A DNA stretch of 35,497 bases from a virus: positions 1-35,497 of the IMG/VR virus record IMGVR_UViG_3300030102_007105. The stretch is one strand, 5' to 3'. The notes below the pieces were generated by a model. That model was not told the DNA's origin. It searched no databases and saw only the letters and a program-made list of their open reading frames with translations. The translations under genes and the position numbers were made by a program. Shown here piece by piece: positions 1 through 35,497 of this stretch. How positions within the stretch are numbered: the first letter of the stretch is position 1; every line of letters begins with the position of its first letter.

Positions 1-50
1 CGATTGACCGAGCCGAAGAATGGGCAAAAGAAGATGAAATGAGTCAATAG
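1..50 (+). CDS. 3' fragment of the 83-aa hypothetical protein (second copy of the gene end)
   Basis: This is the last part of the gene given whole at 35196-35447, repeated here because the contig ends overlap. The frame reads IDRAEEWAKEDEMSQ and stops at TAG 48-50. It is not a separate gene. In the closed circle the upstream sequence is supplied by the end of the window. Confidence 0.85.
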   Translation, partial: IDRAEEWAKEDEMSQ

Positions 51-100
51 ATCAAGCTCAAAAGGTTAAACGATGCAATCATTGTGTAAAAATTCATCGC
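3..100. repeat. terminal direct repeat (contig start copy)
   Basis: Positions 3-100 are identical to 35400-35497. Position 1 also matches and position 2 differs (g versus a). An end-to-end overlap of this kind is what an assembler leaves when a circular or circularly permuted molecule is written out linearly. The unique genome is therefore about 35,397 bp. The overlap falls inside genes and not at a cos-like site, so it probably marks an arbitrary cut and not a physical terminus. Confidence 0.9.
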
Positions 101-246
101 CGTCAGCGAAAGCACGGAAAAAGTATTTAAAAAAAATGCGAGACAATGGTTTCGAACTTCATCAGACCTGGGTACATAAAAACGATAAGCAAAGATTAAA
201 AGATTTTGCACTTAAATTGCGAAAAATAAGAGAATCAATAAGCTAA
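73..246 (+). CDS. small basic phage protein, 57 aa
   Basis: The protein has 57 residues, begins MQSLCKNSSP and is rich in Lys and Arg. ATG 73 is preceded by AAAGG at about 7 nt. The second half has the pattern ARKKYLKKMRDNGFELHQTW followed by VHKNDKQRLKDFALKLRKI. As I recall, small phage and antitoxin-like proteins with a conserved 'MR..G..... WV...D...LK..A..LR' pattern look like this, and such proteins are often ribbon-helix-helix-like. That comparison is from memory and the function is unproven. It is the last gene of the plus-strand accessory operon that crosses the contig join. It faces the holin gene across a repeat-rich gap. Confidence 0.65.
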   Translation: MQSLCKNSSPSAKARKKYLKKMRDNGFELHQTWVHKNDKQRLKDFALKLRKIRESIS

Positions 247-274
247 TTTTAAGTACTTCAACAAATAAAATTGA

Positions 275-320
275 GAGCGGCCAAAATATTAGGTTTTATT
301 CTGACATTTTGAAGCCGCTC
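275..320. other. hairpin in the convergent gap between accessory and lysis operons
   Basis: GAGCGGC (275-281) pairs with GCCGCTC (314-320). The stem continues inward as CAAAAT (282-287) with ATTTTG (306-311) across a two-base bulge, leaving a loop of about 18 nt. There is no clean U-tract on either side, so it is not a textbook intrinsic terminator. Its place just after the stop at 246 would suit an RNA 3' end or a protein-binding site. Confidence 0.45.
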
Positions 321-392
321 CCTACTTTCAAGAGTATCAAACTAGAAAGTGATATCATCATAACAGAATTGATGCCATTGATTAAGTTCAAT

Positions 393-473
393 ACTTCATC
401 ACTTCATTACTTCATCACTTCATCATTTCATCATTTCATCATTTCATCAATTGATTCATTGATTCATTGATTT
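393..473. repeat. 8-bp tandem repeat array
   Basis: Seven head-to-tail 8-bp units of the form A(C/T)TTCATC fill 393-448. After two bases, nearly three copies of a second 8-bp unit, TTGATTCA, fill 451-473. No frame across it looks coding. It lies between converging transcription units (accessory operon ending at 246, holin ending at 498). Iteron-like roles (origin, partition or replication-termination site) and simple slippage are all possible. Confidence 0.85.
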
Positions 474-497
474 CACTGTTGTTGACCTACAAAGTAT

Positions 498-905
498 TCA
501 AGATTTCATTATTTTGTTTTTATCGTACGAGCGAGCGCCTGTATAACCTAAATATCCTGCTGAAAACAACCACCACATTTCTTCTGGAATAGATTTCAAC
601 CATTGACTGAAACCTGTTGAAATGTTGGTAGCTAAATCAGGATTCATTGAGTATAAAATACCCATTGGTATTCCTGCTAAAATACATATATAAACGACAT
701 ACAAAAAAGTTGGCCGCGCCCTGCTAGTAAAAGGATCATTGCTTTTTGCTTCAGCTAAAATTGCCGACAACTGTTGCTCTACCGCTTTCAGCTCTCCTTC
801 TTGTTCAGCTTTAAGCAAAGCAAGTTGCGCTTCCTCTCTCGCTTTTTTGTCTGGCAAAACCTTATCTAATATTTTTCCAGCAACAGGCAGTAAAGCTTGC
901 AGCAT
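498..905 (-). CDS. 3-TM type phage holin
   Basis: The 135-aa protein has a helical, charged N-terminal half (residues 1-65). Hydrophobic segments follow, around PTFLYVVYICILAGIPMGIL and around MWWLFSAGYLGYTGARSYDK. The SRARPTFLY...GYLGYTGARSYDK pattern is typical of the '3TM holin' family found in phages and gene transfer agents. It should form the membrane lesion that releases the endolysin. The start is ATG 905, sharing its A with the endolysin stop (TGATG), with GGAG upstream. It is the last gene of the early-right/lysis operon. Confidence 0.8.
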   Translation of the reverse strand: MLQALLPVAGKILDKVLPDKKAREEAQLALLKAEQEGELKAVEQQLSAILAEAKSNDPFTSRARPTFLYVVYICILAGIPMGILYSMNPDLATNISTGFSQWLKSIPEEMWWLFSAGYLGYTGARSYDKNKIMKS

Positions 906-1288
906 CAATAACTCCAAATCGTTGGTCTGACAGCACCCTCAAGTGAACCCAACATATCTAAGTGAATGAATCGTCCAGAACCCTTTTGCGCTACACCTAT
1001 GCCTGTAAAGCCAGCTAAAAAAGCCAATGAGAGCACCGTATAAGCTTCTTTTCTGCTAGTTCTAATATCAACCGCTTTACCTGTGGTATGAGGCCCATTT
1101 ACGCTTTTGCTTGAGCTGACAGCTCGATTATGATCTGGACAGCGGTACGCAGAATTTAAAATAATAGGCTTACCGTAATTGTCTCGCAATTCATCAAGTT
1201 TTTTTAAAAAAAGTGGTTCCATTTTGGCCTCACCACAACCACATTTACACGCTAATTCATGCTTATCAAAAAATCGACTGACGTTCAT
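905..1288 (-). CDS. endolysin, peptidase M15 (D-Ala-D-Ala carboxypeptidase-like)
   Basis: The 127-aa single-domain zinc peptidase should cut cell-wall peptide cross-links at lysis. The visible M15 signature is SAYRCPDHN (46-54), then GPHTTGKAVDI with zinc ligands H67 and D74, then FIHLDM with H109 and D111. An N-terminal CKCGCG cluster precedes the catalytic fold. Length and motif order fit phage M15/DUF882-type lysins. No signal peptide is seen, so export should depend on the holin encoded directly downstream. The start overlaps the stop of the upstream gene by four bases (ATGA). Confidence 0.88.
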   Translation of the reverse strand: MNVSRFFDKHELACKCGCGEAKMEPLFLKKLDELRDNYGKPIILNSAYRCPDHNRAVSSSKSVNGPHTTGKAVDIRTSRKEAYTVLSLAFLAGFTGIGVAQKGSGRFIHLDMLGSLEGAVRPTIWSY

Positions 1289-1506
1289 TTTTCCAAAATT
1301 CGATCTAATTTATCTTCGATTCTATCTAATCGATCTTGTAAATGATTGATATCAGACTGATATAAAATTTCGATAGCATCGACTCGTCCCTCTAATCCTG
1401 TAGCCCAAAAAATTAAACCAAAAATTAAGATTAAAATCGTTAAAAAATGTGAAATGTCGATTTCTTTTTTTAAATGAAATCCAGCAAAAGGCTTTTTTTC
1501 GCTCAT
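1285..1506 (-). CDS. small membrane protein with coiled coil (lysis cassette; spanin- or XhlA-like)
   Basis: The protein has 73 residues. A short cytoplasmic head is followed by one membrane segment (about 18-37, FLTILILIFGLIFWATGL) and a C-terminal heptad-rich coil ending HLQDRLDRIEDKLDRILEK. The N-in single-pass plus coiled-coil layout is that of inner-membrane spanins such as Rz, though it is short for one. Hemolysin XhlA-like accessory proteins are the other candidate. It sits directly upstream of the endolysin with ATGA coupling on both sides, so a lysis role is likely. Confidence 0.65.
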   Translation of the reverse strand: MSEKKPFAGFHLKKEIDISHFLTILILIFGLIFWATGLEGRVDAIEILYQSDINHLQDRLDRIEDKLDRILEK

Positions 1507-1658
1507 TTGCCAACTTTTTTCATTGCTTTTTTGTGTGCAGCAGTAAAAGTAGACCCAGATTTCATCAATTTAGTCATTTCTGCCATGTGTTTTTTTGTGT
1601 GATGCTTCGAGTGACGTTTCATTGCGTTTTGCTGGCGTTGAGTTAATGATTTTTTCAT
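1503..1658 (-). CDS. small basic His/Lys-rich protein, 51 aa
   Basis: The protein begins MKKSLTQRQQNAMKRHSKHH and ends FTAAHKKAMKKVGK. It is strongly basic, with no membrane segment and no cysteine. From memory, very similar 'RQQ..KRHSKHHTKKHM..M...M..G..FT.AH..AM..VGK' proteins recur in marine phages, with unknown function. ATG 1658 has AAAGAG about 7 nt upstream, and the stop overlaps the next start by four bases. Such a basic protein could bind nucleic acid, but that is inference. Confidence 0.75.
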   Translation of the reverse strand: MKKSLTQRQQNAMKRHSKHHTKKHMAEMTKLMKSGSTFTAAHKKAMKKVGK

Positions 1659-1695
1659 AGTTGCACTCTTTAAAGTCAAAAATAGCAATAATAGC

Positions 1696-2100
1696 CTACT
1701 GTATCATTTTTTGTGCCATTGTGAAACTTTTTTTACCATTTTTTAAATATTGACGGATAGCGCGTTCGCCAGAGCTTTTTCTGCGATAAAAAGTACGCCT
1801 TGAAATATTAAACAATTGCATAATAATTTCAGGCTTTTCACATAGGTAAAAAGCGCGAACTAACGAAACATCGTTCCCATATTTCGTGTTAATAAGCAAA
1901 AAATTGTAAGCTCTTTGCAATTTCGAGAAACCTGGTGGTGGCACCACGCCTTTCGGCAAAGTTGATTGAGAGCTTCCATGAGAAGGATCAAAAAAAGCTC
2001 TCCAAATCGTGCTTGTTGATGAAAAACCCTCTCCAAATTCACCAGCTAACCATTTAGCATATTCCCTAAGTAACGGAGGCAACCAATCATCATTCCTCAA
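1696..2100 (-). CDS. Q/ArpU-like late antiterminator (putative)
   Basis: The 134-aa protein is rich in aromatic and basic residues. The C-terminal half (about 78-125) has a sigma-region-4/HTH-like helix pair around IIMQLFNISRRTFYRRKSSG. Small proteins of this type between ninG and lysis genes are usually Q-type antiterminators that let RNA polymerase read into late genes. No ATG exists before residue 90, so the start is TTG 2100, with AGGAAG about 6 nt upstream, overlapping the previous gene by 11 bp. A generic HTH regulator is the alternative. Confidence 0.55.
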   Translation of the reverse strand: MRNDDWLPPLLREYAKWLAGEFGEGFSSTSTIWRAFFDPSHGSSQSTLPKGVVPPPGFSKLQRAYNFLLINTKYGNDVSLVRAFYLCEKPEIIMQLFNISRRTFYRRKSSGERAIRQYLKNGKKSFTMAQKMIQ

Positions 2101-2263
2101 TTTGAACTTCCTGCCAATCAGATCGAAACAATGTAACTGATTCTGCTTGATTGCTTTTAAATTTCGCCTCCAAAGAAGTAAACTCTAAAACGTAAAAATT
2201 GGAACCAAGTTGCACTGAATTTTCTTTGTTGTCAGCAACCTTTTTCCACCTCAGTTCAATCAT
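2090..2263 (-). CDS. hypothetical protein, 57 aa
   Basis: The protein begins MIELRWKKVADNKENSVQLG and ends SDWQEVQIEE. It has alternating hydrophobic residues suggesting beta strands and is mildly acidic. No family was recognised. It overlaps the NinG-like gene by 8 bp upstream and the Q-like gene by 11 bp downstream. This tight packing in one operon supports it being translated. Confidence 0.6.
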   Translation of the reverse strand: MIELRWKKVADNKENSVQLGSNFYVLEFTSLEAKFKSNQAESVTLFRSDWQEVQIEE

Positions 2264-2693
2264 AATCAATTAAATCGATGTAGCCTTGAGTTCCATTCAT
2301 CCTCAATTTTTCAAGACGCTTACACTCGGATTTCCAATGTTCTGTAATTTCTGCTTTCTCAGCTTTTGTGTACTTCCTGCTGACTGATTTTCTTCTCATT
2401 AACAAATCCATCCGAGTTTCACCTAAAATATTATTTTTGATGAAAATATAGAAATCAGGCGGATTATCGCCGAACCAGCGATGACAAGCGTTGCAAGCTG
2501 CAATCGCGTTGTCACTGTGCCATCGCGTGTGACGGTACCTTCGTGTGTAAACGTGAGCTGTTTCAATGAATTTGCTCTTGTTCGTCATTTTTGCATTGTC
2601 ATCACACTTGAAGCATTTTTCACAAGTCCAGTCATTTCGCATGCGAATGGCTTTCGAGAAATAGTGATCAGTCGTGTCGCGTTTAATGGCCAT
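2256..2693 (-). CDS. NinG-like zinc/HNH recombination protein
   Basis: In this 145-aa protein a pair of zinc knuckles (CEKC at 24-27, CNACH at 67-71) flanks an ETAHVYTRRYRHTRWH stretch. The downstream portion reads GETRMDLLMRRK and then KYTKAEKAEITEHWKSECKR. That order matches lambda NinG-like proteins, which have an HNH-type fold and act in phage recombination. The position just before a Q-like gene is the same as in lambdoid phages. ATG 2693 shares its A with the upstream stop (TGATG), so translation is probably coupled. A generic HNH endonuclease is the alternative. Confidence 0.65.
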   Translation of the reverse strand: MAIKRDTTDHYFSKAIRMRNDWTCEKCFKCDDNAKMTNKSKFIETAHVYTRRYRHTRWHSDNAIAACNACHRWFGDNPPDFYIFIKNNILGETRMDLLMRRKSVSRKYTKAEKAEITEHWKSECKRLEKLRMNGTQGYIDLIDYD

Positions 2694-3010
2694 CAAAAGC
2701 CACCACGCCGCGAGGACTCCTGAGTCCGATACATGTCAATTTTTAATTTAGCAGCTTCAATTTGATAGCGAATTGTTTCCTCTCGCTCGACTGCAATTCT
2801 GATAGATTCAATCAACTTTAAATATTCTGGATGAGCGAAAGCGAAATTTTCTCGTTCAGCAACAGTACCGTTTTTCTTCGCAAAAAGCATGGCTTTTTTA
2901 CATTTTTTAAATTCCTCCAGATACACTCGCTCTGCTTTCGCGTGAGCAAATTTTTCGGCGAAATCCCGTATGAAGTCATTTGCTTTTTCAGCCATTTCCT
3001 CTGTGATCAT
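2693..3010 (-). CDS. conserved phage helical protein, about 105 aa
   Basis: The protein is almost entirely alpha-helical and charged, with the pattern YLEEFKKCKKAMLFAKKNG, then FAHPEYLKLIESIRIAVERE, ending KIDMYRTQESSRRGGF. I recall a phage family with 'YLEEFRKSKKA...AYAHPEY...LR.Q...A......R' near replication genes, function unknown. ATG 3010 is preferred because AAAGGG lies 6 nt upstream. ATG 3028 would add six residues but lacks a ribosome site. Confidence 0.65.
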   Translation of the reverse strand: MITEEMAEKANDFIRDFAEKFAHAKAERVYLEEFKKCKKAMLFAKKNGTVAERENFAFAHPEYLKLIESIRIAVEREETIRYQIEAAKLKIDMYRTQESSRRGGF

Positions 3011-3146
3011 CGATAACCCTTTTGACATAATCGAAGTTTAATTTAGTTATAATTTGAATTTCTGTCATGGCGTATCCTAGTTGCCAAAACTCAAGTATTG
3101 CTTCCCTTATTTTTTCCTCATCATCATCAGGTTTTAAACTTGTCAT
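2988..3146 (-). CDS. small acidic helical (HTH-like) protein, 52 aa
   Basis: The protein begins MTSLKPDDDEEKIREAILEF. Its second half, GYAMTEIQIITKLNFDYVKR, has the spacing of a small helix-turn-helix. It overlaps the upstream zinc protein by 20 bp and the downstream gene by 23 bp. All are read in the same direction, as in a packed early operon. Function unknown; a DNA-binding regulator is a plausible guess. Confidence 0.6.
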   Translation of the reverse strand: MTSLKPDDDEEKIREAILEFWQLGYAMTEIQIITKLNFDYVKRVIDDHRGNG

Positions 3147-3561
3147 AAGGAAGTTCTCTTTCCGTTATTTTAGAAATGCTTTGTTTTAAAATTTCAAATA
3201 ACTGTTTTTTATTTTCGTGATCAGTTAGATTTCTGCTCAAGATTTTAACTTTTTGATATTCGGCTGATTGTTGCGCTCTCTTTCTTGGCCCAGCAAAAAC
3301 ATCATGTTTGGCCTCATCCTCAAGGTAACTTTCACTGGTAGAACAATTGCGACACACTCCATTTCCGCGAAACGAGCGGCGTACAATGCGATTTTCATCA
3401 TGTGAAAAATAGGGGGTAGTTCTTGATGGCCAGATAAATTCGCCATGACAATAATCGCATTTGAAAAAAACTTTTTTTTGCATTTTTTTTCCGTCATCCC
3501 AACCACAAACGTAACAATCGTTTTTTCCATTTAATTCAGTTTTACAGTCTGGACACTTCAT
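3127..3561 (-). CDS. double zinc-ribbon protein
   Basis: This 144-aa protein has four cysteine pairs: CPDC (3-6), CYVC (16-19), CDYC (35-38) and CRNC (70-73). They form two probable zinc ribbons in the first half. The second half is charged and helical. ATG 3561 has GGGAG about 9 nt upstream; the longer reading needs a TTG at 3585. The gene overlaps the O-like gene by 20 bp, sits where lambda carries P, and might assist replication. No helicase-loader motif is visible, so that is inference only. Confidence 0.6.
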   Translation of the reverse strand: MKCPDCKTELNGKNDCYVCGWDDGKKMQKKVFFKCDYCHGEFIWPSRTTPYFSHDENRIVRRSFRGNGVCRNCSTSESYLEDEAKHDVFAGPRKRAQQSAEYQKVKILSRNLTDHENKKQLFEILKQSISKITERELPYDKFKT

Positions 3562-4369
3562 TTTCTTGCACTCCCAGTTCTCCAATGTAATTGTTAAATT
3601 TTTCTTCGTTGAATAAGGTAGAGGGCCGTAAATAAATAGCCATGTCCGTATTAGCCCATTGTTTTGTTTTCACGACAATGACTTGACGACACTCCGCAAC
3701 CGTGTGACCTTCCTTAAGTCGAGCACTGATAAATTTCAAATGAGAATTGACTAATTTGAATTTGCCTCGAACTCCGAATTTCGATTTTGTTTGATTCAAA
3801 AACTCTAAAACTTCTTCGCTTTGTTTTCTTTCTTCTGAATTAAAAGAATTTCGTTTTGGACGGTTACGTCCGTTTTCTTGTTTTTGTTCTTGTTCTGTTA
3901 TTGTTAATGTTCTTGTTAATGTTAATGATTGCGGTAACCCTTTTTCATTTTCATTACAGACCTTCGGTAACGGTTCTGGAAGGCGATCTTGAAACGGTTC
4001 CAAACGGTCGATAAGAACATGAAAGTATTGAAAATTTTCATTTATTAGCTGTAATTCAGCCCACCTTGCTTGACCGCTATTTGGGTTAGGAATTGGATTC
4101 CATTGCAGAAAGTCAGGAATCAACAAAACAGAAAGCTCTAAGTCATACAAAATTAAAAAATTTTCAAGCTCGGAAAAAGGCTTCAACAAATCTTTGGTCG
4201 TCCAGCCTAAGTCCGCTTTGATATACTCTTTCGGGATGCGATAGCAGCCCAAAGCGTTTGCATGATGGCCTGTAATTAAATACAAAAAAAGCAATTTTGC
4301 TTTATCACTTAAAACATTGATTTTAGGGTGAGTCCAAAATGAAGTTTGAATCGTTCCGTAATTTCTCAT
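3542..4369 (-). CDS. phage replication initiator, O-like with conserved C-terminal domain
   Basis: This 275-aa protein is the probable replication initiator. Its N-terminal 110 residues, starting MRNYGTIQTSFWTHPKINVL, resemble the winged-helix part of phage O-like/DnaD-like proteins. A low-complexity linker follows (about 145-180; SLTLTRTLTITEQEQKQ). The C-terminal part (about 185-262; VLEFLNQTKSKFGV..., then MAIYLRPSTLFNEEKFNNYI) fits the conserved phage C-terminal domain seen in DnaD-like initiators. ATG 4369 has AGGAGG upstream, but that site lies inside a strong hairpin. No helicase or loader gene accompanies it, so host DnaB loading must be arranged otherwise. Confidence 0.75.
   Translation of the reverse strand: MRNYGTIQTSFWTHPKINVLSDKAKLLFLYLITGHHANALGCYRIPKEYIKADLGWTTKDLLKPFSELENFLILYDLELSVLLIPDFLQWNPIPNPNSGQARWAELQLINENFQYFHVLIDRLEPFQDRLPEPLPKVCNENEKGLPQSLTLTRTLTITEQEQKQENGRNRPKRNSFNSEERKQSEEVLEFLNQTKSKFGVRGKFKLVNSHLKFISARLKEGHTVAECRQVIVVKTKQWANTDMAIYLRPSTLFNEEKFNNYIGELGVQENEVSRL
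3840..3935. other. candidate replication origin inside the O-like gene
   Basis: The linker-coding part of the O-like gene holds iteron-like repeats: TTGTTAATG at 3901-3909 and 3913-3921, then a further TTAATG. These sit in a T-rich run of TTCTTG/TTGTT units, next to the inverted repeat GGACG-gtta-CGTCC at about 3859-3872. In lambda the origin iterons lie at the same relative place, in the middle of gene O. The repeat count is low and could also reflect a low-complexity protein linker. Confidence 0.35.
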
Positions 4370-4374
4370 AAAAG

Positions 4375-4401
4375 GACGGCCCTCCTAGTTGGAGAGCCGC
4401 C
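4375..4401 (-). promoter_or_regulatory. 11-bp hairpin sequestering the O-like gene's ribosome site (attenuator or tR1-like)
   Basis: Read on the minus strand, GGCGGCTCTCC, loop AACTA and GGAGGGCCGTC pair over 11 positions with two G-U wobbles. CTTTT then the ATG at 4369 follow. The right arm contains the AGGAGG Shine-Dalgarno site. It lies between the Cro-like and O-like genes, where lambda has terminator tR1. The short U-run makes it a possible weak terminator as well as a translational block. Confidence 0.6.
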
Positions 4402-4444
4402 AGCAACAACCAGCGTTGAAACATGGAAATATGGGGAACGCTGG

Positions 4445-4699
4445 CTAAGAGTTCTCATCGTTAAGATTTTTAGAATAAATGGAAAACTGTTCGGGTGTGA
4501 TGGTGTTTTTCGCCAAATCACACAAGGCTCCTCGTTTTTTTTCTGGCACAATTCCAGAATTTTTCCAGCTATACAAACATCCTCTGGAAACGCCAAGCGC
4601 TTTCGCAAAAGCTTTATTTGAAAGTCCACTTTCCTTGATTGCTCTTTCTATAAGTTGCTTGTGCATTTTTTTTTGTCTTTGTATAAAAAATTTTGTCAT
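4445..4699 (-). CDS. Cro-like helix-turn-helix regulator
   Basis: The 84-aa protein has an HTH core around SNKAFAKALGVSRGCLYSWKNSG (about residues 27-49), followed by a short acidic tail. Size, divergence from the repressor-like gene and position at the head of the replication/lysis operon are those of Cro. It probably binds the palindromes in 4700-4865. ATG 4699 has no good ribosome site and may be leaderless or weakly translated. ATG 4666 is the alternative start and keeps the HTH intact. Confidence 0.75.
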   Translation of the reverse strand: MTKFFIQRQKKMHKQLIERAIKESGLSNKAFAKALGVSRGCLYSWKNSGIVPEKKRGALCDLAKNTITPEQFSIYSKNLNDENS

Positions 4700-4712
4700 T
4701 TACCGTTTTTTA

Positions 4713-4741
4713 TATTTATCTCATTTCGAAATAGATTTCAA
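4713..4741 (-). promoter_or_regulatory. predicted early-right promoter with operator-like palindrome
   Basis: On the minus strand, TTGAAA (-35) and TAAATA (-10) are separated by 17 bp. The perfect palindrome ATTTCGAAAT (4723-4732) lies between them. It is a natural place for repressor to block the Cro-like/replication/lysis operon. The -10 box is a poor match, so the call rests mainly on position and spacing. Confidence 0.4.
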
Positions 4742-4766
4742 CGAAAAGCACCAAAATTTTTTAATA

Positions 4767-4796
4767 TTGATACAATTAGACCTATTTTGTACAAAA
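4767..4796 (+). promoter_or_regulatory. predicted repressor-operon promoter with operator-like palindrome
   Basis: TTGATA (4767-4772) and TACAAA (4790-4795) are spaced by 17 bp. The -10 box is embedded in the perfect 12-bp palindrome TTTTGTACAAAA (4785-4796). A regulator bound there would exclude polymerase from the repressor/PAS/integrase operon. The start codon at 4866 leaves a leader of about 60 nt. Confidence 0.45.
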
Positions 4797-4865
4797 AAAT
4801 TGCACATATTTAGTAAAAAAGGTAATCTGTTTAAAATTTTTAAACAAAATTACAGGGAAAAGGCA

Positions 4866-5258
4866 ATGCCAAAAATAAATGTAGCGGTAATAAAAAAAAT
4901 AATAAAAGAGAAGTATGGAACAAGGCAAAAATTTACGGAGGCTTTCGGGATCACCAGACAAACATTAGACAGATGGTTTAAGCATGAAGAAATCAATCAA
5001 AAAAAGCTTGAAACCCTAGCGAAGTTTTTAAGTGTCGAGCATTTTGAATTACAAGTGCCAGAAAATATAAATCAAGTTTTGATGGCCGCAATTAGTCAAG
5101 AAATTTTAAAAGTAGAGCAAGAAGAAGGCATCAAACTAACTGCTGAGCAGCATTTAAACTGGTGCGTCTTACTTTATAACAGACACAAGAATGTAGACAT
5201 GAACGAACAAGACTATGATTTGATTAGATATAGTTTTAATCAGTTGAAAAAAGCGTAG
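4866..5258 (+). CDS. repressor-like HTH protein (CI role)
   Basis: The 130-aa protein has an N-terminal HTH: GTRQKFTEAFGITRQTLDRW (about residues 18-37), followed by KLETLAKFLSV. The C-terminal half is helical. It lacks the S24 peptidase domain of classic CI, so it should not be inactivated by RecA-stimulated self-cleavage. ATG 4866 is preceded by GGGAAAAGG; the frame is open further upstream but lacks the composition of a gene. It is followed 8 bp later by the PAS-protein gene, whose Shine-Dalgarno site overlaps this stop codon, so the two are co-expressed. Confidence 0.75.
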   Translation: MPKINVAVIKKIIKEKYGTRQKFTEAFGITRQTLDRWFKHEEINQKKLETLAKFLSVEHFELQVPENINQVLMAAISQEILKVEQEEGIKLTAEQHLNWCVLLYNRHKNVDMNEQDYDLIRYSFNQLKKA

Positions 5259-5266
5259 GAGGGATC

Positions 5267-6232
5267 ATGTTAGAAATAATTAGAAATGAAAAACAACAAA
5301 CGTTTAAAGAAAAATTAGAGAGTCTAAAATTCTGTAAAGCAGACACTACCCCCTGGTGCATTATTGATAAACAAAACGACATGGTAGAGTGCAATCCACT
5401 GTGTTTAGAACATTTAAAAGTAAGTTACAAAGATTATATTGGAACAAACCTTTATGATTGGTGGACGCGCGACTATCCATTAACTCATGATTCGTTAAAG
5501 AAAAATAATTATGTAACAAGCCTCGAAATTCAAGATGCTGAAGGTAATTTTTTAATCGTTAAAGTAAAGATGGAAAAATTTACTCATGACACAAAACACT
5601 ATACTGCAATAAGAGCAGTTAATATCAAACAGCGCCCACAAAGCCCACTCGAAAATTATTTCGACCAATTGAAAGAAATTAATTCTAGTACAAACAGTTT
5701 AGTTGACAACATGCCTTTAGGCCTGTCCATCGTGACTCGTTCTGGGAAGTTTCTTTGGGCGAACGAGGTTTATGCTCAAAAAATAGGTTACGAGCTTTAC
5801 GATTTGCTTTTTAGTCGCAATATCGAGGACATAACAATTCAAAGTTTGGCAGAGGTAAATTTTGACCAAGAAATTATTTCGAGCAGTCATTGGCGCTATA
5901 AGATATATAAGCACAAAAATGGACATAACGTTTCTGCAAAAATTAAAACTAAAAAAACGACATATAATGGTGTTCCAGTATTTTTTTCTGTAGTTGACTA
6001 TACGCATCATGATTGTGAATTAGGAATCGACAAAATTAACAAAAACTCTATTACTAATTTGCTTAACAAAACAGTAAAAATGGAAATTAATATCAAAGTG
6101 CTCGAAAAAGTAGCTTTATTGTTTGGCATGTCTATTCAAGAATTTACTGCTATTGTTTATTGGTGTGAAACAAACGACATGTTAGAAATAGAGGGGATTC
6201 GAAAAAAGAAACAATATGAAATGGGATTTTAA
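5267..6232 (+). CDS. two-PAS-domain sensor protein cotranscribed with the repressor
   Basis: The 321-aa protein has two PAS-fold domains. PAS1 spans about 22-120 (WCIIDKQNDMVECNPLCLEH, then YKDYIGTNLYDW). PAS2 spans about 147-247 (MPLGLSIVTRSGKFLWANEV, then KHKNGHNVSAKIKTKK and GVPVFFSVVDYT). A helical linker joins them, and an unassigned helical tail (255-321) might bind DNA or the neighbouring repressor. No histidine kinase, GGDEF or EAL output domain follows and no signal peptide or membrane span is seen, so it is cytosolic. GGAGGGATC precedes ATG 5267. PAS domains normally sense redox, light, small molecules or protein partners; the ligand here is unknown. A phage lysogeny operon is an unusual place for such a protein. 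Confidence 0.8.
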   Translation: MLEIIRNEKQQTFKEKLESLKFCKADTTPWCIIDKQNDMVECNPLCLEHLKVSYKDYIGTNLYDWWTRDYPLTHDSLKKNNYVTSLEIQDAEGNFLIVKVKMEKFTHDTKHYTAIRAVNIKQRPQSPLENYFDQLKEINSSTNSLVDNMPLGLSIVTRSGKFLWANEVYAQKIGYELYDLLFSRNIEDITIQSLAEVNFDQEIISSSHWRYKIYKHKNGHNVSAKIKTKKTTYNGVPVFFSVVDYTHHDCELGIDKINKNSITNLLNKTVKMEINIKVLEKVALLFGMSIQEFTAIVYWCETNDMLEIEGIRKKKQYEMGF

Positions 6233-6234
6233 GG

Positions 6235-6510
6235 ATGGATAGAACTAAGCTAATTGATAAGATAAGTTTTGATAATCAAAAAATTTCAAGAAGGGAAAGT
6301 GAAATTGTGGTTGACCTTATTTTTGATGAAATTAGCGAAGAAATTGCAAAGGGCGGAAGGGTGGAAATAAGAGGATTTGGCTCTTTTAGCTTGAATGAAA
6401 CACAAGACAAACGCTTCGTAAACCCCAAAACAAAGCAGGAGACTATAATTAAAGGCAAAAAAAAAGCTCATTTTAAACCAGCAAAAGAGCTAAAAAGCCG
6501 CATAAATTAA
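6235..6510 (+). CDS. IHF/HU-family DNA-bending protein
   Basis: This 91-aa protein has the family signature GGRVEIRGFGSFSL (about 40-53) and the DNA-intercalating arm R-F-V-N-P-K-T (60-66). It also has the usual helical dimerisation N-terminus. Length matches IHF subunits. It probably assists integration and excision at attP by bending DNA, supplying in cis what lambda takes from the host; it may also act at the switch region. Its ATG lies 2 bp after the PAS gene stop, so translation is likely coupled. Confidence 0.9.
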   Translation: MDRTKLIDKISFDNQKISRRESEIVVDLIFDEISEEIAKGGRVEIRGFGSFSLNETQDKRFVNPKTKQETIIKGKKKAHFKPAKELKSRIN

Positions 6511-6535
6511 TTTTTCTCTATTAAAAATATAAGAT

Positions 6536-6558
6536 AATGTAAAAAAAACTTTTACATT
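6536..6558. other. AT-rich perfect hairpin downstream of the IHF/HU gene
   Basis: AATGTAAAA (6536-6544), loop aaaac, and TTTTACATT (6550-6558) form a perfect 9-bp inverted repeat. With A/U-only flanks and no GC stem it is a weak terminator at best. It could be an operator for the next gene set or an RNA processing site. Confidence 0.45.
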
Positions 6559-6607
6559 TGAGTTATTTTTGATAATTTAGTTGTGTACAAAAAAAAAGAC
6601 ACAACTA

Positions 6608-6961
6608 ATGCAGACACATCATATCAGCGCAATTTTGAGCGCAACCACCTTTCCAAGCACACAAGTGAGTCGTTGCTCCGTTGACATTGAAATCAGGATG
6701 ATTGTCCAGCAAGACGGAACACAATCAATAAAAACAGAAATCAATGATGAAGTCGGAAAAGCCTTAAATTGGCTTTCTGAAGACGTTACCTGGTATTTGA
6801 TGATTGGTCATAGAGGTCATGAAATTCCCTTAACTTGGTCATCGCTCCACACAGCAAATGGTGATCTGGATCTTGATTATGTTGGTGTCGAACAATTTTT
6901 GTGGGAAGCGCTAGCAAAAGAAGAAAAAGAACAAAGAGAAGAAGGTTATGGGTGCGAGTAA
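6608..6961 (+). CDS. hypothetical protein, 117 aa
   Basis: No family was recognised. The protein is mixed alpha/beta with a Thr/Ser-rich N-terminus, a central EVGKALNWLSEDVTWYLMIG stretch and a very acidic tail (AKEEKEQREEGYGCE). ATG 6608 is chosen; a TTG at 6581 would add nine residues, and neither has a clear ribosome site. It lies directly upstream of the SSB-like gene in the recombination cluster, so a role in that module is possible. Confidence 0.55.
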   Translation: MQTHHISAILSATTFPSTQVSRCSVDIEIRMIVQQDGTQSIKTEINDEVGKALNWLSEDVTWYLMIGHRGHEIPLTWSSLHTANGDLDLDYVGVEQFLWEALAKEEKEQREEGYGCE

Positions 6962-7007
6962 CAAAGAATTTTTAAAAGAAATAATCAACCAATTAGAGGA
7001 TGAAAAT

Positions 7008-7607
7008 ATGGGCTTGAAAGTTACTAGGAGTAAAAACAAGGAAAGAGAAAGTGTGCCGAACGGTACTTATTTTGGACGTTGTTATGGGGTGATTGATTTA
7101 GGAAATCAAGTTCAGAAAAAATTCGAATCGGATGCGACAGAAGTGATACCTCAAGTCGTTTTGCTGTTCGAGCTGAGTCACAAAATGACAGACGGAAAAC
7201 CATTTGGTTTTTCAAGAATTTGTAAAATTTCAAATCACGAAAAATCAAATTTACATCAAATCGTTCAACATTTGACAGGAAAACTATTAAGTGACGAGTC
7301 TCAAAACGGATTTCAATTAACTCAATTGTTAGATAAATTTTGTGTACTCCAATATACAGAAAATCCAAAGCCAGACAGAGACTACCCTATCGTCACTTTT
7401 GGCCCAGCACCCGATGGCACGAAATTCGAAGCCGTTAATAAAAATATTGTTTTTGATTGTGACAACCCGAATCCAGAAATATTAAAAGAATTACCAGAAT
7501 GGATTGTTACCAAAATAAACGAAAGAGTTAAAGATGATGACGCTTTCATTGAAGAAAAAAATTATGACGAGCGGAATCCACCACCATTAGAAGATGTGCC
7601 TTTTTAA
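7008..7607 (+). CDS. phage single-strand DNA-binding-like protein
   Basis: The 199-aa protein begins MGLKVTRSKNKE and has a beta-rich body: VPNGTYFGRCYGVIDLGNQV, then VVLLFELSHKMTDGKPFGFS. It ends LEDVPF, the acidic C-terminal tip by which SSB proteins recruit partners. As I recall, phage proteins with 'PAGTYVARCY.VIDLG' cores sit beside recombination exonucleases and are treated as SSB-like. ATG 7008 is chosen because AGAGGA lies 7 nt upstream. An in-frame ATG at 6948 has its purine site only 2 nt away and would overlap the previous gene. Confidence 0.65.
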   Translation: MGLKVTRSKNKERESVPNGTYFGRCYGVIDLGNQVQKKFESDATEVIPQVVLLFELSHKMTDGKPFGFSRICKISNHEKSNLHQIVQHLTGKLLSDESQNGFQLTQLLDKFCVLQYTENPKPDRDYPIVTFGPAPDGTKFEAVNKNIVFDCDNPNPEILKELPEWIVTKINERVKDDDAFIEEKNYDERNPPPLEDVPF

Positions 7608-7608
7608 A

Positions 7609-7860
7609 ATGAACAACGAATTAGAAAAAAATTTTTTAGTAAATGATATCAATATTTTGTTGATGCAATTAGACGATTTAAAAAAACGTGCGCCTGTATC
7701 GCTCATAAAAATCCAGCAAGAAAAATGGAAAAAGACTTTTAATAAAGATGTAGAAATAAGACAGAAAGAAAAACAAATTGTCGCAAGATTAAAAAATTTA
7801 AAAATTATGGAAATTTTAACAATTGGAATATCAATAGGAAAAATAAATGGCAACTCCTAA
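7609..7860 (+). CDS. small lysine-rich helical protein, 83 aa
   Basis: The protein is basic and helical, beginning MNNELEKNFLVNDINILLMQ with a coiled-coil-like centre (QQEKWKKTFNKDVEIRQKEKQ). No family was recognised. The ATG follows the SSB-like stop by one base; an in-frame ATG at 7594 is an alternative. It overlaps the exonuclease gene by 14 bp. Being sandwiched between SSB-like and exonuclease genes, it could be an accessory recombination factor, but it is far too short for a typical RecT/Beta annealase. Confidence 0.5.
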   Translation: MNNELEKNFLVNDINILLMQLDDLKKRAPVSLIKIQQEKWKKTFNKDVEIRQKEKQIVARLKNLKIMEILTIGISIGKINGNS

Positions 7861-8539
7861 AAAGGGCTATCGATACAAGAATGAAGTTTTACCTGGAACA
7901 ACTACGATTATAGGGCGGTTTAAAGACAGCAATGCTTTGATCAGGTGGGCTTGGAAGCAAGGGCATGAGGGAAAAGAATTGTATGGAGATGACAGCCAAG
8001 CTGGACAAGCGCTTAAAATTGGGACGGCCACTCACTCAATGATAGAAGCTCACATCAATGGCAAAAGTCCAAAGGTGGCACTTAATAAAGAATTGAAATT
8101 AGAAGTGCATAAAAAAAAGGCAAGAACGAGTTTTGAAGCCTATTTGCATTGGGAAAAGTCTAACAACCTTGTGCTACTCTCAAAATTTCAAGAAGTCCAA
8201 TTAGTTAGCCCACAATGGAAATTCGGTGGAACTCCTGATGCAATCGGGAGAATGGGTGATGAGGTGGTGCTGCTTGACTGGAAGACATCAAATGGGATTT
8301 ATTCGGATTACATTATTCAATTAGCCGCCTATCAGCATTTGGTTGATTTCGGTGTCAGGATGGACAATGGCAAAAAATTGCCTTTTGTCTGTGGCAAAGG
8401 CGCTCATCTATTGAGATTCTCAAAAGAAAATGCAGATTTTAATCATGCTTATTTTGCTGATTTATCAGAAGGTTGGGAAACTTTTAAGTTATTCAGGCAA
8501 GCCTATGATTTAGATAAACTTTTGAAGAAACGAACGTAA
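7847..8539 (+). CDS. PD-(D/E)XK recombination exonuclease (RecB/Cas4-like fold)
   Basis: The 230-aa nuclease carries the core motifs: G-T-A-T-H (59-63), E116, GGTPD (127-131), LDWKTS (143-148, metal ligand D144 and catalytic K146) and Q-x-x-A-Y (158-162). The fold is that of lambda-exonuclease/RecB-like phage nucleases used to resect DNA ends for recombination. No RecT/Beta annealase gene is recognisable beside it, so pairing may rely on the SSB-like protein or host factors. It is cotranscribed with the upstream genes. Confidence 0.82.
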   Translation: MATPKKGYRYKNEVLPGTTTIIGRFKDSNALIRWAWKQGHEGKELYGDDSQAGQALKIGTATHSMIEAHINGKSPKVALNKELKLEVHKKKARTSFEAYLHWEKSNNLVLLSKFQEVQLVSPQWKFGGTPDAIGRMGDEVVLLDWKTSNGIYSDYIIQLAAYQHLVDFGVRMDNGKKLPFVCGKGAHLLRFSKENADFNHAYFADLSEGWETFKLFRQAYDLDKLLKKRT

Positions 8540-8603
8540 ATTGACAATGAAGTACAAAAAATGTAAACATTCTCAGAGGAATGTGTTCCTTGGGAGAAAA
8601 AAC

Positions 8604-9662
8604 ATGGAACATTTTAAGGAAATAAGCTTTCGTGAAGTAATTCAAGAAGGCTTGCGATTAAAGAAACAACGTGGAGATAAATTGACAACTCAAGTAACAG
8701 AAGCAGCTATGGCAGACAAGTTAGAAGATTACTTTGGTGATTATGTGCTCAGCTACGCATTTAATAATAAAAAAAGCATTTCGCAACAAAAAATAGCAGA
8801 CTATTACAATCACGTTAGTAAAAGACGAATTTGTGAACAGCCTTGTTGCGCTGGTGTAACTGCTGATCGCGGAAGAACAAAGGACAAAGAAGGTTATCGG
8901 CTTCCGCTGAAACACACTACTATATTGCGAGAGCTGTCATTAGTGAGCGGTTGTATTGAAATGATTCGGGCAGAAAGAAATTTAGATATCCCGAATCCTT
9001 TTCAATCTTTTACAAGGTCTCGCGCAAGACTGACGAGAAATAAAAAATCTTCAGTCATAGCGAAAAGGAATGAGCATTGGACATCGGGCGAAACAAAAGC
9101 ACTTTTGTTAGCCTTACCTCCACTTGCAAAAGATATAGTGCTGTTTGCTTTAAATACAGGCATGAGAAGGAGTGAAATTTGTAATTTGACTTTTGATAGC
9201 AGAACGCAAGGTGACGAATATCAAAGGATTTTTGAAATGGACGGAAACTGGGTTTGTCATTTCGAATCTAAAGATCAGAAATCAAACGCTGTGTCACAAT
9301 GCGCTCTCAATTCAACTGCGATGGAAATCATCAATAGACAAGAGCATGCGGTTGAGCAAGAATTAGACGATTTAGGCTTGCCGATTGCTCATACCTATGT
9401 TTTCAGCTTGAACAGAAAAAAAATTCCTGTTTGGTGGCTGACACAAAAATTCGCAGAGGCCCAAAAAGCTACGGGTTTGAAGCATAGAACATTGCAACAA
9501 ACACGGAAAACTTGCGGTCAAAGGATGCTTGAAGCTGGATGTTCGATTGAAGCAGTGCAATCTCAACTTCGTCATTCATCGGTGACAACCACGCAAAGTT
9601 ATTACATCGTGCCTAGCATTGACCACGCTGCAAAAGCAGTTGAAAAAATCAACATCAATTAA
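8604..9662 (+). CDS. int: tyrosine integrase
   Basis: The 352-aa site-specific recombinase should drive integration and excision. Catalytic-domain motifs are LNTGMRRSEICNL (box I Arg188), QQTRKT (Arg301, with Gln at the usual first His position), LRHSS (His324) and TTQSYY (nucleophile Tyr333). The core-binding region carries an unusual CEQPCC cluster. ATG 8604 is chosen because GGGAG lies about 8 nt upstream. The open frame reaches a TTG at 8541, giving 21 more residues. It is the last gene of the repressor/PAS operon, so its expression is tied to lysogeny. Confidence 0.9.
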   Translation: MEHFKEISFREVIQEGLRLKKQRGDKLTTQVTEAAMADKLEDYFGDYVLSYAFNNKKSISQQKIADYYNHVSKRRICEQPCCAGVTADRGRTKDKEGYRLPLKHTTILRELSLVSGCIEMIRAERNLDIPNPFQSFTRSRARLTRNKKSSVIAKRNEHWTSGETKALLLALPPLAKDIVLFALNTGMRRSEICNLTFDSRTQGDEYQRIFEMDGNWVCHFESKDQKSNAVSQCALNSTAMEIINRQEHAVEQELDDLGLPIAHTYVFSLNRKKIPVWWLTQKFAEAQKATGLKHRTLQQTRKTCGQRMLEAGCSIEAVQSQLRHSSVTTTQSYYIVPSIDHAAKAVEKININ

Positions 9663-9702
9663 GGAGGCGCTAAAAAAATAGAAAATAAATTGAGTAATAA
9701 AG

Positions 9703-9727
9703 TTTAGTTGTGGATAACTCAACTAAG
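9703..9727. other. candidate attP core dyad containing a DnaA box
   Basis: TTTAGTTGT (9703-9711), spacer GGATAAC (9712-9718) and TCAACTAAG (9719-9727) form two 9-bp arms matching at 7 positions around a 7-bp spacer. That is the geometry of a tyrosine-recombinase core site, and it lies 41 bp after int. The same stretch holds TGTGGATAA (9709-9717), a perfect DnaA box in reverse orientation. It could be either element, or both. Confidence 0.45.
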
Positions 9728-9867
9728 CAATTGAATCATCGTAAAATCTCTCGCTCTTTTAAAGATATAGGTTTTTCGATGAATCAGTAACATACACAAA
9801 TTTTTAAATACACAAAAAACATAAAAAAGAACACATTCCTAACGTTCAATCAATGGTTTACATTGAC

Positions 9868-9907
9868 AAAAAAAAAGGGGAGGGTTTAAAACCCCTCCCA
9901 TTTTTTT
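9868..9907. terminator. bidirectional intrinsic terminator
   Basis: A GC-rich hairpin (GGGGAGGG-tttaaa-ACCCCTCCC, one bulged C) is flanked by nine A's on the left and seven T's on the right. It therefore terminates in both directions. It sits between the integrase (plus) and the last late gene (minus), exactly where two long convergent operons meet. Confidence 0.88.
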
Positions 9908-9911
9908 GACT

Positions 9912-10391
9912 TTATTTTTCTTTTGAAAACGAAATCCACGCAAACAAACAAATCAATCCAACTGACAAGAGAACTGCAATTACAGTAAGAGTGCCTTCTA
10001 TCCAAATTTTTAATATTCTTTTTCTACGAAAATATTGCCGATCACGTTCTGCCTCCATAGCGCGTTGTTCTGCGATTACCTCTTGCCAAATATCTGGCCC
10101 ATACGCCATTTTCAACATGCGATGAAGGTCAGACATTAGCTCTTGAGACCTTTTGCGTTGCATGACAATCTCTATGCTTTTGGCCGTGTCTGCGCCAGCT
10201 ATTTTCTTCCAAAGCGGAGGATTTTGAGCTTCTTTTTCCATTCGTGAAATATCATTCTTTGCTGAAAAAAAAGCTGCAATTGACTTAGAGCATTGATGCA
10301 ACTCAGCCCCTTGCTCTAACAGACTGTGAACATTTTTCACAGCCGCAGTACAAACTTTAATTGCTACAATAGCGGAGGTGATTGGTTCCAT
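9912..10391 (-). CDS. phage protein with C-terminal membrane anchor, 159 aa
   Basis: The protein has a soluble helical body (MEPITSAIVAIKVCTAAVKN, then NPPLWKKIAGADTAKSIE) and a basic stretch YFRRKRILKIWIEG. One hydrophobic span follows near the end (TLTVIAVLLSVGLICLFAWI). From memory, similar tail-anchored proteins with 'NPP.(W/F)KK..' follow tail-fibre genes in marine phages and are unassigned. It is the last gene of the late operon, just before the bidirectional terminator. A virion or lysis role is possible. Confidence 0.6.
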   Translation of the reverse strand: MEPITSAIVAIKVCTAAVKNVHSLLEQGAELHQCSKSIAAFFSAKNDISRMEKEAQNPPLWKKIAGADTAKSIEIVMQRKRSQELMSDLHRMLKMAYGPDIWQEVIAEQRAMEAERDRQYFRRKRILKIWIEGTLTVIAVLLSVGLICLFAWISFSKEK

Positions 10392-10394
10392 TAT

Positions 10395-10610
10395 TTATTT
10401 CCAAATTAAAACAGAATCCTCACGCACATATATTGGTTGACAAGTTGCGCCCATTTGCGGCGAACGATAAGAATAGTCTCTCGGCATTGAGCGATTTTGT
10501 TTAGCGATTGATTGTCGAAAATAGTGACATCGATTTACATCATAAAAATAAAACTTGTCATTTGTTGCCTTTCCATCAACAAAGACAGTCAGCATGAAAA
10601 CCAACAGCAT
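10395..10610 (-). CDS. small secreted or membrane protein, 71 aa
   Basis: The N-terminus MLLVFMLTVFVDGKA looks like a short signal peptide. The mature part carries two cysteines (NRCHYF, GATCQPI) that could form a disulfide in the periplasm. ATG 10610 overlaps the previous stop (TAATG), so it is coupled; the longer frame would need TTG 10631. No family recognised. A periplasmic role late in infection, such as superinfection exclusion or lysis, is a guess. Confidence 0.5.
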   Translation of the reverse strand: MLLVFMLTVFVDGKATNDKFYFYDVNRCHYFRQSIAKQNRSMPRDYSYRSPQMGATCQPIYVREDSVLIWK

Positions 10611-10978
10611 TAAGTAGGTTGCGTAGGCCAAGTTACATTTATTAAATTGTCTCCATCTAACTTAGGAGAAGCGGTCTCAGGCAAATTACGAAGATTTTGA
10701 CGATAAGTTTTCCAAGCTGAAGGCACTGTAGAACCGCTTTCATTGGCTTTAATGACAACCCAGTCGCTTTCAGTCAGCTTTTGATTACGTTGCAACCTCA
10801 GAACCTTCATAGGCTCCTCTGACTCTAATTTAGAAACTTCGGATGCAATGGCAGACTTTGTAGGTTTGTCATGACCATTTCCTTTTACCCAATTTAAAGT
10901 CTCATAATTATCGTCATCCATCGTCCACTCTGCACCAGGACAAAGCGATTTTATTGCTAAACATGTATATGAAATCAT
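10610..10978 (-). CDS. tail-fibre-associated assembly/chaperone-like protein
   Basis: This 122-aa protein has a C-terminal half, VLRLQRNQKLTESDWVVIKA then AWKTYRQNLRNLPETASPKL. That is the characteristic 'LR..RN.LL..sDW......AW..YRQ.LRdlP' pattern of phage tail assembly chaperones (XkdW/DUF4376-like). Such proteins normally lie directly after the fibre gene, as here. ATG 10978 overlaps the fibre stop by four bases (ATGA); the longer frame from 11056 is out-of-frame fibre sequence. Confidence 0.72.
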   Translation of the reverse strand: MISYTCLAIKSLCPGAEWTMDDDNYETLNWVKGNGHDKPTKSAIASEVSKLESEEPMKVLRLQRNQKLTESDWVVIKANESGSTVPSAWKTYRQNLRNLPETASPKLDGDNLINVTWPTQPT

Positions 10979-12843
10979 CCAGCTACCTCCATGAGCACTA
11001 AGCGACTTGAAACAGCACTGCCAGTTGAAGATGCAGAGCTTACTTTGTGCTGACATTTAAACGTTAATTCTGAAACCGATGAAGGACTATCGAGTACAGC
11101 AAAGGATGTTGAAGCCCTCGCTTGAAGTCCACCACCACCCGAACCAGCAGCCACACTTCTTTCACCAAGCGAAACTGAATCACGAAGAAGTTTTACGGTA
11201 TACGTCACGTTTGTCGAAGCAACCAAACTGTACAAGGTATCGCTGGTAAACATAGCAAGAACTTTCGAAGAAGTTGATTGACAAGTAATGGCAGCACTTA
11301 TCGATGTGATGTCTGCAAATGTTGTGCTAGTAGTGTTGACCGTAGACGTATTCGATGCAGAAACTACTTGAAGCACAGTTCCAGCATCTTGGATATATGT
11401 TTTCAATCGTGACGCGGCTGTCTTCCTATTAGTGCCTCCTGCGGCATCATCTATAATAAATAAATCTGCATCTGATATAGCAGCGCCAATATCAGTCGCA
11501 CCATCAATATCTAAATCTAAAATATTGATTGAACCATTTGGAAAGACAGGTGCTTGTGAAAATGTGACAACTCCATCACTTGCTATAGCTATAGAATCGG
11601 AATCACCTGCAGAGCCAATATTTCCATTATTGGCAATAACTAAGTTGCTCGAACTTGTGATAACTCCGCCTGATGTAATTGCAGAATTAAATATAGCTTT
11701 GCCAGAATCACTCATATCTAGTGTCAAAGCAGTTATTCCAGAACCGCCATCATCGCCTTTGAACACCAAATCCTTATCTTGCACGGTTGCCTGTAAAACC
11801 AGATCCGAAGATGAATTTGTAAAACGACCAATTTCTGTACCATCATCGGATATAATTACATCTGCACCACCAGCGTCTAACGTAATGTCTCCAGCACTGT
11901 CAATTAAAATGTTAGTGTCATCGTTAATAACACTATCAACTGCAATAGAGCCTACATTGCTAATATTTGCATCATTGAAACTCGTAGCGCCAAAAGTATT
12001 TGAAGCCGCCGTACTTACTAAGCCTGCCGCTGCTGTTACCGCACCTCCGTCTGCAATCGTAAGAGCGTTGTCTCCATCGGTAAATCCAATGCTTGCTGTT
12101 TGAACCTCACCACTAACGAGCAAATCGCCAGTGGCTTCGATATTTTTAGAAAAAACAATTTTTTCACCGCTATTCGTAGTCACGAAAGTTAAATATGAAG
12201 TTGATCCTTCTTTGACGGTGAATGCAGTAGCGCTGTTATCAGTTAAAGCTAAATTTATATCAGTTCCATCAGCACTAATCGAATCGAGTGCAATATCACC
12301 AACATTTGTAATATTGCCGTCACTGACAGATAAAGAAGTTACCGTTGCAGAACCAGCAGACAAAGTGCCTGTTACAATTAAATTAACAGGTTGACTGGCT
12401 AACCATCCGTCATTAGCGTCATTTGTAAAAAGCCATAACATGTGCTTTGTAGGCAGCGTGTAGCTAGTTGCTCCTGAAATCGTATCCGAACCATTACGAG
12501 CAATGGTTATGGAAGAAGAATGATTATTGAAAATCCCTACATAAAAACTGTCTCCTGCTGAACTCGCGGCTGGTAAGGTGGCAGTTGCAGAAGCGGTGAA
12601 ATCAATGACCTTTCCATTGTCAGTCGTTGCGATCGTGTAGTCACCTGATTTTGCAGTGGTAGCAAAATTTAATGCGGCATCAAGTTTTGAAACTACGCTC
12701 TCTAATGCAGTTTTTAAAGGATCAGGCAACTTTGTTTTGATCGTAGCCCATTTAACCTCATTTGCTGTGGTGGTTGCACCGTCATCACTTGGAGGTGAAG
12801 CGTTATAGCCACTGACACTCACTGTGCTCCATTTTGTACCCAT
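10975..12843 (-). CDS. tail fibre / receptor-binding protein
   Basis: The 622-aa protein is very rich in Ser, Thr, Ala and Asp, with repeated beta-structural units: DGNITNVGDIALDSISADGT, DANISNVGSIAVDSVINDDT and DAGGADVIISDDGTEIGRFT. Such repeats form long trimeric fibres. KDLVFKGDDGGSGITALTLD is a stretch I recall from many marine phage fibres. The first 130 residues probably attach to the tail, and the last 110 (after DLFIIDDAAGG) probably form the tip. ATG 12843 has AAAGGT 7 nt upstream. A hairpin terminator precedes it, so it may have its own promoter or depend on read-through. Confidence 0.82.
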   Translation of the reverse strand: MGTKWSTVSVSGYNASPPSDDGATTTANEVKWATIKTKLPDPLKTALESVVSKLDAALNFATTAKSGDYTIATTDNGKVIDFTASATATLPAASSAGDSFYVGIFNNHSSSITIARNGSDTISGATSYTLPTKHMLWLFTNDANDGWLASQPVNLIVTGTLSAGSATVTSLSVSDGNITNVGDIALDSISADGTDINLALTDNSATAFTVKEGSTSYLTFVTTNSGEKIVFSKNIEATGDLLVSGEVQTASIGFTDGDNALTIADGGAVTAAAGLVSTAASNTFGATSFNDANISNVGSIAVDSVINDDTNILIDSAGDITLDAGGADVIISDDGTEIGRFTNSSSDLVLQATVQDKDLVFKGDDGGSGITALTLDMSDSGKAIFNSAITSGGVITSSSNLVIANNGNIGSAGDSDSIAIASDGVVTFSQAPVFPNGSINILDLDIDGATDIGAAISDADLFIIDDAAGGTNRKTAASRLKTYIQDAGTVLQVVSASNTSTVNTTSTTFADITSISAAITCQSTSSKVLAMFTSDTLYSLVASTNVTYTVKLLRDSVSLGERSVAAGSGGGGLQARASTSFAVLDSPSSVSELTFKCQHKVSSASSTGSAVSSRLVLMEVAG

Positions 12844-12873
12844 AGGTTGTACCTTTTTGTTAAAATTTTAATT

Positions 12874-12899
12874 AAAAAATGTCAAATAGAACTTTGACA
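12874..12899 (-). terminator. weak intrinsic terminator upstream of the fibre gene
   Basis: On the minus strand TGTCAAA (12899-12893), a six-base loop and TTTGACA (12886-12880) form a perfect 7-bp stem followed by six T's. It lies between the 827-aa ejection protein and the fibre. The low GC suggests partial termination that would lower fibre expression. Confidence 0.5.
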
Positions 12900-12913
12900 G
12901 TAGGTTAGTTTTT

Positions 12914-15397
12914 TTATTGTTGTCTTGTTAAATTTTCTAACGCTTCATCTGATTTTTCTGGATCGTCACTGAACACATAATCAAAGGTATTTGCGCCCAT
13001 TTCTTTTGCTTTATCAATGTTTTTTTGTGCTTCTACCTCTAAAGCTTTTTTTATCAAAGTTGGTGATTTTTTATCAACAGCGTCAGTTATGGTATCTACA
13101 ACTTGATCGCCTGTTTCAACAGTTGCTCCTAACAAAGACGCGAATAAATTGATCCAAGCATTTCTATAAGCGATGGTTGTTATTTCTTCTCCGATCATAT
13201 TCCTCACTGATTGGGCGTTCATTGGATTTGTGAGAGCAGAAAGAAAAGCTCTAGTGCCAAACAAAACTGTGAGAGCACTTAACGGATTTGAGTATAAAGC
13301 GCCACCTGCTAAACCATAAGTCATAACTTTAGCAACTTGCGAACCTAATTTAGCTCTGCCACCACTAATTTGCATTGACCGCTGCAAAAAAGTAGACGCA
13401 TTAGGCACCGATTTACCGATACTATTTTCAATATTTTGCAAAAATAATTCTAAATCTGCTCTTTTTATATCAGAATTTTTTAAGAGTATATCAATAGTCT
13501 GTTTGCGTGTTTTATCTGAAGCCGTAACAGTTTCTAAAATGCCATCTGCTTGTTTCTTCAAAGGAGAACTTCCAAGCAGGCTTTTTAATGGTTCAGCATT
13601 TAAAACAAAAGTACTAGCTCTACCTGGTTGGGCCACCTCTTCAACTGATTCTTTCAAAGCTTTTTGTACGAAAGTTGCGGCAATTTGATTCATAGTTTCA
13701 GGCGTTACTAATCGAGACAATTCTTCAACAACAGAAGGCTCATTCAAATCTAAAATAATTTTTACAAGACTATCGATTGATTGAGTTGTGACTGTGCTTG
13801 AGCCTGTGCTTCCCAATTTACCTGAAACGGTTTCAATTCTTTTAGTTACAGGTGTATCAATTAAAGCAGTGATCTCTCTACTATACTCAGCATCTAATTT
13901 TGCAAGAGTATTAGTAACCTCTTTAACTTGGTCTTTAGTTACCGCTAATCCGCCGCCTATATTAGTAAATGGAGAAGAAACATTGTTTATGACATCTGTT
14001 TTTATAGCATCTTTTAATGGTTTTAAAAGACGATATACTGATGCACCTTCTCTTTCACTTACGTCAAAAGCCTCACCTATTTGTGCGTTAATCCGCTGGA
14101 GAGCTTCATCTGCTTGCTTCAAAGTCATGTTATCTAAATTAAGAACTTCTTGAACAACGTTGTTCACTCTGCGTGTAACGTTATTTGATAAAAATTCTTT
14201 CTTTTTGCCATTAACAATGGTGGTTGGTTGGTCTCGCTTTATTGCATCTAACATACTTTGAGCATAGGCTTTTGCACTGTTAGGAGAAACAATTAAACCA
14301 TACGATTCTGCAGTGTCAAAAACCTCTTTGTATTTTTGATCATAAGATTCTGAAAATTTATTCATTGTGGTTGTTGCTTCAGCGTAAATTTTCCTACCTA
14401 AGTCTGACAAACTACCTAAAGTCGGTGCAATCCGAGATGGCAGTCCTTTTGCAACTTTATAGACGTTTCGAAGATAAGTTGCCTCATTTTTCTGAGCGCC
14501 ACGCCCAATATAAGGCATCCTTCCAAGAACATTGACAACATTAAGTCCGTAGGCTCTGGCCCCAACAGTTAATGGAAGATTATCAAGGCTGAGTCTTCTC
14601 CCAGAAAGGTCGGCAAACTCTTTCATCTGTGGTGTGATTTTGTTCGCAAAATTTGAAATTTGCTTACCACCTACCCTTGATGTTGCGCTCAAAACAGTAA
14701 ACATCCCATGTAAGTAAACTTCGGCCATCATCACTCTTTTTAACTCATCGTTAGAAAGCGTTTTAAAATTGTTTTCATAACCATTTTCTGAAGCTAAATT
14801 GAGAACTCTTGCAACCAAATCAGGCGTAGCAGAACCAGCAACACTGCCACTGAGTTCTCCAAGAAAAGCTCCTATTCCTCCACCAATGACTTTTCCTTTC
14901 AAACCAAAAGGACTTCCTATCTTTGCTCCAGCTTTCCCACCAAGATATGCTCCAGTCAAACTTCCACCAATCGAGGTTGCTGCTCTTTGAAAAGGATAGG
15001 GATCGTCTAAATCCATTAAGAAAACGTTATTGCCTAATTTTGTCCACATGTCAGGATCAGTCTTAGCCATCTTGCTAGAATCTACTTCGTTATAATCATC
15101 TGGATTGCCGTTATCGCCAAGAGGTTTTTTTTGTATAGTAGGAAATTGATCCGCAATTCTTTCAATAACTTGGGCTTCTGTATATTGAGAAAGACCATCA
15201 TATTTAGGCGTTAAGATAAAGTCTTGTAATTGGGATCGATTTTGAATTGTAACTTGTCCATCTTTCAAAGGTATAGTAACAGGTGAATCTTTAAGAATTG
15301 CAAAGTCTATAGTGTCTAAAAAAGCATCAGGTGACAAACTATTTTGTGCATTGGGATTTGTTGGTGTCGCTGCTACATCTGAGGTTGTTTCAATCAT
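12914..15397 (-). CDS. large internal virion (ejection) protein
   Basis: This 827-aa protein has a glycine-rich amphipathic/membrane region at about 143-190 (GGSLTGAYLGGKAGAKIGSP, then GGGIGAFLGELSGSVAGS). A long helical body follows, and a second hydrophobic region lies near 690-745. These features and its place after two smaller coiled-coil proteins fit the large ejection protein of podoviruses, which forms a channel across the cell envelope. It lacks the lytic transglycosylase motif of T7 gp16. GGAAG precedes ATG 15397, 5 bp after the upstream stop. Confidence 0.7.
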   Translation of the reverse strand: MIETTSDVAATPTNPNAQNSLSPDAFLDTIDFAILKDSPVTIPLKDGQVTIQNRSQLQDFILTPKYDGLSQYTEAQVIERIADQFPTIQKKPLGDNGNPDDYNEVDSSKMAKTDPDMWTKLGNNVFLMDLDDPYPFQRAATSIGGSLTGAYLGGKAGAKIGSPFGLKGKVIGGGIGAFLGELSGSVAGSATPDLVARVLNLASENGYENNFKTLSNDELKRVMMAEVYLHGMFTVLSATSRVGGKQISNFANKITPQMKEFADLSGRRLSLDNLPLTVGARAYGLNVVNVLGRMPYIGRGAQKNEATYLRNVYKVAKGLPSRIAPTLGSLSDLGRKIYAEATTTMNKFSESYDQKYKEVFDTAESYGLIVSPNSAKAYAQSMLDAIKRDQPTTIVNGKKKEFLSNNVTRRVNNVVQEVLNLDNMTLKQADEALQRINAQIGEAFDVSEREGASVYRLLKPLKDAIKTDVINNVSSPFTNIGGGLAVTKDQVKEVTNTLAKLDAEYSREITALIDTPVTKRIETVSGKLGSTGSSTVTTQSIDSLVKIILDLNEPSVVEELSRLVTPETMNQIAATFVQKALKESVEEVAQPGRASTFVLNAEPLKSLLGSSPLKKQADGILETVTASDKTRKQTIDILLKNSDIKRADLELFLQNIENSIGKSVPNASTFLQRSMQISGGRAKLGSQVAKVMTYGLAGGALYSNPLSALTVLFGTRAFLSALTNPMNAQSVRNMIGEEITTIAYRNAWINLFASLLGATVETGDQVVDTITDAVDKKSPTLIKKALEVEAQKNIDKAKEMGANTFDYVFSDDPEKSDEALENLTRQQ

Positions 15398-15402
15398 AAT
15401 TT

Positions 15403-16713
15403 TTAACTTCCGATGGGATTTAAACTCATGTTAATTGTTTTGGCACCTTTGTTATTAGTTTTCTTCTCATTAGCGGCGTTATAATCCTTAAGTATACTTT
15501 TCTCCACTTCGTTTACTCTCTCAATAAATTTTTTGCGCGCAGTTTCACCTAATGCCGCATTTAATGTTGAGTTTACATAATCACGCACTATTTGATCTTT
15601 TTCCTCTCTAGGAATATCTCTATTGCCTATCTTAAGTAAAAAGTTAATGTAAGCTTCATGTTGCTCCTTTTTTCTTTCATTGATAGCAATAAGAGAAGCA
15701 ATCTGTCTAATATTTCCTTGTGGTGTACCTGTCTCTTTCGGACTCGCATCTCGCAACAATTGAACTTCTTTTTGATTCAAATTACCTTCAACATACTCCA
15801 TAAGTTCCAACGTTGTTCGAGAAGACGCAGCTTTAAAAACCTCAAAATCAGCAACCTTAGCACCAGCAAGTTGCTCTAAAAATTGTGTAATTTGAGAGCC
15901 TTCTGCATCGCCGAATAACTCTTGCGCTAATTGCATGGGTCTTTGCAGGAAGGATCGGGCGATTCCAGTTTTTAAGCCAGTTCGATATAATTTTTCCATT
16001 TCAGCGACAATTTGTGGCATTGTGGAGTTCATTATGGCTACTGAACCCTCTCGGTCTTTCTTAATGAAATCTAACGCTGGATTATCGTCTCCATAATTAT
16101 CTAAAACCCTGCGGTTTACTAACTGCAAATTTCTAATGTACGTTTGACCTTTGCGGGTTTTAGGATTGAAGCCAGCAACTATAGCTTGACCTTCATATTT
16201 AGCTATTTCTTCATTTTGTTTTTTTATCTGCTCTTTATCTAGTTCAAGGTTTTCTTCAACAGTTAATAAATTTCCATCTTTTCTAGTGCGAAGGTCATTA
16301 AAATTTGCATTAAAATTTTCTAACTGAGAGTCTAAAACACTAGTAGAAGCGCCTATTTGATTTAACATATTTGCAGAGTTAGCAATTCTTGTTGCTACTG
16401 AGTTTTGAAAGTTACTTATATCTTTGACTATTTTTTGTCGATTTTCCATTAACATTTTTTGCGCTTCGGGATTATTAGATTCCGATCTTATTTTTTTATC
16501 TAAATTTCTTAGTTGCGTGAAAAGAACTTTAGATGTGCGTGAAGCTTCTGTAAATATCTTATCTGCTGCAGTTTGAACTTGGTTTTGGATATCAATCATA
16601 GTATCACGGTTTATTTTTCGTGTGTCTGCTTGAGTCTTATTAAAAGTAGCTCGATCATTTAAGATATTTAATTCACGTAATGCTTGTCTTTGGGGGCTAG
16701 AGATTAACCTCAT
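15403..16713 (-). CDS. internal virion protein (helical, coiled coil)
   Basis: The 436-aa protein is almost wholly alpha-helical and charged, with long coiled-coil stretches (for example ENFNANFNDLRTRKDGN, then EENLELDKEQIKKQNEEIAK). No enzyme motif is seen. Position between two other ejection-type proteins suggests the middle internal virion protein (T7 gp15 role). The start MRLISSPQRQ follows the upstream stop by 9 bp. Confidence 0.65.
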   Translation of the reverse strand: MRLISSPQRQALRELNILNDRATFNKTQADTRKINRDTMIDIQNQVQTAADKIFTEASRTSKVLFTQLRNLDKKIRSESNNPEAQKMLMENRQKIVKDISNFQNSVATRIANSANMLNQIGASTSVLDSQLENFNANFNDLRTRKDGNLLTVEENLELDKEQIKKQNEEIAKYEGQAIVAGFNPKTRKGQTYIRNLQLVNRRVLDNYGDDNPALDFIKKDREGSVAIMNSTMPQIVAEMEKLYRTGLKTGIARSFLQRPMQLAQELFGDAEGSQITQFLEQLAGAKVADFEVFKAASSRTTLELMEYVEGNLNQKEVQLLRDASPKETGTPQGNIRQIASLIAINERKKEQHEAYINFLLKIGNRDIPREEKDQIVRDYVNSTLNAALGETARKKFIERVNEVEKSILKDYNAANEKKTNNKGAKTINMSLNPIGS

Positions 16714-16722
16714 AATATTTAC

Positions 16723-17475
16723 CTATCGTATTCCTAGTGATGTTAATATGTTATCGGTCAAATCAGCAACGTTGTTAGCTTGTCCTGATGCTAGTTGTCC
16801 TAAAACTTGAGACTCAATAGAAGCAAGGTTCGCCATCGCACCTGTTATGCTGCCAACATTATTTAAACCTACATTGAGCTGACGATTAAGTTCATTCAAT
16901 GCAGTTTCAGCAGCTTGAATATTTGCTTGAGCTTCTAGTCTCGATAAATTTGTAAAGAGTTGTAATTCTTGAAGAAAAGATTGTGCTCCAGTTTCAGCAA
17001 TTGGAATATCGTATTCTCGCGCAAGCCGAGATTCAGCATCTTGAGCAAAAGAGCTACCTGCAACTCGCCTTCTTGCTAAATTTTCTCGCAAATCACCTAT
17101 CGCTTTTCTTTTTGCATTTTCTAAACTATCAACTCTTGCTCTAGTTAAAGCACCGAAACCTGGTGTTAAATTTTCTCTTTGACCTCTCAAATTACTCGCA
17201 TACTGTCCTAAACTTGTTTGCATGTCTCCTATCAAATTTGATCGAGTCGCATTAGTAGGAGAAACCGTATAAACTCCATCTGTTAATTGACCTTGTAAAC
17301 CACCAGCATTTAAGCCAACTCCTAAATCTCTAAAATCTGTTATAGGACGCAAAATGTCTTCTGTACCTGTTTCTAACAAATCATCCAATAATGTTGATAG
17401 ACCGAGCTGACTACCAAAATCAAGTACATTTCTACCTAAACTTTTGAAATCAATATTGTTTAATAGATCGACCAT
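16723..17475 (-). CDS. internal virion protein (gp14-like)
   Basis: The 250-aa, Ala/Asn/Leu-rich helical protein has the stretch ARRRVAGSSFAQDAESRLAR and then ANIQAAETALNELNRQLNVG. That pattern is typical of the smallest podovirus ejection proteins ('R..gSsFa..a......'). It probably forms the first part of the ejectosome, near the outer membrane. It begins one base after the upstream gene stop. Confidence 0.65.
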   Translation of the reverse strand: MVDLLNNIDFKSLGRNVLDFGSQLGLSTLLDDLLETGTEDILRPITDFRDLGVGLNAGGLQGQLTDGVYTVSPTNATRSNLIGDMQTSLGQYASNLRGQRENLTPGFGALTRARVDSLENAKRKAIGDLRENLARRRVAGSSFAQDAESRLAREYDIPIAETGAQSFLQELQLFTNLSRLEAQANIQAAETALNELNRQLNVGLNNVGSITGAMANLASIESQVLGQLASGQANNVADLTDNILTSLGIR

Positions 17476-17997
17476 TTATTTGACCCTTCTTGTTTGATAT
17501 AAATTTGCTGGCCCTTTAATAATATCGTGCAATCGTCCAACGCTACGAATCAGACCAATTTTCTTTAAATAATTAGGAAAGCGTGACGTTTCAATACTTG
17601 CATAAAACATGATTACAGTTGTGTCACGCAAAATTCTAAAAAATGAAGAAATACCCTCGACAATATTTCTTTTTGAAGCCCACCAAAAAACAACAAAATC
17701 AGTAACCATGTAACTATTTTTCTGTTTTGCTAAAAATACTAATCCTACAGGGATAATTCCTTTCGGAGTTGTTGCTTTAACAACTAAAACGTAACTTTGA
17801 TTTTTTCTCACATAATGAGTAAATAAATCATTAAACGTTTCTTTTTCTAAATTACTGGTAAATTTTACGTCTAAAAATTTTAAACTTGATTTTTTATTAG
17901 CAGCAAAAACGTACCTTAAATGTTCATAATCTAAAGGCTCAATTGTTACTTCTCTAGCGGTTGTGCGGTTAAGTCGAGGCTGAGAAGCGAACTCCAA
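17476..17997 (-). CDS. GNAT-like acyltransferase-type protein between nozzle and ejection genes
   Basis: The predicted 173-aa protein has a core from REVTIEPLDYEHLRYVFAAN to VGRLHDIIKGPANLYQTRR, with the alternating strands of a GNAT-like fold (SYVLVVKATTPKGIIPVGLV). No clear acetyl-CoA P-loop is visible. The open frame extends upstream to ATG 18225, but that extra part runs out of frame under the nozzle gene and is Gln/Glu/Ser-rich. No ATG lies near the conserved part, so I choose TTG 17997, preceded by GAAG at 9 nt and overlapping the nozzle by 29 bp. It may be a virion-associated protein. Confidence 0.5.
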   Translation of the reverse strand: MEFASQPRLNRTTAREVTIEPLDYEHLRYVFAANKKSSLKFLDVKFTSNLEKETFNDLFTHYVRKNQSYVLVVKATTPKGIIPVGLVFLAKQKNSYMVTDFVVFWWASKRNIVEGISSFFRILRDTTVIMFYASIETSRFPNYLKKIGLIRSVGRLHDIIKGPANLYQTRRVK

Positions 17998-19585
17998 GCT
18001 CTGCGACTTCGAAGTCGTTTTTGCTATCGACAGTGAGTCGGATTTGAAATTCGTTTGATCTCCCTGCAATGCCCCAGTTTCTTCTTGTGAGTCTTCCTGA
18101 AACGGCTTTGCCGAAATATTTTCCTCCGCTGAAATAGGCTCCTCCTGAAAAGTAAGCGGCTGCTTCAACTCCTGAGAGTGTTTCTGTGATTTCCTCATTA
18201 AAAATAGAGTCTCCGTTATATTCAAACCTAATAGTTATTGTGGCTGTAACATCTTTTTGTTGGAATAAAATCCAACCTTCAAAGTCAAACACTTCGGCAC
18301 TAGAATTAAAAGTGAATAGTTTAGACAAACGCTCTGTTTTTACAGCACTAGTATTATCACCACCATTAGTAGTGCCTTCTATTTTATATAGGTTGCCGTT
18401 TTCATCTCCAGCAAAAACGTACTCTAAACCGTCCTGTGGGTCGAGACAGTTCATCATTGCCGTGAAATCCATGTTGACCGCATCAGCAGTTACCCACTTA
18501 GACCACGGAGAGATTCCTAAACCAAGTAGTGATTTGTGCAAAACCCATAACTGATTTTTACCTGTAGGCATCCAATAAACTTTTTGAGTTCGCTCATTAT
18601 AAACAGCCGTCCAGTCAGTATAAGTTTCAATTGTGTCGTTAATGTCTTCACTTAAATCATTCGTTTCGACATCGCCAAATTTTTGCGTAGCTGCAAGCGA
18701 TTCAATTCGGCCTTGTCTTCCATAGTAAACATCGTTTCCTGCATACACGACTCCTTCAGTGCCAGTAGCACCAGAGCGAGGATAAAGTGGAATGAAGGCA
18801 AAATCTTTTGCGCTTGCACCTGTCAATTGAAACGTAGCACCGCTTCGAGATGATGTTACAACTTTATTGAAAGCTCCTACAAAGCCGTTTATAGGGCGCA
18901 AATCAGGTTGCACTAGAAAGAAAGCATCTTCTTCAGAAAGACTGCTAGACGGCCTTTGATCGTTGCTTATTATTGTGTAAGAGCCTCTTTTAGACCCGAC
19001 AATTAAATGAGGATAATGAGTGGAGTTATCATTTACATTTGAAAACATCACGCGCTCTGCATCAATCGTGCAATATTTGGCTCGAAACTCGCCAGTCCAA
19101 GAAGTGCTACCGTCATTTTTTGTGAAAGTTACAGTAGATAAGGTGCTGCCATTCCATTGATACACTTGTTCTTGCAAATTTAAATCGGTAATTATAACAA
19201 CATCGTCTAATTCCCAATTATGCGACAAACGACCTCGTAACTGCGCTGTAGCACTAACCGTGCCTTTACTTGTAAACGTTGAACCATTCCATTGATAGAC
19301 TGTATTTCCTGCCTGTACCAACATAGAAATCGTACCGTCTGCCTTTTGTAAAGATGCAAAGCCCCTAATCTCAGCTCCGTTTGTTGCTGTTCCAATTTTA
19401 TCAAAAGGTTTTCTAGGCCTGAACGCAAAATTTTGTAAATCCAGATCGAAATTTTGTCCTTCAACACACTCTCTATCCTCCACATCCATTATAGAGGCGC
19501 GAGTTCTTAAACCACCTCCAAATCGTAAAATTATTGTATCTGCATTTTGCCGAACATTACCTTTAGGCGTGACATCGGTTGGCAT
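17969..19585 (-). CDS. tail nozzle protein (tail tubular protein B-like)
   Basis: The 538-aa beta-rich protein has repeated Trp-Asn-Gly units (NTVYQWNGSTF, EQVYQWNGSTL) suggesting a beta-propeller. It begins with a typical N-terminus, IILRFGGGLRTRASIMDVED. The order portal, capsid, adaptor, then this gene is that of podovirus nozzles (T7 gp12 role), which close the tail tube and carry fibres. It is shorter than T7 gp12. The start overlaps the adaptor stop (TAATG). Confidence 0.78.
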   Translation of the reverse strand: MPTDVTPKGNVRQNADTIILRFGGGLRTRASIMDVEDRECVEGQNFDLDLQNFAFRPRKPFDKIGTATNGAEIRGFASLQKADGTISMLVQAGNTVYQWNGSTFTSKGTVSATAQLRGRLSHNWELDDVVIITDLNLQEQVYQWNGSTLSTVTFTKNDGSTSWTGEFRAKYCTIDAERVMFSNVNDNSTHYPHLIVGSKRGSYTIISNDQRPSSSLSEEDAFFLVQPDLRPINGFVGAFNKVVTSSRSGATFQLTGASAKDFAFIPLYPRSGATGTEGVVYAGNDVYYGRQGRIESLAATQKFGDVETNDLSEDINDTIETYTDWTAVYNERTQKVYWMPTGKNQLWVLHKSLLGLGISPWSKWVTADAVNMDFTAMMNCLDPQDGLEYVFAGDENGNLYKIEGTTNGGDNTSAVKTERLSKLFTFNSSAEVFDFEGWILFQQKDVTATITIRFEYNGDSIFNEEITETLSGVEAAAYFSGGAYFSGGKYFGKAVSGRLTRRNWGIAGRSNEFQIRLTVDSKNDFEVAELGVRFSAST

Positions 19586-20310
19586 TAGTAACCCCTACCT
19601 GAATAACGACTGAAAGGATCGCTAGGATTTCTCACGATAAAATCCGAAAACCATGAAGGACGCATTTTATCTTCACTTAACATTCGAGAAGCAGTACCCA
19701 TCGCTCGTTGTAGCGTTTGCGCATCAACCATTCTGTTACGACTTCTGCGCCATAGTTCGGAAACCGCTGGTATCATGGCTTCGAAAACTTGATCAGAAAA
19801 AGGAAAAGTATCAGAAGCAGCGCTTACCGTAATACTTTTGTCAAATATGTATTTGTATACAAGGCCAGCTTCGCTGGCTTGAGGTATTTCACTTAAATAT
19901 AGCAAACCATCAGTCGGTCTAATCGCCGCAAAATAAGGAATACCTGTATAATTATTCGGGAGATCTTGATCAGACCGCATCTGCATGAAGCCACCTGGAT
20001 ACTCACTGATTGAACGACCATTTGTTTCGTCATTCAAAGGAAAATAAAGTCGTACCAAATTGCTTGCTAAAGCATAGTCACGATCTCCTGCAACTAAAGT
20101 AATACTCGACTCTGCTACACTTGTAGGCAAAGCCTTAGAAGAAGCAGAATAAAGCTCAATAACAGCTTCATTCCATACTTGAACCGCAGTATCAATAAAA
20201 ACTTGACGAGGCGAACTTGTTAAAGAATCAAGCTCTCCCGTATCACCAGTCAAAATATTAACTCGTCTTAAAACCGAATTGACACCATTAAGTAGCGTTT
20301 TTGTACCCAT
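19585..20310 (-). CDS. tail-tube adaptor (tail tubular protein A-like)
   Basis: The 241-aa protein has the adaptor hallmarks LLNGVNSVLRRVNILTGDTG near the N-terminus, VWNEAVIELYSASSKALPTS, and the C-terminal helical ELWRRSRNRMVDAQTLQRAM. Proteins of this family form the ring that joins portal to nozzle. It overlaps the upstream SAP-like gene by 23 bp, with AGAGA before ATG 20310. Confidence 0.82.
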   Translation of the reverse strand: MGTKTLLNGVNSVLRRVNILTGDTGELDSLTSSPRQVFIDTAVQVWNEAVIELYSASSKALPTSVAESSITLVAGDRDYALASNLVRLYFPLNDETNGRSISEYPGGFMQMRSDQDLPNNYTGIPYFAAIRPTDGLLYLSEIPQASEAGLVYKYIFDKSITVSAASDTFPFSDQVFEAMIPAVSELWRRSRNRMVDAQTLQRAMGTASRMLSEDKMRPSWFSDFIVRNPSDPFSRYSGRGY

Positions 20311-20830
20311 AAAATTTCTCTAGTAATTGTTGTTTAGTATCGGTTCGTTTTACAGGCAAACCTAATTCGCGCAATTTTTTTTGCAAGGTTTTGCCGTGCA
20401 TTTTTTCAGGGTTTTGTTGCCAAGAATTGTCAACGTTTGCTTGACCTTTCAAAGCAAGCAATTGCTCAATTTGTTCTGCTTGCTGTCTCACAATGTCCTT
20501 TAAATCTTCTTGCACAGATTGTTTACCTGTTTCTTCAATCTTAGAAGCATAGTCATAGTCAACATCTTTTATTTGTTGACGAGCTGGATAAACTACTTGT
20601 TTAGCAGAACCATTAGCTTGATTTTGTTGCACATTCAATACACCAACCAACTCTGCTAACTTAGCGTCATCAACACCATTAGCTTTGATTTGTTGACGCA
20701 ACAATTCAGCACCAGCAGTGGCATCATATTTTAATTCTAACTTTTGACATATCATTTCTAAATCGACCCTTCTTATTCTATCTATAAAAGGCCGAGAATC
20801 TTCTGTAACTAATTGATGTAATTCAGGCAA
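20288..20830 (-). CDS. SAP/HeH-like domain head-associated protein
   Basis: The 180-aa protein ends in a SAP/LEM-like helix-extension-helix (KTLQKKLRELGLPVKRTDTK then QLLEKFYGY). A similar small helical motif lies near the N-terminus. The middle is Gln-rich and coiled. A DNA-binding or joining role between capsid and tail genes is plausible. The start is TTG 20830, with a canonical GGAGG 7 nt upstream; the first ATG lies some 25 codons later. A terminator separates it from the capsid gene, which should lower its expression. Confidence 0.6.
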   Translation of the reverse strand: MPELHQLVTEDSRPFIDRIRRVDLEMICQKLELKYDATAGAELLRQQIKANGVDDAKLAELVGVLNVQQNQANGSAKQVVYPARQQIKDVDYDYASKIEETGKQSVQEDLKDIVRQQAEQIEQLLALKGQANVDNSWQQNPEKMHGKTLQKKLRELGLPVKRTDTKQQLLEKFYGYKNAT

Positions 20831-20845
20831 TTTTAATCCTCCAAT

Positions 20846-20870
20846 AAAAAGGGAGCGCCGAAGCGCCCCC
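20846..20870 (-). terminator. intrinsic terminator after the capsid gene
   Basis: On the minus strand GGGGGCGC, a TTCG tetraloop and GCGCTCCC form an 8-bp stem (one G-U) followed by TTTTT. It lies 20 bp past the capsid stop and would let capsid transcripts outnumber downstream tail transcripts. Confidence 0.88.
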
Positions 20871-20889
20871 TCACTCTACACAAAACTAT

Positions 20890-21969
20890 TTATATAGTTT
20901 TAGCACCACAGCGGATTGTTCTTCCGAAATCCGCATTAAGCACAGCGGCAGCATGCCACGCTTTCCAAGCCACAGTCATGATTTCATCGTAAGGATCACT
21001 TGTTCCACCTGATCCTAATCCTTTTACGATAATGTCAACCGTGTTCATAGCATCACCAGCTTCGAACGAACCATCTGGATATCGTTGTCCGAAACCAACT
21101 GTACCAATTGCGTCTTGACCGTAAATTGGCACACTATATAAGTCGATGTTAGAACCGCCAGTTGAACGACAACCAGTAGAGCCTACAGCCGCGCCAGCAT
21201 TTGCATCTACAGAAGCATCTTCTGTTAAACAAAACCGTACACTCAGTCCAGCTATGCCAAGAGAACCAAACTCACCTAAGTAAGTTAAAACTTGTCCTGC
21301 ATAAGTTTCTACAGAGTTGAATCCTGAAAGACCAGCAATATCTACTGCTACGTCTGGATGACAGATACCAATAAAAGCTGGTAACTGAGGTGACGTACCT
21401 TGATTGCCAGAACCAGTGGTCATTGGGAAAAACGTTCTTGCTGAATTTTTTGTTAAGGTGTTAATCACACTTTTAATTGAAGCAAGTGTAATTTCACTAT
21501 TTACAGCTCCATCAGAAGCACCAGCAACACGCACGATTGTTTGAGAATCTTCTGCTGTATTCCGTTGCACTTGATTCATGGATTGACCAGCATTGATGCC
21601 AATTACTTCCATAATTGCATCCATTTGACCGTTTGGCTCAAATTTTTCTACTGTTTCATTCATGATTACAAAGTTGCCGTATTTTGCAACTGTAGCAGTT
21701 ACATCAGTAACGGCTAGAGCAGCACTTGAACGACCTTGCATATAAGAAGCGTTGCCTTGCAACTCTCCTAAAGCAGTAGTAGCAGCAGAAAGATTGTTAA
21801 TCCTTCGCCATTTAACAGTAGCAGTGCCACCATTTCTTGTGATTTCTCCAGGCATTGTGCCTAAGAAGTAAGGTGCTCTCGATCTAGCATTTCTTAAAAA
21901 AGTAGACATGAGCATATTGTTGACTGGTAACGGTAATTCGCTATTAGTCGCTGAGATTGTTAAAGCCAT
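20890..21969 (-). CDS. major capsid protein, N4-gp56 type
   Basis: The 359-aa protein begins MALTISATNSELPLP. It has the family features GGTATVKWRRINNLSAATTA (about 47-66), then VTATVAKYGNFVIMNETVEK, a beta-rich middle with PAFIGICHPDVAVDIAGL, and a late VPIYGQDAIGTVGF followed by VAWKAWHAAAVLN. These match the N4-gp56 class of HK97-fold capsid proteins. GGAGA lies about 8 nt before ATG 21969. It is followed by a terminator and preceded by a scaffold-type gene, the usual order for a capsid gene. Confidence 0.82.
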   Translation of the reverse strand: MALTISATNSELPLPVNNMLMSTFLRNARSRAPYFLGTMPGEITRNGGTATVKWRRINNLSAATTALGELQGNASYMQGRSSAALAVTDVTATVAKYGNFVIMNETVEKFEPNGQMDAIMEVIGINAGQSMNQVQRNTAEDSQTIVRVAGASDGAVNSEITLASIKSVINTLTKNSARTFFPMTTGSGNQGTSPQLPAFIGICHPDVAVDIAGLSGFNSVETYAGQVLTYLGEFGSLGIAGLSVRFCLTEDASVDANAGAAVGSTGCRSTGGSNIDLYSVPIYGQDAIGTVGFGQRYPDGSFEAGDAMNTVDIIVKGLGSGGTSDPYDEIMTVAWKAWHAAAVLNADFGRTIRCGAKTI

Positions 21970-21984
21970 TGCATTTTCTCCAAA

Positions 21985-22584
21985 TTATTTGGCTCGATAA
22001 CTATTTTTCAAATTTCGAAATTCTACTTCCGATAAATTATTCATATTGGTAATAGAATATTTTGAATCATAGTCATCTGCGTTAGTTTCAGTTTTTGATT
22101 TAACGCTTGCTCTGACTGCATCAATGTTTTCGGTCAATTCTTTGTCAGGTACACCAATCCCTTTTTTGAAATCGGATGCCATCACTTTCGCAATTTTTTT
22201 CCATTTCTCAGGGTTATCATTCATACTTTGCCATGCAGAAACAATACGACTATCATCTTTAGCAGCTTGATCAACGTATCCAGACAAAATTTTATCCGAA
22301 ACGGTAAAACCAAGCTCATCCTTCATAATCGCAATTGTTTTATTCATGTTTTCTTTAAACTCTTGATTAGAACGCTGACGAGTTTGTTCCTCAAGAAGTT
22401 GTTTGACTTGCTCTAGTGTAGCCTGACTCGTATCATCCGTTTGAGGTGATGTAGTCGGGGCAACCGAGGTTGTTGTTGGTTGTGAATCGTATTCACTTAA
22501 CAACGTGTCGAGTTCTGCAACGCTTTCGCTTTTCGAACCTGAATCAACAGAATCAGGGTTGTTCGCTTTGGCTTCTTCACTCAT
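21985..22584 (-). CDS. capsid scaffolding protein
   Basis: The 199-aa protein has a Ser/Thr/Gln-rich disordered N-terminus, a coiled-coil middle (QVKQLLEEQTRQRSNQEFKE) and a basic C-terminal helix ending NNLSEVEFRNLKNSYRAK. Location between portal and capsid, acidic composition and lack of conserved enzymatic motifs fit the scaffold that shapes the procapsid and leaves before maturation. ATG 22584 overlaps the preceding small gene by 8 bp. Confidence 0.75.
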   Translation of the reverse strand: MSEEAKANNPDSVDSGSKSESVAELDTLLSEYDSQPTTTSVAPTTSPQTDDTSQATLEQVKQLLEEQTRQRSNQEFKENMNKTIAIMKDELGFTVSDKILSGYVDQAAKDDSRIVSAWQSMNDNPEKWKKIAKVMASDFKKGIGVPDKELTENIDAVRASVKSKTETNADDYDSKYSITNMNNLSEVEFRNLKNSYRAK

Positions 22585-22828
22585 TATTTGCTTCCTTTGA
22601 AGTTAAAAAAATTAAAGATAAGTTGGAAAGCGCATTAGCCTTTCCACTTTCATATATCCAGTTGTGGATTTGGTATTCAGGACTAAGATTGTTGCTGTCC
22701 TGCGAGCGCAAGGGCTTGTAGTGCGGCTCCTGGCGCTGTATCAATATTCTGTGGATTAAGTTCACCCATGTCGGGTTGAGGGCTAGCTCCTTGATCAGGA
22801 GTTTCTCCTCGGAGGATAACGTCAACAT
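22577..22828 (-). CDS. small protein overlapping the portal 3' end
   Basis: The 83-aa protein is encoded in another frame: its first 49 codons lie inside the end of the portal gene. The centre, LNPTWVNLIHRILIQRQEPH, then IHNWIYESGKANALSNL, looks like a real helical protein, and not a random shadow. I recall small genes between portal and scaffold in related phages with a similar 'W...SG.......L' ending. ATG 22828 is used; a TTG at 22741 would shorten the overlap to 59 bp. Function unknown, perhaps a head assembly factor. Confidence 0.55.
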   Translation of the reverse strand: MLTLSSEEKLLIKELALNPTWVNLIHRILIQRQEPHYKPLRSQDSNNLSPEYQIHNWIYESGKANALSNLSLIFLTSKEANNE

Positions 22829-24566
22829 CTGTCCACCCCGCGTCTGATAAAATTTGTTGTTTCATATTTCTGTAGTCTAAAGTTTCTGGTAAGCCCATTG
22901 TTTTAGCTTGTGTTTCAAGTTGGTCAATTTGCATAACAAGTTGAATCGCGCTAAAACGTCTTTGTTGTTTCTGGCTTTCTTCTGCTGGGCCACCACTACC
23001 GTAAACTTCAAACTCAACCATTTCTGGCAAAGTGTTTTTGTTAATGTTCACATAACCATTATAAGTATTTAGGTAAACAGTCATGTCCTTCGTGTTATCT
23101 CTACCCATCTCATAACACTTTGATAACCACTGATCCATTGGGCCAGTCAACGTTGCATTTACATAATCGACAGTTCTTATAGTTGAACGCTGTAACTCAG
23201 CTTGTTTTGCAAAAGCAGTTGTATGACTAATTGTTTGAGCGCCTAATCTCGAAGCATTAACACCTGTCACGTCTGCATATTGTTGTAAAAATCCAGCGTA
23301 AGCGGCAAACAATGGCTGTGGATTACCAAAAATGTGTTGACGAACTTCAGAAGTAGAAGCCCATTGAGCAAAAGGATAGATTCTTGGGCCACCTTCTTGA
23401 GCGAACTGCTGATCATCACGGTCGTAACTAACTGGAGGTGTTGCATGTAACGCTGCCGCCATCAAATAACGATTCAAAGCATCAACGGCTGCTTTCTGTA
23501 CCGAACAACCAAGCATCAAAGGTGATGTGGGATAAGGATTATCTACATTTTCACGATGATAAGGAAAAAAGATGTGTGAACATCCATATTTTAATAACCT
23601 GACTCTAACAACTCTTGACGTAGTTTTGTCACCATATCCTGATTGAGCTACAGTAAAAATAGCATTAGGAATGACCATTGAACCACTTGTCTTGCGCGGT
23701 ATTACAAAGTCACCTTCGCCTTCGATAATAGTAACCTCACCATCTTCAGTCTCCAAACCTTTAAGATTCTTAGGCATCCAACCGCCTGTTATTGAATCAG
23801 GATCAGTGCTACCACTATTAGCTGCTAAAACTAAATCGTCAAAGCGCTGATGATAACAATAAAGTTGCATACCCCCAATCATGATCCCTTCGTTGCAGAC
23901 CGCATGAAAATTGTCATCTACATACGTTTTTTTCACCGAGCGCGGTATCAACATGGGAATCATCTCATCCTTACGCATAGCGCCTTTCCCTTGTATTTTT
24001 ACAACCGATTTTTTAACCATTCGCGCAACGCCAACACCTAAACCATATTTAAAAGCATCGGAGTTAATTAAATCGATATGCCCCCAGAAATCATATTGAT
24101 TATTCCAATGATTGATCGCTCCTTGTACAAGCTTGTCTGCATTGTCTTGCGTAATCACACTTGGAACATCATTTTCGTCACCAGCAATCAAAGAACTAAA
24201 CTCAACTTTATCTAAATACTTATCAGTCATTGCACTATGAGCCGTGAACCAATTAGCATTTAAAGGAGACATCAATCGTCTCGCATCTGCATTTAAAACT
24301 TCTAAAGCTTGAGCTTGTAAAGGTAATTCTGTTTCAGGCAACCAAGCCATATAATCGGGAATCGTTTGATTAACCATTTTGTACCCTAAATCGGGTTCCA
24401 TGCGAATTTGCCTATCAATTTCAGACCATTCGTGTTCTAAATGCCGTCTTCTATGCTTGCGATCACTAAAAGTAGAAACTAAATAATCGGCAATGTGCTG
24501 ATAATCCGTTTGAGTTAAACGTCTTCTCTTTTTTTCTTTAATTCCATCAACGTCTGTAATTTCCAT
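22683..24566 (-). CDS. portal protein (head-to-tail connector)
   Basis: The 627-aa protein has the podovirus connector pattern. An N-terminal helical part contains ADYLVSTFSDRKHRRRHLEH and EVLNADARRLMSPLNANWF. The body contains CSVQKAAVDALNRYLMAAAL, and the late region SRLGAQTISHTTAFAKQAEL. A Gln/Pro-rich tail ends in AGQQQS. Twelve copies should form the DNA channel and terminase docking site. It is larger than T7 gp8. The start overlaps the upstream stop (TAATG). Confidence 0.85.
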   Translation of the reverse strand: MEITDVDGIKEKKRRRLTQTDYQHIADYLVSTFSDRKHRRRHLEHEWSEIDRQIRMEPDLGYKMVNQTIPDYMAWLPETELPLQAQALEVLNADARRLMSPLNANWFTAHSAMTDKYLDKVEFSSLIAGDENDVPSVITQDNADKLVQGAINHWNNQYDFWGHIDLINSDAFKYGLGVGVARMVKKSVVKIQGKGAMRKDEMIPMLIPRSVKKTYVDDNFHAVCNEGIMIGGMQLYCYHQRFDDLVLAANSGSTDPDSITGGWMPKNLKGLETEDGEVTIIEGEGDFVIPRKTSGSMVIPNAIFTVAQSGYGDKTTSRVVRVRLLKYGCSHIFFPYHRENVDNPYPTSPLMLGCSVQKAAVDALNRYLMAAALHATPPVSYDRDDQQFAQEGGPRIYPFAQWASTSEVRQHIFGNPQPLFAAYAGFLQQYADVTGVNASRLGAQTISHTTAFAKQAELQRSTIRTVDYVNATLTGPMDQWLSKCYEMGRDNTKDMTVYLNTYNGYVNINKNTLPEMVEFEVYGSGGPAEESQKQQRRFSAIQLVMQIDQLETQAKTMGLPETLDYRNMKQQILSDAGWTDVDVILRGETPDQGASPQPDMGELNPQNIDTAPGAALQALALAGQQQS

Positions 24567-24904
24567 TAGATTCTATTCGCCTTTATTGAATTTTCTATAA
24601 AACGTTCAGCTTCTTTTCGAGCTACATTGATACGCATTTGCCGTCTGGTCTTTTGCGGCTGTAAAAAATCATGATTAGCATCAAATTCAATCCATTGACC
24701 CACATCTAACTTACCCTCTGAAGCACGACTAGCAACAAACCAAGCAACTTGATAAAAACCATCTTTGTAGTCAGGAAAACGCTCTAAATCTATCGTTTTT
24801 TCTGTTTCAGCAATAAACACTTCCGCTAATCCTGCATCACCGCGATCACAAGGTTTCATGCCTTTTTTCTTACAAAAATCTTCAAACTTTTCAAAAGCGT
24901 TCAT
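24566..24904 (-). CDS. hypothetical protein between TerL and portal, 112 aa
   Basis: The soluble alpha/beta protein begins MNAFEKFEDFCKKKGMKPCD and ends RINVARKEAERFIENSIKAN. No family was recognised. It is coupled at both ends (ATGA with TerL, TAATG with portal), so it should be made at similar levels. A packaging or connector accessory role is inferred from position only. Confidence 0.65.
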   Translation of the reverse strand: MNAFEKFEDFCKKKGMKPCDRGDAGLAEVFIAETEKTIDLERFPDYKDGFYQVAWFVASRASEGKLDVGQWIEFDANHDFLQPQKTRRQMRINVARKEAERFIENSIKANRI

Positions 24905-26499
24905 CTTGACATCCTAAGTGGTGTTGGCACAGCGACAGCACGATAACCAGAGTTACCTTCAGCTACGGCATAGCGGCGCATCATAACTGCGTAGAAGACT
25001 GCCTTGAGAACATCATCATTGCGATCAATCAAGCGGCCATCCCTACGGTGATAGTTTCTATACTCATCGAAAAATTGTGTGCAACTAGCAAAAACTTTAA
25101 ATCGACCGCTAGAGCAACGTTCATTCACTTCCATTACAATTGGCTCTACAGGTTGACTACCCATTTTATCAGGTGTGTAACAAGCAGAACGACTCAACAT
25201 TTTTAAATTATGATCCATATAAATGTCTTTTAATCGTCTACCGATACCTTTTTGACGATTATTGCCATCATGAGGCCATGATATAGGAATCCAATGCGTG
25301 TCAGATTTAATTGCTTCGACATGCTCTGTGATGTCGGGAAGATTTTTTTTCTTCCAAACCCTTGTGACATAAATAATGTCTAAATCTCGATCCCATGCAA
25401 TATCCGCCACTGTAGCTGGATGATCCAAACCAAAGTCAATGCCCTTAATTCGAGACCAGTGCGAAGGTATTTCAATGTCTTTAACTTTAATATTATCTTC
25501 AAGCGTTGCAAAAGCGCGACCTTCTCCCATCATAGGCACGCCTTTAGATCGAGCTTCTCTTTCATGATCAGGATAACTACTTGCCAACCTGTCTCGCTCT
25601 TTCACACCTAAATGGGGCGCGTCATCCCAAGTGGCTGTGCCTAAGTAAACACCGTCACCACCATTCTGGAAATGTTGCACTAAATTTGTTGCTCCTAACA
25701 ATGGCGTAAACGTCACCATCATAGAACCGCGTGACGTTAGAAGACGAGTCAAAGCTTCTGCATAAATTCTGCGCTGTCTTTCTTCGTTGTCTTCAGGCTC
25801 CTCGTCTAACCACACTAAATCAGGTTGCGTACCTTGCCACTTACGCCACCCTTGTTCATAAGTCTTCATAACGCACTGGGAGACACCACCGCTAGTGTGT
25901 ACAACTTTAAACGTATCAACTACATCAGAAACACCAGCTTGTCGTGTTCTTGGTTTACCTTTCAACAAAGAGCGAGGAATCGCACCTGTACCTAAATTTT
26001 CATCGTCAAGACTACCTAATAATATTTTCTGGATAATATCGCGTGACGTTTCGTTTGTTGGGCTACCACTCCACACTAAAACTGGATTTTTAAATCTACG
26101 ACCATTCCACCAATCGGGATACAAACCTGTCATGTGATACGCAACTTCAAAACCAGCAGATCGAGTTTTGCCAGGTCTATTCGCTGCCATCAACATGCGC
26201 TCTTGATACTTGTCACCAGCATTATGAAAATCTAATTGCCAAGGTTTATTAGACCACTCACCCCACACTTCATGTTGCGATTTTAATTGATCAATCATCG
26301 ACCATAGCTCATCTCTGTTATAAAAATAAGCTAAGTCAACAAGAAAATGTAAACTTTCAGGTACGCGATGTTTTGCTTCCCATACTCTGCTATTAACTAG
26401 TGTTTCAGCGTGACCGTAAGGAAGATAATAGTTGAGCTGGTTGTATTGCCAATCTCGTTTTAATCGCTCTATAATTTTCGCTTTTTCTAAATCAATCAA
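24901..26499 (-). CDS. terL: terminase large subunit
   Basis: The 532-aa packaging motor has an N-terminal ATPase and a C-terminal nuclease. Visible motifs are a Walker A-like AANRPGKT (105-112), Walker B LVWLDEEP (228-235), coupling motif VTFTPL (about 262-267) and a nuclease start GIDFGLDHPAT with Asp355; WPHDG comes later. A TAG stop lies only four codons upstream and no ATG is near. The start must be TTG 26499, with AGGAAG about 5 nt upstream, overlapping the previous gene by 8 bp. Its small subunit is encoded more than 6 kb away, which is unusual. Confidence 0.9.
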   Translation of the reverse strand: MIDLEKAKIIERLKRDWQYNQLNYYLPYGHAETLVNSRVWEAKHRVPESLHFLVDLAYFYNRDELWSMIDQLKSQHEVWGEWSNKPWQLDFHNAGDKYQERMLMAANRPGKTRSAGFEVAYHMTGLYPDWWNGRRFKNPVLVWSGSPTNETSRDIIQKILLGSLDDENLGTGAIPRSLLKGKPRTRQAGVSDVVDTFKVVHTSGGVSQCVMKTYEQGWRKWQGTQPDLVWLDEEPEDNEERQRRIYAEALTRLLTSRGSMMVTFTPLLGATNLVQHFQNGGDGVYLGTATWDDAPHLGVKERDRLASSYPDHEREARSKGVPMMGEGRAFATLEDNIKVKDIEIPSHWSRIKGIDFGLDHPATVADIAWDRDLDIIYVTRVWKKKNLPDITEHVEAIKSDTHWIPISWPHDGNNRQKGIGRRLKDIYMDHNLKMLSRSACYTPDKMGSQPVEPIVMEVNERCSSGRFKVFASCTQFFDEYRNYHRRDGRLIDRNDDVLKAVFYAVMMRRYAVAEGNSGYRAVAVPTPLRMSR

Positions 26500-27106
26500 A
26501 AGGACTTCCTAAGATTTCTTTCGTTCTGCCAGAACAGCTCTTAACCTTACCTTCGAAACTTTCTTTTGCTGCTTTGCTCCAGTATTTAATTTCTTTTTGA
26601 CTGTCTTTTTCTTTTTCTGTTTTGGAGTAAGGGACTTCGTTGGTGAAATTTGTGCTGAACCATTCTGGCTCCCAGTAATGCCCTGCATCATCCAATGGGA
26701 TGCCTGCAAGAGTAATTTTGCTATAACCAATCTTAAGCGCTGTAAATACTGCATTGAGTCCACTCGTTCCTGCTCCAGTTAAAGGCCACACAAAGTCAGC
26801 ACGACCGTAACAACTGTGAGTAAATATTTTATTGTCATTTTGTGCGATTAACGGCCTTCTTGCCGCTAACCATTTAGGAAGCATTTCGTAATCGTTGGAA
26901 TACCAATGTTGAATAGGAAAACTTAAGTGCATGCCGATATCGTTGATCGCCATTACGTCACCATCAAAATCAATGCAGTTATCTCCCTCCCTGCATCCAC
27001 TTTTCCAATGCGCTAAATCATCCCAAATACATTTGCCACTGCCACAAATAAGTAGTGAACCACTTTTATTGTTTAGAAATAACTTTTTAAGTAGATCAGC
27101 TTCCAA
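26492..27106 (-). CDS. Rossmann-like (DUF115/sialyltransferase-like) protein upstream of TerL
   Basis: The 204-aa protein has an early glycine motif LLICGSGKCIWDDL, a second strand DVMAINDIGMHL, then YSNDYEMLPKW and GTSGLNAVFTALKIGYSKIT with LAGIPLDD. The order resembles CstI-like sialyltransferases and DUF115/MptE-like proteins ('SG..A...A..LGY..I.L.G.D'). It could modify a glycan or simply be a conserved head gene. The frame lacks ATG before residue 50; the likely start is TTG 27106, overlapping the upstream gene by 11 bp. Confidence 0.55.
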   Translation of the reverse strand: MEADLLKKLFLNNKSGSLLICGSGKCIWDDLAHWKSGCREGDNCIDFDGDVMAINDIGMHLSFPIQHWYSNDYEMLPKWLAARRPLIAQNDNKIFTHSCYGRADFVWPLTGAGTSGLNAVFTALKIGYSKITLAGIPLDDAGHYWEPEWFSTNFTNEVPYSKTEKEKDSQKEIKYWSKAAKESFEGKVKSCSGRTKEILGSPFD

Positions 27107-28784
27107 GGATTCGTTTTTTACGTCTGTTTAACAATTGCAAACCCTGAAAATCTGTAGGAAAACGTAACTGAACTGGCAAAGAAGTGTTACGACCAATAAG
27201 CTGGCGATTAGTCTCAGGTAAGTTTACTTGTGATAAAAAGGAACGAATATCCAATTGACCTAATTCCGCAGGTTTATCAAGAGGAATAATATCAACTGGT
27301 TTCGTAGCAAAAAATTCAAGACGTTTTGGCGGTGTCACCCTTTCTCTTTCTGATAGGGTACTTTGTTGCTCTAATCGTTGATTATCTTCTTGATTATCAT
27401 CTTTACTTTCCTGACCATCACCATCACCATCACCATCACCATCACCATTTGTGCCGTCTTGACCTTCAGCTCCTTGTCCACTATTTTCTGTACCAACTTG
27501 TACTTCTGCAACGTTACCTTCAACGATTGGGGCAGTATTAGAAGAATCTTCAGGCAACCTTTCTTCTGTGTTATTTGAAGAATCTACAGCCAAGTTATCT
27601 TCTCTGTTTTCTGATGTATTAGCCACTTCTGCAAAATACGCTGCAAGTTCACTATCTGAAAGTTCCTCGTTACTTGCTTCTTCAGAATTATTAGTGACTG
27701 TATTTTCGATAGGCGCTACATTTGAACTCGCACCTACATTATCAGTGTTCTCAGTATTAACCGACTGGTTATTATCTACAACAACATCGTCACTCGACAC
27801 ACTATTTGAAGCATCACTCGGAGCAGACGATGAGTCTACTGTAATTTCATTATTATTGTCTGTTAAAGGAAACGTTGTCCTGCCTACTTGACCTTGCTCA
27901 TCAAATGTCTGTGCAGGAGGCTCTACAGGTGCATCATCGATCCTTTCTGCTACACCAGCTCCATCCGTAACTTCACTTTCAGGCTGAACATCGTTATCTT
28001 GAACGTTTGTAACATATTGATTGACGGCAGAACCGATTATCTCATCACGGTACACGTTGTCTACAGCGGCTTCAGGAACCATGTCATTTATTTCTTCTCT
28101 AGTTGGCCTTATTCCTGCATTTACACCACCTGTTGCTAAACTAGTAGCCGCACTTCTAGCAAGTTGAGCACCAATACTTGCTGCACCCTCTACTGCGCCT
28201 TGAACGTAAATACTTGCACCAGCCGTAGCCGCAGCAATCGCGATATTGACTGGATCAGTTACAAAATCAAAAAAACTACCTAAAAACCCTCTCGATTTAC
28301 TTTGTTGTCTCCTACCCATCTCCCTAAAAGCATAATCTAAAGCGTTAATCGCAAAATCAGTATCTAAACCCTCAGGTATAACTTGATAACCGCTATCTAT
28401 CCACTGATTTAAAAGCGGTTGCCTATTATCATTTTGAGCATACTTTTTTATATCGCGTAAAAAATCTCTGCGATTATTGTTGTTTTTATTTTCAACACCT
28501 GTCCATTTTTCAATGCGAGACCATATCTCGTCAGGTTGTTGATACCAACCATAAAACGCATCAACAATGCCAGGTTTCCAATAAGGAATATCTTTAGCAC
28601 TTAAAAATGCTGGCTCAGATGCAACTCTCTGACTCGTATTGTTATCAACAGTATAATAAGAATTTTCACCAAAATTGAAACGCTGAAAATCAGTTACAGG
28701 ATTCGCTTGTTGCTTATCAATCGCATTGTCAATTTCACTTAAAAAATTTGAAATAGCTTCATTTCTTTCTGCTACAGATACCAT
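27096..28784 (-). CDS. large acidic virion-type protein with disordered Asn/Ser/Asp region, 562 aa
   Basis: The N-terminal 150 residues are a folded helical domain (GIVDAFYGWYQQPDEIWSRI). An Ala/Gly-rich hydrophobic segment follows at about 178-215 (PVNIAIAAATAGASIYVQGA). About 200 residues are then extremely acidic and Asn/Ser-rich, including a pure Gly-Asp repeat near 445-455. A basic tail ends RRKKRILGS. Nothing enzymatic is seen. Late-operon position suggests a structural or ejection-type protein. The acidic part resembles charge-rich DNA-mimic or linker regions. Confidence 0.55.
   Translation of the reverse strand: MVSVAERNEAISNFLSEIDNAIDKQQANPVTDFQRFNFGENSYYTVDNNTSQRVASEPAFLSAKDIPYWKPGIVDAFYGWYQQPDEIWSRIEKWTGVENKNNNNRRDFLRDIKKYAQNDNRQPLLNQWIDSGYQVIPEGLDTDFAINALDYAFREMGRRQQSKSRGFLGSFFDFVTDPVNIAIAAATAGASIYVQGAVEGAASIGAQLARSAATSLATGGVNAGIRPTREEINDMVPEAAVDNVYRDEIIGSAVNQYVTNVQDNDVQPESEVTDGAGVAERIDDAPVEPPAQTFDEQGQVGRTTFPLTDNNNEITVDSSSAPSDASNSVSSDDVVVDNNQSVNTENTDNVGASSNVAPIENTVTNNSEEASNEELSDSELAAYFAEVANTSENREDNLAVDSSNNTEERLPEDSSNTAPIVEGNVAEVQVGTENSGQGAEGQDGTNGDGDGDGDGDGQESKDDNQEDNQRLEQQSTLSERERVTPPKRLEFFATKPVDIIPLDKPAELGQLDIRSFLSQVNLPETNRQLIGRNTSLPVQLRFPTDFQGLQLLNRRKKRILGS
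27417..27449. repeat. 6-bp tandem repeat coding for Gly-Asp
   Basis: The plus strand reads about five tandem copies of CCATCA, giving (Asp-Gly)n in the minus-strand 562-aa protein. It is a slippage-prone tract within the acidic linker, and copy number could vary between isolates without a frameshift. Confidence 0.8.
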
Positions 28785-28786
28785 AA

Positions 28787-28993
28787 TTAACTAACTTCTT
28801 TCTGATTTTTAACACTACTATCCAACATAACAACCTCTCTAGCTAACTCCACGCTTTTGTACACTCCTAAATTTTTTCTATCCGATAATCTCCAAGCAGA
28901 AAATCGCCACTCGTTATTCAAACGTGATGCAGAAACGGTATAACCTGATGGCTCCGTGACCTCATAATATTTGCCTTTACGAATAAATTTCAT
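28787..28993 (-). CDS. hypothetical protein, 68 aa
   Basis: The small alpha/beta protein begins MKFIRKGKYYEVTEPSGYTV; its body is SRLNNEWRFSAWRLSDRKNL and its helical end contains SVELAREVVMLDSS. ATG 28993 forms an ATGA overlap with the upstream gene, which decides this start over a TTG at 29014. No family recognised. Confidence 0.6.
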   Translation of the reverse strand: MKFIRKGKYYEVTEPSGYTVSASRLNNEWRFSAWRLSDRKNLGVYKSVELAREVVMLDSSVKNQKEVS

Positions 28994-29121
28994 GAAATAT
29001 TTTGTAAAGCCCAAAAGGTGTAATCTTTTTTCTTACCTTTATATAATTTAGGTTTATTTTTTTTCTTTTTCTTTTTCTTTTTTTTCGAACCATAGCCCAT
29101 AGAGCCTGTACCATAAGTCAT
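28990..29121 (-). CDS. poly-lysine mini-protein, 43 aa
   Basis: It begins MTYGTGSMGYGS, followed by nine consecutive lysines and then NKPKLYKGKKKDYTFWALQN. AAAGGA lies upstream of ATG 29121, and the stop overlaps the next start by four bases. From memory, tiny Gly-Tyr/poly-Lys proteins of this kind recur in marine phages. A nucleic-acid condensing role is possible but untested. Confidence 0.6.
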   Translation of the reverse strand: MTYGTGSMGYGSKKKKKKKKKNKPKLYKGKKKDYTFWALQNIS

Positions 29122-29141
29122 AGCTTATCCTTTATAAAAAA

Positions 29142-29363
29142 TTAAATTTTAGTTTGCCAGAACAGCAATAAACCAAGAACATATCCTGCAACACATGTCA
29201 GGATTACCATCAACACAATTAAAAAATATATGGAATTACAAAATTGCCGAATGGCGTTTAGCCTATCAATAATTTTTGTTGCTTTATCGTTAATATCAAG
29301 CAGTTCGGCTTCGTGTTTTCTTGCGTTTTTTTGCAGTCTTAGCCGCAGCCCTAAATTGAGCAT
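29142..29363 (-). CDS. small coiled-coil membrane protein, 73 aa
   Basis: A basic amphipathic N-terminus and coil (ARKHEAELLDINDKATKIID) precede one strong membrane segment (SIYFLIVLMVILTCVAGYVL). Its first 22 codons overlap, in another frame, the end of the 57-aa basic protein gene. AAAGGAG about 9 nt before ATG 29363 supports the start. A holin or pinholin-like role is possible, but a complete lysis cassette lies elsewhere. Confidence 0.55.
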   Translation of the reverse strand: MLNLGLRLRLQKNARKHEAELLDINDKATKIIDRLNAIRQFCNSIYFLIVLMVILTCVAGYVLGLLLFWQTKI

Positions 29364-29469
29364 CCGTTGGCGCTCCTTTACTGCCTTTCTTACGCATTTT
29401 TTCTTTAGACCCTGCTGCTATTCTTTTTCTTTTAGCATGAATATTTGCATAAAGACCTTTTCCTGGCAT
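29296..29469 (-). CDS. small basic marine-phage protein, 57 aa
   Basis: It begins MPGKGLYANIHAKRKRIAAG and continues SKEKMRKKGSKGAPTDAQFR, ending in a Lys/Arg-rich tail. I recall near-identical MPGKGLYANIHAKR... proteins in cyanophages and other marine phages, function unknown. AAGGAG lies 7 nt upstream of ATG 29469. Its end overlaps the next gene by 68 bp. It may be a capsid-internal or DNA-binding protein. Confidence 0.75.
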   Translation of the reverse strand: MPGKGLYANIHAKRKRIAAGSKEKMRKKGSKGAPTDAQFRAAAKTAKKRKKTRSRTA

Positions 29470-29479
29470 CGGTTTCTCC

Positions 29480-30562
29480 TTATTTAATGCTTTCGCTTGT
29501 GACCTCTGTAAAAGATAGAATAAATTCAGCAGCCACCGCAGGTATAATCGTGTTGCCTATACCGGTAAGCGTATTTGCGTACGACCATTTGTGGGAATTG
29601 CCCTCTCGATCCAAGACCGTGGGTAGCCCATCAACCAAAGGCTGAACTTCGGATTCAAGCGGTATCGGACGCGTTTTTCCGTCCTTACATTTGACCCACT
29701 CAACTGCTTCCCAGTCAACTGCGTTGCAACGTCTAACGTGTCGGTTGACACTTTGCCGTTCCTCAACCGACCGCCCTCGTAACCGCTTTTGTAATCGCGT
29801 GCGCTGGGTGTCGGGCATGTTGTCGACAACCTTGCCATGTCTGCTAGATTTGCTCCAAAGGTCAAATTCGGATTCGTCTTTGAGATTCTTTGACCCTTTT
29901 CGTTCAACGGTCGTGGCCCTCCTTCTCCGTCCGTGGTTCTTGGTGTGGGCCATGTGTGAACGCTCTCCCTTAGATTCGAACAACCGCCGTTCTTCCTCGC
30001 TTCCTTCAATTCCTCTTGACTTCGGATCTGATTGCACCTTGCTCCGTCCATCGTTTGTGGAGTCGGCCACGAACCAGAGCCGTTGCCGTTTGTGATAGGC
30101 TCCGACAGTAAATCCTGACAGAACTGCCGACGCGAAGGCGTAGTCTTGAGACTCAAAATCTGTTGCGACTGCATCAAGCCACCCGAACCCAATCGCTCCC
30201 GCAACCTGTTCGCCAAAGACTGTTGGAGGGCTACACTTTTCGATGAGCCTGAACCACTCTGGCCAGAGGTGACGCTCGGAGTCACTTGCACCCCTTTTTT
30301 TTCCTGCGACTGAAAAACTTTGACAGGGGCAACTACCTGTCCAAACAGGTCTCTCATCACTCCATCCTGCGAGTCTGAGCGCATAGCTCCATCCTCCGAT
30401 TCCTGCAAAGAAGTGACACTGTGTGTATCCTTGTAAGTCACTTGGCGTTACCTCTTGTATCGGCCTGTTGTCCACATCGCCATCAGCAATTAACCCCTCT
30501 GAAATAAGATTGCGTAGCCACTCAGCGGCATGTTGATCAAACTCGTTGTAATAAACCGTCAT
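29480..30562 (-). CDS. DNA cytosine-C5 methyltransferase (solitary)
   Basis: This 360-aa enzyme is predicted to transfer a methyl group from S-adenosylmethionine to cytosine C5. Motif I is FFAGIGG (51-57), motif IV is SCPCQSFS with catalytic Cys80, motif VI is GEQV (117-120), motif VIII is HKRQRLWFVA (157-166), and the last motif is GIGNTIIPA near 335. The variable region (about 167-290) is Arg/Ser-rich and should set the target sequence. No restriction enzyme is adjacent, so it probably protects phage DNA. Its central coding region also holds a long second frame (see 29557-30441). GC content here is higher than in neighbours, hinting at recent acquisition. Confidence 0.9.
   Translation of the reverse strand: MTVYYNEFDQHAAEWLRNLISEGLIADGDVDNRPIQEVTPSDLQGYTQCHFFAGIGGWSYALRLAGWSDERPVWTGSCPCQSFSVAGKKRGASDSERHLWPEWFRLIEKCSPPTVFGEQVAGAIGFGWLDAVATDFESQDYAFASAVLSGFTVGAYHKRQRLWFVADSTNDGRSKVQSDPKSRGIEGSEEERRLFESKGERSHMAHTKNHGRRRRATTVERKGSKNLKDESEFDLWSKSSRHGKVVDNMPDTQRTRLQKRLRGRSVEERQSVNRHVRRCNAVDWEAVEWVKCKDGKTRPIPLESEVQPLVDGLPTVLDREGNSHKWSYANTLTGIGNTIIPAVAAEFILSFTEVTSESIK
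29557..30441 (-). other. long overlapping frame inside the methyltransferase gene (W-P-T-P repeat protein candidate)
   Basis: A 294-codon open frame (GTG 30441, internal ATG 30384) lies wholly within the methyltransferase gene on the same strand. Its translation carries SWPTPQTMDG, TWPTPRTTDG and TCPTPSARDY at intervals. It ends with RLNPKFSLWLMGYPRSW. I recall many database proteins with repeated WPTP and '(F/W)..WLMG(Y/F)P..W' motifs linked to phage cytosine methyltransferases. It may be a true overlapping gene, or a by-product of conserved methyltransferase-frame motifs such as VADSTNDGR and PLVDGLPTVL. Confidence 0.3.
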
Positions 30563-30565
30563 TTT

Positions 30566-30751
30566 TTATGAAATCCGCTCCACCCACGCAGATTCATAAT
30601 CAAAATCAATATGGTACTTAAACTTCTTATCAGGTAACTCTTGAATTGCAATGTCAATCGCTAAATAATCTCTGTAATTTGTAAAACCCGGAAAAGGATA
30701 GTGCTCACCGACTTTTAAGCTATTTACTTCTTGCGCTACTTTTTCTAACAT
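30566..30751 (-). CDS. hypothetical protein, 61 aa
   Basis: It begins MLEKVAQEVNSLKVGEHYPF and ends HIDFDYESAWVERIS. It is a small mixed alpha/beta protein with no recognised family. ATG 30751 is used; a GTG three codons upstream is equally possible, as no clear ribosome site is seen. It stops 3 bp before the methyltransferase start and may be coupled to it. Confidence 0.5.
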   Translation of the reverse strand: MLEKVAQEVNSLKVGEHYPFPGFTNYRDYLAIDIAIQELPDKKFKYHIDFDYESAWVERIS

Positions 30752-30778
30752 TTTTATCACAATTATTAAGTAAAAAAA

Positions 30779-31597
30779 TTAAATGCCGCACATACCTTCA
30801 CATTCATCTAAAAGACTCATTTGACCTGCATTTTCTAAAGTAAAGAAATCGACTTCATCTATTGGTTTGCAAGATCGATGTAAAAATAAATCGCCTTTTA
30901 CACCGCCTAACCTTCTTATTGATTTATCAAAATCAACAATGTCTTTCCATTCATTTTTGTCACCATTTTTTAAATTTAACCATTCTTTTTCACTATGGAA
31001 AGGGCAACATAAACACGCTGATCGGGGCGGTTTTGGAAAATTGTTTTTTTCCATCCATTCTAAGCAATCACCTCTACGGATTCGTTTCTCTATTAGCGGA
31101 TAAACATTTCTTCTCCAAGGTTCTACAAAAGGAACTTTCATGCGTTGAATTTCGTCATAAGAAATTCCATACCAAAGATCAATGACATGTTCTTTTGGAG
31201 CACGTTGACGAAATTTTAAACCAAGAATTTCTTGTCGAGTGTATTTAGTAACAGGTTGTATTTTATATTCTGCAGTGCATTGTCGTTGGAGCATCCCCAC
31301 TTTTTTTGTATCATTATCGAGAGTAAAATAAGGTAAAGCAGCAGCTCTATTTTTAGCCCTTACTCTAGTTTTTATTTGATCATCTCTTAAGTTTCCCCTA
31401 CTTACTTTTTCTACTGGAAACGGTAATTGTTTTTCTAACCATTCAAGCCATTTATAAACTGCTTTTGGTTCATAACCTGTGTCTGCAAAAATTGCGACAT
31501 CAGGCATAGGTTCAAATTCACCTCTTGCCGCCATTAACGCCAGAGTAGACGATTGAACTCCAGCTCCTAAACTTAAAATTGTTGTAATTTTTGACAT
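30779..31597 (-). CDS. PAPS-reductase-like ATP pyrophosphatase
   Basis: This 272-aa protein of the adenine-nucleotide alpha-hydrolase (PP-loop) superfamily has SLGAGVQSST (9-18), the partner strand IFADTGYEP (37-45), RQCTAEYKIQP (Cys107) and a C-terminal cysteine cluster ACLCCPFH (194-201). Phages often carry relatives annotated as PAPS reductase/FAD synthetase. True PAPS reduction is unlikely without the canonical C-terminal catalytic ECG motif. Nucleotide or tRNA thiolation, or DNA modification, are alternatives. Start ATG 31597 has GAGG 9 nt upstream. Confidence 0.72.
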   Translation of the reverse strand: MSKITTILSLGAGVQSSTLALMAARGEFEPMPDVAIFADTGYEPKAVYKWLEWLEKQLPFPVEKVSRGNLRDDQIKTRVRAKNRAAALPYFTLDNDTKKVGMLQRQCTAEYKIQPVTKYTRQEILGLKFRQRAPKEHVIDLWYGISYDEIQRMKVPFVEPWRRNVYPLIEKRIRRGDCLEWMEKNNFPKPPRSACLCCPFHSEKEWLNLKNGDKNEWKDIVDFDKSIRRLGGVKGDLFLHRSCKPIDEVDFFTLENAGQMSLLDECEGMCGI

Positions 31598-31608
31598 ATT
31601 TATTAACC

Positions 31609-31764
31609 TCAAACCCTCACATCTACCTGAGTAGTCTTAGGCTTAACAGAATCCTCCCTCTTAACCAAATCATCAGCTTTAGACTCAACAGGACGCTCAT
31701 TGCGAGGAACTAAAGGCTCCCGATGATTACCCCTATCAATGTGAGCCACTACTAATTCAGACAT
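31609..31764 (-). CDS. small charged protein, 51 aa
   Basis: It begins MSELVVAHIDRGNHREPLVP and ends VKPKTTQVDVRV. It is charged and Pro-containing, probably disordered. It fills the gap between the basic protein and the PP-loop gene in the same direction, with its stop 11 bp before the next start. No family recognised. Confidence 0.5.
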   Translation of the reverse strand: MSELVVAHIDRGNHREPLVPRNERPVESKADDLVKREDSVKPKTTQVDVRV

Positions 31765-31772
31765 AAAATGAT

Positions 31773-32042
31773 TTAACTCGCTTTACTTTTCGAACCAACA
31801 CACTTCCAACGCTTGCGACTCAAACGTAACGGACTGTTCGGATTACTCGCAGACTTAGGATGCTTTTTCATTTGACCCAAAGACCTCGCACAATACGAAT
31901 CACCCTTAGAAGTACCAGGACGCACCCTACGACCACCATCACTCGCCTTGCCAGCTTGACCGTAAGAAACACGCTTACCCGATTTCAATACCTTAACTTT
32001 AGCCTTACCCTTACGAGGCTTAACACGACTACTTTTAACCAT
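31773..32042 (-). CDS. conserved marine-phage basic protein, 89 aa
   Basis: It is strongly basic: KSSRVKPRKGKAKVKVLKSG, then YCARSLGQMKKHPKSASNPN and SPLRLSRKRWKCVGSKS. The YCARS.GQMKK.P.....NPNSPLRLSRK.W.C pattern is one I recall from cyanophages and other marine phages (DUF6321-like). Two cysteines may bind metal. Function unknown; a DNA- or capsid-associated role fits the charge. AGGT lies about 9 nt before the ATG. Confidence 0.72.
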   Translation of the reverse strand: MVKSSRVKPRKGKAKVKVLKSGKRVSYGQAGKASDGGRRVRPGTSKGDSYCARSLGQMKKHPKSASNPNSPLRLSRKRWKCVGSKSKAS

Positions 32043-32610
32043 AAAATACCTAAACCTTAGTCATACCTAATAATAAAAAAATGAAAAGGTGTGGCCTGTT
32101 ACAGGGAAACATGCGAGTGTAAAAAAGTAACAGTCAGAACATACGCAATACAACATCACTATTGAGTCCAACAACAATAATAATGCTAGTAGAGGTTTAA
32201 ACGCTGCTCATACCTTTTCAAAAAACAATCACTAAAAACCAATCATCTCATTCTGCAAGCGCTTGTTTTTTAACGATGACGTTTGAAAATGGGCTGGATA
32301 TTGATCCAACACTAGCACTAGCACTAGAGGGCAAGGGGGTGTCACCCCTATGGCGGTATTCATCATCAGCGCGGCAGATCAACTTGGAAGCGCGACACCA
32401 ATCGAACTCATACACCTAACAAGAGTTGCAATTCACGATGAATCAACACTTTAGGAAGTAAAGCCGACTTATTTGTAAGATAGGGAGGGTTAAATACAAG
32501 AGTTATACGACTATTCTTTCACATCACTGAATAGAGCGAAAAGAAAAATAGCGAGATAAGTTCATTTGCTATAGCAAAAAAATCAATCGTGCCCTAGAAA
32601 TATATTCCCC
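32043..32610. other. 568-bp non-coding region downstream of terS
   Basis: No convincing gene on either strand. It holds several structured elements: the inverted repeat CTGTTAC/GTAACAG (32096-32102, 32127-32133); palindrome CAAGCGCTTG followed by six T's (32256-32271); three exact tandem CACTAG units (32310-32327); a GGGGGT-gtc-ACCCC hairpin (32335-32348); and the 14-bp palindrome TTTGCTATAGCAAA (32565-32578). The longest minus-strand frame (44 codons) has no ribosome site. A packaging site, a late promoter or a small RNA are possible. Confidence 0.6.
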
Positions 32611-33132
32611 TTACTGTTTACTTGCTACCTTTATGCTTTCCATAGCGTTACTAGCGCATTGGTTAGCATCATCTATTATCTCCCCTTCTATAATTGTGGC
32701 TTGATTAAGTTCATCTAGTAGTTGTAGGGCAGTTGTATCGTGTTTCACTGTATACTCTTTCTTCTCTATATATAGGCCTGCCGCCTTACCCCTTTGCACC
32801 TCCGCCTGAACTGCGGCACCATAATTCCCACTATCCAGGGCTTTCTGTTTTAACTCTTGTAAAGACGCTAGGTGGCTTTCTCTTGTTATCTCCCTTTCAC
32901 ATGCTCCGATCTCGCGTAACCGATCAATTTGTTTCTGTACCCTGGGAGTTTGTCCTAAGCGGTAAGCGCGTGTGCTGATGACGGCCTCCGTAAGGTCAGT
33001 AGTGTTGTGACTTTGTTTATACGCCTCAGGCCATGATAAGCCTTCTATAGTTCTTTTTAGCACAAATTCATGCTCGCGTTCACTAAGTGTCAATTTTGAA
33101 CGTGATGTTATTTTGTTTTTGCTATTTGTCAT
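32611..33132 (-). CDS. terS: terminase small subunit
   Basis: The 173-aa protein has an N-terminal HTH-type region (LTLSEREHEFVLKRTIEGLS, then AYKQSHNTT). A helical centre follows, SHLASLQELKQKALDSGNYG with AAVQAEVQRGKAAGLYIEKK, the hallmark of phage small terminases of the Terminase_2-like type. It should recognise the packaging site and recruit TerL. It is the first gene of the late operon, diverging from the accessory operon, and is separated from terL by more than 6 kb. No clear ribosome site precedes ATG 33132. Confidence 0.8.
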   Translation of the reverse strand: MTNSKNKITSRSKLTLSEREHEFVLKRTIEGLSWPEAYKQSHNTTDLTEAVISTRAYRLGQTPRVQKQIDRLREIGACEREITRESHLASLQELKQKALDSGNYGAAVQAEVQRGKAAGLYIEKKEYTVKHDTTALQLLDELNQATIIEGEIIDDANQCASNAMESIKVASKQ

Positions 33133-33218
33133 TTATTTTAAATAATGTCTAAAAAAATTGTACATTTAATAATATCATGATACATTCGTATTAAGTATCA
33201 AACTTAGGAAGAATAATT
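33133..33218. promoter_or_regulatory. divergent promoter/operator region
   Basis: This short AT-rich gap separates the late operon (minus) from the accessory operon (plus). It contains the palindrome TATCATGATA (33173-33182), whose right half extends to TGATAC and is mirrored by GTATCA at 33195-33200, giving three related half-sites. On the plus strand TTGTAC-17 bp-TACATT (33158-33186) could be a weak promoter overlapping the operator. A phage regulator could switch both operons from here. Confidence 0.45.
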
Positions 33219-33443
33219 ATGTTTAAGATTACCGCTCAAATTACGGGTTATTTACTCTTATTTTTAGAATGCGTTCTTTTTTATATTTTAGTCGCAAGCC
33301 CTTTTTTGTTTTTAACTTTTATTACATTAGAAGAAGCGTATTTTCTCTCAGTTGCTTTTTGGGCGTCTATAGCCTGCTTAACCTTGTGGTTTATGGTTAC
33401 CGCGATAATTATTGACGTGAAAAAGTGGGGGGAAAATAAATGA
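33219..33443 (+). CDS. two-span membrane protein, 74 aa
   Basis: Two hydrophobic segments (GYLLLFLECVLFYILVASPF and SVAFWASIACLTLWFMVTAI) lie within 74 residues ending in a basic tail, DVKKWGENK. An early-expressed inner-membrane protein next to an antirestriction gene suggests superinfection exclusion, but no family was recognised. AGGAAG lies about 8 nt upstream, and the stop overlaps the next start (ATGA). Confidence 0.65.
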   Translation: MFKITAQITGYLLLFLECVLFYILVASPFLFLTFITLEEAYFLSVAFWASIACLTLWFMVTAIIIDVKKWGENK

Positions 33444-33583
33444 GCAATTTAGAATTTTTGTTTTTATGTCGAAAACATTTAATCCTGCCAGAACTGGCCC
33501 TGGAGGATGAAAGACTACTTGATCTGCTTAAGAATCAAGAATCAGCCGACATTATAGAAAATTATCTAATTAACGAATTTTAA
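33440..33583 (+). CDS. hypothetical protein, 47 aa
   Basis: It begins MSNLEFLFLCRKHLILPELA and is acidic and helical (LEDERLLDLLKNQESADIIE). It is coupled by ATGA to the membrane protein and followed 13 bp later by ArdA. Small size and lack of family limit the call, but packing in the operon supports it. Confidence 0.55.
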   Translation: MSNLEFLFLCRKHLILPELALEDERLLDLLKNQESADIIENYLINEF

Positions 33584-33596
33584 GGGGTGTCAAAAA

Positions 33597-34136
33597 ATGC
33601 AAACAGCTATTAAAAAAGAAAATCTCATAGTAAATCGTATTTATGTAGCGTGCCTATCAAGTTATAACGCTGGAAAATTGCACGGCACTTGGATCGATCT
33701 CGATTACAAATCAGTTGATGAAGTCGAAAAAGAAATCGAACTTATGTTAAAAGCTTCAAGCGAACCATACGCCGAAGAATACGCAATACACGATTTCGAA
33801 GGAATTAGGTGTGAAGAAAATACCGATATTGCAACCATAGTTGAAAAAGTCGAGACATTAAACGAATTAGATGACAGCGAAAAAACAGCGTTTTTAGCTT
33901 TTCTTGATTATGAAAATAACGGCACGTTAGAGAATTTTAGGGATTCTTACCAGGGCCATTGGGACAATGAAAAAGAATATGCAATTCACCTTTTTGATGA
34001 ATGTTACTTGGATGAAATGCCAGAACATTTAACGCACTACATCGACTATGAAGCTTTTAGATATGATCTCTTTTTGGATCATTTTTCGATTGATGCAAAA
34101 CCCTACGGCGTTTTCGTATTTTCGAACAATTATTGA
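33597..34136 (+). CDS. ardA: ArdA-type antirestriction protein
   Basis: The 179-aa, very acidic protein is a DNA mimic that should bind and inhibit type I restriction enzymes. Family marks are IYVACLSSYNAGKLHGTWID near the N-terminus, EYAIHDFEGI in the middle, and LTHYIDYEAFRYDLFLDHFS then YGVFVF near the end. Length is that of full ArdA (about 165-180). AAGGGG lies about 8 nt before ATG 33597. Expression from the early accessory operon fits protection of entering phage DNA. A methyltransferase in the late operon complements it. Confidence 0.88.
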   Translation: MQTAIKKENLIVNRIYVACLSSYNAGKLHGTWIDLDYKSVDEVEKEIELMLKASSEPYAEEYAIHDFEGIRCEENTDIATIVEKVETLNELDDSEKTAFLAFLDYENNGTLENFRDSYQGHWDNEKEYAIHLFDECYLDEMPEHLTHYIDYEAFRYDLFLDHFSIDAKPYGVFVFSNNY

Positions 34137-34157
34137 TTTATAAACAATCTTTAGCTG

Positions 34158-34200
34158 ATAGCCGCTTTAAAAAGGCGGCTATTGGATAACGATTGTTATC
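34158..34200. promoter_or_regulatory. hairpin and operator-like palindrome before the clamp gene
   Basis: ATAGCCGC (34158-34165) pairs with GCGGCTAT (34175-34182) as an 8-bp stem without a U-tract. It is followed at once by GATAAC-gatt-GTTATC (34185-34200), a perfect 6+6 palindrome. The pair lies between ardA and the clamp-like gene and could set separate control of the latter. Confidence 0.5.
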
Positions 34201-34230
34201 TAATTTAAAATTAAAAATGGAGTATCAAAA

Positions 34231-34821
34231 ATGAGAGTAAATAATTTCAAAATCGAAAAAGCTGTAGCAAAAAACGATGTCCGCGATTACCTGGAACATT
34301 GTTTTTTAGATTGTGAGCAAAAAAAGCTTGTTGCAACAAATGGCCACATAATAACCGCGTTGAATGTTGAACTAGACGAAGATGACACTACAGGCTTCAT
34401 TCCTGTAGAAGCGATCATTCGCGAGCGGAAAATTGCTAAATTAGCCAAACGTGAAAAACTACAGATCAAAGCAAACGGAACGCTAATTTTGTCTAACGGC
34501 GATACAATGTCACGACCTACTGGTCATAAATCATTCCCAAACTATCAGCGCGTGCTTAATGAGAAGTGTTATCGCAACAAGCAGGTTGTGAGTGTAGGGC
34601 TAAACGCTAAGTTATTGTATGAATTGTCACAAACTATAAGTGCTGATAATTGCGTAATTTTAGAGATTGAAGTTAATGATCCCAAAAGTTTAACGGCGAA
34701 CTCACAAGAAAACAATAATTCAAATTTTAAAGCGCAGTTCGATAAAATTAACGACTCCATTAGAGTAAGCTCTTACTCCGATAGGGAAAGCGATTCTTTG
34801 ATCATGCCTCTACGCTCATAA
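34231..34821 (+). CDS. short sliding-clamp-like protein (DnaN-related)
   Basis: This 196-aa protein resembles phage proteins annotated as DNA polymerase III beta-clamp-like. It contains CEQKKLVATNGHIITALNVE (compare the ATDGHRL motif of bacterial beta), then TTGFIPVEAI, a basic IRERKIAKLAKREK stretch, FPNYQRV and a late SADNCVILEIEV strand. It is far shorter than bacterial beta (about 366 aa), near the size of two-domain trimeric clamps such as T4 gp45. No phage polymerase exists for it to serve, so it may hold host polymerase on phage DNA or compete with the host clamp. GGAG lies 8 nt upstream; a strong terminator follows. Confidence 0.68.
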   Translation: MRVNNFKIEKAVAKNDVRDYLEHCFLDCEQKKLVATNGHIITALNVELDEDDTTGFIPVEAIIRERKIAKLAKREKLQIKANGTLILSNGDTMSRPTGHKSFPNYQRVLNEKCYRNKQVVSVGLNAKLLYELSQTISADNCVILEIEVNDPKSLTANSQENNNSNFKAQFDKINDSIRVSSYSDRESDSLIMPLRS

Positions 34822-34830
34822 AGAAAGCAA

Positions 34831-34860
34831 GGGCGCCGTTTTTACGGCGCTCTTTTTTTT
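34831..34860 (+). terminator. intrinsic terminator after the clamp-like gene
   Basis: GGGCGCCG, a six-base loop and CGGCGCTC form an 8-bp GC stem (one G-U), followed by eight T's. It lies 9 bp after the stop. It should end most transcripts here, leaving the following small genes to read-through or their own promoter. Confidence 0.92.
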
Positions 34861-34931
34861 ATTTTTAACTATGAAATTAATTAAATTAATTGCATTTGAG
34901 ACAAGACTGGCATTAACTTTATAAAGTCATC

Positions 34932-34973
34932 AAATTCATTAAATTCATTAAATTCATTAAATTTATTTTTACC
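34932..34973. repeat. 9-bp tandem repeat leader
   Basis: Three exact AAATTCATT units (34932-34958) and one AAATTTATT (34959-34967) run directly into TTTACC before the zinc-protein ribosome site. The last 18 bases (ATTAAATTTATTTTTACC) recur exactly before the next gene at 35162-35179. The AT-rich repeat could be a promoter/UP-like element or an operator. Confidence 0.8.
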
Positions 34974-34991
34974 GAAAGTGAGGATTAAAAA

Positions 34992-35156
34992 ATGCCTAGA
35001 CCAAACCACATAGACAATGGCCCTATCCGTTTTATTGCCACAATAGATTGCGAGAATTGCGGCGAAATAAATGCAGTAGAAATTACTGAAAACGATTTTT
35101 ACGCTTTCGAAAATTGTAGAAAATGTAATTTTTCAAGATACGAGGAGCTTGACTAA
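34992..35156 (+). CDS. small zinc-ribbon protein, 54 aa
   Basis: It begins MPRPNHIDNGPIRFIATIDC. CENC (20-23) and CRKC (42-45) form one probable zinc ribbon; the rest is acidic. GTGAGG lies about 9 nt before ATG 34992. Such mini zinc ribbons in phages often act as regulators or host-takeover factors, but no specific family was recognised. Confidence 0.62.
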   Translation: MPRPNHIDNGPIRFIATIDCENCGEINAVEITENDFYAFENCRKCNFSRYEELD

Positions 35157-35179
35157 AATTTATTAAATTTATTTTTACC
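35156..35179. repeat. second copy of the AT-rich leader repeat
   Basis: Two AAATTTATT units (35156-35173) are followed by TTTACC. ATTAAATTTATTTTTACC matches 34956-34973 exactly. Each copy precedes a small gene by about 16-19 nt, suggesting a shared translational or transcriptional leader that was duplicated with the gene. Confidence 0.75.
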
Positions 35180-35195
35180 CAGGAGGAAAAAGAAA

Positions 35196-35447
35196 ATGAA
35201 TGATTCACTAATAGTCGATATTACTTTTGGAAACGAATATATTTACAATGGTGCTGAATTCGAACAATATTTAAGAGACAGCTTAGAGAGAGAAGGATTT
35301 ATATTAGGAAAATTAAAATATGCGCCGCATGGGAAAGGTGGCAGTATTTTTATTGGAGATGAATTAATTACTGATCAATCTCATGTAGTTCATCAAGCAA
35401 TTGACCGAGCCGAAGAATGGGCAAAAGAAGATGAAATGAGTCAATAG
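35196..35447 (+). CDS. hypothetical protein, 83 aa
   Basis: It begins MNDSLIVDITFGNEYIYNGA and ends AIDRAEEWAKEDEMSQ. It is an acidic alpha/beta protein with no recognised family. AGGAGG lies about 9 nt upstream of ATG 35196, a very strong site. Its 3' end is repeated at 1-50 because of the contig overlap. It is followed 22 bp later, across the join, by the 57-aa basic protein. Confidence 0.68.
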   Translation: MNDSLIVDITFGNEYIYNGAEFEQYLRDSLEREGFILGKLKYAPHGKGGSIFIGDELITDQSHVVHQAIDRAEEWAKEDEMSQ

Positions 35448-35497
35448 ATCAAGCTCAAAAGGTTAAACGATGCAATCATTGTGTAAAAATTCATCGC
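35400..35497. repeat. terminal direct repeat (contig end copy)
   Basis: It is identical to 3-100. Joining the two copies closes the circle and restores the genes cut at the window ends. Confidence 0.9.
35470..35497 (+). CDS. 5' fragment of the 57-aa basic protein gene (duplicate of 73-100)
   Basis: The first nine codons of the gene given whole at 73-246 (MQSLCKNSS), present here only because the contig ends overlap. Confidence 0.8.

Follow-up and report, generated by a model that had tools for sequence, protein, structure and literature searches.

Most well-understood prophage induction proceeds via DNA damage, and a few phages, such as VP882, read host signals. In the phage genome analysed here (virus record IMGVR_UViG_3300030102_007105, the whole 35,497 bp of which formed the window), a gene for a 321-aa tandem-PAS protein (5267..6232, + strand) follows the gene of a 130-aa HTH protein, which raises the question of what such a protein would do beside a phage repressor. 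The pairing of the repressor and PAS genes is real, and the role of the PAS protein in induction is proposed here from the combined analyses. With a probability of about 0.4, we favour the reading in which the repressor is non-cleavable and the tandem-PAS protein, made together with it, serves as its signal-dependent partner.

The 321-aa protein is laid out as an N-terminal helix (residues 1-19), PAS1 (about 28-120), a linker helix (about 127-143), PAS2 (about 144-248), and C-terminal helices (about 254-318). As claimed in the original prediction, it is established by profile to contain two PAS folds: in Pfam, PF00989 matched residues 28-81 (26.0 bits, cut-off 22.6, E 9.4e-6) and PF13188 matched residues 144-189 (24.4 bits, cut-off 21.8, E 2.6e-5), and none of seven shuffled copies gave a PAS match. 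The outcome named beforehand as refuting, the absence of a PAS profile match in either region, was thus not borne out. Within the PAS1 coding region (5348..5626, +; residues 28-120), PF13426 gave a sub-threshold match to residues 31-117, and within that of PAS2 (5696..6010, +; residues 144-248), TIGR00229 fell just under its cut-off at residues 144-243 (22.3 vs 22.9 bits). Scanned singly, PAS1 and PAS2 scored 19.6 and 20.7 bits, respectively, just below the respective cut-offs, so both domains are divergent. The AlphaFold2 model of the protein, built without an MSA, had a very low pLDDT of 32 and a PAS-like order of strands and helices in both regions; when this model was compared with the PDB by Foldseek, tandem-PAS proteins led (FixL at E 3e-4, then LOV-PAS, NifL, and DosP), as local matches with a TM of about 0.12. 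On this low-confidence model, a PAS fold is likely. Profile searches of the 321-aa protein recognised neither a catalytic domain of the kinase, cyclase, or peptidase type nor a DNA-binding domain, so that the prediction of a PAS protein lacking a kinase or cyclase output domain was correct; HisKA and HATPase gave no match in Pfam, and only about 70 residues lie beyond PAS2. At E up to 1, Pfam returned PAS plus weak HTH matches only and no peptidase, and PHROGs returned no match. The codon usage of the PAS gene fits that of the other phage genes.

The record ends, positions 1-100 and 35398-35497, are near-identical (99/100 positions match), and contig DIAJ01000013.1 (35,360 bp), held in a MAG labelled Flavobacteriales bacterium UBA5081, is the same phage in circular permutation, with an identity of 99.7-99.9% over the compared stretch. 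In all likelihood the record therefore represents a complete circular genome, known from two assemblies, between which the PAS gene differs by one silent nucleotide, leaving the protein identical. The phage looks temperate, and host flanks are absent from its genome in both assemblies, the DIAJ01000013.1 contig appearing as a free circular permutation and not as an insertion. Because the contig is free, the MAG label counts as evidence of binning alone, and no host is claimed; the MAG may either be contaminated by the phage or be linked to it as host. Terminases similar to the one encoded here, at about 40-44%, occur in P22-like and other phages. Shine-Dalgarno usage across the genome is mixed, no tRNA genes were found in the 35,497-bp record, the attachment-site search of the phage genome returned AT-rich noise only, and nothing among the results points to a marine origin.

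Elsewhere in the genome, a 294-aa ORF (29557-30441, -) lies wholly inside the gene of a C5-cytosine methylase (29480-30562, -) in a different frame of the same strand. This inner ORF matches a separate family, phrog_1008 (E 2e-21), and, over 96% of its length and at 34% identity, other phages at sites annotated methyltransferase; the methylase frame has an odd GC3 (0.50) and odd codon usage. Judged by these sequence features, the two look like an overprinted gene pair. An ArdA antirestriction protein is encoded at 33597-34136 (+; PF07275, E 4e-32), and beside it a 196-aa protein (34231-34821) matches families annotated as RusA-like resolvase and as polymerase processivity factor. A weakly PAPS-reductase-like protein, with PF01507 below cut-off, is encoded at 30779-31612 (-), and a holin of the gene-transfer-agent type (498-917, -; PF11351, E 7e-24) adjoins a candidate M15 peptidase endolysin.

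The coordinates of the locus agree with the predicted placement of the PAS gene 8 bp after an HTH gene without a cleavage domain: the repressor gene stops at 5258 and the PAS gene begins with ATG at 5267. The Shine-Dalgarno sequence AGGAGG of the PAS gene (5257..5262, +) overlaps the repressor stop codon, and its own stop at 6232 is separated by 2 bp from the ATG (6235) of a gene for a 91-aa HU/IHF-family DNA-binding protein (6235..6510, +; PF00216, E 3e-24). This gene and the integrase were both found downstream, as had been foreseen. The recombination and integration genes (6608..9662, +), delimited from the ORF list and from Pfam and PHROG matches, comprise a gene of no assigned product (6608-6961), a gene for a phrog_862 protein (6948-7607), a second gene of no assigned product (7594-7860), and genes for an exonuclease (7847-8539) and a tyrosine integrase (8541-9662; PF00589, E 2e-15), all on the + strand. 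A bidirectional terminator-like hairpin detected by hairpin search (9878..9899) closes the rightward unit.

Two perfect palindromes, TTTTGTACAAAA at 4785-4796 and TGTTTAAAATTTTTAAACA at 4828-4846, lie in the divergent control region (4700..4865) as candidate operators. The 97 bp that separate the HU/IHF-family gene from the recombination genes (6511..6607, +) form a possible second operator or promoter and contain, at 6581-6592, TTGTGTACAAAA, a copy of the 4785 palindrome with one mismatch. Four copies of the motif within two mismatches occur in 207 bp, a count reached in 0/2000 shuffles; as the motif was drawn from the tested region, the test is post hoc and the enrichment is only suggestive.

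Because two HTH genes diverge from the control region, the one that keeps lysogeny is not self-evident. The rightward one (4866..5258, +) encodes the 130-aa Cro/C1-type protein, for which HTH_3 (E 3e-4) and HTH_26 gave weak HTH-type matches with nothing else recognised, and which matches phrog_4779 and phrog_8, both transcriptional regulators. The leftward one (4445..4699, -) encodes an 84-aa HTH protein with weak phrog_409, phrog_35, and P22_Cro-like matches. Their roles could be the reverse of those favoured here, with the 84-aa protein as the lysogeny repressor, the HTH-PAS-HU-exonuclease-integrase genes as an early lytic operon, and the PAS protein as a factor of early infection that might, for instance, adapt transcription or the metabolism of the host. 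Consistent with such a reversal, several weak phage matches of the 84-aa protein are annotated as immunity repressors, the recombination genes sit in the rightward unit, and a strong terminator-like hairpin (4375..4401, -; an 11-pair stem with 8 G-C pairs) lies after the 84-aa gene, between it and the DnaD-like replication gene, as would fit a monocistronic repressor. However, the best phage match of the 84-aa protein, gp45 of Burkholderia phage BcepC6B (E 2e-3), is encoded before a DNA polymerase/primase and diverges from a 244-aa cI (gp44; HTH plus peptidase S24, E 2e-22) on the exonuclease arm, and the same plan is found here, the 84-aa gene preceding the DnaD-like replication gene and the 130-aa gene lying on the exonuclease/integrase arm. 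The shared arm plan argues that the 130-aa protein is in the CI position; its S24 half would then be missing, and the PAS gene follows it. The 130-aa protein is thus probably a shortened CI acting as repressor and the 84-aa protein the Cro-position one, and a reversal of roles is improbable, the least likely of the readings considered. That the lysogeny role is assigned to the 130-aa protein and not to the 84-aa protein by synteny with one distant phage nevertheless counts against the partner reading.

Peptidase S24 was absent from the whole phage genome, the same model being positive in 14/14 control genomes. Lambda-type CI combines an HTH with peptidase S24, whereas the 130-aa protein has the HTH alone. 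The predicted lack of a self-cleavage domain in this repressor is thus supported. However, Gifsy GfoR-GfoA, 186 Tum, and N15 AntC exemplify LexA-controlled antirepressors that act against non-cleavable repressors, so that a lack of S24 by itself leaves room for RecA/LexA control (PMC3121763). These systems resemble the present one in that the repressor is not self-cleaved and a second phage protein decides; the Gifsy antirepressors are encoded outside the immunity region, whereas the candidate partner here is a sensor-fold protein encoded beside the repressor.

A different output was considered for the C-terminal helical region (residues 254-321; 6026..6229, +), a candidate output or partner-binding domain. 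The PAS protein may be a one-component transcription factor in which the PAS domains sense and the C-terminal helices bind DNA, after the manner of VqmA or PpsR, acting on a phage promoter (activating or repressing it), such as that of an antirepressor gene, and not on the repressor; the products of the HTH and PAS genes could then operate as paired factors, as xre and luxR do in Aeromonas phages. When residues 247-321 were modelled alone by AlphaFold2, four helices were obtained with a pLDDT of 60 and local values above 70, so that the C-terminal 65 residues can be described, at low confidence, as a helical bundle. Such a predicted helical region would suit a one-component factor, as would the weak matches to HTH_26 (E 0.005-0.04) and to HTH_26 and HTH_19 together (E 0.005-0.06), and phages provide precedents in VP882 VqmA-Qtip (PMC12802170, PMC8284805) and in the XRE-LuxR-smORF modules (PMC10432266). 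However, one shuffled sequence reached a wHTH E of 0.0085, and since the real scores are no better, the C-terminal HTH similarity is at chance level. Furthermore, residues 251-321 have a net charge of -0.2, no fold match was retained, and GerE, Fis, and winged-helix families gave no match in profile searches of the PAS protein. A designed alpha/alpha toroid, the sole PDB match to the C-terminal model, was dropped as a common helix arrangement. The original suggestion that the C-terminal 65 residues bind DNA therefore found no backing, and profile scores, fold search, and charge neither support nor exclude it. A one-component factor is accordingly considered unlikely, and it ranks third among the readings, behind the partner reading and the cargo reading discussed next.

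In lambda, rexAB lies beside cI, and the slot behind the CI gene is the classical cargo position. The PAS gene lies directly behind the CI-position gene and might thus be lysogenic cargo of the rexAB kind, co-expressed with the repressor, serving the dealings of the prophage with its host through superinfection exclusion or an adjustment of host physiology, and taking no part in the lysis-lysogeny switch. No exclusion family, Rex included, was matched in the Pfam scan, which speaks against this explanation, and no conservation of the pair was found that would tie the PAS gene to the repressor, which speaks for it. The searches were of differing sensitivity, tblastn against phages and plasmids being more sensitive than the IMG/VR and GTDB scans. 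By tblastn, the PAS protein had no match at E<0.1 among 50,697 phages, and up to E 10 only chance matches; no homologue was found among 72,556 plasmids. The scan of IMG/VR by 8-residue patterns, which detects close relatives only, returned none, and the search of GTDB genome contigs, with the same reach, returned the same phage only. No homologue was present in 46 genomes of the order of the MAG, in 395 of its class (Bacteroidia), or in 14 virus records found through TerL. TerL alone retrieved relatives from IMG/VR, the closest of which (83%) are fragments ending before the repressor-PAS region; the repressor, the integrase, the DnaD-like protein, the exonuclease, the phrog_862 protein, and an 827-aa protein of the structural region retrieved none. 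The PAS_8 profile had no match in 10 TerL-related records or in Pelagibacter phage Baldr. The repressor-PAS pair is thus known from one phage population only, and the finding of no homologous pair in any other phage means that no conservation of linkage can be invoked, which counts against the partner reading. Cargo remains unlikely in our assessment and is placed second to the partner reading.

NifL is a tandem-PAS sensor that controls co-encoded NifA by direct binding. Tandem PAS is common to NifL and the PAS protein, and a NifL-NifA structure was among the Foldseek matches of the latter; NifL, however, carries kinase-like domains and targets an activator, whereas the PAS protein has no such domains. 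A short repressor with a separate inactivator is known from ICEBs1, in which the 127-aa ImmR is encoded in tandem with ImmA, co-directional with int (PMC8960796). The arrangement here is alike in its short repressor, separate co-directional gene, and int on the same strand, but ImmA is a metallopeptidase, whereas the PAS protein consists of PAS domains and matched no peptidase family. PAS sensing in lysis-lysogeny is likewise already known, since VP882 VqmA, in which PAS is joined to a LuxR HTH, switches on the antirepressor Qtip (PMC12802170, PMC8284805). VqmA is, like the PAS protein, phage-encoded and cytosolic with PAS, and it lets VP882 enter lytic induction in response to a small molecule, with no need for DNA damage. 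VqmA has one PAS domain and a clear LuxR/GerE HTH (41.9 bits), acts through Qtip, lies about 4 kb from cI, and has host homologues, whereas the PAS protein has two PAS domains and no GerE and is encoded 8 bp from the repressor gene. BLASTP found no significant similarity between the two, and phrog_27555, the VqmA family, was not matched; by sequence, the PAS protein is not a VqmA. Among PHROGs, the PAS probes that were used matched, besides the VqmA family, two families at E below 0.001 (a kinase-labelled one and one with no assigned function), and PAS proteins seem uncommon among phage families. In Aeromonas phages, XRE-LuxR-smORF modules, distinct from cI, drive a small antirepressor ORF (PMC10432266); common to both is an operon that joins an XRE-type HTH gene to the gene of a ligand-sensing regulator, which in those modules is LuxR and not PAS. 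PpsR/CrtJ proteins have multiple PAS domains and a C-terminal HTH; the PAS protein shares the former, and its C-terminal HTH matches score at chance level. In BLASTP, the PAS protein was not similar to the 130-aa repressor. A repressor-PAS gene pair did not come up in open-literature searches.

Considering these results, we propose the following scenario. The repressor and PAS genes would share one transcript. The cytosolic PAS protein would sense a small molecule or redox state, or dimerise with a partner, and may pass the signal to the repressor by direct contact, made either by its C-terminal helices or by one face of a PAS domain. The PAS protein would be a conditional partner of the repressor, as NifL is of NifA or ImmA of ImmR, and induction would depend on the PAS-sensed signal instead of RecA-driven self-cleavage. 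The partner reading draws on the reality of the PAS domains, the 130-aa HTH-only repressor with no S24 in the genome, the HTH plus S24 protein at the same position in BcepC6B, the operon spacing with a Shine-Dalgarno sequence overlapping the stop codon, the ICEBs1 ImmR-ImmA-like layout, and the identical protein in a second assembly. A stricter form of the scenario, a split CI in which a separate tandem-PAS protein replaces the SOS-sensing half, binds the repressor, and ties lysogeny directly to a redox, gas, or metabolite signal inside the cell, is rather doubtful. Under the partner reading, the phage may time its exit from the host by a signal other than DNA damage, and, if this is true, a repressor without its damage-sensing half, coupled with a PAS sensor of its own, would offer a simple system in which to probe the other cues that phages use.
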